Of a stretch of DNA of 64,000 bases, positions 1 through 64,000 are shown in pieces; position 1 is the first letter of the stretch, and each line of letters begins with the position of its first letter. The notes below the pieces were generated by a model. The model searched no databases and had not been told where the DNA came from. It worked only from the letters and a program-made list of their open reading frames with translations. Source of the DNA: Maricaulis maris (GTDB lineage Bacteria > Pseudomonadota > Alphaproteobacteria > Caulobacterales > Maricaulaceae); contig NZ_AP027270.1 of assembly GCF_036322705.1 (NCBI RefSeq), forward strand, positions 2,233,501 through 2,297,500, read 5' to 3'. The position numbers and the translations under genes are program-made.

Positions 1-1785
1 ACCATTATCGGCATCCTCGCCTTCGCCGGCATCGGCCTCTCGCCTGACGCCACCGGCGAGTTCCTGTTCTCGCTGTTCGCCGTGATCGCGATCTCCCTGC
101 TGTTGAGCTGGGTGATTGCTGTCACCGTGGTGCCGATGATCGGCTACCACCTGTTCGCCGCCCAGCGGCAAGCTGCCCAGGCCGCCTCCGCCGACGCGCT
201 GGACGAGGACAGCCTGTACGCGGGCCGCCTGTTCAACGGCTATCGCGGCCTTCTGAACCTGGCATTGTCACGGCGCTGGGTCGTCCTGGCCCTGCTGATC
301 GTCGTGACCGTGGTCTGCTATGCCGGCTTCGGATCGGTCCGCAATTCCTTCTTCCCGGCGACCAACACGCCGCTCTTCTACGTCAATGTCGAACTGCCCG
401 AGGGCACCGACATCCTGACCACGGACTCGACCCTGCGCGAGATCGGGGCCTTCGTGTCGGAGCAGCCTGAAGTCGAGACGATCGACACATTCGTCGGGGC
501 CGGGGCAACCCGCTTCATGCTGACCTATTCCTCCGAGCAGCCCAACACCGCCTACGGCCAGATCATCGTGCGCACCCATGAGCTCAATGCGATCCCGGCG
601 CTGTCCGATCGCATCCTCGCGCATGTCCGGGAAACGGTTCCCGACGCAGAAGTCCGGGCCGACCGGATCATTTTCGGGCCGCCGTCCGGTGCCAAGCTGG
701 AGGCGCGCTTTTCGGGGCCGGATGCCGATGTCCTGCGCGGGCTGGCCGAGCAGGCCATCATGGCCCTGAACAGCGATGGTGATGTCATCGATATCCGCAC
801 CGACTGGCGCAACCGGACCCCGGTCCTGCGTCCCGTCATCATCGAGGAACGCGCCCAGACCATCGGCGTGACCCGCGAGAACATCGCCAACGCGCTGCGC
901 TTTGCCACGGTTGGCAGCCAGGTCGGCGTCTATCGCGAAGGCGAAACGCTGATCCCCATCCTGGCCCGGGCGCCGGAGAGCGAACGTGACGACCCGGCCT
1001 ATCTCGACAACCGTCTGGTCTGGAGTCCGCAACAGGCTGCGTACGTACCGATCAACCAGGTCGTCTCGCAATTCGCGCTCGAATTCGAGGACGTGCTGAT
1101 CCAGCGCCGCGACCGGACCCGGACCATCTCGGTGCGCGCCAACCCGCATCCCTGGGAAACCGCATCGCAGGGTTTTGCCCGCTTCGCCCCGGTGATCGAG
1201 GCGATCGAGCTGCCGCGGGGCTATTCATTGGAATGGGGCGGCGAGTATGAAGCCTCGGCGGAGGCGAACGCCTCGCTGGGCGGGCAATTGCCGCTGACCT
1301 TCGTGGCCATGCTGACGATTTCCTTCCTGCTGTTCGCCAAGGTCCGGCAGCCGCTGATCATCTGGGCTGTGGTACCGATGTCGGTGAATGGCGTCGTGAT
1401 CGGTCTTCTGGCGACCAATGTCGCCTTCTCCTTCACAGCACTGCTGGGGCTGTTGTCCCTGTCCGGCATGCTGATCAAGAACGCGATCGTGCTGGTCGAC
1501 GAGATCGATGTCCGCATCCGCAGCGGCGATGACCGGCTGGCGGCCGTGCGGGACGGCTCGATCAGTCGTCTGCGGCCGGTCCTGCTGGCGGCCAGCACCA
1601 CCATCCTTGGCATGACCCCCTTGCTGGGCGACGCCTTTTTCCAGGGCATGGCGGTGACGATTATTGGCGGCCTGACCTTCGCCACGGTCCTCACCATGAT
1701 CGCGGTCCCGGTGCTCTATGCGCTCTTCTTCGGCATTCGTCCCGAAGCGGGCGGGATCGAGGCCGGGCAGGCAGTCGAGGCTTGA
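1..1785 (+). CDS. RND efflux transporter permease, 3' part
   Basis: The frame is open from the first base, so this is the C-terminal 594 residues of a protein whose usual length is about 1,030. It matches the inner-membrane permease of HAE1/AcrB-type RND pumps, which export drugs or other hydrophobic compounds by proton antiport with a periplasmic adaptor and an outer-membrane channel. Visible parts are the end of the first transmembrane bundle, a large periplasmic loop (about residues 120-430) and a second bundle that ends in the typical AVPVLYALFF segment. The adaptor gene is presumably upstream and outside the window. The substrate cannot be told from sequence. A hydroxy-acid oxidase follows in the same direction but is probably unrelated. 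Confidence 0.9.
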   Translation, partial: TIIGILAFAGIGLSPDATGEFLFSLFAVIAISLLLSWVIAVTVVPMIGYHLFAAQRQAAQAASADALDEDSLYAGRLFNGYRGLLNLALSRRWVVLALLIVVTVVCYAGFGSVRNSFFPATNTPLFYVNVELPEGTDILTTDSTLREIGAFVSEQPEVETIDTFVGAGATRFMLTYSSEQPNTAYGQIIVRTHELNAIPALSDRILAHVRETVPDAEVRADRIIFGPPSGAKLEARFSGPDADVLRGLAEQAIMALNSDGDVIDIRTDWRNRTPVLRPVIIEERAQTIGVTRENIANALRFATVGSQVGVYREGETLIPILARAPESERDDPAYLDNRLVWSPQQAAYVPINQVVSQFALEFEDVLIQRRDRTRTISVRANPHPWETASQGFARFAPVIEAIELPRGYSLEWGGEYEASAEANASLGGQLPLTFVAMLTISFLLFAKVRQPLIIWAVVPMSVNGVVIGLLATNVAFSFTALLGLLSLSGMLIKNAIVLVDEIDVRIRSGDDRLAAVRDGSISRLRPVLLAASTTILGMTPLLGDAFFQGMAVTIIGGLTFATVLTMIAVPVLYALFFGIRPEAGGIEAGQAVEA

Positions 1786-1816
1786 CGCCCGGACGGGATC
1801 GGCCAAGTTTCCTCGC

Positions 1817-2962
1817 ATGACAGCGATTGAGCAGGCCCACAATATCGAGGCTTTGCGGGCCTTGGCCCGCAAGCGCCTGCCGCGCATGGTGTTCGACTAT
1901 ATCGACGGCGGATCGGACGACGAGATCACGCTGGGTCGCAATGACCGGCGTTATGGCGATTACGAGCTGAACTTCAAATCCCTGGTCGACATCTCCAGCA
2001 TCAATCTCGAGACCCGTGTGATGGGTGCAAGGAGCCGGGCACCCATCATCGTCACGCCGACCGCCGCCCAGCGCCTGTTCAATCCGCGCGCCGGCGAGGC
2101 CGCCGTGGCCCGTGCAGCGAAGGCGAAGGGGCTGGTCTATTGCCTCTCCACCCTCGCCTCGACCAGGATCGAGGATATCGCCAAATACACCGACGGACCG
2201 AAATGGTTCCAGGTCTATGTCTGGAAGGACAGGGCGATCGTCGAGAAGGCCATGGAACGGGCCAGGGCGGCGGGTTTCACCGGTCTCATCCTGACCGTCG
2301 ATGTCCCGGTCGCCGGCAATCGCGAGCGCGATCATCTCAACGCCTTCACCATTCCACCCAAGATCAACGCCAAGACGGTCAGCCAGGTGCTGGCGCGTCC
2401 CGGCTATCTCTGGGACATGGCCACCACACCGGAAATCCTGGCGGCCAACTGGGCCGACATGGATACCGGCGGCATGGGCATCATCCAGTTCCTCGACAGC
2501 CAGTTCGACCGCACGGTGACCTGGCAGGACGCAAAATGGATGAAGGAGGCCTGGGGCGGTCCGTTTGCGATCAAGGGCATTGCCCGACCCGATGACGCCC
2601 GCCGCTGCATCGATGTCGGGGCCGACGCGGTCTGGGTCTCCAATCATGGCGGCCGCCAGCTCGACACGGCCCCGGCCACGATCGACACCCTGCCCGATAT
2701 TGTCGCGGCGGTGCGCGGCCAGGCCGAGATCATCCTCGATGGCGGCATCCGGCGCGGCACCGACATCATCAAGGCCCTGGCGCTGGGAGCCACAGCGGTT
2801 GCGGTCGGCCGCCCCTACCTGTTCGGACTGGGCGCCGGCGGCCAGGCCGGCGTCGAGCGGGCACTGGATATCCTCCTGACCGCACTGGAGCGCGACATGG
2901 CGCTGGTCGGCGCATCGAAACTGTCGGAATTGACGCCGGACTTTGTCCGCCTGCCGCGCTAG
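1817..2962 (+). CDS. FMN-dependent alpha-hydroxy acid oxidase/dehydrogenase
   Basis: The 381-residue product belongs to the glycolate oxidase / L-lactate dehydrogenase / mandelate dehydrogenase family, FMN-dependent TIM barrels that oxidise 2-hydroxy acids to 2-oxo acids. Evidence: the N-terminal FDYIDGGSDDE element, the central WFQVYVWKD and LTVDVPVAGNRERD segments, and the C-terminal signature SNHGGRQLD, which holds the catalytic His and the substrate Arg, followed by the FMN-phosphate-binding DGGIRRGTDIIKALALGA. The start at 1817 is preferred over an in-frame upstream ATG because family homology begins there. A ThDP enzyme follows 62 bp downstream on the same strand, so the keto acid made here may be its substrate. 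Which hydroxy acid is used is not resolved. Confidence 0.87.
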   Translation: MTAIEQAHNIEALRALARKRLPRMVFDYIDGGSDDEITLGRNDRRYGDYELNFKSLVDISSINLETRVMGARSRAPIIVTPTAAQRLFNPRAGEAAVARAAKAKGLVYCLSTLASTRIEDIAKYTDGPKWFQVYVWKDRAIVEKAMERARAAGFTGLILTVDVPVAGNRERDHLNAFTIPPKINAKTVSQVLARPGYLWDMATTPEILAANWADMDTGGMGIIQFLDSQFDRTVTWQDAKWMKEAWGGPFAIKGIARPDDARRCIDVGADAVWVSNHGGRQLDTAPATIDTLPDIVAAVRGQAEIILDGGIRRGTDIIKALALGATAVAVGRPYLFGLGAGGQAGVERALDILLTALERDMALVGASKLSELTPDFVRLPR

Positions 2963-3024
2963 TTTCCTGCCAGACGGAACGAAGAACCAAAGAAACAAGT
3001 CAATCCAACGGACGGGGTCGAAGA

Positions 3025-4578
3025 ATGTTTGCTGCAGAGAGTCTGGTCAGGACGCTGATCAATCAGGGCGTCGAGGTCTGTTTCACCAATCCGGGCACCT
3101 CGGAAATGCACATGGTCGCCGCGCTCGACCGGACCGAGGGCATGCAGTCCGTGCTGTGCCTGTTCGAGGGCGTCGCGACCGGAGCTGCCGACGGCTATGC
3201 CCGCATGGCCGACAAGCCGGCCTGCACCCTGCTCCATCTCGGCCCCGGCGCCGGCAACGGTCTTGCCAACCTGCACAATGCCCGCCGCGCCTACGCCCCC
3301 GTCGTCAACATTGTCGGCGATCATGCCCGCGACCACCTCACGCTCGACGCGCCCCTGACCTCGGACGCGGCCGGTGTCTGCCGGCCGATGTCGCGCTGGG
3401 TCGGCTGCGTCGGTGATGCCTCGGAAGTCTCCACCATGGCGGTGGAGGCCGTGCGCCAGTCCTTTGGCCCGGAACGCGGGGTCGCGTCCCTGATCCTGCC
3501 CGCCGACTGCGCCTGGTCAGACGCCGAGCCGGCCGTCCTTGAAGCGGCTCCGATGCCGGTCCAGATCGCAGTCGAAGCCGACCGGATCGACGCCATTGCC
3601 GCTGCCCTGCGCGCCGCCGAGAACCCGATCATCCTGCTGGGCAATGACGCTTGCCGCGAAGACGGGCTCGCCGCCGCCGGCCGGATTGCCGAAGCGACCG
3701 GAGCCCGGCTCTTCATGGACACATTCGTGCCGCGCATCGCCCGCGGACACGGCCGGGTCTCGCCCAAGCGGCTGGCCTATTTCGGTGAGCAGGCCATCGA
3801 GGAACTGAGCGGTGCCGACCTGCTCGTCATCGCCGGCTCAAAGCCGCCGGTCGCCTTTTTCGCCTATCCCGGACAACCGGGCGAGCTGACACCTGAGGGG
3901 ACGAAAACAGAAACCCTGGCCGGCCCGTCCGAGGACGTCATCCAGGCCCTGCAGGGTGTCGCGGCCAGCCTCGAGGTCGCTGAGGCACCGCTTGAGCTGC
4001 CGGGCCTGTCGCAAGCCCCGAAGCTCTTCCCGGACGAGCCGCTCAATCCGGGCTATGTCGGGATCTCGCTGCTGCGTCACATGCCCGAGGACTCGATCAT
4101 CTGCGACGATGCGACAACGTCCGGCATGGGCGTCTTCCCCTGGATCGAACATGGCCCGCGCCATGACTGGCTGTGCCTGACCGGTGGGGCGATCGGCTCC
4201 GGCATGCCGCAAGCCATCGGGGCCGCCCTCGCCTGCCCGGACAAGCAGGTCTTCGCCCTGTGCGGCGACGGCGCGGCGGCCTATACGCTACAGGCGCTGT
4301 GGACCCAGGCGCGCGAGAAGCAGAACGTGATCAATGTGGTGTTCGCCAACCACTCCTATCTGGTGCTCAATGTCGAGCTGGCCCGGGTCGGCGCCGGCAA
4401 TCCCGGTCCCGCGGCCCAGCAAATGCTGTCGCTGGACAATCCCAAGATGGACTGGGTGAAGCTGGGTGAGGGTTTCGGCGTCCCCGGACAACGCGCCCGG
4501 ACGGCCGGCGAGTTCGACGAGGCGCTCAAGCGGGCTCTTGCCGCCGGTGGTCCGCAGATGATCGTCGCCGAAATCTAG
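3025..4578 (+). CDS. thiamine diphosphate enzyme, acetolactate synthase-like / benzoylformate decarboxylase-like
   Basis: This is a 517-residue ThDP-dependent enzyme with the usual three-domain architecture. The N-terminal Pyr domain carries the catalytic glutamate in LFEGVATGAADGYARM. A middle domain follows, and the C-terminal PP domain has the GDG...N cofactor motif (GDGAAAYTLQAL ... FANHSY). It looks like acetolactate synthase large-subunit paralogues often annotated ilvB-like, but no small regulatory subunit is adjacent. Branched-chain synthesis is therefore less likely than decarboxylation or carboligation of a 2-oxo acid. Its position just behind a hydroxy-acid oxidase recalls the mandelate pathway order (oxidase then benzoylformate decarboxylase). 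That is only an analogy; the substrate is unknown. Confidence 0.8.
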   Translation: MFAAESLVRTLINQGVEVCFTNPGTSEMHMVAALDRTEGMQSVLCLFEGVATGAADGYARMADKPACTLLHLGPGAGNGLANLHNARRAYAPVVNIVGDHARDHLTLDAPLTSDAAGVCRPMSRWVGCVGDASEVSTMAVEAVRQSFGPERGVASLILPADCAWSDAEPAVLEAAPMPVQIAVEADRIDAIAAALRAAENPIILLGNDACREDGLAAAGRIAEATGARLFMDTFVPRIARGHGRVSPKRLAYFGEQAIEELSGADLLVIAGSKPPVAFFAYPGQPGELTPEGTKTETLAGPSEDVIQALQGVAASLEVAEAPLELPGLSQAPKLFPDEPLNPGYVGISLLRHMPEDSIICDDATTSGMGVFPWIEHGPRHDWLCLTGGAIGSGMPQAIGAALACPDKQVFALCGDGAAAYTLQALWTQAREKQNVINVVFANHSYLVLNVELARVGAGNPGPAAQQMLSLDNPKMDWVKLGEGFGVPGQRARTAGEFDEALKRALAAGGPQMIVAEI

Positions 4579-4581
4579 CCG

Positions 4582-6408
4582 CTAGCGACTTGCCAGACGG
4601 CCTTCCCCGGCCGTCTCGGCATCGCCCTCCGCCCGATCGGTCACCAGCGCCGTTTTCAGGACACGACGCAGTTCGGCGATTTCGACCGGCTTGGGCAGGT
4701 AGTCGGAGAAGCCGGCGGCCAGAAACTCGCGGCGGTGGTCGTCCGAGGCCAGAGCGGTGACCGCGACGATCCGGGCATCAGCCGACTTGCGGGTCTCGCG
4801 GATGCACTGCATCGCGCTCACCCCGTCCATCTCCGGCATCTGGATGTCCATCAGGACCACATCATAGGCCATCGAGGTTGCCTTGTTGACGGCCTCGCGA
4901 CCGCCGGAGGCGCTGTCGACGATCAACTCGTCCGCCTTGACGATCTGCTGGACCATCGCTTTCAGAACCAGCTGGTTGGTCATGACATCATCGACGACCA
5001 GGATCCGGGCTGCGGCCTCGACCGGCTCCACGCTGGCCGGATCCCGCTTGGCGACGGGACGCTCGCGGCCCTCGACCCGCTCAAGCGGCAGATCGATGGT
5101 GAAGGTCGAGCCACGCCCCATCTTGCTGGACAGGGTGATCTTGCCATCCATCTTTGCGACCAGCCGGCGGCAGATCGCCAGTCCGAGGCCGGTACCGCCA
5201 TAGCGCCGGGTGACCGACGCATCGACCTGGCTGAAGGGATCAAAGATCGCCTCCTGCTTGTTCCCCGGGATGCCGATGCCGGTGTCGCGAACGGCAAGGC
5301 GGACCCGCGTCACGCCCTCGCGCGGCTCACCGACACTGGCCAGCGAGACACTGATGCGTCCGCTATGGGTGAATTTCACGGCATTGCCGAGCAGATTGTT
5401 GATCACCTGGCGCAGGCGGATCGGGTCCCCGACCACGAAGGCCGGCTCGCCGAGCTGGTTGCTGACGGACAGCGCCACGCCCTTGGCTTCCGCCTGGGCG
5501 CGCCAGTGTTCGGTTGTGCTGCGGACCAGGGCCGAGAGATCGAACTCACGCGTTTCAAGCTCGAGGGCATCGGCGTCGATCTTCGACAGGTCGAGGATTT
5601 CATTGAGTAGTTCCAGCAGCGCCTTGCCGCTCTCGTCGATCAGGTCGAGATTGCGCCGGTGGTCTTCGCTGAGGGTCTGATCGGCCTGCATCACATTGGT
5701 CATGCCGATGACACCATTGAGCGGCGTCCGCACCTCATGGCTCATATTGGCGATGAATTCCGACTTCGCCCGATTGGCTTCCTGCGCCGAAATCAGCGCG
5801 GTTTCCAACTGCTTGTTCGCCTCGGTCAGGGCCAGCCTGGCATCGGTGGTGGCCGAGCGGAAACTCGAGCCGAACAGCACGATCCAGACGCAGGAGAAGG
5901 CCGCCGCGGCGACCAGCATGTTCACCAGCTCGGTCGAATTGAACGCCAGCCGGCCGAAGGTGTCGGGATTGGCGTTCGCCACGATCAGCCAGAAATACGC
6001 ACCCAGGGGCGGGATTGCGACCAACACGGCGCGAGAGCCCCAGGCGATGTAGGCGCCCAGCACGATGCCCGGCAGGTAGAGCGTTGCCGGCGGAAAGGAC
6101 CCTCGGTTGGCCCAGGCCGCGGCGAACATGACAATCGCGGCAAGCCCGATGATGACGCCCATGGTCGCATTGGGGCGCCGCAGGCGCAGACCGACAATCC
6201 CGATCGTGGCGGCGATCAGGCTCGAAATCAGACCAAGCTCGGCCATTCCGGGACGGCCGCCGAGGACAAAGGCGAGCAGGAAGGCATTGACCAGCCCCAT
6301 CAGGGTGAAGATCGCTGTATAGGCCACGGCAATGCGGGATTTGATCGCATGATCGAAGTCGATCTGCGGATCAGCCCCTGTCCAGCGGTCGATCTGCCTC
6401 CACAGCAT
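4582..6408 (-). CDS. membrane hybrid histidine kinase with C-terminal receiver domain
   Basis: The 608-residue product starts at an ATG giving MLWRQIDRW; the longer upstream extension is low-complexity and unlikely. Five or six transmembrane helices (about residues 20-180) make up a MASE-like sensor module. A short coiled-coil leads to the HisKA domain with its phosphorylatable histidine in NMSHEVRTPLNG, then the HATPase domain (N box with NLLGNAVKFT, DTGIGIP, GGTGLGLAIC). A receiver domain (about 475-590) has the VLMDIQMPEMDG aspartate and LPKP lysine. It probably phosphorylates a separate phosphotransferase or its own receiver. The signal is unknown. It ends 3 bp from the convergent ThDP-enzyme gene. 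Confidence 0.9.
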   Translation of the reverse strand: MLWRQIDRWTGADPQIDFDHAIKSRIAVAYTAIFTLMGLVNAFLLAFVLGGRPGMAELGLISSLIAATIGIVGLRLRRPNATMGVIIGLAAIVMFAAAWANRGSFPPATLYLPGIVLGAYIAWGSRAVLVAIPPLGAYFWLIVANANPDTFGRLAFNSTELVNMLVAAAAFSCVWIVLFGSSFRSATTDARLALTEANKQLETALISAQEANRAKSEFIANMSHEVRTPLNGVIGMTNVMQADQTLSEDHRRNLDLIDESGKALLELLNEILDLSKIDADALELETREFDLSALVRSTTEHWRAQAEAKGVALSVSNQLGEPAFVVGDPIRLRQVINNLLGNAVKFTHSGRISVSLASVGEPREGVTRVRLAVRDTGIGIPGNKQEAIFDPFSQVDASVTRRYGGTGLGLAICRRLVAKMDGKITLSSKMGRGSTFTIDLPLERVEGRERPVAKRDPASVEPVEAAARILVVDDVMTNQLVLKAMVQQIVKADELIVDSASGGREAVNKATSMAYDVVLMDIQMPEMDGVSAMQCIRETRKSADARIVAVTALASDDHRREFLAAGFSDYLPKPVEIAELRRVLKTALVTDRAEGDAETAGEGRLASR

Positions 6409-6559
6409 ATCGGTATACCCCTCATCCACTCCGGGCCGAAGATAGCGCAACGGGGTTAATAAATCCGGTGTTCCCGCCGGGGTTTTATCGCAAAACCCAG
6501 CCGGACCGGGACCTTGGCCCCTCCCCGGGCCGGATCGACAAACGCGGCATGCCAACGCA

Positions 6560-6589
6560 AAACGCCGCACCCGTCAGGGCGCGGCGTTT
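6560..6589 (-). terminator. Rho-independent terminator of the porin gene
   Basis: A 9-bp perfect stem (AAACGCCGC / GCGGCGTTT) with a 12-nt loop lies just downstream of the minus-strand porin gene. On that strand the stem ends in a run of four T residues. Confidence 0.7.
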
Positions 6590-6611
6590 CGTGTCGCGAT
6601 GATCGCAGGGC

Positions 6612-8204
6612 CTAGAAGGCGGCCTGCACACCGAAGGTGATGACGTCCGTCGTGGCATCACGCTCGGACCAGCTCGCGCCGCCCGGCAGATTGCCACCGC
6701 TGACGAAGTTCAGCGGGGCCCAGCCATTCACATGGATGAACTCGCCGAACATGTTCACGCCAGGCGCGATGAAATAGCCGAGACCGGCCACATACTGGTC
6801 CTGACGCTCCCACGGTGCCCCGTCATCGCCAGCCCGGAAGCGGCTGAACTCGAAGGAGACATCCAGCGGGCTGTCCTGACCGATATCCATGGCATAGCGC
6901 CCCCCCAGAGCCCAGGAACTGGTTTCCTGTGCGGCAAAGACGCTGAGCGGATTGGTCGGATCCGGCACGGCCGAACCGGGCCAGACATCGGTCGTCTGCT
7001 GGAACTCGCCGATGAACTCGAACGCGCCGGTCTCGATGCGACCGTAGACGGCATAGGCCGGGTTGTTCTCGGCACAGGCCGTGAAGTGGAAGACCGGGTA
7101 GGGTTGGCAGTACGGGCTGGCATGCTCATAGCTGGCACCAACCATCACCGATCCGTCCTCGCCCATCGGCAGGGTGTAGTTCGCGTCGACGGCAAAGTTG
7201 TTCACGCGCGAGGGAACGGCTGTTCCCTGGACCGGCGCATTGGCCGCACGGAACTGGGCCCCGCCCTGAATCCCCATGGCGCGGATGTGCAGGCCGTTAT
7301 TGTAGTAGCCAACCAGGCCGCCATAGGCGAGTCCGGCGAAGGAGTGCCAGGTCGTCGAATTGGTGAAGGGGCTGACCGTGTCATTCATGCCGAACGGCGT
7401 GTCCATCTTGCCGATCGCGGCATACCAGGGTGACTGGTCGAGATCACCGATCATCACCCAGGCCTTGCGGACCTGGACCTGGTTGCGGTTGAGGTCGGTG
7501 ATGGTGCCGGAGCCGAAGCTCTGCTCCGGATTGTACAGCATCTCGACATAGCCGGTGATGGTGTCCGACATGCGCGCCGTCAGGGCGAACTGGGCCGAGT
7601 GAACCACCATTTCGGAGACTTCCTCACCGATCTGGTTGTTCGAGGTCGGGTGACGCATCAGCCAGCCGAACTTGGTGTCCGAGTTGGAGCGCTGGTAATT
7701 GGCCAGCACCGTGACACCACCGCTGAGCGTGACACGGTTTTCAAGCTCGCCATTCTGCATCGCCTGGAGCTGGATCAGCTGGCGACGATTGATGCCCTCG
7801 GCATGATCGAGCACGGCGAAGCTGTAATCCTGGCTCAGACCGACAAAGCCCTGTCCCATCGACTGCTGGTACGCGGCATGGTGTTCGGCGTGCGGAACCT
7901 GGACCGGCATGTCAGCATGGCCGGCCGGGGCATGACCCGCCCCGTGACCCGTCCCGTGACCGGAACCGTGACCGGAACCGTGATCGGCCCCGTGACCGGC
8001 GCCATGCGGCATGGCCGGTGCGGTCGCCGTCGCGCCCTGGGTTTCGAGGAATTCCAGCAGGCGCCGGTTGGTTTCTTCCAGCTGCACGATCCGCGCTTCG
8101 AGCGCTTCGATACGGGCATCTTCGGCCTCATCGGCAAACGCCGGAGAGCCCAGGGTTGCAAGCGCCAATGCGCTCACACCCAAAGCGAGATAATCACGAT
8201 ACAT
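6612..8204 (-). CDS. outer-membrane porin, LbtU-type, with His-rich N-terminal region
   Basis: The 530-residue product begins with a signal peptide (cleavage near AFADE). Next comes a short coiled-coil (about 27-57) and a Gly-His repeat region (about 67-110, GHG units), then a long beta-barrel that ends in a terminal phenylalanine (VQAAF), the outer-membrane assembly signal. The layout matches porins annotated LbtU-family siderophore porins, found in Legionella and many alphaproteobacteria. The His-rich stretch could bind zinc, copper, nickel or iron-siderophore complexes at the periplasmic face; this is inference. No metal-responsive operator was confidently seen upstream. The neighbouring histidine kinase is transcribed in the same direction downstream but is separated by a terminator. 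Confidence 0.8.
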   Translation of the reverse strand: MYRDYLALGVSALALATLGSPAFADEAEDARIEALEARIVQLEETNRRLLEFLETQGATATAPAMPHGAGHGADHGSGHGSGHGTGHGAGHAPAGHADMPVQVPHAEHHAAYQQSMGQGFVGLSQDYSFAVLDHAEGINRRQLIQLQAMQNGELENRVTLSGGVTVLANYQRSNSDTKFGWLMRHPTSNNQIGEEVSEMVVHSAQFALTARMSDTITGYVEMLYNPEQSFGSGTITDLNRNQVQVRKAWVMIGDLDQSPWYAAIGKMDTPFGMNDTVSPFTNSTTWHSFAGLAYGGLVGYYNNGLHIRAMGIQGGAQFRAANAPVQGTAVPSRVNNFAVDANYTLPMGEDGSVMVGASYEHASPYCQPYPVFHFTACAENNPAYAVYGRIETGAFEFIGEFQQTTDVWPGSAVPDPTNPLSVFAAQETSSWALGGRYAMDIGQDSPLDVSFEFSRFRAGDDGAPWERQDQYVAGLGYFIAPGVNMFGEFIHVNGWAPLNFVSGGNLPGGASWSERDATTDVITFGVQAAF

Positions 8205-8625
8205 TTTGGTCCCTGTCCTTGGTCAGATTGGCGCCGAAACCCTTGGGGTTTGTCCCACAGCCGCCGTCAGTCAAATGATCGATCAAAAACACGGACTCGC
8301 CTCGTTGATCGATCCACACAAGAGTGCGTCGCGTTGTGTAATCGGACACGCCTTAAATTATTCTTGCGATCTTGCCGCGGCCTTCACGACCCGGGCAGCC
8401 CCCCCCCCGATCGATCCCGGAGCGATCCGCCTATCCCCCGTTCCAGTGCCCGTCCTTCTCCCGTGGGAGACGGTGCCCGGAAGGGGCGGATGAGGGGGAT
8501 GCGTGCTGCTGTCACCGGGATTTACCCCTCACCCTGACCCTCTCCCCAGGGAGAGGGAAAGCACCGCGCCAACAAAAACTTTTCCGCACCCCCACGACCC
8601 CATGGGACACTGCCCTCGGTTTTCG
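8205..8625. other. intergenic region, mosaic of small palindromes
   Basis: No gene is supported here. The first 160 bp form the upstream region of the porin gene. From about 8450 there are short inverted pieces such as CTCTCCCCAGGGAGAG and CTTCTCCCGTGGGAGA, the kind of intergenic palindromic clutter common in GC-rich alphaproteobacteria. A run of ten C residues sits near 8400. Confidence 0.4.
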
Positions 8626-8725
8626 GGACCGGAGACACTAAACGACCGACCCCATCTACCTGGCGTATTGGAAACGGGTTGGAGACAGCCCCGGAAAGCT
8701 CCGTGGGCGGGATGCCGAGGACACC
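8625..8725. repeat. dispersed repeat of about 100 bp, copy A
   Basis: The core ACGACCG...ACCTGGCGTATTGGAAACGGG...TGGAGACAGCCC reappears, about 75 percent identical by eye, at 55733-55833 in the same orientation. It lies in non-coding DNA in both places, so it is a dispersed intergenic element, not a gene duplication. Confidence 0.6.
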
Positions 8726-8913
8726 ACGGACACCGCAGACCCGCCAACCGGACACCCCCGGTGTCCACCGGCATCCCGCTCGCTCCCACCACTTCCGCGC
8801 CGGGCCGGCGGCCGGGCAAGTGCCCGTCCGGTCGACGACGACCGGAACAGGGATGTGACCCGGCCGCACCGCCAGGCGCAGGGCAATCCATAGATCGCTT
8901 GTCAGCCAGCGGG

Positions 8914-8992
8914 CCGCATCCGGGTCTTCAGCTCAAGGATGAAACCGCGAAGCGGCCGCGTTGCGGCCCTTGACCTGAAGACCCGGATGCGG
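8914..8992. repeat. long inverted repeat
   Basis: An 18-bp perfect arm (CCGCATCCGGGTCTTCAG, 8914-8931) is repeated in inverted orientation at 8975-8992. After one mismatch the pairing continues for six more bases. The 43-bp interval itself holds GCGGCCGC-type pairing. It could be a transposable-element end, a recombination site or a strong transcript hairpin. Confidence 0.65.
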
Positions 8993-9046
8993 CGGTCTCT
9001 CGGTAAGCGGTTTAGGGTGGGGTTTGCGCCACGGCGCGGGGGGTAG

Positions 9047-9118
9047 AGGTGGACTAATTGTGTCTGTCCCGGTTTCCCCGCGAGGTGGACTAATTGTGTC
9101 TGTCCCGGTTTCCCCGCG
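9047..9118. repeat. perfect tandem duplication of a 36-bp unit
   Basis: Two identical 36-bp copies stand head to tail (9047-9082 and 9083-9118). Each begins AGGTGGACTAATTGTG and ends TTTCCCCGCG. The TGTCTGTCCCGG core resembles termini of insertion sequences, so these may be ends left by successive insertion or deletion events. Confidence 0.7.
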
Positions 9119-9161
9119 GTTCCCTCCCTGGACCCGTCTCGCTTCGAGGGGCGGAGGGTGA

Positions 9162-9575
9162 GTGTGTTGGTGGAAAACGGTACGTGTCGCCGTTTATTAC
9201 ATGAGCCATGTTCGCGGCGCACCGTTCCATCCCCAGACGCAAGGCAAGATCGAGCGCTGGCACCAGACCTTGAAGAACCGCATACTGTTGGAAAACTACT
9301 TCCTGCCCGGCGATCTCGAAACGCAGATCAAGGCGTTCGTCGAACATTACAACCACCAACGCTACCACGAGAGCCTGAACAATGTGACGCCTGCAGACGC
9401 CTACTTCGGAAGAGCACAAACCATCATCAAACAACGTGAAAGGATCAAACGACAGACCATCGAATATCGGCGCTTGCAACACCGAAAGCACGCCGCCTAA
9501 TATCAACCAACCAGACGAGGCCGATGCTCCGATAATCTACGATGCCATCTGTGCCAAATGTTCTGACGACGGACA
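9162..9575 (+). pseudogene. IS3-type transposase orfB, C-terminal remnant with IS right end
   Basis: The last roughly 100 codons of an integrase-core transposase remain, up to the stop at 9500. Visible are the segment HPQTQGKIERWHQTLKNR, which carries the third catalytic acidic residue, then FVEHYNHQRYHESL and the basic end LQHRKHAA typical of this group. The first two catalytic aspartates and orfA are missing. The 75 bp after the stop end in GTTCTGACGACGGACA, which looks like the element's right terminus at about 9575. This is dead mobile DNA. Confidence 0.75.
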
Positions 9576-9576
9576 G

Positions 9577-9685
9577 CAGCCCTTGAGCAGCTCGTCCAGC
9601 AGTTCATTCGAAATCGTCATCGTCCTTGCTCCTTTCAGGAAGCATGGATCAGATCACAGATACACAAAAGCTCTGACATTATCTT
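9577..9685 (-). pseudogene. IS256-family transposase, 5' remnant with IS left end
   Basis: Read on the minus strand, an IS terminus (GTCAGAGCTTTTGTGTATC region) is followed by a good ribosome-binding site (GAAAGGAGC). An ATG at 9620 then opens MTISNELLDELLKGC, the start of IS256-family transposases from rhizobia and relatives. After about 15 codons the sequence changes into the right end of the IS3-type remnant, which evidently landed inside it. Only the first few percent of the transposase is left. Confidence 0.65.
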
Positions 9686-10623
9686 TCTATTAATCGGCCT
9701 GACTTAGACCGCACAGGTTAAAAACCGTTTGGTGCGTTATGGTCGATATCTCTTCCTACGCCCCGTCCCTTGCAGCAGTTGGGGCGGCGCGTGCCTCAAC
9801 AACTCAAGCCACTAAAGTCGCCACCAGCTATGGCGAGCGACCCACCTATCGTGATGATGCCGTCACTGCAGGTACAGTCATCAAAGCTATGAGCAGCAAG
9901 ATCAGCCGGCTCAACGATGTGCGTTCACTTGAGCGCATTAATGGCTTACTGGATGTCACACTGGCCACAACAGATGCCATCGTCGACACCCTGACCGAAA
10001 TGAAAACACTTGCAGCCCGCCTGCAGGACCAGAGCCTGTCAGACGACATGCGCGCGACGCTCACCAATGAGTACAACAAGCTCTTGCCACGCATCAATGA
10101 GCTGACCGAAATGGCCAACTTCGGCGGCCGCAATCTGATCAATCCCGGTGCAGCACAATTCTCAGGTGATCTGGAACTGCCAGATGGGCAAGTGATCGAG
10201 GCTAGGGACCTGCGCCTAAAGGATGCACCCACGCTTGCTCATGAAAGCTTGGCCTCGGCATATAACGGTATTTCGACCGTCGCGGGTACGCCTCCCTTAC
10301 CCCGGCCAGCCACAACTGCAGACACGACACTTAGCGATGGATCCGTTGCCATGACAAGCAATGGCGCAAATAGGATCGTTTTTGGCAACGTCCCCGGTCA
10401 CTTAAGCGGCTCTACGATCACATTGCGATTGGAGGCTGACAGCTATGCAAGTCAGGGGATTTTTGAATTACAGGCAACCGGCGAGTATTTCCGGACTTTT
10501 CTTGTAGGTTCTATCGATAGTCAAAATCGCCTGCTAGTGAAACAGACACGAGGCACGGACCCCGACGGTATGAACCGCCCCGGGTTTCCTGGAGGCTCCA
10601 ACCTGTGAGAAGGAGGAGCCATC

Positions 10624-11852
<1,229 letters not shown>

Positions 11853-12618
11853 CACTCAAACCAAACAGCCTCCGGGAAATCCGGGGCGGTTCAGTAACCC
11901 AGTTGGTGGGGCAAGAGGACTCGTAGGCCCAACTGTCGAGGACGGTTCAATCATCGAATGGACCGTCACGCTGGATGAATCCGGCCAGATAGACGGCTAC
12001 CTCAATGGCGAAAAATATGGGACTGCTACCGGCCCGTATTACGGCGTCTATGGCCCCGGGAATAACATTAGAGTCAATATTGGAAGTCCGTCTGGATTTG
12101 CGGCCGCTCCATCAGTCAATTATCAAGGCAAAATTGGGCATTTCGCGCTTTTCGATGAAGCATTAAGCGAATCTGAAATTGCCGAGATGCATCAGAATAC
12201 CAAAGGTGGCATTGGCGGTTGGGTTAAGGACTGGGATGGTGCCAGCGGATATTACGAATCCTACCTCGAAAACGTTTTAGCGGCACAGGCGTCGATTGGC
12301 CGCGCTGCCCGGACAATGGAGCTGAAAGCGCAGTTTCAGCAACGCATGGTGGATGCGATCGACACCGCTACAGCCCGACTGGTTAACAAAGATATTGATC
12401 GCCTTGGTGCGTTACGGGCTGCAGGTGAAGTGCGCGAGCAACTGGCTCAGGCGATGATGCAAACACAAACGAATACCCTGTTTGCGCAAATCAGCTTGTT
12501 CTCAAATGCCCTCGGTATGTTCGATGCTATCAATCTTGGTGGCTTCAAGCCCCAAGGGCTGAGCTTGGGTTAGGCAAGACTGATCGCCATCCCTTCAAAA
12601 TTCCCTCTGACGTTGCTC

Positions 12619-12777
12619 ATGTTTTCAATCTTCAACCACCTTTTCAGAAAGACACACCAGCCTGAAAGCAGGGCCAATAAGCGTCTGCAGGATGTGAAAG
12701 AAGGCAAGCGTGCTTGGATCAGCCTTGGAAAAACACAAGGCTATGAGATTAAGGTCCGACGGGACCAAGACGAGTAG
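12619..12777 (+). CDS. hypothetical small protein, 52 aa
   Basis: I do not recognise it. The frame begins with ATG 45 bp after the flagellin stop and encodes a basic protein (MFSIFNHLFRK ... KVRRDQDE) with a hydrophobic start and many Lys/Arg. The stretch KEGKRAWISLGKTQGYEIKV looks like a small folded beta unit, not random sequence. Base composition matches the flagellin gene and not the host average, so it probably came with it. No clear ribosome-binding site was found. It could also be the degraded end of a larger gene. Confidence 0.4.
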   Translation: MFSIFNHLFRKTHQPESRANKRLQDVKEGKRAWISLGKTQGYEIKVRRDQDE

Positions 12778-12826
12778 TACGACTGACTGGTGTAAGCTCT
12801 TTCCAAATACCCGCTGGATGTGGTCT

Positions 12827-13237
12827 GCCCCATCGGAGGCGTCCGCGAAGCGGACTGCCGTGAGATCGAGAAAATGGTGGAGCCGAGAGCACTGAGTTCG
12901 AACCCGCAGGGTTCGCAAGCGCGACTGCGCGTCGGCCGGTCAGGCCGCCCCATCGGAGGCGTCCGCGAAGCGGACTGCCGTGAGATCGAGAAAATGGTGG
13001 AGCCGAGAGAACTGAGTTCGAACCCGCAGGGTTCGCAAGCGCGACTGCGCGTCGGCCGGTCAGGCCGCCCCATCGGAGGCGTCCGCGAAGCGGACTGCCG
13101 TGAGATCGAGAAAATGATGGAGCCGAGAGAACTGAGTTCGAACCCGCAGGGTTCGCAAGCGCGACTGCGCGTCGGCCGGTCAGGCCGCCCCATCGGAGGC
13201 GTCCGCGAAGCGGACTGCCGTGAGATCGAGAAAATGG
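12827..13237. repeat. tandem array, 3.4 copies of a 120-bp unit abutting a tRNA 3' end
   Basis: Units start at 12827, 12947 and 13067, and a partial unit at 13187 runs into the CCA end of the tRNA gene. Copies differ by only one or two bases. Each unit contains several short hairpins: GTCCGCgaaGCGGAC, CGAACCCgcaGGGTTCG, GCGCgactGCGC and GGCCggtcaGGCC. On the minus strand each also carries a tRNA-like tail: a T-arm-like GGGTTCGAA and then GGCTCCACCA. Because 120 is a multiple of three, long frames stay open on both strands; these are artefacts. Confidence 0.9.
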
Positions 13238-13311
13238 TGGGCCCGGAGGGACTCGAACCCCCAACCAAGCGGTTATGAGCCGCCGGCTCTAACCAATTGA
13301 GCTACAGGCCC
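13235..13311 (-). tRNA. tRNA with CAT anticodon, probably tRNA-Ile2
   Basis: Read on the minus strand this folds as a 77-nt cloverleaf with encoded CCA. The acceptor is GGGCCTG/CGGGCCC, the D arm GTAGCTCAATTGGTTAGAGC, the anticodon loop CTCATAA on a GCGG/CCGC stem, and the T arm GGGGGTTCGAGTCCC. The GGCGGCTCATAACCGCTTGG arm and the GGGCCTG acceptor resemble isoleucine tRNA, whose CAT anticodon is modified with lysidine to read AUA. Software will often label it tRNA-Met. The tandem array begins directly at its 3' end. Confidence 0.88.
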
Positions 13312-13521
13312 CGCTGTCAAAGCGTGCCTCATCGATACTGGCTCTTGGCGGTCACGCCAAGACGGGTTGGCAGGTCATGTTACAGCGCTGACATCATGAT
13401 GGCAGAAATCGATCATACGCGTTCAGGCTGCTGTCAGCTCGAAACGTGATAGGGTGAGGGTCACTTGAAACGGTCGGACGGCGTGAGCCGCTGACCGGTT
13501 CGCAACCCCCGGAGTCTTCCC

Positions 13522-14229
13522 ATGTTACGCGCCCTGATCACATCGACGGCCCTCGCCGCCACGCTTTGCGTCCCTGCCTTCGCCCAGACCGGCGAAAGCG
13601 AGCCGACCCTGTCCCTGTCCGAAAGCGCGACCGTACAGATCGCACCGGAGTATGCGATGGTCTCCTCTGGTGTGGTGAGCCGGGCCGATACCGCCCAGGC
13701 CGCGGTTCGCGCCAATGCGGAGGCGATGAGCACGGTGTTCACGGCGCTGCGCCGGGCCGGCGTCGCGGCCGACGACATGCAGACCGCCCAGCTCTCGGTC
13801 TCGCCGGTCTATTCCGACCGCCGCCAACCCAACCAGATCGAACTGACCATTATCGGCTATGAGGCCCGCAACCAGGTCTCCGCCAAGGTGCGCGACACTG
13901 ATCGCGTTGGTCAGGTGATCGATGCCATGGTGTCGGCCGGGGCCAATAATATCGATGGCGTGACCTTTGGCGCCGAGGACACCGACGACGCTCTCAATGC
14001 GGCTCGCCGCAGCGCGATCGCCGCCCTACTGAGCAAGGCCAGCCTGTTTGCCGACGCGGCCGGGTTCGAACTGTGCGGGATCCGCCGCATGGGCGAGAGC
14101 AGCTATCGCCCGCAACCGGTCTATGAAGCGCGCATGATGAGCATGGATGACAGCGCCTCGACACCGATCGCCGCCGGCGAACTCACCCTGACCGCCACAG
14201 TCAGCGCCGACTTCTGCATCACCCAATAG
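13522..14229 (+). CDS. SIMPL domain protein, periplasmic (DUF541)
   Basis: The 235-residue product has a signal peptide (MLRALITSTALAATLCVPAFAQ) and then a single SIMPL/BP26 domain: LSLSESATVQIAPEYAMVS, a repeated pattern of short strands, and the ENPVYSD-like and YEARNQVSAKVRD segments. Family members such as E. coli YggE and Brucella BP26 form ring-shaped periplasmic assemblies with an unclear role in oxidative stress or envelope function. It converges on panD and stands alone. Confidence 0.88.
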   Translation: MLRALITSTALAATLCVPAFAQTGESEPTLSLSESATVQIAPEYAMVSSGVVSRADTAQAAVRANAEAMSTVFTALRRAGVAADDMQTAQLSVSPVYSDRRQPNQIELTIIGYEARNQVSAKVRDTDRVGQVIDAMVSAGANNIDGVTFGAEDTDDALNAARRSAIAALLSKASLFADAAGFELCGIRRMGESSYRPQPVYEARMMSMDDSASTPIAAGELTLTATVSADFCITQ

Positions 14230-14235
14230 GCCTGA

Positions 14236-14601
14236 TCAGGCTGCCTTGGGCTTGGCAATGACCTGGTTGTGCTCGTCAAAGAGGACCACAGCCGGGTCAT
14301 GCTGCTCGGCCTCGGCCGCCTCCATCTGGGCATAGGCGACCACGATGATGCGGTCGCCAACCTGGGCCAGACGGGCCGCTGCGCCATTGATGCCGAAGGT
14401 GCGGCTGCCGCGCGGCGCCTCGATGGCGTAGGTGGTGAAACGCTCGCCATTATTGATGTTGAGTACGTCGACCTGCTCATTGGGCAGAAGCCCGGCGGCC
14501 TCGAGAAAATCGCGGTCGATCGAGATCGAGCCCTCATAGTGAAGGTCGGCCTGGGTCACCACGGCCCGGTGCAGTTTGCATTTCATCATGGTGAGGCGCA
14601 T
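14236..14601 (-). CDS. panD: aspartate 1-decarboxylase
   Basis: PanD converts L-aspartate to beta-alanine for pantothenate and coenzyme A synthesis. The 121-residue product (126 in E. coli) keeps the self-processing site YEGS, where cleavage between Gly24 and Ser25 creates the pyruvoyl cofactor. It also keeps the [18 protein letters not shown] block and the INGAAARL segment. The start giving [12 protein letters not shown] is preferred because it puts the serine at position 25, as in E. coli; ATGs at 14589 and 14586 are alternatives. It converges on the SIMPL gene with a 6-bp gap. Confidence 0.95.
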
Positions 14602-14811
14602 CGCGCGGCTCCAACAACAACATCTTGCGCTGCACATACGAGCAGACGCGTCGGAATTCAACGCCTGCCCGCCGTATGGGGCGGTCACATCGGTGTTGGA
14701 TGCTGGCGTCGTCTGGCCCGCGACGAACGGGGTCATGTTGCACTGCCTCATCGAAGGTTCATGCAGCGCGTGCAAAAACCGTGTATACGCTTTGCCCGTG
14801 GGGAGATGATG

Positions 14812-15543
14812 ATGGCATCCCGATTGACCTTGATGGCACCGGTCGCAGCCATGCTGCTGGCCAGCGCGGCGTCCTCGGCGCAGCAGCCTCAACCTGTACC
14901 GCAACCCGCCGGCCAGCCCCTGCCGTCGCGGCTCGACACCGCCCGCTTGAACCAGCTTGTTGCCCAGCCTGCCCGGCCGGAACCGCGACCGGATGCACCG
15001 GTCGCAATGGCGATCAACTGGGGCCAGGTCGCGGAAGACATACAGCAACAGGCCCGCACCTTTCAGCGACCCTCGAGCCTGGCTCTTGTGAACCAGACCG
15101 CCCTGCCCTTTGTCCGCCCCGGCAATCCGGAAGCGGCCGACATCAGCTCCACCAACCTGCCGGTCCTGATCCCGGGCACCGCCGCGCTGGGCCTCGATGG
15201 CAATGCCCGCGTCCTGCTGTTCCCGCGGCCGGATTTCTACACCCTGTCAATCTCGGGGCCCGGCCTCACAATCGAGGTCTTCGGCACCCGGCTGGCCCAT
15301 GCCCGCACGCCGGACCCGCTCAGCACCCGCCGCCTGAACGCGACCGGTGGTGACGGCTACCGCATCAGCGCCACCGAATACGGGCGCGAGCTGAGCTTCA
15401 ATCGCTATGGCGCCGCCTACTCCATCACCGTGGAGTGCGACCGCCCGGAGGCCGATCCGCGTTGCGGCAATGACGCCTATGTCCGCAACCTTGCGGACTC
15501 TCTGATCATCGCGGCCGGCACGCCAGACACGGGAGGCCAGTGA
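14812..15543 (+). CDS. hypothetical exported protein
   Basis: The function is not recognised. The product of about 243 residues starts with a signal peptide ([25 protein letters not shown]), then a Pro/Gln-rich linker and a beta-rich domain (about 75-235) with two cysteines near the end ([13 protein letters not shown]), possibly a disulfide. Three ATGs in a row (14806, 14809, 14812) follow GGGGAG; the last has the best spacing. The stop overlaps the start of the M23 peptidase gene by one base (TGATG), so the two are translationally coupled and probably act together in the periplasm. Confidence 0.7.
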
Positions 15544-16412
15544 TGTCACGCGATGTCGAGCTGACCCTTGCGGCCGCCGTCGCGGTCGCCGGCATCGCCG
15601 CCATGATCTGGTGGCCCATGGACGCGCCGTCCGGGCTGCCCGATCAGCCGGCCGTGGACGAAGCGCTCGAGGACAGCCCCGATGAGCCGGCACCTGAAGA
15701 GGCCGAGCCAGAGACGCTTGAAGCCGATGCGGCTGAGCCAGAGGCGCTGCCACCCGCGGATCCGGTCGATGCGGCGGGGGACATCTTCAGCTACATGCCG
15801 CCCGGCGATCTGATCGAGGACTCCGGCACCGGCCAAACCGTCCAGATCAACTACGCACCAGGCCTTCGCTTCCCGATGGAGGCGGGCCAAGCCTATGCCA
15901 ATAGCCAGGTCTACAATTATGGCGGCTATCTCGGGCCGGCGGGCGGGCAGTGCAATGCGGCCAATTACGCCTATGCCTGGCGTGACAATTTCTGTGAGAC
16001 GCGCGGCTATGGCACGCCGATGTGCCCGGCCGGGGTCGGCCACCAGGGCCAGGACATCCGCCCGGCCAGCTGCCAGGACGATGTCCATTGGGCCGTCGCC
16101 GTCGACGATGGCACGATCACGTCGATCGGCACTTATTCGGTCCGGCTGATGACCGATGACGGCGTGCGCTACACCTATCTCCATCTCGACAAGGACACGC
16201 TGCTTGTCGAACCCGGCGACACGGTCTCGCGCGGTGAACGGATCGGCTATGTTTCGAATGAGTTCGGCGATACAGCGACGACCATCCATCTGCATTTCGA
16301 GATCAAGATGGCGATTGATACCGGCGCCGGCATCCAGAACACGCCGGTGCCGCCCTATGTCGCGCTGGTCGACAGCTATGAACGGCTGATCGGCGGCGAG
16401 GAAGCCGGATAG
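15543..16412 (+). CDS. M23-family (LytM) metallopeptidase, membrane-anchored
   Basis: The 289-residue product has an N-terminal transmembrane anchor (about 8-25) and an acidic Glu/Pro-rich spacer (about 30-75), then a LytM domain. The zinc ligands are visible in GHQGQDI (H and D) and in the HxH of TTIHLHFEIK. Between them is the conserved YLHLDKD strand. Such enzymes cleave peptidoglycan cross-bridges or act as activators of amidases; because the full ligand set is present, real catalysis is plausible. The upstream exported protein is translationally coupled and may be its partner or regulator. Confidence 0.88.
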   Translation: MSRDVELTLAAAVAVAGIAAMIWWPMDAPSGLPDQPAVDEALEDSPDEPAPEEAEPETLEADAAEPEALPPADPVDAAGDIFSYMPPGDLIEDSGTGQTVQINYAPGLRFPMEAGQAYANSQVYNYGGYLGPAGGQCNAANYAYAWRDNFCETRGYGTPMCPAGVGHQGQDIRPASCQDDVHWAVAVDDGTITSIGTYSVRLMTDDGVRYTYLHLDKDTLLVEPGDTVSRGERIGYVSNEFGDTATTIHLHFEIKMAIDTGAGIQNTPVPPYVALVDSYERLIGGEEAG

Positions 16413-16433
16413 GATCCCTCGGCTCGCTCGCTG

Positions 16434-16856
16434 TCAGCCCGTCAGATGCAGGACAATTTCGCGACGATGCGGCCGCTTACGGTGTTCAAAGAGGTAGAGA
16501 CCCTGCCAGGTTCCAAGTAATGGCTGGCCATGCGCGACCGGTATTCCGATCGAGGTCTGGGTCAGTGCTGCCTTGATATGCGCTGGCATGTCGTCCGGAC
16601 CTTCCGCCGTGTGTAACAGCCACGACATTGACGGATCATCGCCATCTGGCACCAGCCGCCGGAAGAATTCATTGAGATCGCGCTGCACATCCGGATCGGC
16701 GTTTTCCTGGATGGTGAGCGAGCAGGATGTGTGGCGCACGAAGACGGTCAGGAGTGCATCGGCGGGGTTTTGTTCGGACACGAACTTTTTGACGTCGCGC
16801 GTGAAGTCGTAAAGGCCAGGGCCGGTGGTCTGGAGGGTTAGTGTGGTGAGGGGCAT
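16434..16856 (-). CDS. YjbQ family protein (secondary thiamine-phosphate synthase activity)
   Basis: The 140-residue product matches the UPF0047/YjbQ family, a small trimeric alpha/beta fold. Conserved elements are VFVRHTSCSLTIQENADPDV, the WLLHTAEGPDDMPAHIKAAL block and LGTWQGLYLFEHR. E. coli YjbQ shows weak thiamine-phosphate synthase activity; the true role is not established. The ATG at 16856 overlaps the stop of the upstream toxin-like remnant (TAATG), so it may be read from the toxin-antitoxin promoter. Confidence 0.9.
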   Translation of the reverse strand: MPLTTLTLQTTGPGLYDFTRDVKKFVSEQNPADALLTVFVRHTSCSLTIQENADPDVQRDLNEFFRRLVPDGDDPSMSWLLHTAEGPDDMPAHIKAALTQTSIGIPVAHGQPLLGTWQGLYLFEHRKRPHRREIVLHLTG

Positions 16857-17144
16857 TATTGACCTCGATCCTCGCGGCTGTGCCAAAGGAGCAGGATGAT
16901 GAGTTCGTCGCTCTCGTCGACGATCGCATAGCGTATCAAATACGCACCGGACCCGAATGGAACCAGCAACTCACGGGCACCATGCGCCTGGGACGGCGCG
17001 CCGCTGAGGAAAATCCAGAAGCGTCTCGGCCGCATAGATAATAGCTTCGGCGGCGCGGATCGAAGCATGAGGATTGTGATTGGCCAGAAAGACCCGCAGA
17101 CGCTCAAAATCCCCAAGCGCCTCGGATGAAAGAACAAGCTTCAA
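16856..17144 (-). pseudogene. RelE/ParE-type toxin, frameshifted
   Basis: The N-terminal half reads from a TTG at 17144 that overlaps the antitoxin stop. It gives KLVLSSEALGDFERLRVFLA, then NHNPHASIRAAEAIIYAAETLLDFPQRR-like text, and reaches a stop at 16971. The C-terminal half (HGARELLVPFGSGAYLIRYA ... LLLWHSRED) lies in another frame. Together they make one ParE/RelE toxin of about 95 residues with a single frameshift near 16980-17000. Toxins of this fold inhibit gyrase or cleave mRNA on the ribosome. The break should inactivate it, unless there is a sequencing error or recoding. Confidence 0.75.
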
Positions 17145-17458
17145 ATCTTCCTGACGGGGGGCGGCCCCTCATCGACCTTGCCCCAGCCTTCCAGCCAGGC
17201 CCGCGCTTCGTCCCATGGCACGCCGAGGCGATTTTCGCGGAACCCCGCAAGCCGTCTCTGATCCTCTTCCAGCACTTCGGGAGCCCACGCCCCGGTGCCG
17301 AGCGCGCGCTGGGCTGCGAGTTCGGTCGGCAGACCGGCCTCGTTGGCGGCCAGGTCGGCAAGGAGTTCGGCAACCGTCAGCTTGCGCGCCGCAGCCCGGG
17401 CCTTCAAAAGGTCCGCGGTTGCAGCGTCGACTTCGAGCGTACGGTATTTGGCATTCAT
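17141..17458 (-). CDS. antitoxin of type II toxin-antitoxin pair
   Basis: The 105-residue product begins MNAKYRTLEVDAATADLLKA with a ribbon-helix-helix-like N-terminus (about 1-40). A helical region ending in GWGKVDEGPPPVRKI is the likely toxin-binding tail. It precedes and overlaps by 3 bp the damaged RelE/ParE toxin, the normal antitoxin-first order. The gene itself is intact, so it may persist as an orphan repressor or protect against related toxins elsewhere. Family assignment rests mainly on context and length. Confidence 0.7.
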   Translation of the reverse strand: MNAKYRTLEVDAATADLLKARAAARKLTVAELLADLAANEAGLPTELAAQRALGTGAWAPEVLEEDQRRLAGFRENRLGVPWDEARAWLEGWGKVDEGPPPVRKI

Positions 17459-17515
17459 GCCGGAAATCCTAGCCTCACGGCGTCCGCATGTCGACTGAAC
17501 CGGACCTCCCAACGA

Positions 17516-17544
17516 AAAAGGCCGGACACGGGGCCCGGCCTTTT
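17516..17544 (-). terminator. Rho-independent terminator of rpoD
   Basis: A perfect 10-bp stem AAAAGGCCGG / CCGGCCTTTT closes a 9-nt loop. It stands 43 bp beyond the rpoD stop; on the minus strand its end and the following bases form a run of five T residues. The symmetry would also allow termination of plus-strand transcripts. Confidence 0.8.
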
Positions 17545-17586
17545 CGACAATCCCGGCCCGGAGCAAGTCCGGGACGACGGGCGACG

Positions 17587-19686
<2,100 letters not shown>

Positions 19687-19738
19687 TTATTCGTCCCTTG
19701 TCGCGCCGCCCTGGGGCGCGCAATTCGAATTATACGCA

Positions 19739-21580
19739 TCAGGAGGATTCGGAACGAGAGCTTTCGAACCGGTAGGCATCTACCACCTGCCGAAAGCGTT
19801 CCGAATCCGCCTGCTTGAGTTCTTCGTCCAGACGGGCCCGCGCCTCATCACGACGTGTCTGTGCATCGCTTCGTTCCATATAGGCATGAGCGAGCCGCTT
19901 CCAAGCTTCCGCCCTCACCTCTGGAGACGCCTCCATACCGCCCAGTTCCGCCCGCATGGGTCTGCGCTCACCGTCCAACCGCTTAATCTCTGCCGCATAT
20001 CCGGCGTCGGCCAATTCGGCCCTTAGCGTGTCGGTCTGCACAAACTGCCCAGAAGAGCACGCGTCTAGAACGGCGTCGCGCAGAGTGTCAAGCGGTCCCA
20101 ACCGCAAAAGCGCCAGCGTCTCGACCTGCGACGCGGCGATTTCAGGGTATTCGATGGCCGCCACGAGCAGGAGATGGCCCAGCCGGGAGGTCGGATCGGA
20201 GCGCCGTGACTGCTTGTTGCGGAGCTCAGCCGTCGCCCCCAGCGGCACACCCTTGCCCGGGCGCCACGGCCCACGCGATCCGCGCTGCCCGGACTGCGGA
20301 CGGGCGCCAAAAAGCGCATCCATGCGCTGATCGAACTCGCGCTTGTACTCCTCGCGGATATCGCTGTCGGCAATCTGTGAGACCAGGGCCCGAATCCGGC
20401 GCCGGAAGCCGGCCCGGCGATCGGGATCGTCGAGCGGCTCGAGCAGAACCTCGCGCTCCCAGATCAGGTCGGCGAGCGAGCGGGTCTCGCGGAACACAGC
20501 GCGCAGGGCGTTGGCTCCCTCTTCGCGGAGGATGTCGTCCGGGTCCTTGCCGTCGGGCATGAAGGCAAAGCGCATGGTCTTGCCCGGCTGCAGCAGCGGC
20601 AGGGCACGGTCTGCGGCCTTGAAGGCAGCCGCCCGCCCGGCGCTGTCGCCGTCGAGGCACATGACCGGCTCACCGCCGGCCCGCCAGAGCAGCTGGATCT
20701 GCTCCTCGGTGACTGCAGTGCCGAGCGGCGCAACGCCGTGCTCCAGCCCGGCGCGGGCGAGCGCGATCGCGTCGAGATAGCCTTCGGTGACGATCAGGCC
20801 ACGGATGTCCTGCTTGGGATCAGAGGCCGCCTTGCGCGCCTCGGGATAGCGATAGAGCAGCGAGCCCTTGTGGAAGATCGGGGTCTCCGGCGAATTGAGA
20901 TATTTCGCCCGCGCCTCCTTCGACAAGGCCCGACCACCAAAGCCGACCAGGCGATTGCGCGGATCGTGGATCGGAAAGGTGATCCGGTCGCGGAAGCGGT
21001 CATAGGGTGAGCCATTGTCCGGCTCGATCAAGAGGCCGCACTCGACGAGATCGGCCACCGGCGCACCGGCGGTGACCAGTTCGTCCTTCAGCGCGGTCCG
21101 GCTTTCCGGCGCATAGCCGATGCCGAAGCGCACACAATCCTCGCCGGTCAGCCCGCGCGATTTGAGATAGCGACGAGCCTCCTCGGCGGCCGGTGAGCGC
21201 AGCGCCCTCAGGAAGAAAGTCTGGGCGCTCTCCATCCACTCAACGAGCGATTTGCGGTGCTGGGTCTTCTGCTGGCTCTCCGGATCGGGCTCGGGCAGGC
21301 GCAGACCGGCCTCGCCGGCCAGACGCTCGGCGGCTTCCATGAAGGAGAGCCCCTCCATCTCTTCCAGCCAGGTAAAGATGTCGCCATGCTTGCCGGAGGC
21401 GAAGCAATGATAGAAGCGTTTGTCATCATTGACGAAAAACGAGGGCGAGCGCTCTTTCTTGAAAGGCGACAGGCCAACGAATTCGCGGCCCTGGCGCTTC
21501 AGCGCGACGCTGCGGCCAATGAGGTCCGACGGGCGCACTCGCGCCTTGATCTCGTCGATGAAGTCCTCATTGAGACGCAT
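19739..21580 (-). CDS. dnaG: DNA primase
   Basis: DnaG makes RNA primers for replication. The 613-residue product has an N-terminal CHC2-type domain (GLSPFKKERSPSFFVNDDK ... FYHCFASGKHGD), a catalytic core, a TOPRIM segment with VTEGYLDAIALARAG and CLDGDSAGRAA (acidic metal-binding residues) and a C-terminal DnaB-binding region. In the first domain, only one of the four classical zinc ligands remains (the Cys of YHCF); the others are Ser, Lys and Ser. The start giving MRLNEDFIDEIKARV is preferred over an upstream ATG. It forms an operon with rpoD. Confidence 0.97.
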   Translation of the reverse strand: MRLNEDFIDEIKARVRPSDLIGRSVALKRQGREFVGLSPFKKERSPSFFVNDDKRFYHCFASGKHGDIFTWLEEMEGLSFMEAAERLAGEAGLRLPEPDPESQQKTQHRKSLVEWMESAQTFFLRALRSPAAEEARRYLKSRGLTGEDCVRFGIGYAPESRTALKDELVTAGAPVADLVECGLLIEPDNGSPYDRFRDRITFPIHDPRNRLVGFGGRALSKEARAKYLNSPETPIFHKGSLLYRYPEARKAASDPKQDIRGLIVTEGYLDAIALARAGLEHGVAPLGTAVTEEQIQLLWRAGGEPVMCLDGDSAGRAAAFKAADRALPLLQPGKTMRFAFMPDGKDPDDILREEGANALRAVFRETRSLADLIWEREVLLEPLDDPDRRAGFRRRIRALVSQIADSDIREEYKREFDQRMDALFGARPQSGQRGSRGPWRPGKGVPLGATAELRNKQSRRSDPTSRLGHLLLVAAIEYPEIAASQVETLALLRLGPLDTLRDAVLDACSSGQFVQTDTLRAELADAGYAAEIKRLDGERRPMRAELGGMEASPEVRAEAWKRLAHAYMERSDAQTRRDEARARLDEELKQADSERFRQVVDAYRFESSRSESS

Positions 21581-21678
21581 GGAAAAGCACAACTCCGCCC
21601 GCAAAAACCCAAGCGGACATGATGCACCTTATTTGTCCGCTGGTCGATTTATTCGCTCAGGCACCGGCCCGCGCCGGC

Positions 21679-23595
21679 TCAATCCTTGCGCGGTCCGGGC
21701 GTGAAATTGACCCGGCCGATTTCCTCGACCCGTTTCTCTCCCAGAACACCCTCAACGATTTCATAGCCCAGCAGGGCCAGGATGCGGTCACGCAGGAAGA
21801 TGGGACGGGCATTGCCATACCAGTCCGTGCAGGAGGCGACACAGTCGTCATCCAGCCCGGGACGGGCCCGCGCCTGCAAGCGACCGATTCGCGAGAAGCT
21901 GCCCTGCTCCCGCTGCAGGAAAACCATGTCCGCCTCGCGATCATCGCTACCGAGGAGCGGCAGGGCGGCCAGCCCGTCCCCGTCAGCGCCGCCGGGTCGG
22001 AAGAAGAAGGCATGGCTGCGGCTTTCCGACTCCGCGGTGTCTTCGAGCACGAACCGGTCCGCGATCATTGGCGCGTCGCCGTCCAGCGACACGGTGACAA
22101 AGCTCGTGTCCTCGCCCTGGGTGACAATCAGCCCGTCACGCCCGATCACCTCGATCCGCGACACCGGATCCTCGAGCCCCAAGCGGGTTGCCGCGCCGCC
22201 CTCAAGCGGCACAGCCAGCGCCAGATTCTGCGTTGCGCCGTCCACCCGCTCGTTCAGCCCCACCAGCAGGGTGTCACCAACATGGCGATTGCGGACGATC
22301 CGGGCGCGTTCGGCGACCGGAAGGAATTGATAGTCCGAGGGCGTCACCGCTTGGCTGCCATCCCCGAAGCGGGTGGTCGGCAGCCGCAGGAGCGCCGGAC
22401 GACCGGTCGCGAACTCGGCCGCCCACATGCCGTCGCCATTGCCGTCCGGCAGGACGAGAATATCGAGGCGACTGGCCGCCTCATTGGCATGAAAGGAGAA
22501 CTGGTCGAGCGGAGCCCCCTCGACCTGGGCGACGCTGGGTGCCGAGCCATCCAGCGGGATACGGTACAGATAGCTCTCCCCGTCGCGCTCGAACCAGCCC
22601 GGCGTGACCCAGACATAGGTCGCATTGCGGGAGACAAAGAAGCTGCGCCCCATCGGCCCGAGGACAACGGTCACCCCGCAATCGAGATCGTCGGAGGCGA
22701 GGTCGCAGCGGGTCACCACATGCATGCCGGAGACGGCCTGTGCCCCGCGCGCCTTCATTGGCGCCGGGATGTAGACATCGCTGGCCTGGGCGATGCGGTG
22801 AAAGGCCGGTTCTTCCTGGCCCGGTGCCCAGCGGCTGAGCGCCGGCAGACTGTCCAGCGGGTCGTCGCCCCAATAATCGTCAAACGCCAGAGGCGCATAG
22901 GTGATCAGCTGGTTGCCGATCAGTCGCGAGGCGTAATTGCGCGAGCTGTAATAGTCATCCGAGCGCATGTGGTGAGTGTCCAGATGCGAAAGCTGGCCGT
23001 CGGCCCCCAGTCGGAACCGACTGATTTCGGTGGCTTCGTATTGATAGCTGTATCCGATGATCACGATCAGATCGCCGGACACGATCATCTCGTCATACCA
23101 GCCGCCCGAGCCCTCCCCGCCGGGCGGGAAGGCGTCGATCTGATCAATCGCGGCCAGACCGTCATCGGCGGTCGAGATCGTGAACAGGCGCCCGCGGCGC
23201 AGCACGATCAGGTAATCACCGGCGACCTTGACGATCCCGCCCTCATCGACCCCGGCAACCTGCACATTGGTGATGTCAGGATTGTCGATCCGCGACGCGG
23301 TGACCGCGAGAACATCCGACGGACTGGCGGTTGGCGCCGGCATACTGGCTCCGCCAGGCGGTGGCGGAGGGGGCGGTGGGGGCGGCGGAGGCGGGGGCGG
23401 GTAGGCGCCGGAAACCAGCCAGTCCTCGACCTCGCCCGTCTCGTCGAGCTCGGCCAGAAAGGCGCGCAGCTCGTCATCATCGTCGAAACCGGGGAGAGGC
23501 TGCGCCCAGGCAGGAACAGCCAGCAAGGCTGCCAGGCCGATGCTCCCCGCGAACGACGAGACCCGGATTGCCCCGATCAGCTTTGATGCGAACAT
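21679..23595 (-). CDS. secreted C-terminal beta-propeller protein
   Basis: The 638-residue product has a signal peptide (ending AVPAWAQ), an acidic segment (FDDDDELRAFLAELDE), a run of 15 consecutive prolines (about 83-97) and then a beta-propeller (about 120-630). The propeller belongs to the family described as distantly related to WD40 repeats, recognisable from NPDITNVQVAGVDEGGIVK and YLIVL. Members occur in bacteria and archaea with unknown function. A GGGGAG ribosome site precedes the ATG at 23595. It sits between yqeY and dnaG, separating genes that are usually adjacent in alphaproteobacteria. Confidence 0.8.
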   Translation of the reverse strand: MFASKLIGAIRVSSFAGSIGLAALLAVPAWAQPLPGFDDDDELRAFLAELDETGEVEDWLVSGAYPPPPPPPPPPPPPPPGGASMPAPTASPSDVLAVTASRIDNPDITNVQVAGVDEGGIVKVAGDYLIVLRRGRLFTISTADDGLAAIDQIDAFPPGGEGSGGWYDEMIVSGDLIVIIGYSYQYEATEISRFRLGADGQLSHLDTHHMRSDDYYSSRNYASRLIGNQLITYAPLAFDDYWGDDPLDSLPALSRWAPGQEEPAFHRIAQASDVYIPAPMKARGAQAVSGMHVVTRCDLASDDLDCGVTVVLGPMGRSFFVSRNATYVWVTPGWFERDGESYLYRIPLDGSAPSVAQVEGAPLDQFSFHANEAASRLDILVLPDGNGDGMWAAEFATGRPALLRLPTTRFGDGSQAVTPSDYQFLPVAERARIVRNRHVGDTLLVGLNERVDGATQNLALAVPLEGGAATRLGLEDPVSRIEVIGRDGLIVTQGEDTSFVTVSLDGDAPMIADRFVLEDTAESESRSHAFFFRPGGADGDGLAALPLLGSDDREADMVFLQREQGSFSRIGRLQARARPGLDDDCVASCTDWYGNARPIFLRDRILALLGYEIVEGVLGEKRVEEIGRVNFTPGPRKD

Positions 23596-23693
23596 GTCCA
23601 CTCCCCCTGCTTCGCAGAGCAAAGCAGAGGCCGAACGGGCCCGCAATCAAAGACTGGGTCAACAGGCCGGTTTGCGGCGTTGTCGGACGGGCG

Positions 23694-24158
23694 TCAGGCC
23701 GAAGCGAGCAGGTCTTTCACCTTGGCGCCGGCCTTGGCGAAGTCCATGCGGCCGGCATAGCGGGTTTTGAGCTCGCCCATGCAGCGCCCCATATCCTTCA
23801 GCCCGCTGGCGTCGAGCTCACTGACAACCGTCTGGGCGGCGGTTTCGATCTCGCCGTCATCCATGGGCTTGGGCAGGAATTCGCGCACAATCTCGGCTTC
23901 CGAGCGCTCGGCCTCGGCGAGATCAAGACGGCCGGCCTTCTCATAGGTCACGGCGCTTTCCTCGCGCTGCTTCACCAACTTGGTGAGCAGGGTCATGATT
24001 TCGGTATCCTCGCAGCCGGCGCAGCGGTCTTCCGCGCGAGCGGCAATATCACGGTCCTTGATGGCAGCCGAGATCAGGCGAAGCGTCGACAGACGCGCCT
24101 TGTCCTGGGCCTTCATGGCCGTTTTCATATCCGTGGTGATGCGTTCACGAAGCGACAT
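23694..24158 (-). CDS. GatB/YqeY domain protein
   Basis: The 154-residue product matches YqeY, the stand-alone version of the tRNA-binding tail domain of amidotransferase subunit GatB. Features are the helical N-terminus MSLRERITTDMKTAMKAQDK, the LSTLRLISAAIKD segment, the EREESAVTYEKAGR-type central helix and the C-terminal GRCMGELKTRYAGRMDFA block. Its precise role is unknown; a link to tRNA metabolism is assumed. The gene lies divergent to carA and upstream of dnaG-rpoD, a conserved alphaproteobacterial neighbourhood. Confidence 0.93.
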   Translation of the reverse strand: MSLRERITTDMKTAMKAQDKARLSTLRLISAAIKDRDIAARAEDRCAGCEDTEIMTLLTKLVKQREESAVTYEKAGRLDLAEAERSEAEIVREFLPKPMDDGEIETAAQTVVSELDASGLKDMGRCMGELKTRYAGRMDFAKAGAKVKDLLASA

Positions 24159-24701
24159 TTTGACAACCAAACCTATCCGGGCGCCGTCAGCGGCGAATCC
24201 TGAAGAGATCTCCGGTGTGAAGAACTTTTCCTGTGCACGCAATGACGTGCCAATTGTTTCGAACAATGCGGGGCCTTTTGTTTGTGGCAACTCACGCTTG
24301 AGACTTGCGCCTCCGAAACGAGGGAGCGGGAATTATTCCGTCGGCGGCAAAGAATCAAGCCCGAATATGGACGACTGGCGATGACCGGGTTTGCAAATTC
24401 GCCGCACCACCCCTGTCATCATTTGCACGCCGGGTCCATTTCTGTCGCGAATCCCCAGACTTGCGCCGAGACGCCCGGCGAAAGGCAGTCGGTGCCCCCC
24501 TTGGAATCGGGACCGTTCGGGCGCCGCTTGCCGGACTGCGGGCGGGAGGCTCGCAGCACTCGCGGAAGCCGCCCGGCCTCACCGCTGTCCTATTGACCCG
24601 ATCCCGGTTAGAGACTAGCAGAGCGCCCGTTTACCCGCGCCTCGTGAGTGACCGATTCCGGTTGCACCGTCGGCGCCCCGCCAGACCTCGGAGATGAAGC
24701 C
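24159..24701. other. intergenic region between divergent yqeY and carA
   Basis: No gene is supported in these 543 bp. An imperfect 15-bp palindrome, ATTGTT-TCG-AACAAT (24253-24267), lies 95 bp before yqeY and could be a regulator site. A TTGACC near 24593, about 105 bp before carA, is a possible -35 element, but no convincing -10 follows. I saw no leader peptide or riboswitch. Confidence 0.3.
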
Positions 24702-25874
24702 ATGACGTCCACGCCGACCCTCACACCGACCGGCGCGCTGGCGCTTGCCGACGGCACCGTCTTTCTCGGCCACGGCACGGGCGCATCCGGCATGGCGCTG
24801 GGCGAGGTCTGCTTCAACACCGCGATGACCGGTCACCAAGAAGTCCTGGCTGATCCCTCCTATGCCGGACAGGTCGTCTGCTTCACCTTCCCGCATGTCG
24901 GCAATGTCGGCGCCAATGCCGAGGACGAGGAAGCCGCCTCGGCACCGGCCCGCAAGGCCGCGGTCGGCATGATCAGCCGCGCCCGTATCACGCCGCCGGC
25001 CAGCTGGCGCGCCGAGCAGACCTTCGAGGAATGGCTGCGCACTCGCGGGATTGTCGCCCTCACCGGCATCGATACCCGTGCCCTCACCCGCAAGATCCGC
25101 GAGCACGGCATGCAGATGTGCGCCATCGCGCATGACCCGGCCGGCAATCTCGACATCGACGCCCTCAAGGCCGCGGCCGCGGCAGCGCCGACCATGGAAG
25201 GTCGCGAGCTGGCGGCCGATGTCTCGCGGACCACGACCGATGAATGGCATGAAGGCAACTGGACGCTGGGCAAAGGCTATGCTGTCGGGCCGGAAACCGG
25301 TCCGCGCGTGGTCGTGCTCGACTATGGCGTGAAGGCCAACATCCTGCGCCTGCTGACGGGCGCGGGAGCGCGCGTCGCCGTGCTGCCGGGCAAGGCGTCG
25401 ATCGACGAGATCAGGGCGCTGAACCCGGACGGCGTCGTCGTCTCGAACGGCCCGGGCGATCCGGCCGAGACCGGCAAATACGCCCTGCCGACCATCAAGG
25501 CCGTCATCGAGGCCGGCATCCCGACACTGGGCATCTGCCTCGGTCACCAGATGCTCGCCCTCGCCATCGGTGCCAAGACGGCGAAGATGGCCCAGGGCCA
25601 TCACGGCGCCAATCACCCGGTCAAGAATCACGAGACCGGCCAGGTCGAAATCGTGTCGATGAATCACGGCTTTGCTGTCGATGGCGCGACCCTGCCCGCG
25701 AATGCCGTCGAGACCCATGTCTCGCTGTTCGACGGCTCCAACTCCGGCTTCAAGCTGACCGACAAGCCGGTCTGGGCGGTCCAGCACCACCCCGAAGCCA
25801 GCCCCGGTCCGCAGGACAGCTTCGGCGTGTTCGACCGCTTTGTGGGTGCGCTGAAGGGGCAGGTTGAGGCGTAA
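24702..25874 (+). CDS. carA: carbamoyl-phosphate synthase small subunit
   Basis: CarA hydrolyses glutamine and passes ammonia to CarB for carbamoyl phosphate, the precursor of arginine and pyrimidines. The 390-residue product has the CarA-specific N-terminal domain (LALADGTVFLGHGTGASG, EVCFNTAMTGHQEVL). Its class I glutamine amidotransferase domain has the nucleophile Cys in LGICLGHQMLALA and the His/Glu pair in QHHPEASPGP. The ATG at 24702 matches the usual N-terminus. carB lies 3.6 kb downstream in the same direction, separated by four unrelated genes. Confidence 0.97.
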   Translation: MTSTPTLTPTGALALADGTVFLGHGTGASGMALGEVCFNTAMTGHQEVLADPSYAGQVVCFTFPHVGNVGANAEDEEAASAPARKAAVGMISRARITPPASWRAEQTFEEWLRTRGIVALTGIDTRALTRKIREHGMQMCAIAHDPAGNLDIDALKAAAAAAPTMEGRELAADVSRTTTDEWHEGNWTLGKGYAVGPETGPRVVVLDYGVKANILRLLTGAGARVAVLPGKASIDEIRALNPDGVVVSNGPGDPAETGKYALPTIKAVIEAGIPTLGICLGHQMLALAIGAKTAKMAQGHHGANHPVKNHETGQVEIVSMNHGFAVDGATLPANAVETHVSLFDGSNSGFKLTDKPVWAVQHHPEASPGPQDSFGVFDRFVGALKGQVEA

Positions 25875-26051
25875 GAGACCTCAACGCCGCGATACCCGTC
25901 TCAGTGAACGGCTGGCGCAAAGCGCAAGATCGCCCATACATCACTTGATGGCAAATGGCCTATGGCGGGGTCTGCGCCGCGCGCCGCTTTTCGAAGTAAC
26001 ACTCGCACTTTTGCTGGACACAACCGCCACAAATCACGCCATCATGGCGGC

Positions 26052-27557
26052 ATGTTGAACCGACGCACCCTGCTCGCCGCCTCTGCCGCCACAACGCTCA
26101 CTGCCTGTGGGCGGTCCGGCCCGCCAGCCGGTCTCCTGCGCGTGGCGACGACCGGCCTGCCGGACAGTCTCGATCCGGCGCGCGGCGAGTTCGCGGCGGC
26201 GGCGCTCATCTACAAGCAGATCCATGCCGGACTGACTGAGTACGGACCCGATGGCGCACTCGCGCCCGGCCTCGCCGAGCACTGGTCGGTGGACGAACGC
26301 GGCCTGGTCTGGACCTTCCGCCTGCGCGAGGGCCTCACCTGGTCGGACGGTCATCCCCTGACGGCGGAGGATGTCGCCTGGTCGGCGCGGCGCATCGTCG
26401 ACCCGTCCCAGAGTTTTGCCGTGCTGGGCGATTTTTATGCGGTCACCAATGCCCGCGCCATCCATGCCGGTGAGATGTCGCCGGATCAGCTGGGCGTGAC
26501 CGCGCTCGATGACCGCACGGTGGAATTCCGGCTGGAAACCCCGCTGGGCCTCTTCCCGACCCTGATGCGCGAATCCTACCCCTTCCCGCGCCATGTCATC
26601 GCGCGCGTCGGCCTGGACTGGATCCGGCCCGAGAACATCGTGACGGCAGGGGCTTACACGGTCGGCGCGGAAAGCCAGATGAGCCTCGACCTGGTCCGGA
26701 ACCCGAATTATTACAACGCCGCCCGGGTCGCCATTCCCGCCATCCGCGTCGACAGCGTCCGCGAGGACGCCACCCGGATGCGCCTGTTCCGGGCCGGCGA
26801 TTACGACCTTGCCGATCGTCCGCCCGCGAACCAGATCGGCTTCTGGCGCGAGCGATTGGGGGAGCAATTCCAGAGTTTCGACGCGCCGATCCTGCGCTAT
26901 CTCAAGGTCAATCATGCGCGTGAACCGCTTGGCCGCGTGGCCGTCCGACGCCGTCTGTCGCAGGCCATAGACCGGTCCTTCCTGGCGCATGAATTCTACG
27001 CCGATACCGCCATGGCGGCTTTCTCGGTCCTGCCCGGGCGAGCGGGGACCGAGCCGGCGGCGACACCCCTGGACGACCGGATCGACCGCCCGCTGCAAAT
27101 CCGCACCACAACCGGGGAAGGCGAACGGCTCGCCGTGGCCATAGCTGACGACTGGGCCTGGATCGGCATTGAGAGCGAGCTGCTCGTCAGCTATCCCACC
27201 GATCTCTACCAGGCCGTCGATGCCGGCGATTTCGACATCGCCATTGCCAGCTTCAACCGGGGCCTGAAATCTGATCCGTTTTTCATGCTCGACCCGTTCG
27301 CGCCCGACGGGTTTGCCGCCAATTTCAACTGGGACGACACCAGCTTCGCCGATCTGATGGCCGCCGCCCGGCGCCAGAATGACCCGGCCGCGCGGGCGCA
27401 GCTCTACCTGGCGGCCATGCAGCGGCTACACGACCAGATGGCCGTCATCCCCCTCCTCCACGAACGCGCCCATTGGCTGGTTGGAGATCGGGTGACGGGC
27501 ACACGGGCGGATATCCAGCCGATGCTGTGGCGTGATCTGGAGCTGATTGATGCCTGA
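26052..27557 (+). CDS. ABC transporter substrate-binding lipoprotein, peptide/nickel type (SBP_bac_5)
   Basis: The 501-residue product begins with a lipoprotein signal peptide (lipobox LTAC, Cys18 as the future N-terminus). It matches DppA/OppA-type binding proteins: SLDPARGEFAAAALIYKQIHAGL, LAPGLAEHWSVDERGLVWTFRLREG-type text, and a DGHPLTAEDVAWSARRI block. Its ligand is probably an oligopeptide or similar compound. No permease or ATPase gene is nearby, so it must use a transporter encoded elsewhere or act alone. It overlaps the next gene by 8 bp. Confidence 0.88.
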   Translation: MLNRRTLLAASAATTLTACGRSGPPAGLLRVATTGLPDSLDPARGEFAAAALIYKQIHAGLTEYGPDGALAPGLAEHWSVDERGLVWTFRLREGLTWSDGHPLTAEDVAWSARRIVDPSQSFAVLGDFYAVTNARAIHAGEMSPDQLGVTALDDRTVEFRLETPLGLFPTLMRESYPFPRHVIARVGLDWIRPENIVTAGAYTVGAESQMSLDLVRNPNYYNAARVAIPAIRVDSVREDATRMRLFRAGDYDLADRPPANQIGFWRERLGEQFQSFDAPILRYLKVNHAREPLGRVAVRRRLSQAIDRSFLAHEFYADTAMAAFSVLPGRAGTEPAATPLDDRIDRPLQIRTTTGEGERLAVAIADDWAWIGIESELLVSYPTDLYQAVDAGDFDIAIASFNRGLKSDPFFMLDPFAPDGFAANFNWDDTSFADLMAAARRQNDPAARAQLYLAAMQRLHDQMAVIPLLHERAHWLVGDRVTGTRADIQPMLWRDLELIDA

Positions 27558-28191
27558 TCTTGCTCGCGCGCTACATGAGCGCTGGAACGCGCAAACGAAA
27601 GAACTCGGCTGGAAGCCGGGCGACACCGAAATCGCCGGCATACTGTCCGCCTACAGCGAACCCCATCGCCGCTATCATGGCCTGTCGCATCTGATCTATA
27701 TCTTCGACCGGCTCGACAAGCTGCACGACATGCTGACCGAGCCGGCCCGGGTGTGGATGGCCGCCTGGTATCACGACATCCTCTACGACACGCATCGCAA
27801 GGATAATGAAGCCAGGAGTGCAGACCGGGCGAGCATGGAATTGCCCGGGCTTGGAGCCGCTCCTGACCTGGTCGGACGGGTCGATGCGCTGATCCGGGCT
27901 ACGGCCAGCCATCAGGATGGCGGGCAGGACGAAGATGATGCGCTATTTCTCGACGTCGACTATTCGATCCTTGGTGCCCCGAGCGATGTCTATGACCGAT
28001 ATGCCACTGGCGTTCGGAAGGAATATGGCTGGGCACCCGGGCTGCTCTACCGACAGGGCCGCCGCGCCTTTCTGAAGGACGCGCAGGCGGCGGACCGTAC
28101 TTTTCTGACAGACCGGTTCGAGACGGAACTCGGCGACAAGGCCCGCGCCAACATGCGGCGAGAATTCGCGGCTCTGGGTGGAAAACTCTAG
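27550..28191 (+). CDS. HD-domain metal-dependent phosphohydrolase (COG4339-like)
   Basis: The 213-residue product matches a family of predicted HD-superfamily hydrolases. The conserved HRRYHGLSHL and AAWYHDILYD motifs supply the metal-binding His and the HD doublet; further ligands are likely in ATASHQDGGQDEDDALFLDVD. The substrate is unknown; relatives include nucleotidases and an N-methyl-D-aspartate-receptor-like annotation that is not meaningful. It overlaps the upstream lipoprotein gene by 8 bp, suggesting translational coupling. An ATG at 27550 is preferred over the TTG just before it. Confidence 0.85.
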   Translation: MPDLARALHERWNAQTKELGWKPGDTEIAGILSAYSEPHRRYHGLSHLIYIFDRLDKLHDMLTEPARVWMAAWYHDILYDTHRKDNEARSADRASMELPGLGAAPDLVGRVDALIRATASHQDGGQDEDDALFLDVDYSILGAPSDVYDRYATGVRKEYGWAPGLLYRQGRRAFLKDAQAADRTFLTDRFETELGDKARANMRREFAALGGKL

Positions 28192-28424
28192 TCCGGCAAC
28201 CGCCTGAATTCGAACAGGTCCCCGGGCTGACACGCCAGCGCGTCACAGATCGCGATCAGGGTGGAAAAGCGGATGCCCTTGATCTTGCCGGTCTTGATCA
28301 TGGACAGCGCCTGTTCCGACAGGCCGATCCGGTCCGCCAGGTCCTTCGAGCGAACCTTGCGCTGCGCCAGCATCACGTCGAGATGGACGATGATCTCGCC
28401 CGCGACGTCCGCACCAGCGCTCAC
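28188..28424 (-). CDS. HTH transcriptional regulator, Cro/YozG type
   Basis: The 78-residue protein is essentially one helix-turn-helix domain (about 17-70: VMLAQRKVRSKDLADRIGLS, then EQALSMIKTGKIKGIRFSTL), as in Xre/YozG small repressors. It is encoded immediately after, and overlaps by 4 bp, a DUF2975 membrane protein gene. This pairing recurs in many bacteria and suggests that the membrane protein controls or senses for the regulator. The target is probably its own operon. Confidence 0.88.
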   Translation of the reverse strand: MSAGADVAGEIIVHLDVMLAQRKVRSKDLADRIGLSEQALSMIKTGKIKGIRFSTLIAICDALACQPGDLFEFRRLPD

Positions 28425-28990
28425 AGGATCAACTCCAGCTCTTCATGCCGTTTGCGGCCCTCGGCCAGGATGAAGGCAATCAGGAAGAACAACAGCGCCG
28501 CACCAATGGCTTCGATGTCCGGAGAGCCCAACGATATCTCGACCGCATTGGGAACATTGGGATTGCTCACCGAGAGGTAGACGCCCATCACGGTATGCTC
28601 CATCGGCGACCAGATGGCCCCGACAAAACTGGCCAGCGCGAACTGGCGAAAGCCGACCACCGCCGCGGCGGAGAAATAGGCGCCACGTGCGGCCTCCTGA
28701 AAAAGCGTCCGCAGGTTCCAGAAGCCGTAAACCGTGATCGCCAGCCCGATCGAGGCGATGCCAACCGCGCCCAGCCGCAGCGGCCAGACAAACCAGGACA
28801 GATCACCACCGCCGAAGCCATTGCCGGGCGCCGGATCCCTTGTTGTCCCGAGCGTTTCGGGAAACAGCCAGAGCGCCCAGACCAGTACCGGCAGGAGAAT
28901 GGCGAGAAAGCTGATTGCCCAGGCCAGCGCCCGGCTCAAACTTCGGATATGTCGGTCGGAACTCGGAATTTCGGCATCGCTTTGCGGCAT
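28421..28990 (-). CDS. DUF2975 membrane protein
   Basis: The 189-residue product has four predicted transmembrane helices (about 22-42, 70-92, 113-135 and 160-180) and matches DUF2975 in length and in its partner, the small HTH regulator encoded just downstream. A 4-bp ATGA overlap couples the two. The function of the family is unknown. Confidence 0.82.
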   Translation of the reverse strand: MPQSDAEIPSSDRHIRSLSRALAWAISFLAILLPVLVWALWLFPETLGTTRDPAPGNGFGGGDLSWFVWPLRLGAVGIASIGLAITVYGFWNLRTLFQEAARGAYFSAAAVVGFRQFALASFVGAIWSPMEHTVMGVYLSVSNPNVPNAVEISLGSPDIEAIGAALLFFLIAFILAEGRKRHEELELIL

Positions 28991-29432
28991 GGCCCACCTG
29001 TTGTGAATTAAAGTTTAACTTGAATTTATCGTCACAATAGTTGAATCGTTCCGGGTCGGCAATCGGACGCGTCACCGTGATCAACCCAACCCCAGCCGTC
29101 GCGGAAACAGGCGTTTGGCACGATCGCTTGCCCCACCCTCACGCGGGGCGGGCGCGCGCGCCCGGTCCGGTTGTCGGCACCGCGCCGTCGGATGGTGGTC
29201 CCGGGCGGCCGCTCGGCCCGGGTGAATTGTAAGGTCATGATTGCCCCGTGATTTCAGGATATTGCCTGGAAAACACCAATTCACACAGTTTACCCCTCGC
29301 CATCGTGCCGATTCCGCGATACCTACCCGCTTCAGCACCAAAACTGATCGCTCGCACGACACTCCGTCCCCGGAAGGTCGCTTCGAGCGCGCGCGCGCAA
29401 TCAGCCCGCGGATGGAAAAGAAGGCCACGCCC
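28991..29432. other. intergenic region upstream of carB
   Basis: No gene is supported in these 442 bp. The left part is AT-rich (TTAAAGTTTAACTTGAATTT) and probably carries the promoter of the DUF2975 operon. The right part is the carB upstream region. No riboswitch, attenuator or clear promoter was recognised. Confidence 0.3.
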
Positions 29433-32690
<3,258 letters not shown>

Positions 32691-32745
32691 TGGCCCTTCA
32701 AGTGGAGGCTAGCGTGTCTCCTCTTTCCCGAACTCAAGTGGTCGC

Positions 32746-33222
32746 ATGAACAAGATCCCGATGACCGTCGCCGGGCAGATTGCCCTCGACGAAGAGCTGA
32801 AACGTCTGAAGACCATCGAACGTCCCGCAGTTATTGCGGCGATTTCGGAGGCGCGTGAACATGGCGATCTGTCAGAGAATGCCGAGTATCATGCCGCCAA
32901 GGAGCGCCAGGGCTGGATCGAAGGTCGCGTGCAGGAGCTGGAAGACAAGCTCGCGCGGGCCCAGGTCATCGATATCACCAAGATGTCGGGCGATACGGTC
33001 AAGTTCGGCGCCACGGTGACCGTGCTCGACGAGGATACCGAGCAGGAGGCCACCTACCAGATCGTGGGTGAGGACGAGGCCGACGTGAAAGCGGGCAAGA
33101 TCTCGATCTCCTCCCCGATCGCACGCTCGATGATCAACAAGGAAGTCGGTGACGTCGCCGAGGTCAACGCGCCGGGCGGTCTCAAGAGCTATGAGATCAT
33201 GTCGGTCAGCTGGACCAGCTAG
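32746..33222 (+). CDS. greA: transcription elongation factor GreA
   Basis: GreA rescues backtracked RNA polymerase by inserting its coiled-coil into the secondary channel and stimulating transcript cleavage. The 158-residue product has the N-terminal coiled-coil with the acidic tip ([13 protein letters not shown]) and the C-terminal FKBP-like domain ([32 protein letters not shown]). Length and motifs are standard. It is co-directional with carB, and a strong terminator follows. Confidence 0.97.
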
Positions 33223-33245
33223 CCGGTCCACACTTGCCGAACACA

Positions 33246-33282
33246 AAGACGGCCGGAGCCCCGCTCCGGCCGTCTTGTTTTT
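33246..33282 (+). terminator. Rho-independent terminator of greA
   Basis: A perfect 14-bp stem AAGACGGCCGGAGC / GCTCCGGCCGTCTT with a 3-nt loop is followed by GTTTTT. It lies between greA and the convergent reductase gene and could serve both directions. Confidence 0.9.
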
Positions 33283-33298
33283 GGCCCGAGGCGAACGC

Positions 33299-34474
33299 CT
33301 AGCCCTCCAGCTTGAACGTCAGACCAGCGAATTTCTGCAGGCGGTCGATCAGGGCGTCGCCGAGGGCGGGGGCGGTGGTGTAGACCCCGCCGGGTGTGAC
33401 GTCGCGGTCAACGTCGAAGGCGAGACACAGACCGGCCTCGGCGATCATCCGCGAGGTCGAGCCATAGCCGGGGTCACGCTGGCCGGAGACGCTGGAGGTC
33501 ATCCGCTCGCCATCCCTCGTCAGGCCCGTGAACATGACATCATAGAAGCCGGTCTCGCGCTCTTCCTGGCTCGGCCCTTCGCCCGGCTTGGGCGGGTTGT
33601 CCTGCATGGAGCGATCGCCGGCAATCATCTTGGCGAAGCCCTCGCCTTTCTCGCCCGGGCCGGTCAGGAACATCTCGTCATACACGAAGTCCTCGCCATA
33701 ACGATGACCCAGCAGGGCATTCGAGCGGTGGATGTTCTTGGTGTTGATCGTGGCCATGACGAAAGGCGCGGACCAGGAATCGAGATCGTCCTCGAAGATG
33801 ATCTTGGCGCCGCTCGGCTGCGCCGGTCCCTCAAAGCCCGGTGCGAGCGAGAACGGGTCCTTCAGCCACTCGATGATCTCGGGCTGCTTGCCGGCCCGCT
33901 TCATGGTCTCGGCAAAGCTGGCCGCCGTCCCGCCCGAGAAGGTCCCCTTCATCTTGCGCACGCGTCCCTTGACGCGGGTGATCGGCGCGCCGGTCTTCTT
34001 GATGGCGGCCTGCTGCAGATAGAAGACACCGAGATCGAAGGGAATGGAGTCGAAGCCACAGGACAGGACGATTCGGGCACCGTTTTCGCGCGCCGCCGCG
34101 TCATAGTCGCCGATAATGTCATGCATCCAGGCCGGCTCACCACACAGGTCGACATAGTCCGTACCGGCTTTGACACAGGCTGCGACCAGGGGTTCGCCAT
34201 AGAGCTGATAGGGGCCGACCGTGGTGATCACGGCGCTGGTGCGGGCCGCCATGGCGTCAAGAGAGGCCGGGTCGGAACTGTCAGCGACGATCAGCGGCGT
34301 GTCGGCGGGCGCACCGATGAGGTCGCGCACCTCGGCGAGCTTCGCCTCGGACCGGCCCGCCATGGCCCATTTCACATCGGTATGGGTCTCGGCGAGATAC
34401 TCCGCGACGAGGCGACCGGTAAAGCCGGTCGCTCCGAACACGACCACATCATATTCACGTTCTGCCATTTTCAT
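33299..34474 (-). CDS. saccharopine dehydrogenase-like NAD(P)-binding reductase (trans-acting enoyl reductase type)
   Basis: The 391-residue product has a Rossmann fold at its N-terminus (YDVVVFGATGFTGRLVAEYL). It matches the family that includes mycobacterial trans-acting enoyl reductases and eukaryotic SCCPDH-like proteins; supporting text is ITTVGPYQLYGEPLV, GTDYVDLCGE and SCGFDSIPFDLGV. It probably reduces a lipid or polyketide-like substrate. True saccharopine dehydrogenase is unlikely. AAGGA stands 6 nt before the ATG at 34474; the ATG at 34468 is an alternative. Confidence 0.85.
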   Translation of the reverse strand: MKMAEREYDVVVFGATGFTGRLVAEYLAETHTDVKWAMAGRSEAKLAEVRDLIGAPADTPLIVADSSDPASLDAMAARTSAVITTVGPYQLYGEPLVAACVKAGTDYVDLCGEPAWMHDIIGDYDAAARENGARIVLSCGFDSIPFDLGVFYLQQAAIKKTGAPITRVKGRVRKMKGTFSGGTAASFAETMKRAGKQPEIIEWLKDPFSLAPGFEGPAQPSGAKIIFEDDLDSWSAPFVMATINTKNIHRSNALLGHRYGEDFVYDEMFLTGPGEKGEGFAKMIAGDRSMQDNPPKPGEGPSQEERETGFYDVMFTGLTRDGERMTSSVSGQRDPGYGSTSRMIAEAGLCLAFDVDRDVTPGGVYTTAPALGDALIDRLQKFAGLTFKLEG

Positions 34475-34582
34475 CCCCGATCCTTGATGGAATTCAAAAC
34501 CTGTGTTTCTGGAACGATGATGGGATGACCACCCCCATACCGGCAAGTCGAAACTCCACACCAGGCCTGAATGGCGGGCATG

Positions 34583-34607
34583 AAAAAGGCGGCTGTTGAA
34601 GCCGCCT
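34583..34607 (-). terminator. Rho-independent terminator of the BlaI/M56 operon
   Basis: An 8-bp stem AGGCGGCT / AGCCGCCT with a 5-nt loop ends in TTTTT on the minus strand, 33 bp beyond the M56-M23 gene stop. Confidence 0.75.
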
Positions 34608-34639
34608 CTTCCCACGCCCTGACGCCGAATGGGCCGGGG

Positions 34640-36580
34640 TCAGCGCTGACCGGTCAGCCGGGTAGCCGGGTCCACGCGCTCGCCCTCGTGACGCAGCTCG
34701 ACATGAACATGCGGACCGGTCGAGGCGCCGGTGGTGCCGATCGTGCCGATCTGGCTACCGGCCAAGAGGGTATCCCCAACCGCGACATCGATCCGGTCGA
34801 GATGGGCATACACGGTCTGCCAGCCGTCGGCATGCTGGATCACGACCGTATTGCCCCAGCGATCGGAGCCGTTGAATCCCATCTGCGCATGGACAACCGC
34901 GCCATCGTCCGGGGCCCAGACCGCCGTGCCGGTGGGCGCGGCGATGTCCATGCCGCCATGGAAGACCGGGGCTCCGGCCGGTCGCGCGGGCCGGTTGCCA
35001 TAGGATGACGTGGTACGGCCTTGCGTGACCGGATGGGGGAAGGCGAGCGGGGCCGGCTCGGAGAGGCGGCGGAGGCTGCGGGGAAAGTCCGCCGGCTTCG
35101 TCTCCGGATCGACAAGGTCGGGCAGCCGGGCCGGTGCAGCCGGTGCGACGGGTGCAGCCGGTGCCGCCGGTGCCGCCGCGCGCGGCAGGATTTCATTGCC
35201 GTCGGCATCCAGCCACACACCTTCCGGCGCCTCGTTCAAGCGCGTGATATCGCCGTCCTCATCGATAAAGACGAAACGCTGGGACTCAGCGTCCGCCTCG
35301 CCGAGAAAGACGATGTTCGCGCCCCCCTCATCGTCGAAAAAAATTGCATTGGCACCGGTTTCACCGTCCGCCGGGTCGAAATGGAAGTCGTGCCCCTCAT
35401 CGTCCCGGAACACCATGTGACCATCGACGCCGTCATGTTCATGCGGATCACCCTCGGACCCGTCCGGGGCGAAATGAAGCTCGACATCGACATCCGGATC
35501 AACATGAAGCGCGTGCTCCATGTGCAGATCGCGGTCAGCACCGTCGACGGAAAAGAAACGGACGACGTGATTGTCGCCGGGATTGTTGAGGTCCACAGCG
35601 AGCTGGGTCCGCTCGGTCAGACTGGCCTGGGCACAGGCCACTGGCAGCACGGATATGCCGGCCAGCATGACCGCCAGAAAGCGGGAGGATGGGCGCGCCG
35701 GACGGCCCGAAAGGATGGCTTTGATACGCATTTCTCGATGTCTCCTGTCATCGGGACCGAAGGCCGATACCAGCTGGGCCGGACTTCGCATCATGGTGAT
35801 AAGCGTCGCCGCATAGGGCTTGCGCTCTGCGCCCCCCAGCGCCTCCAGACTTTCCGCATCGCAATCGATCTCGCGGGCTTCATGCAGTTCATGTTCAATC
35901 CGGCGCAGCGGCCAGTGGAACCACAGCAGCGCCAGCAGCGCCGCGCCGATAAGACGGTCCTGCTCATCGCCGCGCCGGTAGTGGACCAGTTCATGGGTCA
36001 GCGCATAGCGGCTGGCCGAGGTGTCATCGAGCAGCGCAGGCGAGGCGAGAATGACCGGTGTCCACCCGGTCAGCAGGGGCGAGGCAAGCCCGTCCCGCAG
36101 GCGGAAGTCCGGCGTCTCGACACCCACGCGTGCGGCCAGGATCGAGAGGTAGTCCTGGGCCATTCCGGGAGCCTCGCGGCTGTCCGCCAGCAAGAGCTTG
36201 CGGCGGACATGGCGCATGAAAGATCGGCCGAGGGCGACCAGCAGGCCTGCGAGATAGAGCACCGCAAGCACCAGACGCCAGTCGGTCGCCAGCAATCCGG
36301 CCAGCGGATCCGCCGCCGGCAGCGCCGCAGCCGCCAATCCGGGCGAGACGCCGGGTCCCATGGGCAGCGGGGCGTGCATCGGCTGGGTCGACATCTCGGG
36401 TATAGCGTAGATGACCGGCGCCAGCAGGAGCGGCGCGACAGCCGCCCAGCGTCCGGCCCGCCACAAGCCGGTCCCGCCATGGCCTCGACGCATGTGCCAG
36501 CCGGCAAAGACCAGCGCCAGGAGGCCGGACACAACCGACAATGCCGCGCCGACAAGGATGGCATCCAGCAAACCGGTCAT
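34640..36580 (-). CDS. M56 (BlaR1-like) membrane protease fused to an M23 peptidase domain
   Basis: In this 646-residue protein, about 1-145 hold transmembrane helices, and about 150-300 form an M56 metalloprotease with the gluzincin motif HELVHYRRGDEQD. A further transmembrane helix or lipobox-like segment (MLAGISVLPVACAQ) follows. Next is an Asp/His/Glu-rich region (about 330-450), an Ala/Pro linker, and a C-terminal M23 domain (about 540-640) with FHGGMDIAAPTG, YAHLD and HVHVELRH. M56 proteases act with BlaI-type repressors, as in beta-lactam sensing. Here the sensor domain is replaced by a LytM-type peptidoglycan hydrolase. The start overlaps the repressor stop by 4 bp. Confidence 0.88.
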   Translation of the reverse strand: MTGLLDAILVGAALSVVSGLLALVFAGWHMRRGHGGTGLWRAGRWAAVAPLLLAPVIYAIPEMSTQPMHAPLPMGPGVSPGLAAAALPAADPLAGLLATDWRLVLAVLYLAGLLVALGRSFMRHVRRKLLLADSREAPGMAQDYLSILAARVGVETPDFRLRDGLASPLLTGWTPVILASPALLDDTSASRYALTHELVHYRRGDEQDRLIGAALLALLWFHWPLRRIEHELHEAREIDCDAESLEALGGAERKPYAATLITMMRSPAQLVSAFGPDDRRHREMRIKAILSGRPARPSSRFLAVMLAGISVLPVACAQASLTERTQLAVDLNNPGDNHVVRFFSVDGADRDLHMEHALHVDPDVDVELHFAPDGSEGDPHEHDGVDGHMVFRDDEGHDFHFDPADGETGANAIFFDDEGGANIVFLGEADAESQRFVFIDEDGDITRLNEAPEGVWLDADGNEILPRAAAPAAPAAPVAPAAPARLPDLVDPETKPADFPRSLRRLSEPAPLAFPHPVTQGRTTSSYGNRPARPAGAPVFHGGMDIAAPTGTAVWAPDDGAVVHAQMGFNGSDRWGNTVVIQHADGWQTVYAHLDRIDVAVGDTLLAGSQIGTIGTTGASTGPHVHVELRHEGERVDPATRLTGQR

Positions 36581-36969
36581 TGCCCCTCTCCCTTGCCGGT
36601 CTCGTCAGACATTTCGAGCAGGGCAGTGAGCGCCTGCGCCTCCTCTTCGGAAAACAGGCGGCTTCCGGCGAAGGTGGTGGCCGGCAGGGGCCCGTCCATA
36701 TCCAGGACATTGGCCGCGAAGTCGCGGATCAGCCGCCCCATCAGGGTGACTTTCTCGACCCGGGCCTCGAACACGGACAGCCCGTGCACATCCTGTCGTG
36801 CGACCAGGCCTTTCTCGGTCATCCGGGCCAGCAGGGTCCGCGTCGTCGAGTAGGACCAGCCGGTCGCGGCCGCGATGCCGTCCTGGACTTCGCGCGCCGA
36901 CTGCGGGCCCGCGGTCCATAAATGCTTGAGAACGGCCAGTTCGGCCTGGGATGGGGCAATCGCGGTCAT
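36577..36969 (-). CDS. BlaI/MecI/CopY family transcriptional repressor
   Basis: The 130-residue product carries the winged helix of the BlaI family (about 5-75: QAELAVLKHLWTAGPQSARE, GWSYSTTRTLLARMTEKGLV) and a C-terminal dimerisation helix bundle. In characterised systems the partner M56 protease cleaves, or triggers cleavage of, the repressor when cell-wall stress is sensed, and the operon is derepressed. The next gene, overlapping by ATGA, encodes such a protease. Likely operators lie 55-85 bp upstream. Confidence 0.9.
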   Translation of the reverse strand: MTAIAPSQAELAVLKHLWTAGPQSAREVQDGIAAATGWSYSTTRTLLARMTEKGLVARQDVHGLSVFEARVEKVTLMGRLIRDFAANVLDMDGPLPATTFAGSRLFSEEEAQALTALLEMSDETGKGEGQ

Positions 36970-37023
36970 ACGGTCTCTCCCGTCGGCAATATCGACGTCT
37001 GGATCTCGCGTCGCAGCGCAAAT

Positions 37024-37054
37024 GCTACAACTGTCACATAACGCTACACGCGTA
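37024..37054. promoter_or_regulatory. possible BlaI-type operator pair
   Basis: Two GCTACA direct repeats 19 bp apart (37024-37029 and 37043-37048) start TACAACTGTC and TACACGCGTA. Both approach the TACA-NN-TGTA dyad bound by BlaI/MecI repressors. They lie between the repressor gene and a divergent gene. The match is imperfect. Confidence 0.4.
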
Positions 37055-37117
37055 ACACGCGCTGTCAAGCGGCCGCGATGCTTGACGGGTCCGGACCGGC
37101 GCATTCTAACTGTGGGC

Positions 37118-38074
37118 ATGTCTGATCCAGCACGCACCGACACGACAATCTGGGTGGTCTCCGACGGTCGCCGCGGGATCGAGAACCAGGCGCTCGGCCT
37201 CGCCGAGGCGGCGCAGCGTGCGTTGCCGCACAGCACCCGCGTCGAGCGGGTGGTCGCGCGCAAGGACGGCTTCGTCACGCTTCCGGCGCTGTCCCGGCCG
37301 GACATCTGGATCGGCTGCGGCCGCGCCGCCGTCCCGCTGGCCCGCCGGCACAAGCGGATCTTCCCGGACTGCGTCTTTGCCTATGTCCAGGACCCGCGCA
37401 CCCGGCACGATGATTTCGACCTGATCGCCGCGCCCGCGCATGACCGCCTGACGCGACCCAACGCCGTCACCATGATCGGGTCTCCCAATCGCATCACCGA
37501 CGAGGCGCTGATCGCCGCGCGCGATGCGTTCACGGCACAACTCGATCCGCTGCCCGGAAAGCGGGCCGCCATCCTGATTGGCGGCCATTCAAAGCGCTTC
37601 AAACTGGACGGCGCAAGCCTGCGCTATCTGATCGCCCGGCTCGACAGTCTGGAAGCGCAGGACGTGTCGCTGATGATCACGGTCTCCCGACGGACCCCGC
37701 CCGCCGCCCGCAAGCGACTGCGCGAGCACTTCGCGGGCCGCGACAGGGTCTGGTATTTCGACGGTGAGGGCGAGAACCCCTATTTCGCCTTCCTCGCGGC
37801 GGCAGACTGGATTTTCGTCACGGAAGAATCCACCAACATGCTGGTCGAGGCCTGCGCGACCGGTACGCCGGTCTACGTCCTGCCGCTGTCCGGCACGCCG
37901 GGAAAGTTTGCCCGCCTGCACGCCGACCTTGAGGCGTACGGCGCCGTACGCCCCTATCTCGGACGGCTTGAAACCTGGCAATACCCGCCCTTGCAGGAAA
38001 CCCGCCGGATCGCGGACATCCTGCTCGACCGGTTCCGGCAGACCCGGCTCGCGCTTCGCCGGGAGGCCGCCTGA
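37118..38074 (+). CDS. ELM1/GtrOC1-like protein (mitochondrial fission ELM1 family)
   Basis: The 318-residue product matches a family found in alphaproteobacteria and plants (COG3660). It has a glycosyltransferase-B-like fold: IWVVSDGRRGIENQALGLAE at the start, FAYVQDPR, AILIGGHSKRF, VTEESTNMLVEACATGTPVY and the C-terminal SGTPGKFARLHADLEAYGAV. In plants ELM1 recruits the division dynamin to mitochondria; the bacterial role is unknown and may be sugar transfer in the envelope. It is divergent from the BlaI gene. Confidence 0.83.
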   Translation: MSDPARTDTTIWVVSDGRRGIENQALGLAEAAQRALPHSTRVERVVARKDGFVTLPALSRPDIWIGCGRAAVPLARRHKRIFPDCVFAYVQDPRTRHDDFDLIAAPAHDRLTRPNAVTMIGSPNRITDEALIAARDAFTAQLDPLPGKRAAILIGGHSKRFKLDGASLRYLIARLDSLEAQDVSLMITVSRRTPPAARKRLREHFAGRDRVWYFDGEGENPYFAFLAAADWIFVTEESTNMLVEACATGTPVYVLPLSGTPGKFARLHADLEAYGAVRPYLGRLETWQYPPLQETRRIADILLDRFRQTRLALRREAA

Positions 38075-38117
38075 TGTCGGCACCGCTCGCTTGTCTCAGC
38101 CTTTCCTCGGAGTGATC

Positions 38118-38561
38118 ATGACCCTGCAGGACGACGCCGCCATTGTGGCGCGCCATGAAAATGTCTGGCTGGCCAGCCAGCCAAGCCCGAGTGATGTCGA
38201 GGCCTGGGCCGACGCCGGCGCGCGGACAGTCATCAACTCACGGACACCGGAAGAGACAGCCAGCCTGCCTTTCGATCTGGCGGCCGCGGTCGAGGCGCGC
38301 GGCATGCGCTATGTCGAAATGCCGATCGGCGGACCCTATGGCGCAGACCCGTCACTGACCTCGGCCCTCGCCGGGATACTCGCCAGCAGCGAAGGCCCGG
38401 TGGTCATGCACTGCCGGTCCGGGACACGGTCGGCCCATCTCTATGCCGCGCATCTGATCGCGACCGATCAGGCCGGTGATGACCCGTTTGACACCATGAA
38501 CTGGCCGGGTGGCCGCGACGCCAGCATGGTCAGGGCCCTGCTGCCGCCACCCGGCGAATAG
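38118..38561 (+). CDS. DUF442/TIGR01244-type phosphatase-like protein
   Basis: The 147-residue single-domain protein has the dual-specificity-phosphatase fold used in DUF442 proteins. The loop HCRSGTRS supplies the CX5R active site, preceded by ASQPSPSDVEAWADAGARTV. Relatives are often fused to persulfide dioxygenases or beta-lactamase-like enzymes and are linked to sulfide handling. The substrate here is unknown. It follows the ELM1-like gene by 43 bp and precedes trxB, so a link to thiol chemistry is possible. Confidence 0.82.
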   Translation: MTLQDDAAIVARHENVWLASQPSPSDVEAWADAGARTVINSRTPEETASLPFDLAAAVEARGMRYVEMPIGGPYGADPSLTSALAGILASSEGPVVMHCRSGTRSAHLYAAHLIATDQAGDDPFDTMNWPGGRDASMVRALLPPPGE

Positions 38562-38676
38562 CCGGGCTGCAAGGACGGCTGCAAAGGCTGGCAGGAAATC
38601 TCCGGGCAATTGCCTATATAGACACCACACCCCGACTCGGGGGCACTGCCCCCTCGCATCACTTTGAGGTTCGACC

Positions 38677-39621
38677 ATGTCCGAGACGCGTCACAAGCGC
38701 CTGATCATCATTGGCTCCGGCGCAGCCGGCTACACCGCCGCCATCTATGCCGCGCGGGCCATGCTGGAGCCGACCCTGATCGCCGGCCTGCAGCCGGGCG
38801 GCCAGCTGACCATCACCACCGATGTCGAGAATTACCCCGGTTTCGCGGACGTCATCCAGGGCCCCTGGCTGATGGACCAGATGCGCGAACAGGCCGAGAA
38901 AGTCGGCACGGAAATGATCTCCGACATCATCGTCGAAGCCGACCTCAAGAGCCGCCCCTTCGTGCTCAAGGGCGATAGCGGCACGGTCTACACCGCCGAC
39001 AGTGTGATCATCGCCACCGGCGCCCAGGCCAAGTGGCTGGGCCTCGAGAGCGAGCAGAAATTCCAGGGCTTTGGCGTCTCGGCCTGCGCCACCTGCGACG
39101 GTTTCTTCTACCGCGGCAAGGACGTCGTTGTCGTCGGCGGCGGCAATACCGCCGTCGAGGAAGCGCTCTTCCTGACCAATTTTGCCTCCAAGGTCACGCT
39201 GGTTCACCGCCGCGACAGCCTGCGCGCCGAGAAGGTGATGCAGGACCGTCTGTTCAAGCACCCGAAGATCGAGGTGGTCTGGGACAGCGAAGTCGAGGAA
39301 GTCCTGGGCGACAGTGACCCCGCCGGCGTGACCGGTGTGCGGGTCAAGAACGTCAAGACCGGCGCCACGACCGACATCCCGGCACACGGCTTCTTCGTCG
39401 CCATCGGCCACGCCCCCGCGACCGAGCTCTTCCTTGAGCAGCTGGAAACCAAGGATGGTGGTTATCTGGTCGTCGAGCCGGGCACGCCCAAGACCTCCAT
39501 CCCCGGCGTGTTCGCCGCCGGCGATGTCACCGACGATGTCTACCGGCAGGCTGTCACGGCTGCCGGCATGGGCTGCATGGCGGCGCTTGAAGCGGAACGC
39601 TACCTGGCATCCCAGGAATAG
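38677..39621 (+). CDS. trxB: thioredoxin-disulfide reductase
   Basis: TrxB uses NADPH and FAD to reduce thioredoxin. The 314-residue product has the FAD-binding LIIIGSGAAGYTAAIYAARA, the redox-active disulfide CATC in GVSACATCDGFF, the NADPH-binding VVVVGGGNTAVEEALFL and the C-terminal FAD motif GVFAAGDVTDDVYRQAVTAA. Length and motifs are standard for the low-molecular-weight type. Confidence 0.97.
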   Translation: MSETRHKRLIIIGSGAAGYTAAIYAARAMLEPTLIAGLQPGGQLTITTDVENYPGFADVIQGPWLMDQMREQAEKVGTEMISDIIVEADLKSRPFVLKGDSGTVYTADSVIIATGAQAKWLGLESEQKFQGFGVSACATCDGFFYRGKDVVVVGGGNTAVEEALFLTNFASKVTLVHRRDSLRAEKVMQDRLFKHPKIEVVWDSEVEEVLGDSDPAGVTGVRVKNVKTGATTDIPAHGFFVAIGHAPATELFLEQLETKDGGYLVVEPGTPKTSIPGVFAAGDVTDDVYRQAVTAAGMGCMAALEAERYLASQE

Positions 39622-39652
39622 GACAGTCTACCCCCCCTGACGGGAGATCCCC

Positions 39653-40645
39653 ATGCTGACACGCGAAATCGGACAGAGCGGCATTGCCGTCAATGCCATC
39701 GGGCTGGGCTGCATGGGTCTGTCGGAGTTCTATGGACCGGCCATAGAGACCAAGGCCGGCGTGGCGCTCCTGCACGCGGCCATTGAGGCCGGGGTCAATC
39801 ATTTCGACACGGCGCAGCTCTACGGCATGGGCGCCAATGAACGGCTGCTCGGGGACGCCTTTCACGACCGCCGCGACAAGGTCGTCATCGCGACCAAGTT
39901 CGGTCCCGTCCGTGACAAGACGACCGGCGCCTTCCTTGATGTCGACGGGTCAGAGACGAATATGCGCTCGGCAATCGAGGACTCCCTGCGTTTCCTCAGG
40001 ACCGACCATGTCGACCTGTATTACCTGCACCGGGTCGACCTGAAGACCCCGATCGAGGAGACCGTCGGCGCGATGGCCAAGCTGGTCGAAGAGGGCAAGG
40101 TGCGCGCGCTCGGCCTGTCCGAAGCCTCGGCCGAGACCCTGCGGCGGGCTCATGCGGTCCATCCCATCGCCGCGCTGCAGTCGGAATACTCCATCTTCTC
40201 GCGCGATATCGAGGATGGATCCCTCAAGGCGGTCGACGAGATCGGGGCATCCCTGGTGGCTTATTCTCCGCTCGGCCGCGGTCTGTTGACGGGCCGCTTC
40301 ACGCCTGACTACACGCCCGGGAAGGGTGATTTCCGGGCTGGCGCCAGCCAGCCACGCTTCGAGGCAGAAGCCCTCAAGGCCAATCTCGAACTGGTCGAAG
40401 AGGTCAAGGCGATTGCTGCGGCGCGCGAGACCAATCCGGCCCAGATCGCCATCGCCTGGGTGCTGGGACGGGCAGACAATATCCTCACCATTCCGGGCAC
40501 GACCAAGCTCGCCAATCTGCAATCAAACCTCGCCGGAGCACAGATCGCGCTGACGAACGACGAAACGGCGCGGCTCAACGCGCTCGCGGATCATGTGAAA
40601 GGCGCCCGTTATCCGGCAAGCCGTGCGAGCAATATCAACGCCTGA
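39653..40645 (+). CDS. aldo/keto reductase
   Basis: The 330-residue NADPH-dependent oxidoreductase has the catalytic tetrad visible: Asp and Tyr in NHFDTAQLYGMGANERLLG, Lys in VVIATKFGP and His in LYYLHRVD. The C-terminal cofactor region includes TIPGTTKLANLQSNL. It resembles the YajO/AKR13-type group that acts on aldehydes and ketones; the substrate is not predictable. It follows trxB by 31 bp on the same strand and may share its transcript. Confidence 0.93.
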   Translation: MLTREIGQSGIAVNAIGLGCMGLSEFYGPAIETKAGVALLHAAIEAGVNHFDTAQLYGMGANERLLGDAFHDRRDKVVIATKFGPVRDKTTGAFLDVDGSETNMRSAIEDSLRFLRTDHVDLYYLHRVDLKTPIEETVGAMAKLVEEGKVRALGLSEASAETLRRAHAVHPIAALQSEYSIFSRDIEDGSLKAVDEIGASLVAYSPLGRGLLTGRFTPDYTPGKGDFRAGASQPRFEAEALKANLELVEEVKAIAAARETNPAQIAIAWVLGRADNILTIPGTTKLANLQSNLAGAQIALTNDETARLNALADHVKGARYPASRASNINA

Positions 40646-40776
40646 TAGACGCGTCCAACCGGCACAGAGGTGGAATTTATTTAACGCGCATCCCCCTTGT
40701 CTTGGCATTTTACGCCGCTAGTTTCGCCGCCATCAAAACGCGCCTCTGGCGCCCGTGCTTTGAGTGGAGCAACCGC

Positions 40777-41973
40777 ATGCGTCGTATTTTCCTGGCTGGC
40801 ATCGCCCTGATGGCCTTCACGGTCACCCCCGCAAGCCTCGCCCAGGTCCAGGTTGCGCCGGATCTGAGCGTGTTTGCTGAATATAACGACGACTCCAACA
40901 TGGTCATCGACCATGAGGGCTGGAGCGTGATCCTGCGCGGTATCGTGCTCAATGTCCCGCCGATGGATCGCGATCCGGAACGCACCCGCCCGGTCCAGAC
41001 CGGCACGCGGATCAATACGGCGAACACGACCCGCTATCGCCATGAGAGCAATCGCATCGTTTATCACGTGATGAATGATGAATACCGCGAAGGCATCACC
41101 TTCCTGCGCGAGGACCTTGAGGCCCTGCCGTCGCAGATCGGCGGTCTCGATCGTCTCAATCGCGATGAGCAACTGGCCTACTGGTTCAACCTCTACAACG
41201 TCACGATCATCGAGCAGACCATGCTGAATTATCCGGTTCGCTGGATCAATCGCATGGAAGCCTACGGGACCGACGAGAATGTCTTCGACGCCAAGATCCT
41301 CGAGGTCGAGGGCCAGCGTCTCAGCCTCAACGATATCCGCCACGGCATTGTCTACGCCAACTGGGACGACCCGCGCGTGATGTATGGCTTCTTCAACGGC
41401 TCCGTCGGCAGCCCGGAGCTGCGCCGCTCGGCCTATACCGGTGCCGGTATCTGGCAACAGCTCGACGCGACCGCGCGCGAATTCGTCAACGCCCTGCGCG
41501 GTGTCGAAGTCAGTCAGCGCGAGCTGCGGGTGTCCGAGGCCTATGACGAGGCCCGTGTGCTGTTTCCCGACTTCGAAACCGATCTTCGCGCCCACCTTCT
41601 GCGCTTTGCCAATGAGGAGACCGCCGAGCAATTGCGTGACGACCGCCCGGTCGCGGCCACCGTCTCCGACTGGCAGGTTGCCGACATGATCAATGGCTCG
41701 CGGCGCTGTACCGGCGTGGCCGGTCCATCGACCATGGCCTCCTACGCCTTTGGCAGCGACCCGCAGAGCCAGCCGACCGGTGTCGTCGCCAATTGCGCGA
41801 CCATGCCGACCAATGCCGCAATCCTGATGTCGGCGGTTCGCGAGCGCCGGATCGAGCTGCTCAATGAAGGCCGCTATGGTGAAGTCTTCACCATTGATCT
41901 GCCGACGCTGGACACCGGTAGCTCGACCGACGCGGACGCGTCCGAAACCGCGGACGAGGACGGCACCGAGTAG
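40777..41973 (+). CDS. DUF547 exported protein
   Basis: The 398-residue product has a signal peptide (FLAGIALMAFTVTPASLAQ) and a DUF547 domain. Its hallmark is LNRDEQLAYWFNLYNVTIIEQTMLNYPV, read in two parts (LNRDEQLAYWFNLYN and TIIEQTML), with further text LNDIRHGIVYANWDDPRVMYG-like. Family function is unknown; fold predictions relate it to papain-like enzymes. The C-terminus is Asp/Glu/Ser-rich and probably disordered. It stands alone upstream of a LysR gene. Confidence 0.85.
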   Translation: MRRIFLAGIALMAFTVTPASLAQVQVAPDLSVFAEYNDDSNMVIDHEGWSVILRGIVLNVPPMDRDPERTRPVQTGTRINTANTTRYRHESNRIVYHVMNDEYREGITFLREDLEALPSQIGGLDRLNRDEQLAYWFNLYNVTIIEQTMLNYPVRWINRMEAYGTDENVFDAKILEVEGQRLSLNDIRHGIVYANWDDPRVMYGFFNGSVGSPELRRSAYTGAGIWQQLDATAREFVNALRGVEVSQRELRVSEAYDEARVLFPDFETDLRAHLLRFANEETAEQLRDDRPVAATVSDWQVADMINGSRRCTGVAGPSTMASYAFGSDPQSQPTGVVANCATMPTNAAILMSAVRERRIELLNEGRYGEVFTIDLPTLDTGSSTDADASETADEDGTE

Positions 41974-42042
41974 TACGCTCGCGATTTGCGGCTTTCCGGA
42001 TAGACTGCCCCAAACCGATTCCGTACGGGGAGATGCCGGGGC

Positions 42043-42936
42043 ATGGACTGGGACAAGCTGAAAACCTTTCACGCGGCCGCACAGGCCGGGTCCCTGACCA
42101 AGGCGGCCGACATGCTCGGCCTGTCGCAATCGGCTGTCAGCCGGCAGATTGCCGCGCTTGAGGATGATCTGGGCGTGACGCTGTTTCACCGTCACGCCCG
42201 GGGCCTCATCCCTACGGAACCGGGCAATCTGCTTTACAGCGCCGCCCATGAAATCGCCTCGAAGGTGGCCATCGCCGAAGCGCATGTCCACGACGCGCGC
42301 GATGAACCCTCCGGCGAACTCAAGGTCACGGCGCCGACCGCGCTCGGCGCCATCTGGCTGGCACCACGCCTCGCCGAGTTCCACGACGAATACCCCAATA
42401 TCCGGATCCGGCTGATGCTGGACGATCATGAGCTGGACCTGGCAGGTCTCGAGGCCGAGGTCGGCATCCGGCCCTGGCCATCGACCCAGAATGACCTCGT
42501 CCAGCGCAAGCTCCTGTCGGTGCGCCAGCACCTCTATGCCAGCCACGCCTATATCGAGCGCCACGGCTCGCCCAGCACCCCGGCCGAGCTGGATGATCAT
42601 GCCATCATCTATTACGGCCCGCCGCAGCTGGCACCGATCCCGGGACTGGACTGGGCGGCGAAGGCCGGCCGCGAAGACGGCGCCGCGCCGCGTCCCGCGG
42701 TGATCGAGGTCAATACGATCTATGGCGTGATGAAAGCCGTTGAGGCGGGCATGGGCATCGCAGCCCTGCCGGACTATGTCGCGCGCGAGAACCAGAAGCT
42801 CACGCGGGTCCTGCCCGAGCTCGATGGTCCGGATTTCGAGGTCTACTTCGTCTATCCCAGCGAACTGCGCGGTTCACGCCGCATCGTCGCCTTCCGGGAT
42901 TTCCTCATCGAACAGGCGCGTCGCTGGCAGAGCTAG
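42043..42936 (+). CDS. LysR-type transcriptional regulator
   Basis: The 297-residue product has the LysR winged HTH at the N-terminus (MDWDKLKTFHAAAQAGSLTK, AADMLGLSQSAVSRQIAALE) and a periplasmic-binding-protein-like effector domain (about 90-290). LysR regulators normally control a neighbouring divergent gene, but none is divergent here: the DUF547 gene upstream runs the same way. The targets are therefore uncertain. The effector is unknown. Confidence 0.93.
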   Translation: MDWDKLKTFHAAAQAGSLTKAADMLGLSQSAVSRQIAALEDDLGVTLFHRHARGLIPTEPGNLLYSAAHEIASKVAIAEAHVHDARDEPSGELKVTAPTALGAIWLAPRLAEFHDEYPNIRIRLMLDDHELDLAGLEAEVGIRPWPSTQNDLVQRKLLSVRQHLYASHAYIERHGSPSTPAELDDHAIIYYGPPQLAPIPGLDWAAKAGREDGAAPRPAVIEVNTIYGVMKAVEAGMGIAALPDYVARENQKLTRVLPELDGPDFEVYFVYPSELRGSRRIVAFRDFLIEQARRWQS

Positions 42937-43099
42937 CCACATTTCCGCCATGCACCACGCCGGAAATCAGGGACTTGGACCGGGCAGGATGGGCGTCCGC
43001 GTCCATGCATGGCAACAATGTGGCAACGCGTCCTTTTTGCATATCTGACATGAAGCGATAGCGCTTCCGCCGATCCGGATAATCGCACATATATCCCCC

Positions 43100-43288
43100 C
43101 GACGCGGCGAGTACGCCGCTGCTCAGATCTCCCCATCTGAGTATTGCGCGCCCCTCCTCCCCATTTGGGCGCGCAGCATCGCGCCGGGTCCCTCTCCTCC
43201 CCTTTAGGACCCGGCGCCATATTCTTCGGGCTACCCCGGCCCAACAAACAATGACTGCCCCGGCTCCCCCAAGCCGGGGCATTTTTTG
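43100..43288 (+). ncRNA. candidate small RNA with anti-Shine-Dalgarno stem-loops
   Basis: A chain of perfect hairpins fills the gap between the LysR gene and dps. SL1 is 43104-43119 (6-bp stem, AGTA loop). SL2 is 43122-43141 (7 bp, loop CTCCCC). SL3 is 43145-43175 (9 bp, loop CTCCTCCCCATTT). SL4 is 43181-43217 (11 bp, loop CTCTCCTCCCCTTTA). A terminator hairpin follows at 43256-43281 (10 bp) with six T residues. Loops 2-4 are complementary to Shine-Dalgarno sequences. This recalls the CUCCUCCC-motif sRNAs of Rhodobacter and the cuckoo RNAs of alphaproteobacteria, but with several loops on one RNA. The 5' end and promoter are not resolved. Confidence 0.72.
43256..43287 (+). terminator. Rho-independent terminator of the candidate sRNA
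   Basis: A perfect 10-bp stem TGCCCCGGCT / AGCCGGGGCA with a 6-nt loop is followed by TTTTTT on the plus strand. It cannot serve dps, which is on the other strand and has its own terminator. Confidence 0.88.
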
Positions 43289-43299
43289 TTCCGCGCAAG

Positions 43300-43327
43300 A
43301 AAAAGCCCCGGTGCGAGGCACCGGGGC
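43300..43327 (-). terminator. Rho-independent terminator of dps
   Basis: A 10-bp stem GCCCCGGTGC / GCACCGGGGC with a 3-nt loop ends in TTTT(C) on the minus strand, 27 bp beyond the dps stop. Confidence 0.85.
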
Positions 43328-43353
43328 ATTTCTCGGCGATCCGGGCCGAACAG

Positions 43354-43821
43354 CTAGCCGACCGTGGAGCGCAGCATCCAGGCGGATTTCTCATGCTCGG
43401 TCAGACGCGGCGTCAGGATATCGGCCGTGGCCTCGTCACCATGCTCGGCCGCCAGCGCAAGCGCCTTGCGGATCGTGGCCACCACAGTCTCATGCCCCTT
43501 GAGCAGATCCCGCAGCATGTCATTGGCCTCCGTCGCCTCGCCACCGGACTTGATGGCAGCAGCCTCGGTCATTTCCGCATAGGAGCGCGGTGCCGCGACG
43601 TCGAGTGCGCGGATCCGTTCCGCGATCACGTCGGTTGCCATCCACAATTCATTGTACTGCGTCTCGAACAGGATGTGCAGGTCGTGAAAGCGCGGACCGG
43701 TGATGTTCCAGTGATAGACATGCGTCTTGAAATAGAGCGCATACGTGTCCGCCAGCACAGCGGTCACGGCTTTCGCCATGGCTTCACGTTGCGCGTCGGA
43801 CAGACCCATATTGATGCTCAT
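43354..43821 (-). CDS. dps: Dps family DNA-binding ferritin-like protein
   Basis: Dps forms 12-subunit shells that oxidise and store iron and protect DNA under starvation and oxidative stress. The 155-residue product has the inter-subunit ferroxidase residues in FKTHVYHWNITGPRFHDLHI (His) and FETQYNELWMATDVIAERI (Asp/Glu), and normal length. The N-terminus lacks an obvious Lys-rich tail, so direct DNA binding is uncertain. It has a dedicated terminator and is single-standing; no OxyR or Fur site was confidently identified. Confidence 0.93.
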   Translation of the reverse strand: MSINMGLSDAQREAMAKAVTAVLADTYALYFKTHVYHWNITGPRFHDLHILFETQYNELWMATDVIAERIRALDVAAPRSYAEMTEAAAIKSGGEATEANDMLRDLLKGHETVVATIRKALALAAEHGDEATADILTPRLTEHEKSAWMLRSTVG

Positions 43822-43939
43822 ATCATTCTCCTTATCTGGTTCGCGTGCGGCTCAGCCGCGGCGTCCACCCTCATGTAGGAGGTCCAATCCCATAATTCAA
43901 ATCAGGATTTATTGGGACTGGTATTGATAGACTCTATAG

Positions 43940-45421
<1,482 letters not shown>

Positions 45422-45439
45422 TTAAAGGGGGAGGTTCGC

Positions 45440-45862
45440 ATGGCGACCACACGCACAGGAAAGTCAACCCGCTCGCAGGCCTGGCTGGGGCTCATGCTGG
45501 CCCTATCGGTTCTGGTCGTGGTTCTGTTTCTCTGGTCCGGGGCCGCCGCTGCGCAATCGGGCGCCTCGCTGCCGGTTCGCCCCATCGCCCATCCTCAGCT
45601 CGCCACCGATATCACACAGGCTCGCCCCGCGGTTGAACGCACGACGCTGGAGCGGGCCGGCGCTCGCGCTCACGCCGCCGGTCGCGCTGCGCTTCCTGCA
45701 GCCAGCAGCGTCACGCTCGAGTCTCCGACAAGGCATGAGGAATACCGTGGCGGCGCCCCCTTCCGCGCGACGTCTTCGCAGCCCCTGATGACCATGGGTG
45801 GCCTGATGTTGATCCTGGCCCTGGTCTGGCTTCTGACGCGGCGCGAGGAACGGCTGTGGTGA
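45440..45862 (+). CDS. hypothetical membrane protein
   Basis: I do not recognise it. The 140-residue product has a transmembrane helix near the N-terminus (about 14-38, AWLGLMLALSVLVVVLFLWS), an Ala/Arg-rich soluble middle and a second helix close to the end (about 115-133) followed by a basic tail. The ATG is preceded by an excellent AAGGGGGAGG site. No family signature is visible. Confidence 0.65.
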   Translation: MATTRTGKSTRSQAWLGLMLALSVLVVVLFLWSGAAAAQSGASLPVRPIAHPQLATDITQARPAVERTTLERAGARAHAAGRAALPAASSVTLESPTRHEEYRGGAPFRATSSQPLMTMGGLMLILALVWLLTRREERLW

Positions 45863-46148
45863 TCGACTGATCGGCTCGCGATTCCGACCGTTCCGGATCG
45901 GGTTGAAACAGGGTTTCACGCCGGCAATGCGTGAAAACGGTATTGCGCAGGTCCTGCTCGCACAGACATGGGCCCGTGCAATCGACGGAGAGTCCGCGTC
46001 CACACCATGGCCCTGGGCCGGTTTCCGGCCCGTGGCGCGGCTCTCCGTCCTGGCGCCCCGAGAAGGTGAGCGCGGTGGCATGCTCTCAGGCAGCGCGTTT
46101 TTGATCCCCGCTCTGGCGTCGCGCCACGCACTGGTCTAATCAGGATGC

Positions 46149-46976
46149 GTGACGGCGGGGGCCGAGTTAGAGGATGGGCTGGGCGTGGCGTTTTCACTGC
46201 CCCTTTCCGGAACCTTGCGCCGTCGTCTGATTGCCGGCGCGACTGCGCTTGCCGCAAACCTCCTGATCTTTCTCGGGCTGATCTTCATGCCCCATCGTCC
46301 GGTCACGGCGACCGAGCCGGCGTCGCTGGACATCGTCTTCGTGACGCTTCCGGCGCCCGTCCCGCAGCCGGAACCTGCAGCCGACCCCGAACCGGAGACC
46401 GCCGCCGAGCCGCTCGAGCCGGAGGCCGGGCCAGCGCCGGATCAAGCCCCGGAACAGGTGCCGGTTATGCCAGAGGCCTTACCCGATACCGGCACACCCG
46501 ATACCGTCACACCCGATACCGGCACGGCTGACGCCACCGATGCTGACGCCGCCGAAACCGGCGCTGGCGTCGAGGCCCCCAATATCCTCTTCGACACCAA
46601 TCCCTTCAATGATGACCGTGTCGCCATGCCTTTCCCGGGCGGCAATGGCAGCACGGAGTATGCGGTGAGGTCCCTGTTCTGCCTGTCCACGTCCGAGGCC
46701 AATCGGACGGCGCTGGCCTGTCCCCTCTCCGATGGTAGCGAAGGCCTGCCCCTTCTGCGCTTTGCCAGCGACGAGAACATCGCGCGGGCGCAGGCGGCGA
46801 TGGCACAAATGCGGGCCGACCAGATCCAGGCCCTGTTCGCCCGCGGCGGCTTTCCGGGGCGTGACCTTGGCGGCCAGGCGACCCTGGCAGACCCGTCCAT
46901 GCGGCCGACCTCGTCCGCCGACCAGATGCGCGACACCCTGCCACCGCTGGTTCCCGATCCCGCCTTTGGCGATTGA
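46149..46976 (+). CDS. TonB-like proline-rich membrane-anchored protein without TonB C-domain
   Basis: The 275-residue product (GTG start; an internal GTG 36 bp later is possible) has a single N-terminal transmembrane anchor (about 27-47) followed by a Pro/Glu/Asp-rich segment (about 65-140) with near-repeats such as PDTGTPDTVTPDTGT. This is the layout of TonB/TolA-type energy transducers. The C-terminal about 120 residues show no recognisable TonB fold; two cysteines occur in LFCLSTSEANRTALACPL. Function is not assigned. It ends 31 bp before the threonine aldolase gene. Confidence 0.6.
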   Translation: MTAGAELEDGLGVAFSLPLSGTLRRRLIAGATALAANLLIFLGLIFMPHRPVTATEPASLDIVFVTLPAPVPQPEPAADPEPETAAEPLEPEAGPAPDQAPEQVPVMPEALPDTGTPDTVTPDTGTADATDADAAETGAGVEAPNILFDTNPFNDDRVAMPFPGGNGSTEYAVRSLFCLSTSEANRTALACPLSDGSEGLPLLRFASDENIARAQAAMAQMRADQIQALFARGGFPGRDLGGQATLADPSMRPTSSADQMRDTLPPLVPDPAFGD

Positions 46977-47007
46977 CGGCGGCACGCTTCGTCTGTCCAT
47001 TGCCGCC

Positions 47008-48024
47008 ATGAATTTCCTGTCTGACACCACCGCCCCCGCCCATCCCTCGCTGATCGAGGCCATCGCCGCCGCCAACCGCGACTTCGCACCGTCCTACGGG
47101 GCCGATGCGCTGTCGGCCAAAGTCGAGGCGCGGCTGAAGGAGATTTTCGAGACCGAGCTGAAAGTCCTGTTCGCGGTTTCGGGAACGGCATCGAACGCTC
47201 TGGCCTTGTCGGTCCTGTGTCCGTCCCACGGGGCAATCCTGTGTCATGACGAAGCCCATATTCACCGCGATGAGCGCGGCGCGCCGGAATTCTTCACGGG
47301 TGGCGGCAAGCTGATCACGCTGCGCGGCGATCATGCCCGCATCGATCTTGCCGACCTGGACCGGGTGCTGAACGAGATCCCCGAAGGCTTTGTGCACACC
47401 AGCCCGGTCCGCGTTCTGTCGCTGTCCAATCTCACCGAGAGCGGAACAGCCTACACGCCAGCCGACGTGGCCGACCGGGCCGGGCGGCTCGCGGATCGGC
47501 CCGCCTTTGTCCATATGGATGGTGCCCGCTTCGCCAATGCCCTGGTTTCCCTGGGCTGCTCGCCGGCGGAGCTGACCTGGAAAGCCGGGGTCGACGCCCT
47601 GTGCTTCGGAGCCACCAAGAACGGTGCCCTCGGCGCTGAAGCCGTGGTGCTTTTCCCGAGCGTGATGGACCGTTTCGAGGAACTTCAGGCGCGCCAGAAA
47701 CGGTCGGGCCACATGGCGCCCAAAATGCGTTTCCTGGCGGCCCAGTTTGATGCCTGGCTGGACAATGATCTCTGGCTCGACCTCGCGCGGACGGCCAATA
47801 CCCGCGCGCGGGCACTCGCCGCAGGGTTTGAGGCCATGGACGACGCTGCAGTCCTGCACCCTGTCGACGGCAATGAGATCTTCGTCCGCCTGTCCGATCC
47901 GCTGGCCGCCCGTCTGCGCAACGCCGGCGCCCAGTTCTACCAGTGGCCCGACGGATCGGCGCGCTTCGTCGCCAGCTGGTGCACGACCGAGGCGGAGATT
48001 GCGGACACGCTGAAGGCGGGCTGA
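47008..48024 (+). CDS. ltaE: low-specificity L-threonine aldolase
   Basis: This PLP enzyme cleaves L-threonine or allo-threonine to glycine and acetaldehyde. The 338-residue product shows LSDTTAPAHPSLIEAI, PSYGADALSAKVEARLKEIF-type text, the HMDGARFANALVSLG segment and the PLP lysine in CFGATKNGALGAEAVV. Length fits the beta-eliminating lyase-like subfamily found in alphaproteobacteria. The gene symbol is by family resemblance. Confidence 0.9.
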   Translation: MNFLSDTTAPAHPSLIEAIAAANRDFAPSYGADALSAKVEARLKEIFETELKVLFAVSGTASNALALSVLCPSHGAILCHDEAHIHRDERGAPEFFTGGGKLITLRGDHARIDLADLDRVLNEIPEGFVHTSPVRVLSLSNLTESGTAYTPADVADRAGRLADRPAFVHMDGARFANALVSLGCSPAELTWKAGVDALCFGATKNGALGAEAVVLFPSVMDRFEELQARQKRSGHMAPKMRFLAAQFDAWLDNDLWLDLARTANTRARALAAGFEAMDDAAVLHPVDGNEIFVRLSDPLAARLRNAGAQFYQWPDGSARFVASWCTTEAEIADTLKAG

Positions 48025-48101
48025 GGCTTACCATCTCTCATCACCCCTTGAACGGGTGGAACAAAACGTGTACATCCTGAATGTGTCGCGAGGAGAGAGA
48101 C

Positions 48102-48434
48102 ATGCCGACCGAGTGGGGAATTCTCTTTCATCTGGATGATGTGCGCTTTGACGCCTATGGCCGTGCGCTGATAGCGGACCAGGCTGCGGCCCGGCGCATG
48201 CGGGGCCTCCTGAACCAGGTCGACGCGATCGCCTGCCGATCCGGCTGCGGGGCGCCTTTGAGCTGTGACAGCGCCCTGATCCTTGCCGAGGAACTGACCG
48301 GAATCGGACCGGACCTGCTCGTCAACAATGCTGATTTCGCGACCATTATCCGCAAGCGCAAGGCGGTCGGCGCGCTGGAAGCGGTGATCGTGTTTTCGGT
48401 CTATCGAAAGGTGGAACTGGACAGCGCGGCCTGA
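48102..48434 (+). CDS. hypothetical protein, 110 aa
   Basis: I do not recognise it. The product is a compact alpha/beta protein (MPTEWGILFHLDDVRFDAYG ... AVIVFSVYRKVELDSAA). Two cysteines four apart (CRSGC), with a third in SCDSAL, might bind metal or form a disulfide. A GAGGAGAGAG ribosome site precedes the ATG closely. There are no evident operon partners; a convergent response regulator follows. Confidence 0.6.
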   Translation: MPTEWGILFHLDDVRFDAYGRALIADQAAARRMRGLLNQVDAIACRSGCGAPLSCDSALILAEELTGIGPDLLVNNADFATIIRKRKAVGALEAVIVFSVYRKVELDSAA

Positions 48435-48473
48435 CAGCGCGCGGTGATGGCCGGCTCGAGGCGGCGGACGCGC

Positions 48474-48983
48474 TCAGCTTCCCGAGCTGTTCTCGTCGTC
48501 GCCTTCGCGGCGCCAGGGGCCGGCATAGCGCGGGTCCTGGCGACGGCGACGATCCGGCCCGAAATAGGTCGGCGCCTTGATGAAGCGACGCGGGCGCTCG
48601 ATCAGGGCCGAGATCCGGTGAAACAGGTCGACCGGTCGGACTGGCTTGGCCAGGTACTCGTTCACACCGGCATTGATCGCCTCGATCACCTTGGAGCGAT
48701 CCGTGTGCCCGGTGACCATGACAATCGGGAGGTATTTGTTGGCACTGTCCGACGCCGTGCGAACGAGGCGAGTGAATTCGAGCCCGTTCAGATCGCCCAG
48801 CATGTAGTCGACGAGGGCAAAGTCCGGATTGACGTCGCGCATGGTCTCGAAAGCGTCGGCGGCATCGCGCACCTCGACGATCGTGCGCACGCCAAACCCC
48901 TGCAGGATGGTGCGCAGGATGGTCGACATGTGCGCATTGTCCTCGACGATCAGGACGCGGATGCGGTCGAAGCTGCCGGACAT
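48474..48983 (-). CDS. stand-alone response regulator with GPDRRR tail
   Basis: The 169-residue product is one CheY-like receiver (about 8-130): acidic pocket LIVEDN, phospho-acceptor Asp in FALVDYMLGDLNG, and lysine in YLAKPV. A basic tail follows with FIKAPTYFGPDRRRRQDPRY and then GPWRREGDDENSSGS. There is no DNA-binding domain, so it should act by protein contact. The FxGPDRRR tail recurs in alphaproteobacterial receivers. An upstream ATG at 49019 could add 12 residues. A CtrA-like site stands just upstream. Confidence 0.88.
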   Translation of the reverse strand: MSGSFDRIRVLIVEDNAHMSTILRTILQGFGVRTIVEVRDAADAFETMRDVNPDFALVDYMLGDLNGLEFTRLVRTASDSANKYLPIVMVTGHTDRSKVIEAINAGVNEYLAKPVRPVDLFHRISALIERPRRFIKAPTYFGPDRRRRQDPRYAGPWRREGDDENSSGS

Positions 48984-49040
48984 GAAATCTCGCAGTGGCG
49001 AAAGGGAATCAATGGTCACGCTGATTGTGACCGCGCGGTC

Positions 49041-49055
49041 TTAACCAAGTCTTGA
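49041..49055. promoter_or_regulatory. possible CtrA-type site
   Basis: TTAA-CCAAGTC-TTGA matches the CtrA box TTAA-N7-TTAA at seven of eight fixed positions. It stands 58 bp before the chosen start of the response regulator gene. CtrA governs cell-cycle and motility genes in this order of bacteria. Confidence 0.35.
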
Positions 49056-49191
49056 CCGTGCTGGCGCGGCTTGCGCCCGGACAGCTACCGATACCGGCCG
49101 GGACCGAGAAATCGGACCATCCCGGCCCGGACTGTGATAGGGTGAGGGCGTTGCGTCGCGTTGATTAGGACAAGCTTGAAAGGGCAAGGTC

Positions 49192-49584
49192 ATGAACATC
49201 GCAGAGAAAATGGTGCGCACCCTGATTGACCGGGCCCGCGCCTATGACAGCAAGGAACAGATCGAGGACTACGAGCCGGATCCCGACAGCCACGAGACTG
49301 ATGCCGTCGACAGCCTGCTCACCGGCGATACCGACCCGATCCGGACCGAGATCGAGGACTGGCTGAGCGCCCTCGACGAGGAAGCCCAGGCCGAACTGGT
49401 GGCCCTTTACTGGATCGGTCGCGGCGATTTTGACGGTCCGGACTTCCCGCGCGCCGTCCGCGAGGCGCGCAGCCGGCGCAGCGGCCCGACAGAGGACTAC
49501 CTGCTCGGCGCCCCCATGCTGGGCGATTATATCGAGATCGGGCTCGACTCCGTGATCGAGGCCAATGTCTATGACGACGCTTGA
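49192..49584 (+). CDS. DUF3775 domain protein
   Basis: The 130-residue acidic protein matches DUF3775, a family found in alphaproteobacteria. Its middle, IEDWLSALDEEAQAELVALYWIGRGDF, and C-terminal DYLLGAPMLGDYIEIGLDSV are the typical conserved helices. The function is unknown. It has no signal peptide and no operon partner. Confidence 0.82.
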   Translation: MNIAEKMVRTLIDRARAYDSKEQIEDYEPDPDSHETDAVDSLLTGDTDPIRTEIEDWLSALDEEAQAELVALYWIGRGDFDGPDFPRAVREARSRRSGPTEDYLLGAPMLGDYIEIGLDSVIEANVYDDA

Positions 49585-49760
49585 ACGCGGTCTGGAAGGC
49601 GAAGCCACCGATGGCCGGACCAACCGGGCCGGCAGACGGCTTGATCGGCACGGCATCCGGGCCATTTTCCCGACCTGACAACAGGCCGGAATATCGGCGC
49701 CTCCCGTAATCGGCCGACCACCCGGTCACAGCCCGTCGAGAACCCGCTACGCCCCACCAA

Positions 49761-49820
49761 GCGACCGCCGGCAAACGGTCGTCAAACACTCAGCCCTGCG
49801 ACCGCCGACAGGCGGTCGTC
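49761..49820. repeat. two near-identical 23-bp dyads upstream of the lipocalin gene
   Basis: GCGACCGCCGGCAAACGGTC (49761 on) and GCGACCGCCGACAGGCGGTC (49798 on), both followed by GTC, are direct repeats 37 bp apart, and each is a dyad. The second has a perfect 8-bp stem around GACA and ends 17 bp before the start codon, so it could be an operator or an RNA hairpin. Confidence 0.6.
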
Positions 49821-49837
49821 CACCAACAAAAAGGACC

Positions 49838-50428
49838 ATGCCCGTGCACCTGAAGACATCGCTTCTCATCCCGCTGGTCGCGGCGACCGCCCTTGCCGGC
49901 TGCATGGCCCCACCGCGCGACCGCCTCGCCGGCGACCAGCCGCCGACAACGGTCGAGGCCGTCGATCTGGACCGCTATCTGGGGCGCTGGTTCGAGATCG
50001 CGCGGGCCGATCACGGCTTCGAGCGCGGCTGCGACGGGGTGATCGCGGAATATGCCCGCCGGGCTGACGGGATGATCCGCGTCCTCAATTCGTGCTGGAA
50101 GGCGGGTCTGGAGGGTCCGGTCAATGTCGCCGAGGGCCGCGCCCGCATCGCCGACCCGCAAAGCAATGCCAAGCTGGAGGTCAGCTTTTTCGGCCCCTTC
50201 TTCGGCGATTACTGGATCATCGACCTGGCCGAGGACTATAGCTGGGTCGTCGTGTCCGAACCGGAAGGTCGGTATCTTTGGATCCTCGCCCGCGATCCGC
50301 AGCCGGGCGAGCGCTTCATCGAGACCCGCCTCGCTGCGCTTCAGGCCCGCGGTTTCGACACCACCGCGCTGATCTATCCGGAGCAATGGCCGAGCGCCGA
50401 TGCGGTCCCCGCGGACATGGCCGACTGA
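49838..50428 (+). CDS. lipocalin family lipoprotein (Blc-like)
   Basis: The 196-residue product starts with a lipoprotein signal (lipobox LAGC, Cys22), then a lipocalin barrel with the signature YLGRWFEIAR. The other conserved strands include WIIDLAEDYSWVVVSEP and YLWILARDP. Bacterial Blc proteins bind lysophospholipids or fatty acids at the outer membrane under envelope stress. An AAAGGA site precedes the ATG; the two dyads upstream may control it. Confidence 0.9.
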   Translation: MPVHLKTSLLIPLVAATALAGCMAPPRDRLAGDQPPTTVEAVDLDRYLGRWFEIARADHGFERGCDGVIAEYARRADGMIRVLNSCWKAGLEGPVNVAEGRARIADPQSNAKLEVSFFGPFFGDYWIIDLAEDYSWVVVSEPEGRYLWILARDPQPGERFIETRLAALQARGFDTTALIYPEQWPSADAVPADMAD

Positions 50429-50456
50429 CGGCGAGGCCAGCTGTCGACAATCCGGA

Positions 50457-50906
50457 TCAGTCTCGCCAGGGCACCTCGCTGGAGCGCTTTGGTGTACCCA
50501 GCCTGACCTGCCGGGTACGGATCGCCTCGATAATGCGTTGGCCGAGCCGGTCCGGCATGACGGGTTTCACCAGATAGGCATCAATATCCGCCTGGCGCGC
50601 GGCCTGAACGATCCGCATTTCATCATGGGCGGTCAAAAGGATGATCGGCACATCGGTGTTGACTTGGTCTTCCTGCAGCCGCAGCCGCAGGGCTATCGAA
50701 ATCCCATCATCGCCTTGCAGCCCATAATCGAGCAGGACGACATCGAAGGCAGTTCTCTCGAGATGTTGCCAGGCGGTTTCGCTATCGGCGGCCTCCAGCA
50801 CATCGGCACAGCCAAGCCGCTCGAGCAGCTTCACGACCAGGCTGCGGATCGCGGCAACGTCCTCGACCACAAGGATGGACAGACCTTCAAGCGATGCACC
50901 CGGCAT
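50457..50906 (-). CDS. stand-alone response regulator (receiver domain)
   Basis: The 149-residue product is a single receiver domain: SILVVEDVAAIRSLV, phospho-acceptor in VVLLDYGLQGDDG, Thr in ILLTAHD, and Lys in YLVKPV. A short basic tail follows. It is encoded 3 bp after another receiver on the same strand, so the two are probably co-expressed and may form a phosphorelay or compete for one kinase. No kinase is nearby. Confidence 0.9.
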   Translation of the reverse strand: MPGASLEGLSILVVEDVAAIRSLVVKLLERLGCADVLEAADSETAWQHLERTAFDVVLLDYGLQGDDGISIALRLRLQEDQVNTDVPIILLTAHDEMRIVQAARQADIDAYLVKPVMPDRLGQRIIEAIRTRQVRLGTPKRSSEVPWRD

Positions 50907-50909
50907 TGA

Positions 50910-51371
50910 TCAGCTCCGTGACGCGCACCTATCTGGCGCTCTGGTCAGCGTTGGAAATATGGCAGAAGGCGTCACTTGGCAACGGGCCAGCCCGGCCATC
51001 AGTGTGCCGGGGCTGACCGGCTTGGGCAGGACCGCCGTGATGCCGGCCGCCGCCGCATCGCGGACCAGATGGCCAAATCCGTCGGCGGCGAGCAGGAAGA
51101 GCGGCAGCCCGGCCCGGTCGCACTGGCGCGGATCGCTCAGCCGGCGGGCGAGGTCGAGACCGGTCTCCAGCCCGAGGTCATAATCAATCAGGCAAAGGTC
51201 CGGACGGCAGGTCCGCGTCATGACGAGGGCCTCCTGACCGTCGGCGGCCTCGAAGACGCGCCCGAAACCCAAGCCGGTGAGCAGGGTCCGGATCACCGTG
51301 CGAACCGGGCGGCTGTCATCGACCAGCAGCACCGTCAGGCGGTCGAGCGTAAGCGTTTGGCAAGCCGACAT
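50910..51371 (-). CDS. stand-alone response regulator (receiver domain), first of a pair
   Basis: The 153-residue product is a receiver domain: [18 protein letters not shown], phospho-acceptor in [13 protein letters not shown], and Lys in VLPKPV. The usual Thr/Ser after beta-4 is replaced by Ala (LFLLAADGF), which may alter the phosphorylation switch. The next gene downstream encodes another receiver only 3 bp away. It is divergent to uvrB. Confidence 0.88.
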
Positions 51372-51408
51372 GGCGTTCTCCTCACGGTCACATTAACCCT
51401 GTTGTCCT

Positions 51409-51423
51409 GAACACCCGGCTAAC
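51409..51423. promoter_or_regulatory. possible LexA (SOS) box upstream of uvrB
   Basis: GAAC-ACCCGGC-TAAC matches the alphaproteobacterial LexA direct repeat GAAC-N7-GAAC at seven of eight positions, 119 bp before uvrB. Confidence 0.35.
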
Positions 51424-51541
51424 ATCCGTTCATACGGTATGCAGGCTCCTGACAGGACGCTGGCAGGGAGGTGGCCCCGTCCCGCCGACGATCACAGCCA
51501 CCCCACTGGCCCTCGCCCGTCCGGCAGCACATATTCCCCCC

Positions 51542-53707
51542 ATGGCCAAACTGACCCTCGACGACACCCTCACCGCCCCGGAAGATTTCGTGCTCGACAC
51601 GCTGACCAGAGTTTCGAAGGCGAGTGACTGGACGCCCCACCGTCCCGACCGGCCGGCCAAGTCCGAGGGCGGGCAACGCTTCCAGTGCGTCTCGGAATAC
51701 TCCCCAACCGGCGACCAGCCGGCCGCGATCAAGGAGCTGGTCGAGGGGCTCAACAGCGAGGAGCGCGACCAGGTCCTGCTCGGCGCGACCGGCACCGGCA
51801 AGACCTTCACCATGGCCAAGATCATCGAGGCGGTGCAGCGCCCGGCCCTGATCCTGGCCCCGAACAAGACGCTCGCCGCCCAGCTCTATGGCGAGTTCAA
51901 AAGCTTCTTTCCGAACAATGCGGTGGAGTATTTCGTCTCCTATTACGACTACTACATGCCGGAAGCCTATGTGCCGCGCACCGACACCTATATCGAGAAG
52001 GAATCGTCGATCAACGAGGCCATCGACCGGATGCGCCACGCCGCCACGCGCTCCATCCTCGAGCGCGATGACGTCATCATCGTCGCCTCGGTCTCCTGCA
52101 TTTACGGCATCGGCTCGGTCGAGACCTATACGGCGATGACCTTCGAGCTGAAGCCCGGCGATATCGCCGATCCGCGCGCCGTGATGCGCCAGCTGGTCGA
52201 CCTGCAATACACCCGCAATGACGCCGCCTTCATCCGCGGCACCTTCCGCATTCGCGGCGATAATCTGGAAGTTTTCCCGGCCCACTATGACGACCGCGCC
52301 TGGCGGATCGGCTTTTTCGGCGACGAGGTCGAGCAGATCACCGAATTCGATCCGCTGACCGGCAAGACCATGACCGAGCTCAAATCGGTGAAATTCTACG
52401 CCAATTCGCACTATGTGACGCCTCGCCCGACGCTCAACCAGGCCATCGTCAAGATCAAGGCCGAGCTCAAGGAACGCCTCGCCTGGATGGAAAGCCAGGG
52501 CCAGCTGCTGGAAGCCCAGCGCCTGCAGCAGCGTACCGAGTTCGACCTGGAAATGCTCGGCGCCACCGGCTCCTGCGCCGGCATCGAGAATTATTCCCGC
52601 TACCTGACCGGCCGCAAGCCGGGCGAGCCGCCGCCCACACTCTTTGAGTACATACCGGAAGACGCCCTCGTCTTCGCCGATGAGAGCCATGTCTCGATCC
52701 CGCAGCTCGGCGCCATGTACAAGGGCGATTACAGCCGCAAAAAGACGCTGGCCGATCACGGTTTCCGCCTGCCGAGCTGTCTCGACAACCGCCCGCTCAA
52801 ATTCGAGGAGTGGGACGCCATGCGGCCGCAGACCATCTCGGTCTCGGCGACGCCGGGCCAGTGGGAGCTCAACCAGACCGGCGGCGTCTTCACCGAGCAG
52901 GTGATCCGCCCGACCGGGCTGATCGACCCGCCGGTCGAGATCCGCCCGGTCTCCACCGATGGCGCGTCGCAGGTCGACGACGTCATCGACGAGGCCCGCG
53001 CCACCACGGAGAAGGGTTTCCGCACCCTGGTCACCACCCTGACCAAGCGCATGGCCGAGGACCTGTCCGAATACATGCACGAGCAGGGTCTCAAGGTCCG
53101 CTACATGCACTCGGACGTCGACACCGTCGAACGCATCGAGCTGATCCGCGACCTCCGCCTGGGCGTCTATGACGTGCTGATCGGCATCAACCTCTTGCGG
53201 GAAGGTCTGGACATTCCCGAGTGCGGCCTCGTCGCCATCCTCGACGCCGACAAGGAAGGCTTTCTGCGGTCAGAGACCAGCCTGGTCCAGACCATCGGCC
53301 GCGCCGCCAGAAACGCCGACTCGAAAGTCATCCTCTACGCCGACCGCATCACCGGCTCGATGCAACGCGCCATGGACGAAACCAACCGCCGCCGCACCAA
53401 ACAGATCGCCCACAACGAGGAACACGGCATCACCCCGAAAACGATCGTCCGCGGCATCAGCGACATCCTGGAAGAAGTCATGGAGTCGCAGGCCAAAGGT
53501 CGCGGCGTCGCCGCCAAGGGCCGCAAGAAGGGTGATGGGAAGCCAAAAGGTCTGCGCGAGGCCGATCAGGCAGCCTTCGTGGCCGGGGACAACATGGTCG
53601 CGACGATTGCGGACCTGGAGAAGCGGATGCGCGAGGCGGCGGCGGATCTGGAGTTTGAGACGGCGGCGAAGCTGCGGGATGAAATTTTGGCGTTGAAGGG
53701 GGAGTAG
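51542..53707 (+). CDS. uvrB: excinuclease ABC subunit B
   Basis: UvrB is the damage-verifying helicase-like subunit of nucleotide excision repair. The 721-residue product has Walker A GATGTGKT, the beta-hairpin region [26 protein letters not shown], the helicase motif [11 protein letters not shown] and the C-terminal UVR domain ([20 protein letters not shown]) that binds UvrC. An extension of about 45 residues precedes the [14 protein letters not shown] start of homology, as often seen in alphaproteobacteria. Confidence 0.97.
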
Positions 53708-53712
53708 AGTCT

Positions 53713-53735
53713 CCCCGGACTTGATCCGGGGCGGT
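53713..53735 (+). terminator. possible terminator of uvrB
   Basis: A 7-bp stem CCCCGGA / TCCGGGG with a 5-nt loop starts 6 bp after the uvrB stop. Only TTT follows nearby, so it is weak. Confidence 0.4.
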
Positions 53736-53877
53736 TTCATCCTCCGTTGCCCGCAGGGCGAACGGGGATGAGACAAATTTTGGCGACACACACCCTTCTC
53801 CGGTTTGAGCATACCCAATCAGCGGAATCCCACCTCTGACATAACACCACACCCAAACTCTTCGCGCTTCATCGGTG

Positions 53878-54990
53878 AGGTGGATCGCCGGCTAGGGCCA
53901 GACGGAGTGGGTGATGGGCGGTGCATGACGAAACGCTGATGCGTTTCACCCCTTCCAAGCCGTCACTTTGCGCCGGGCCACCTTCCCCATCAAGGGGAAG
54001 GACCGGGTGGCGGCCGGCCATCTCCCTACCTCGCCCCTGCCCTCCGTCATCCCACGGTGACCGCGCAGCGGACATCCGGGGGACCTCGGCTTTCCGGTTG
54101 ATCGCTCGAGCGAGGCGGCGGAGGCAGAACGATCGGCAGGGTGGGTGAGGTCCCCCGGATCGCGGCTTAGCCGCGACCGTGGGATGACGGTGGGAAGCGG
54201 GATGGGTCCTCGCCCTCGACAACCGAGGTGGATCGCCCGACCGGGCCAGACGGAGTGGGTGATGGGCGGTGGATGACGAAACGCTGATGCGTTTCACCCC
54301 TTCCAAGCCGTCACTTTGCGCCGGGCCACCTTCCCCATCAAGGGGAAGGACCGGGTGGCGGCCGGCCATCTCCCTACCTCGCCCCTGCCCTCCGTCATCC
54401 CACGGTGACCGCGCAGCGGACATCCGGGGGACCTCGGCTTTCCGGTTGATCGCTCGAGCGAGGCGGCGGAGGCAGAACGATCGGCAGGGTGGGTGAGGTC
54501 CCCCGGATCGCGGCTTTGCCGCGACCGTGGAATGACGGTGCGAAGCGGGATGGGTCCTCGCCCTCGATAACCGAGGTGGATCGCCCGACCGGGCCAGACG
54601 GAGTGGGTGATGGGCGGTGGATGACGAAACGCTGGCGCATCTCACCCCTTCCGTCTCAGCGCTTTGCGCTGGCCCACCTTCCCCACCAAGGGGAAGGACC
54701 GGGTGGCGGCATGCCCGCTCCTCGCTCCCACACCCTCAATCTCCGTCATCCCACGGTGACCGCGCAGCGGGCAGCCGGGGGACCTCAGCTCTCCGGGTTG
54801 ATCATCGGGGCGCGCTGGCGGAGGCAGAACGATCGGCAGGGTGGATGAGGTCCCCCGGATCGCGGCTTTGCCGCGACCGTGGGATGACGGTGGGAGATGG
54901 AGCGGGGTCTTGTCCGGGCAAGGCGTGGCATCGCCTTTCCTCCCCACAGCATGGGGAGGTGGATCGCCCGGCAGGGCGAGACGGTGGGGT
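53878..54990. repeat. tandem array of a 348-bp palindromic intergenic element, about three copies
   Basis: Units of exactly 348 bp begin at about 53878, 54226 and 54574, and a short partial fourth near 54957. Copies 1 and 2 are almost identical; copy 3 diverges in its first half. Each holds CCTTCCCC-nnn-GGGGAAGG and a long dyad of about 150 bp whose arms are CCGTCATCCCACGGT and ACCGTGGGATGACGG, with inner arms GGGGGACCTC / GAGGTCCCCC. 348 is divisible by three, so long frames in both directions arise by chance. Confidence 0.9.
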
Positions 54991-55033
54991 GGCGCCGCAG
55001 GTGGCATCGTCCCCGCCTGGCGGGGACGAAAAA

Positions 55034-55585
55034 CTAGCCCGGGAACAGCCACACCCCGATTTCCCGCACGCCCTCACCCTCGCGCACCAGACACATGGCG
55101 CTTTCCATGCCCTGGACGTAGCAGGCCATGTCGCGGGCCTCGGCGCGCAGGGTGTCGATGTCGGCGTCGGTGAGGCCGTCGGCGGCGTAGAAGGGGAATT
55201 CGACGTCGGCGCCGGGGATGTGGGCGGTGTTGTCGAGATCGGTAAAGGCGCCGAGCCAGTCGGTCAGGGCTTCGTCCATCTGGCCGGGTTCGGCCCAGGC
55301 GAGCAGCATCACCTCGTCGGTGGGGAAGATCCCCTGATAGCGTGTCTCGCCGTCCGCATCGACCAGGCTGAGCGTGGCCCTTGTGCGTCCATCCTCGCCG
55401 CAGATCGTGACCGCCTCGGCCACCAGTCCGCTGTCCGGATCACCGCCCCAGGGCGCCGACGCGACGAGATCGCAGTCGGCCGAGGCGGCCGGCGCCGCGC
55501 CTTTCTGGAGCGCTGCGGCCGGTGCGGCGATGAGGGCCAGGGCGGTGAGGCTGATGGCAAATGTCTGGCTGAGCGTACTGGTCAC
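55034..55585 (-). CDS. hypothetical exported protein
   Basis: I do not recognise it. The 183-residue product starts from GTG after AGGGGA and has a signal peptide ending near APAAALQ. Four cysteines (CDLV, TICGED, MACYVQ, AMCLVRE) in the mature part may form two disulfides. It has no recognised domain and no operon partner; the repeat array ends just beyond its stop. Confidence 0.65.
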   Translation of the reverse strand: MTSTLSQTFAISLTALALIAAPAAALQKGAAPAASADCDLVASAPWGGDPDSGLVAEAVTICGEDGRTRATLSLVDADGETRYQGIFPTDEVMLLAWAEPGQMDEALTDWLGAFTDLDNTAHIPGADVEFPFYAADGLTDADIDTLRAEARDMACYVQGMESAMCLVREGEGVREIGVWLFPG

Positions 55586-55732
55586 GGTGATTCCCCTGAT
55601 TGTTCCGGCACAGGTTAGCGCAGCGAAGATGAGCGGGAAATGAGCGGACCCCGGGAATTCCGCAAAACCGCCGCCCTGCCCGGTGTGATCCGCACAGGCC
55701 TGGCCCGGCAGCCGGCGGCAGGGCGTGCGATC

Positions 55733-55833
55733 TGGTCCAGGGACACTCAACGACCGCCCCTCACGACCTGGCGCATTGGAATCGGGGTGGAGACAGCCCG
55801 GGAAAACCCCGCGAGCGGAATGTCGGCGATGTC
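55733..55833. repeat. dispersed repeat of about 100 bp, copy B
   Basis: Aligns with 8625-8725 over GACACT-AACGACCG, ACCTGGCGCATTGGAAT and GGAGACAGCCCGGGAAA with scattered differences. It sits in the 420-bp gap between the exported protein and the YeeE/YedE genes, which otherwise contains nothing I can name. Confidence 0.6.
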
Positions 55834-56004
55834 ACGTTATCAAATCAACCGGTTATCGGCATTGGCCGACATCCCGTTCGCCTCCCATGCGGCCGGCGCC
55901 TCGCGCGTGCGGCGCCAAACGCCTGCGCGCTGCCGGCTGGCCTCGGCGTCGCGGCGGGCCTAGACTGGCACCAAAGCAGGCCCGTTCGGGGCCGGGAGGC
56001 TCAC

Positions 56005-56460
56005 ATGGAAAACTTCACACCGGTTTCGGCCCTGATCGGCGGCACGCTGATCGGCTTGTCGGCCGTGATCCTGATGGCATTCAATGGCCGGATTGCCGGG
56101 ATCAGCGGCCTGTTGGGCTCGGCCCTGTTCGGGGCGACCGGCGACCGCGCCTGGCGGCTCGCCTTCCTGGTCGGCCTGGTCGCCGCGCCGCTGGTCATGC
56201 TGGCCCTGCCCGGCAGCGCCCGTCCCGACATGAGCGTCGACATCACCACCAGCTGGCCGCTGCTGGTCGGTGCCGGACTGCTGGTCGGCTTCGGCACCCG
56301 GCTCGGCTCGGGCTGCACCAGTGGACACGGCGTGTGCGGCCTGTCGCGCCTGTCGGCCCGCTCGCTGATCTCGGTGCTGGTCTTCATGCTGGTCGGCATG
56401 GTCACGGTGACGCTGATGCGCGGCAGCCTGTCCGGCCTGTTTGCGGGAGCGGGCTCATGA
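56005..56460 (+). CDS. YeeE/YedE family membrane protein, first half-transporter
   Basis: The 151-residue product has four or five transmembrane helices and the family signature GSGCTSGHGVCGLSRLS, whose cysteine is thought to handle thiosulfate or another sulfur species. YeeE/YedE proteins import thiosulfate or move reduced sulfur compounds. This gene and the next together make one bipartite transporter. The stop overlaps the next start (ATGA). Confidence 0.9.
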   Translation: MENFTPVSALIGGTLIGLSAVILMAFNGRIAGISGLLGSALFGATGDRAWRLAFLVGLVAAPLVMLALPGSARPDMSVDITTSWPLLVGAGLLVGFGTRLGSGCTSGHGVCGLSRLSARSLISVLVFMLVGMVTVTLMRGSLSGLFAGAGS

Positions 56461-56885
56461 TGCGCAATCTGGCCGCCGGCCTCGCCGGCCTGATCTTCGG
56501 TTTCGGCCTGATCATCGCGCAGATGATCAACCCGGCCAAAGTCCTCGCCTTCCTCGATATTTTTGGCGCCTGGGACCCGTCCCTGGCGCTGGTGATGGGG
56601 GCCGGCCTCGTGGTCACGGCGATTGGCTACCGCCTGGTCTGGCGGCGCTCGGGCCCGGTCCTTGGCGGTGAATTCGCCCTGCCCTCGGCGAGCGAGATCG
56701 ATGGCCGCCTGGCCGGTGGCGCGGTGCTGTTCGGCGCCGGCTGGGGCCTGGTCGGCCTGTGCCCGGGCCCGGCCCTCGCCGTTCTGGCCATCGGTGGACC
56801 GCCAGTGTGGATCTTCGGCGCCTCGATGCTGGCCGGCATGGCGCTGTTCCGCCTGGTCCCGGCGCCCGTCGCCAAGGCCGCCTGA
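56457..56885 (+). CDS. YeeE/YedE family membrane protein, second half (DUF6691-like)
   Basis: The 142-residue product has four transmembrane helices and the partner signature GAGWGLVGLCPGPALA with its conserved cysteine. Start text LIFGFGLIIAQMINPAKVLA is typical. It pairs with the upstream gene through a 4-bp overlap. In relatives a BigR repressor and persulfide dioxygenase are often nearby; none is seen here. Confidence 0.9.
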   Translation: MMRNLAAGLAGLIFGFGLIIAQMINPAKVLAFLDIFGAWDPSLALVMGAGLVVTAIGYRLVWRRSGPVLGGEFALPSASEIDGRLAGGAVLFGAGWGLVGLCPGPALAVLAIGGPPVWIFGASMLAGMALFRLVPAPVAKAA

Positions 56886-56901
56886 GCGGGGCTAGCGTCG
56901 G

Positions 56902-57864
56902 CTAGCTCGTGGTCACCGAGGTGGTGGCGATCATGGTACTGCTCATGATGGCCACCATGACCGCCGTCTGGGCCGCGATCACCGCCGCCATGGCGGAGAT
57001 GTCGGCACCGGGAACGCCCGGACGTCCGGCGGTCAGGATCTGATGCGCCAGACGGGTGCGCGGCGAGCCGGCACTGCTCCACTTGCGGGGCAGTCGGTCA
57101 CTGATCGCCGCCATCGCGCGGATGTCGTCCGGGCCAAGCCCCTCGACCGCCCAACTCACCAGCATCGACTTGTCATAGCCATGACGCAGGGCCTTGTGCG
57201 CCTTGACCGCCTCGCGCAGCGGCTCGAAGGCGGTGATCGCCTGGTGCGGACTGCGGTGAAGCAGGACGCTGAGCCGTGTCGCCTCGTGGCGATAGGACTT
57301 GAAGACGCGATCGGCCTTGAACACCGCCCTCGCCTGCTCGCGCCGCCCGGCCACATCGGTCGGGCTGGCCCCCTCGGCAGCATGAGCGGCGGCGAAGGTG
57401 TCGGTGACCGAGACATCGGCCCGCCACCAGGGCGGACGGATGGCCTGCTTGATCGCAAAGAAGCGGGCGATCAGCGTCTCGACCGGCTCGTCTGACAGGG
57501 ACAGGATCAGGGCCGCGCGGGAACCGCCGCCGAACAGGTGACCGGTGCCACTGGCCTTGCGCGCCGCCTGCAGGGCGTCGCGCAGCTGGAGGAAGCGCTC
57601 GAGATCGAGGTTCTGGGCCACCATCATCGCCGCATAGACCCAGCGCAGCGGGCCGGTCGGCGCCTTGTACTGACCGAGACGCTGTTTCAGCGCCTCATGC
57701 ATCTGGCGGGTCCGCTCGGCGAGTGCGCCCGGGTCGGCCTCAGTGTCGATCGCGCGCAGCAGGGCCGAGGCCGTGAAGGGCAGCGAGTCGGTATCCGGCT
57801 TGGGCTTGGCCCCGGCCAGCGCCTCGTTGAGGGCGATATAACGCTTCAGCGCAGCATCAGTCAT
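56902..57864 (-). CDS. hypothetical protein, helical-repeat type (weak DUF4003 resemblance)
   Basis: The 320-residue soluble protein is largely alpha-helical, with text such as LRWVYAAMMVAQNLDLERF and LILSLSDEPVETLIARFFAI that recalls DUF4003 proteins, whose function is unknown. The C-terminal about 35 residues are hydrophobic and Ala/Met/Thr-rich (AAVIAAQTAVMVAIM), perhaps a membrane tail. Assignment is tentative. It converges on the YeeE/YedE pair. Confidence 0.6.
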   Translation of the reverse strand: MTDAALKRYIALNEALAGAKPKPDTDSLPFTASALLRAIDTEADPGALAERTRQMHEALKQRLGQYKAPTGPLRWVYAAMMVAQNLDLERFLQLRDALQAARKASGTGHLFGGGSRAALILSLSDEPVETLIARFFAIKQAIRPPWWRADVSVTDTFAAAHAAEGASPTDVAGRREQARAVFKADRVFKSYRHEATRLSVLLHRSPHQAITAFEPLREAVKAHKALRHGYDKSMLVSWAVEGLGPDDIRAMAAISDRLPRKWSSAGSPRTRLAHQILTAGRPGVPGADISAMAAVIAAQTAVMVAIMSSTMIATTSVTTS

Positions 57865-58124
57865 GCGGCAGTCTCCTCATTCAATCCAGACCCTAACACG
57901 CGGCCGGACGACAGGCTGGCGGGACTGGCTGCGCCATCGTCCCCCACACAAAGACACCGCGCGGACCCGAGGAGACGCGGCAGGAAACCGGCACAGTTTC
58001 AGACAAATTCGCGGCAAAATCGTCTCAAAACACAAGCCCTGGCTTAGACCTCGCGCAAGACATGCCTGCTTTGATGGAGCGCTAGGAGGTCGCCCGTGTG
58101 CGACCGCTCGGGAGAGGGAGCATC

Positions 58125-59060
58125 ATGGCAGGCAAGGCTCAGGTCGTGGTATTCGCGTCGCAGAAAGGCGGGTCCGGCAAGACCACCGTCTCGGCCCATA
58201 TGGCAGTGCAGGCGGAATTGTCCGGCGCCGGGCCAGTGGCGCTGGTCGACACCGATCCGCAGGGCTCGATGGCGAAATGGTGGAATGCGCGGTCCAGCGC
58301 GGTCCCCGCCTTCGCCCGAATCTCGGTTCCCGATCTCGGGCGCGACATCAAGCTGCTCGAGGACGCCGGCTACCGGCTGATCATCATCGACACGCCACCG
58401 GCGGTGACCTCGACCATTGCCGAGGTCATTACCCATGCCGACCTGGTCGTCCTGCCGACCCGGCCCAGCCCGCACGACCTGCGCGCTGTCGGTCCGACCG
58501 TCGATATCGTCCAGATGCAGAACAAGCCGCTGGTCTTCGTCATCAACTCGGCGACCGCCCGGGCCCGGATCACCGGCGAGACCGCCGTCGCCTTGTCGCA
58601 GCACGGCACCGTGGCACCGGTCACCTTGCACCACCGCGTCGATTTCGCCGCCTCGATGATTGACGGCCGAACCGTGGGTGAAGTGTCCGAGACCAGCCGC
58701 TCGGCGAGCGAGGTCGCCAATCTCTGGGCCTATCTCGATGACCGGTTGATGCGGATGCGGGCCAGCGACCCGCGCGACCTGCTCGATCGACCGCCCCGGT
58801 CGACCTTCGAGGCCGACATCCTGTCACCGGCCACTGCCGGCATGTCCGGGCAAGAGCTCGATGAGGACGAGGACGCGCTGGAGAGCCAGCCCGGCTATGC
58901 CCTGGCCGGAACGGCCCCGCCCGCACCACCGCCCGCAGCCTCCGCCAACTCGAACTGGGACGGAATAGACCGGCGTCAGGCCGACACCGGTCCGCCGCCC
59001 GGCAAGCCGGACCGCCGGCGCCTCGCCCACCAGCCCTTCGGCCGTCGTTTCACCGCCTGA
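58125..59060 (+). CDS. ParA/MinD-family ATPase
   Basis: The 311-residue product has the deviant Walker A KGGSGKTT, Walker A' VALVDTDPQGSMAKWW and Walker B IIIDTPP of ParA-type partition ATPases. An unusual C-terminal extension of about 90 residues is acidic, Pro-rich and then basic (DRRQADTGPP, RRRLAHQPFGRRF). The start at 58125 follows GAGAGGGAG. No ParB is adjacent; a small ribbon-helix-helix-like protein gene follows by 23 bp. Chromosomal orphan ParAs of this kind position chemoreceptors, storage granules or polar machines. Confidence 0.88.
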   Translation: MAGKAQVVVFASQKGGSGKTTVSAHMAVQAELSGAGPVALVDTDPQGSMAKWWNARSSAVPAFARISVPDLGRDIKLLEDAGYRLIIIDTPPAVTSTIAEVITHADLVVLPTRPSPHDLRAVGPTVDIVQMQNKPLVFVINSATARARITGETAVALSQHGTVAPVTLHHRVDFAASMIDGRTVGEVSETSRSASEVANLWAYLDDRLMRMRASDPRDLLDRPPRSTFEADILSPATAGMSGQELDEDEDALESQPGYALAGTAPPAPPPAASANSNWDGIDRRQADTGPPPGKPDRRRLAHQPFGRRFTA

Positions 59061-59083
59061 GCCCCGACAGGAAGGACATCTCC

Positions 59084-59593
59084 ATGAGCGCAAAATATGC
59101 CAGCCTTCATGCCGGTCTTCTGGCCCGCAAGGGTGAGGCGTCGCCCGCCATCCCCTCGCCGCTCGGCGGGGTCTCCTATATCGACCAGCCGCAGCGTCGA
59201 GATGTGGATCCGCCCCGACTTGAAACGCCCCGCGATGACAGGCGGCGCCAGGACGCCTCCCTGATTGCCCGCAAGGCCGGCCCGTCTGGCCCTGAACCGT
59301 CCGGCAGCGAGACCCTGAAAACACCCGCATCCGCCTCGCCGCCGAGCGGGTGTTGCAGCGGGGCGGCGGCCCCCCATTCGCCGCCCCCGCTGCCCCGGCC
59401 GGACGCGCCTCTGGACTTCCGCGCCAGCGTCCGCCTGACCGCCGAACAGAAACGCCGGCTGGGCACGGTCTCGGTCCAGATGAACTGGTCGCAGCAGCGA
59501 ATCCTCGCCATCGCACTGGACGAATGGCTCGACCGCCTGTGCACGACCCAGATGCGCCATTGCGCATGCCTGAAGGCTCGCAACCCGTCGTGA
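59084..59593 (+). CDS. hypothetical protein with ribbon-helix-helix-like C-terminus, partner of ParA-like ATPase
   Basis: The 169-residue product has a long disordered Pro/Ser/Arg-rich N-terminus (1-105) and a small C-terminal domain, LDFRASVRLTAEQKRRLG, then MNWSQQRILAIALDEWLDRL. This fits a strand-helix-helix (RHH) DNA-binding fold as in ParG/CopG proteins. The first residues (SAKYASLHAGLLARKGEA) could be a short peptide that stimulates the ParA ATPase. The stop and context suggest a two-gene operon. Function is inferred from position. Confidence 0.6.
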   Translation: MSAKYASLHAGLLARKGEASPAIPSPLGGVSYIDQPQRRDVDPPRLETPRDDRRRQDASLIARKAGPSGPEPSGSETLKTPASASPPSGCCSGAAAPHSPPPLPRPDAPLDFRASVRLTAEQKRRLGTVSVQMNWSQQRILAIALDEWLDRLCTTQMRHCACLKARNPS

Positions 59594-59735
59594 AGGAAAA
59601 AACAGCCACCCTTGCCCGACAATCGAGAAAACCCGGACCTTTCACCTATGGTTTTGGATTAAAATTAGCCGAGTCGCCATATTCTGGGCACGATTGTCGC
59701 GATAACGGCCCCTTTCGCGGTTAAAGGGAGAGCGC

Positions 59736-60134
59736 GTGGCTCAGGCTTACTCCATGGAAGGCTTTGAAATTCGCATTGACGGCGGCGTGCTGGAGATGCG
59801 GACCGAAGGCACGCGCAAGCCCGAAATGGGTAGCGATCCCGGGCGCTCGTTCGAGTCCTTCCTGGCCAATAGCGACATTTCAGGCGTGCTGTTTGACGTC
59901 CGTGGTGCGCAGTATGAGTTCAGCGATCTGGAGTGGGAAGAAAGAGCACGGACGATCTCCCGGGTCTGCCAGTCTTTTCCGACCGCGATTGTCAGCCGGC
60001 CAGACCAGGATGCCGCTACCAGACGGGTATTGGACCTGCTCGAGCTTCGCGGCGGGACCGGCCTTTCCTGTCGCTCCCGGCAGGTGGCGCGGGACTGGCT
60101 GCAAGAGATGACCGCGCCGTCCGTTCCGGGCTAG
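59736..60134 (+). CDS. STAS/SpoIIAA-like small protein, paralogue 1
   Basis: The 132-residue protein has an N-terminal beta-hairpin (YSMEGFEIRIDGGVLEMRTEG) and an alpha/beta core with the pattern GVLFDVRGAQYEFSDLEWEE, a short beta strand TAIVSR and a final helix ARDWLQEM. This resembles STAS/SpoIIAA-like folds used in signalling or anti-sigma control. It is followed 46 bp later by a clear paralogue. Function unknown. Confidence 0.65.
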   Translation: MAQAYSMEGFEIRIDGGVLEMRTEGTRKPEMGSDPGRSFESFLANSDISGVLFDVRGAQYEFSDLEWEERARTISRVCQSFPTAIVSRPDQDAATRRVLDLLELRGGTGLSCRSRQVARDWLQEMTAPSVPG

Positions 60135-60180
60135 CCTCGCCTGAAGGTCCATGCGCCCAGCGATAGAGGCAGCGCACCGC

Positions 60181-60555
60181 ATGACATCAAGTTACTCAAT
60201 GGAAGGGATGGATCTGCGCCTCAAGGACGGCGTGATCGAGCTCCGGACCCAGGGAGTTCGTGTGGCCGGCGCCGAGAAGACACCGGCACATATCTTCTCG
60301 CGGATTGCGAGCGAGATTGATTCGAGCCTGATCCTCTACGATCTGCGCGATGCGACCTATGACCTCTCCGAGCTGGAGCTCGAGGAACGCTACCGGTTCG
60401 TTGCTCGGATCTTCAAAGGGTATCGCGTCGCCTACGTCATCCACAAGGATCAGACCGCTCTGGCGCAAAAGGCCTGCGAGGCCCATGCCCGCCTTGGCGA
60501 CGCGGCATCCCACTTTACTTCCCTGGGCGCAGCACGCCGCTGGCTGAAGCGCTAA
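60181..60555 (+). CDS. STAS/SpoIIAA-like small protein, paralogue 2
   Basis: The 124-residue product aligns end to end with its upstream neighbour: YSMEGMDLRLKDGVIELRTQG, LILYDLRDATYDLSELELEE, VAYVIHKDQ and ARRWLKR. The homology sets the start at 60181, although an in-frame ATG at 60151 exists. The pair probably arose by tandem duplication and then diverged substantially. Function unknown. Confidence 0.65.
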   Translation: MTSSYSMEGMDLRLKDGVIELRTQGVRVAGAEKTPAHIFSRIASEIDSSLILYDLRDATYDLSELELEERYRFVARIFKGYRVAYVIHKDQTALAQKACEAHARLGDAASHFTSLGAARRWLKR

Positions 60556-60588
60556 GCGAAGCGCCTCTCCCGCGCTCGGATGTCAGGC

Positions 60589-61224
60589 CTACTGCATTGA
60601 TCCGTCTGCACCGCCGGCGATCCTGACGGCGAGGAGGTCCTGCATCAGATCCAGCCGGGCGACCGGATCGGCAGCTTCCAACAGGGCCTGCCGCTCGTCA
60701 GCCGGGAAAGGGGCGGACATGGAAAGCTGGTCGATCAGGGTCGCAAGCGGCGCATCGCGCAGCGTGCTCCAGTCCGCCGCCAGATGCTCCGCCTTGAACC
60801 AGGCCTGCAGCAATTGCAGAAGCCTGTTCCGGTCACACTCCGGCTCTCGCCGCGGCAGAAGGTCAGCGGCGTAGGGCGTGTAATCCGGCTCGGCGACCCG
60901 ATAAGGCGTTGGCGTATCCAGTTCGCGCTTGAGGCGGAAACGGCTGACCCCGACCAGCGTGATCAGATAGCGACCATCGTCGGTTTCCTGGAACTGCTGG
61001 AGCCGGCCGGCGCCGCCGATCCGGGCGAGATTCGGGCGCGTCGCGTCCGAGCCGGTGCGCGACTGGATGATGCCGATATGGCCGCCCTCACGCTGGACGT
61101 CATCCAGCATGTTCAGATAGCGCGGCTCGAACACGTTGAGCGGCAGCAGCTCGCCGGGCAGGAGGATGGCACCGCCCAGGGGGAAGAGCGGCAGGCGATC
61201 GGGCAGGTCAGGGTATTGGCTCAT
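60589..61224 (-). CDS. LON peptidase substrate-binding (LAN) domain protein
   Basis: The 211-residue product is a stand-alone Lon N-terminal domain: LPLFPLGGAILLPGELLPLN, VFEPRYLNMLDD, then GGAGRLQQFQETDDGRYLI and the GVSRFRL strand. It lacks ATPase and protease domains. Such proteins are common in alphaproteobacteria and may present substrates to proteases. The C-terminal helices include LIDQLSMSAPFPADERQALL. Confidence 0.92.
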   Translation of the reverse strand: MSQYPDLPDRLPLFPLGGAILLPGELLPLNVFEPRYLNMLDDVQREGGHIGIIQSRTGSDATRPNLARIGGAGRLQQFQETDDGRYLITLVGVSRFRLKRELDTPTPYRVAEPDYTPYAADLLPRREPECDRNRLLQLLQAWFKAEHLAADWSTLRDAPLATLIDQLSMSAPFPADERQALLEAADPVARLDLMQDLLAVRIAGGADGSMQ

Positions 61225-61261
61225 GAGAGCGACATAGGGCTGCGGGGTCGGCCTGCCAAGG

Positions 61262-61831
61262 TCACGGCCGCGCTTCGAAGGCATCACAGGGTTCATTCAG
61301 CTGTCGATGGCAGCCGGCCTCCACCCAGGGCTTCAATCGCCCGTCGATAAAATGGAGCCAGACCGAACGGACCGCACCGGCGACCTCGGCGTCCACCTCC
61401 CCGGCCATCCGCAGATCAACGGTAAAACGGGTCGCGCTGCCGGTCTCGGTCTGCGTTTCCGCGAGCGTCCAGCTGGTTACCATGTCAAACGCCCGGCCCG
61501 ACAGGCCAAGCGGTCCATGCAGGCGGAGCTGGTTGGGTGCCTGCACGAAGATCACCCGGGCATGCAGCATGCCATCGTCGGATCCCGGTTCGAAGCGCTC
61601 GTAAAAGCGGCCATCGAAGCGGGGTTCGATCACCATCTCGGCCGGGTCCGGCCAGTAGCTGTGGTCCCACCATCCGGTCACATCACCGGTCGCGGCGTCA
61701 AAGACCTCGCTGACCGGGGCATCGATCTCGACGGTGAAACGGGTGGAAAAGCCCTGCGGCTCAAAGGGTTCAATGACGGGCTCAGCCTGTTGCAGGCTGG
61801 CCGTCAACACGATCGCGGCAAGAATGGACAT
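61262..61831 (-). CDS. SRPBCC (START-like) protein, exported
   Basis: The 189-residue product begins with a short hydrophobic signal (MSILAAIVLTASLQQAEP) followed by an SRPBCC/AHSA1-type domain: RFTVEIDAPVSEVFDAATG, VTGWWDHSYWPDP, then FDGRFYERFEPGSDDG and the VTSWTLAETQT strand. The fold binds hydrophobic ligands; the role is unknown. It lies 37 bp upstream of the Lon-domain gene, on the same strand. Confidence 0.85.
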   Translation of the reverse strand: MSILAAIVLTASLQQAEPVIEPFEPQGFSTRFTVEIDAPVSEVFDAATGDVTGWWDHSYWPDPAEMVIEPRFDGRFYERFEPGSDDGMLHARVIFVQAPNQLRLHGPLGLSGRAFDMVTSWTLAETQTETGSATRFTVDLRMAGEVDAEVAGAVRSVWLHFIDGRLKPWVEAGCHRQLNEPCDAFEARP

Positions 61832-61881
61832 GCGACACTCCCCGATTATCGGGAAAGGCTAGCGCCGCATGTCCGATAGCG

Positions 61882-62394
61882 CTAGCGGCTCATGCCCATC
61901 ATGTCGGCCTTGCCCAGCGGCGCACCGAGTTGACGCAGGATATTGTAGGCCGTCGAGGCGTGGAACAGCGCGTTGGCAATCACGAAGTTCTGGAGATAGG
62001 CCTGACGCGGCAGGGTCATCTCGCGATCACGGCCGGCCGGGAAGGTAATGCTCGCCTCGGGATCGGCATCGATGACGCCGGTATCAAGGGCCCAGACCGC
62101 CTCACGTGCCTTGGCGATCCGCGCCCGCAGATCGGCAAAACTGGTCTCTTCGTCCGGCAGGGAGACCGGATCGACACCGGCAAGCCGCGACATGCCGCGC
62201 ACGGTAAAATCGGAAACCAGCTGGACCTGGCGCGCCAGGGAGAACATGTCCGGCGACAGCCGCCAGTTCAGCCAGACACTGTCCTCAACGCCCTTCTCTT
62301 TTGCGTAGGCCTCGCCCTTGGCGAGTATGCCGTCGAGCGCGCGATAGACTTGGTCGAGCTGTGTCATTGCAACGGATGACAAGGTGATGGTCAT
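61882..62394 (-). CDS. DUF1993 domain protein
   Basis: The 170-residue product is a four-helix DinB-like protein of the DUF1993 family: VYRALDGILAKGEAYAKEKG, LAPDMFSLARQVQ-like text (LSPDMFSLARQVQLVSDF), and a C-terminal LQNFVIANALFHASTAYNIL with LGKADMMG. Family function is unknown, possibly a metal-dependent enzyme of the DinB superfamily. The start at 62394 is chosen by family N-terminus. Confidence 0.9.
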   Translation of the reverse strand: MTITLSSVAMTQLDQVYRALDGILAKGEAYAKEKGVEDSVWLNWRLSPDMFSLARQVQLVSDFTVRGMSRLAGVDPVSLPDEETSFADLRARIAKAREAVWALDTGVIDADPEASITFPAGRDREMTLPRQAYLQNFVIANALFHASTAYNILRQLGAPLGKADMMGMSR

Positions 62395-62582
62395 GATGCT
62401 TGGTCTCCCCACTGATTGGTGTCGCACAAGTGGGGAGCCGGCACCGGATCGGCAAGATGCGCCGCCTGTGACGCGCCGCCGACACGCATCCGGAACGCAC
62501 AAACCGGGAGCCGCAGGGCGGCATCCCGGTCATGCTGGTCGATTGCGGTCGAGGGACAGGATCACCGGATCCGTCGCCGGTA

Positions 62583-62972
62583 TCAGGCGCGCTCGCCCCA
62601 GCGGCAGAGCAATTCGCCCTGCGCACTCCAGGTCGAGAGGCTGGCGTTGAAATCGGTCTCCATGTCGAGGGTCACATCGGACAGGATGATGGCCCGTTCA
62701 CCGAAGGGTTCGATATCGCCGGCCTGGCGGATGTCGAAGGAACCGCCACCGGTCCGCTGTGTGATCACCATGTCCCAGGTGGAGCCGGCCTCAGGCCCGC
62801 TCCAGGCCGTGATCACGAGACCATCAGCCGTCTCGGTCAGGTCGATGCCGCAGGCGGCGCCGGTATCAAGCTCGGCGAGACGTGCCTCGGCTGGGGCGCC
62901 GTCCACTTCGACCGCGAACCAGATGCTGGCCAGTGCCGCCAGCGAACTCAGGGAAATCAATTTCATACCCAT
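62583..62972 (-). CDS. csgH: CsgH-type curli assembly protein
   Basis: The 129-residue exported product has a hydrophobic leader and then the CsgH core: ACGIDLTETADGLVITAWSG, TWDMVITQRTGGGSFDIRQA and a C-terminal CRWG that may form a disulfide with the first Cys. CsgH of alphaproteobacteria inhibits premature curlin polymerisation, in the way CsgC does in enterobacteria. It follows the curlin gene by 70 bp, probably as one operon. Confidence 0.85.
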   Translation of the reverse strand: MGMKLISLSSLAALASIWFAVEVDGAPAEARLAELDTGAACGIDLTETADGLVITAWSGPEAGSTWDMVITQRTGGGSFDIRQAGDIEPFGERAIILSDVTLDMETDFNASLSTWSAQGELLCRWGERA

Positions 62973-63042
62973 GTCAGCCTCCTTGGCTGGGGCGGCCCGG
63001 TCGGCGCAGCGGCGAGAGGCCGCTGCGCCCGGCGGGGTCGTC

Positions 63043-63555
63043 CTAGTGGTCGCCCTGGATGACCAGGGTCACATTACCGGAACCGGTCTGGCGAACGTGG
63101 GCCGACTGGCCATTGCCAACCTGGATCACGCCGGCGGCATTGTTGTTGCCGTACTGGTCGGTGGTCGCCGTGTTGTTGCGGCCCATCTGGGACACACCAA
63201 CGATGTTGCGGCTGCCGGTCTGAACGCTCGAAGCGTAGTTGTTGCGGCCTTGCTGACCGAGAACCGCGTCATTGTGGCGGCCATACTGGTCAACATGCGC
63301 TTCGTTGTAGCGGCCATTCTGGCCAACCGTGGTGCCGTTGTGGGCGCCGTCCTGGATGACCGTGACGTACTGGCGCTCACCACGCTGGTTGATCACCATG
63401 CGCTGACGGTAGCCCGTCTGGCGGCCGGCGATTTCGTTCTGATAGCCCTGCTGGGCGATCGAGACGCGGTTGCGCGACTGAGCGTCGGCAGCACCGACCG
63501 TCCCGAGGATGGAAACTGCCGCAAGGGCGCTGGCGATGAGAAAGCGGGTCTTCAT
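63043..63555 (-). CDS. curlin (CsgA/CsgB-like) amyloid subunit
   Basis: The 170-residue product has a signal peptide (ASALAAVSILGTVGAADAQ) and about six imperfect curlin repeats of the type QxGxxNxAxVxQ: VGQNGRYNEAHVDQYGRHND, LGQQGRNNYASSVQTG, VSQMGRNNTATTDQYGNNNA and a final VRQTGSGNVTLVIQG. These beta-strand repeats polymerise outside the cell into amyloid fibres for adhesion and biofilm. Export needs CsgG, which is not in the window. The curlin chaperone gene csgH follows. Confidence 0.9.
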   Translation of the reverse strand: MKTRFLIASALAAVSILGTVGAADAQSRNRVSIAQQGYQNEIAGRQTGYRQRMVINQRGERQYVTVIQDGAHNGTTVGQNGRYNEAHVDQYGRHNDAVLGQQGRNNYASSVQTGSRNIVGVSQMGRNNTATTDQYGNNNAAGVIQVGNGQSAHVRQTGSGNVTLVIQGDH

Positions 63556-63714
63556 GATGAATACTCCATTTGTGCTGGCCGACGCCCGATGCATCGAAGC
63601 CTGACCTCTGTTTTAAAGAGGGGTGGATGAGTGAATGCTGAGGGAAGCATTCATAGTCAGAACAGGTAGATGAACGGACCGGGGCATTCTGTTCATGTGT
63701 CTGATCGACATAAG

Positions 63715-63746
63715 AAAAAGGCCCGCCACTGCGAACAGGGCGGGCC
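63715..63746 (-). terminator. Rho-independent terminator upstream of the curlin gene
   Basis: An 8-bp stem GGCCCGCC / GGCGGGCC closes an 11-nt loop and ends in CTTTTT on the minus strand, 27 bp after the stop of the right-edge gene. Confidence 0.75.
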
Positions 63747-63773
63747 AGTTTGGGGTCGGAGAGAAAAGTCGGA

Positions 63774-64000
63774 TCAGTCGTAGCGGCACTGGGCCGGACG
63801 GGCCGCGCGAAGGCGGGCACATTGGGCGGCGGTCAGCCGGCGCGGAGCCGAGGCATCCGACTCCCGCGCAGCCGTCACGGCGGCCAGGCGGTCCCGGGCC
63901 TGCTGGGCCGGCGTGGGGCCAGTGACCGGAACATGGACAGAGCGTGCACGGACTGCCGGGCGCACACCGTCCAGCAAGGCCATCGGCATGATGTTCACTT
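63774..64000 (-). CDS. hypothetical protein, cut by the window edge
   Basis: About 75 residues are visible, ending LRAARPAQCRYD; the frame is open to the window edge, with a GTG at 63998, so the start may lie outside. The text is Ala/Arg-rich with two cysteines (QCARLRAARPAQC). I do not recognise it. A terminator separates it from the curlin gene. Confidence 0.45.
   Translation of the reverse strand, partial: VNIMPMALLDGVRPAVRARSVHVPVTGPTPAQQARDRLAAVTAARESDASAPRRLTAAQCARLRAARPAQCRYD

Follow-up and report, generated by a model that had tools for sequence, protein, structure and literature searches.

We found that the gap between a LysR-type regulator gene and a dps-like gene of Maricaulis maris harbours, as judged by comparative sequence analysis, the gene of a conserved RNA (positions 43100 to 43288 of the plus strand of the window, i.e., of the whole 64,000-nucleotide stretch of DNA analysed here). 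Its predicted structure, the covariation of its base pairs, the conservation of its loops, the orthology of the adjacent regulator, the synteny and an upstream box were observed here; its transcription, its start site, its activation by the LysR, and its pairing with and repression of mRNAs are inferred. Taken as a whole, it is probable that we deal with an AbcR-like, LsrB-controlled, trans-acting anti-Shine-Dalgarno (anti-SD) small RNA (sRNA) that lowers translation.

Structure and conservation of the predicted RNA

The predicted transcript (43100..43288, +) has its start placed from a −10 element and would end in the T-run of an intrinsic terminator, or possibly just 3′ of its fourth hairpin. 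The fold contains four consecutive hairpins. H1 (43104-43109/43114-43119) has 6 bp and the loop AGTA, without a C-rich motif. H2 (43120-43128/43135-43143), lineage-specific according to the fold and the comparison of copies, exposes the loop CTCCCC on a stem of 7 Watson-Crick pairs (43122-43128/43135-43141), or 9 pairs when the outer G-U and A-U are counted. The two conserved anti-SD loops are those of H3 (43144-43153/43167-43176; loop CTCCTCCCCATTT), with 10 pairs in the fold, and H4 (43181-43191/43207-43217; 11 bp, loop CTCTCCTCCCCTTTA), which is followed by a T-rich tail in several relatives. The terminator (43256-43265/43272-43281, feature 43256..43288, +) consists of 10 bp followed by TTTTTTG. 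It is one of four terminator-like sites scanned in 42900-43400, two of which are nested or opposite-strand readings of one stem, against 0.4 in shuffles. Besides H1-H4 and the terminator, a small GGGCTACCCCGGCCC-type hairpin also appears in the fold of 43090-43295. The initial annotation had described four hairpins and a 10-bp plus-strand terminator with six T residues, all of which are present in the letters and in the fold; its loops for H2-H4 agree exactly with the sequence, and the 9 bp it gave for H3 is right as a count of Watson-Crick pairs, to which the fold adds an outermost G-U.

The fold energy of 43090-43295 amounts to −100.8 kcal/mol, compared with a mean of −63.5 (sd 4.4) for 200 dinucleotide shuffles, none of which was as low (z = −8.41). 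The CTCC stretches of the loops of H2-H4 each have a mean unpaired probability of 0.98–1.0. Mechanical open frames of 83–153 aa run on both strands through the gap between the LysR gene (end 42936) and dps (end 43354, other strand). We rejected a protein-coding origin of the region, since the lengths of the copies differ by non-multiples of three and the pairs covary, which makes a coding role unlikely.

A DNA search of 61 genomes (the own genome and 60 relatives) detected the locus at E ≤ 5e-6 in 13 genomes, the own genome among them (L005-L017), and the matches listed outside the genus were weak and of short length (E no better than 0.002). The locus is also present in Maricaulis maris DSM 4734 (L066). 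A covariance model, R1, built from eight of the DNA-search matches with the structure taken from the fold, was run on the 137 genomes of the family and matched 26 of them at E ≤ 0.01; among the genomes listed, these were 18 of 19 Maricaulis and eight of one sister genus (g8), the only Maricaulis-genus miss among those listed being a 65% complete genome (G012). When R1 was run on 398 genomes of the order at E ≤ 1e-4, all 22 matches fell in Maricaulis or the same sister genus. This stricter order-wide filter missed the copy of genome G010, found at E ≤ 0.01 in the family search. G010 carries two sRNA copies in tandem between LysR and dps (C187:8263-8635; L055, L061), the second of which is devoid of the H4 motif CCTCCCC.

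The alignment of the copies comprises 28 rows, 27 of them distinct; one row (L051:1570-1676:-) is an antisense artefact, which was included in the pair counts and excluded from the loop counts. In this alignment, whose fitting to the structure of R1 is a bias in favour of that structure, 95.1% of cells are paired and double-sided changes occur in 24 of 32 pairs, including, somewhere in the alignment, 6/6 pairs of H1 and 8/8 pairs of H3. Covariation reached 0.352, whereas shuffles gave 0.126 and slid registers no more than 0.094; none of 500 shuffles attained any of five pair measures, and the slid registers stayed far lower. The H3 motif CTYCTCCCC is kept in all 27 copies and the H4 motif CCTCCCC in 26 of 27, whereas an H2-type hairpin is found in 11 of 27, all within the Maricaulis genus. 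Stems that vary while the loops of H3 and H4 stay are the mark of an RNA acting through its loops. It had been proposed at the outset that conserved stems with compensatory changes and invariant CUCC loops would speak for an sRNA: the stems bear this out and the loops of H3 and H4 are near-invariant, but the H2 loop is not conserved in this way. The covariance search and the conserved stems and loops support the view that this is an sRNA candidate in its own right, equipped with a terminator.

The neighbouring regulator and the putative promoter

The RNA gene is framed by the LysR-type gene (42043..42936, +; 297 aa) and a convergent dps-like gene (43354..43821, −), whose NCBIfam Dps-type matches all lie below the curated cut-offs. 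The latter has a terminator of its own (43327-43305, −; terminator scan), separate from that of the sRNA, and is followed by an aminotransferase gene. In 25 of the 26 genomes with the RNA, LysR is located upstream on the same strand at no more than 1.63 kb (the exception, L060, is a contig end), and dps is found downstream, convergent and within about 1.7 kb, equally in 25 of 26 (the exception, G001, being again a contig end). The dps neighbour pointed out in the initial annotation is therefore a constant one, while the equally constant LysR had been left unexplained. In five genomes (G001, G002, G005, G007, and G009), about 1.6 kb separate LysR from the sRNA, and the GCAT element described below stays with the sRNA in all five.

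In a phmmer search, the regulator matched PDB entry 9HH1, which is LsrB (PMC11975290), with 276 bits over the whole length, the next match reaching 102 bits. It is also the reciprocal best match of a Bradyrhizobium relative (L113), which gives 320 bits to the window LysR and 117 bits to the next protein of the M. maris genome. NCBIfam gave no match to an LsrB model, and all its matches were below cut-off. Of 556 relatives confirmed in a scan of named genomes, the best 80, 50–97% identical, come from Maricaulis, Hyphobacterium, Glycocaulis, Oceanicaulis, Woodsholea, Marinicauda, Hirschia, Henriciella, Robiginitomaculum, Bradyrhizobium, Rhodopseudomonas, Afipia, Azorhizobium, Xanthobacter, and others, and 12 of 24 further order genomes encode a relative at E ≤ 1e-60. 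By these sequence comparisons, the window LysR is an orthologue of LsrB/VtlR. A 2025 paper describes LsrB as apparently unique to Rhizobiales among the species compared there (PMC11975290). The window protein has no cysteines; regulation by LsrB has been linked to two cysteines that become oxidized (PMC8844928), and a redox switch of that kind cannot operate in the same manner here.

In Rhizobiales, LsrB/VtlR is encoded beside the anti-SD sRNA AbcR1 and activates it. The genes abcR1 and abcR2 come after vtlR in Agrobacterium, where the abcR1 promoter is bound by VtlR and GCAT-N3-TG-N3-T was proposed as the box (PMC7486931). In the abcR1 promoter of S. meliloti, PabcR1, this box occupies positions −61 to −49, ahead of CTTGAC-N17-CTATAT (PMC8844928). 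We detected a box of this type, GCAT-ATC-TG-ACA-T (43039..43051, +), at −61 to −49 of the predicted start, i.e., at the same distances. Downstream of it lie a putative −35 element, CTTCCG (43064..43069, +), which is a weak match to CTTGAC, and, 17 bases further, a putative −10 element, ACATAT (43087..43092, +), which resembles CTATAT of PabcR1; this CTTCCG-N17-ACATAT arrangement places the predicted start at 43099-43100. By eye, many copies retain the −35 position as CTTCTG or CTCTGG, and most retain the CATAT of the −10 element. A scan for E. coli-type promoters returned none.

Among the aligned copies, the strict box occurs in 7 of 26 and the strict box or its YG variant in 18 of 26, as compared with 0.12 copies with the strict box when the 26 upstream pieces were letter-shuffled; GCAT itself is present, by eye, in all 26, which are related and thus do not amount to 26 independent tests. 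An extended form of the box, GCATRNCYGACAT, has five matches in the genome versus one in the reversed control. Four of the five are inside open frames longer than 380 codons. The fifth, at 43039, falls between LysR and dps, where the frames overlapping it are mechanical ones that do not exceed 153 aa.

Counterparts in other lineages and relation to known RNA families

We searched for TCCTCC within 400 bases of 92 LysR relatives (80 + 12), each with at least 350 bases of sequence. These 92 loci, collected via LysR, come predominantly from Bradyrhizobium-type genomes and do not count as independent cases. Downstream of the regulator gene, 56 of them had TCCTCC on the plus strand and 3 on the minus strand, as opposed to 0 and 9 upstream. 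For the strict box the corresponding values were 36 (+) and 6 (−) downstream, and 0 and 3 upstream. The presence of LysR at such loci proves nothing by itself, because they were found through it. The distance from the box to TCCTCC is 93–96 bases in Bradyrhizobium-type loci, 96 in Glycocaulis, 91–92 in L151, L152, and L154, and 109–116 in seven Maricaulaceae loci.

Many Bradyrhizobium-type loci display GCATG[AT]CTGACAT and, 93–96 bases further, CCCCCTCCTCC, followed by a terminator in the four that were inspected (L109, L113, L121, and L129). The Xanthobacter locus L143 possesses the box GCATGCCTGACAT and GTTCCCCTC ahead of a terminator, without TCCTCC. In Glycocaulis (L076) and Woodsholea (L084), a single CUCCUCCCC hairpin is followed by a terminator hairpin at the place of H4, and a relaxed box is present in the former and absent from the latter. 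In turn, all six genomes of family f2 (L151-L156) carry TTTCCTCC ahead of a terminator downstream of LysR, five of them with a second TCCTCC upstream of it and three (L151, L152, and L154) with the strict box; by eye, an apparent dps end follows in three (L152, L155, and L156). The segment of Henriciella L128 looks like that of family f2. Within the stretches inspected, no sRNA was visible downstream of LysR in L077-L083, in Robiginitomaculum L099 and L101, and in all but one of the six f4-family loci, so that in those loci the LysR-sRNA pair has been lost, is broken or was never present.

At gathering level, Rfam recognized solely an unrelated tRNA-Sec in 15 LysR loci. At E ≤ 0.5, four sub-threshold matches were obtained in seven such loci; weak matches of this kind to alpha-r8 (suhB/mmgR) lie on the RNA-like segments downstream of LysR in L152 (26.5 bits against a cut-off of 41) and L143. 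We regard as evenly poised the proposal that LsrB/VtlR and an adjacent anti-SD sRNA are an ancient pair predating the split between Rhizobiales and Maricaulis/Henriciella. The rhizobial AbcR RNAs, the Henriciella-type RNA with C-rich motifs, the RNAs with a single loop in Glycocaulis and Woodsholea, and the Maricaulis RNA would then represent lineage forms of one gene, in which hairpin units were gained and the terminator hairpin became a second target-binding hairpin.

At the sRNA locus itself (42000-45000), no Rfam family reached its cut-off. The best one, ar14 (RF02344), aligned end to end over H2-H4 with 33.4 bits (E 8.5e-4; gathering cut-off 58.8). Rfam includes ar15, and neither an ar15-type nor a suhB (alpha-r8) match was obtained in 42000-45000 up to E = 10. 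The second-best ar14 score of the genome (30.6 bits) belongs to a locus outside the window (L002/L158, G000:C1:2111666-2111787, −), a terminator-like hairpin with the loop TCTCTCCCCCTC just 3′ of a gene that, by eye, resembles a chemotaxis receptor gene. The third and fourth ar14-like matches of the own genome (L003, 16.1 bits; L004, 12.8 bits) appeared coding-like by eye and were discarded.

With AbcR1/AbcR2 (alpha-r15), whose expression depends on LsrB/VtlR and which bind Hfq, the RNA shares its place immediately behind the orthologous LysR gene, the GCAT-N3-TG-N3-T box at an equal distance from the (here predicted) start, an exposed anti-SD loop and the occurrence of tandem copies, seen here in G010. 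It differs in giving no alpha-r15 match in Rfam and in having a regulator without cysteine. It also has repeated CUCCUCCCC-loop hairpins, whereas AbcR1 is a three-hairpin RNA with UCCUCCC in its 5′ loop (PMC3712013). The synteny of AbcR1 is reported to be high across alphaproteobacteria (PMC8844928).

NfeR1 (alpha-r14) is built of three hairpins, each with CCUCCUCCC, the three motifs being redundant in target silencing (PMC10746234). A true homology with alpha-r14/NfeR1 or with the cuckoo/CcsR RNAs, placed by chance beside an LsrB-type gene whose product has no special role, is the best of the alternatives and in our view an unlikely one. The three-hairpin layout of NfeR1 with anti-SD loops is identical and ar14 is the top Rfam family, yet its score falls far under 58.8, the alignment rests largely on the common loops, and 9 of the 14 control genomes also give matches to that model at E ≤ 10 (none of them above the cut-off). 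Moreover, the RNA described here has the extra H1 and a separate terminator, adjoins a LysR gene, and contains CCUCCUCCC in H3 only if one base of the closing stem is counted; H4 has UCUCCUCCC and H2 merely CUCCCC, which is not conserved. The box and the C-rich motif also recur behind relatives of LsrB from other orders, which speaks against a chance neighbourhood. As NfeR1 is itself activated by LsrB (PMC10746234), such a homology and the AbcR-like reading are not fully exclusive.

The cuckoo/CcsR RNAs (RS0680a type) and SmelA075/SmelA099 resemble the Maricaulis RNA in their series of hairpins with variable stems, similar anti-SD loops and a variable number of units. The cuckoo/CcsR RNAs are associated with a DUF1127 gene (CIN1 locus). 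Here, the locus is tied to LysR and dps: the upstream gene is LysR, and a CcaF1-type DUF1127 gene, 71 aa in size (PMC10253847), cannot fit into the 163-base gap 42937-43099. SisA-D/MmgR (alpha-r8) are likewise alphaproteobacterial trans-sRNAs with an anti-SD motif, but their single-stranded UUUCCUCCCU core is absent here.

The initial annotation saw the distinguishing trait of the RNA in its three anti-SD loops. This did not hold, as two loops are conserved here and RNAs with three or four are known: besides NfeR1 (PMC10746234), SmelA075 has three and SmelA099 four anti-SD hairpins, and such RNAs have been in print since 2011 (PMC3927594). The number of loops is thus not new. In the literature searched, we found no account of this RNA in Maricaulis or Hyphomonadaceae, an earlier listing within the cuckoo family being possible; the consulted portion of PMC3751524, in which both "Maricaulis" and "sRNA" occur, holds nothing on it. 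Since no Rfam family reaches its cut-off and multi-loop RNAs are known, the RNA is best described as AbcR-like in its place and probable control and as alpha-r14/cuckoo-like in its build. Known RNAs of root-nodule bacteria are its relatives or look-alikes; it is itself undescribed but does not represent a new kind.

Proposed mode of action and meaning

According to the AbcR-like reading, a trans-acting sRNA of about 120–190 nt would be transcribed from its own promoter with a start near 43100, and the LsrB/VtlR orthologue probably activates this promoter via the GCAT-N3-TG-N3-T box. The RNA would display the C-rich loops of H3 and H4, joined by the third loop, H2, in 11 genomes of the Maricaulis genus. 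Each loop may pair with GGGGAGGA-like Shine-Dalgarno stretches and block ribosome binding, which would lower the translation of a set of mRNAs. A block of translation at several mRNAs is expected by analogy with NfeR1 (PMC10746234) and AbcR1 (PMC3712013). Several findings weigh against the AbcR-like reading: the restriction of the strict box to 7 of 26 copies, the poor −35 match, the negative E. coli-type promoter scan, the cysteine-free regulator, the want of an Rfam family above its cut-off, and the LysR relatives with no sRNA visible downstream.

Read from the letters, the loops complement GGGGAGGAG. We found 18 GGGGAGGA-N3-9-ATG sites in the genome and none in the reversed control, although strong SD sites are expected before ATG anyway, so that this control does not show the 18 to be targets; 14 of them start frames of at least 60 codons and 4 only short frames. 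The proteins encoded at the 10 of 18 sites that were scanned include an FGGY kinase, an acyl-CoA dehydrogenase, SecD/SecF, a DUF1761 protein, an SMP-30-like protein, an acyltransferase, a short-chain dehydrogenase, an AMP-binding enzyme, MnhB, and one protein without a family. The predicted duplexes of the loops with three GGGGAGGA sites range from −13.5 to −22.9 kcal/mol (−17.4 to −22.9 for H3 and H4). With the start region of dps they reach −7.4 to −8.9 kcal/mol (−7.5 to −8.9 for H3 and H4), and dps is not favoured as a direct target.

Seven TCTCCTCCCC sites exist in the genome, one of which is this RNA. Three of the other six are in long open frames, two are, by eye, opposite a gene start, and one is a second hairpin locus outside the window (L165, G000:C1:3006775-3006875, +) with C-rich loops of the types ATGATCCCCTCC and CTCCTCCCCCC. 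L165 is located about 100 bases ahead of an open reading frame starting with MQFHDDPDD; loci of its type are also present in two other genomes of the Maricaulis genus (L062 and L063). It could be another sRNA or a leader.

The loops might, instead of ribosome sites on mRNAs, capture a protein or a G-rich partner RNA, the RNA being a sponge or decoy. Two or three repeated loops would fit titration, and anti-SD RNAs do meet partner RNAs, as in Caulobacter, where the sRNA CrfA sponges SisA-D (PMC12559287); given that the redundant loops of NfeR1 act on mRNAs (PMC10746234), we consider this doubtful, and more so than the homology discussed above. Least credible of all is that the RNA is a 3′-end piece processed from the LysR mRNA, or a terminator cluster devoid of trans function: it does begin 163 bases past the LysR stop and end in a terminator, and in several copies a T-rich tail follows H4, but conserved promoter-like elements of its own are kept even at 1.6 kb from LysR, and its loop letters stay while the stems change, unlike those of ordinary terminators.

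LsrB/VtlR and their sRNAs are known from host-associated Rhizobiales, in which nutrient uptake and the interaction with the host are under their control, and Maricaulis is not a host-associated rhizobial type. Maricaulis-type bacteria have an orthologue of the regulator, the box and an anti-SD sRNA arranged in the same way, which suggests that the circuit is older than its use with hosts. The cysteine-free regulator raises the question of which signal it senses, LsrB having been described as a thiol redox sensor (PMC8844928). The one-, two-, and three-loop forms of the RNA constitute a series on which the benefit of repeating anti-SD loops could be tested directly.
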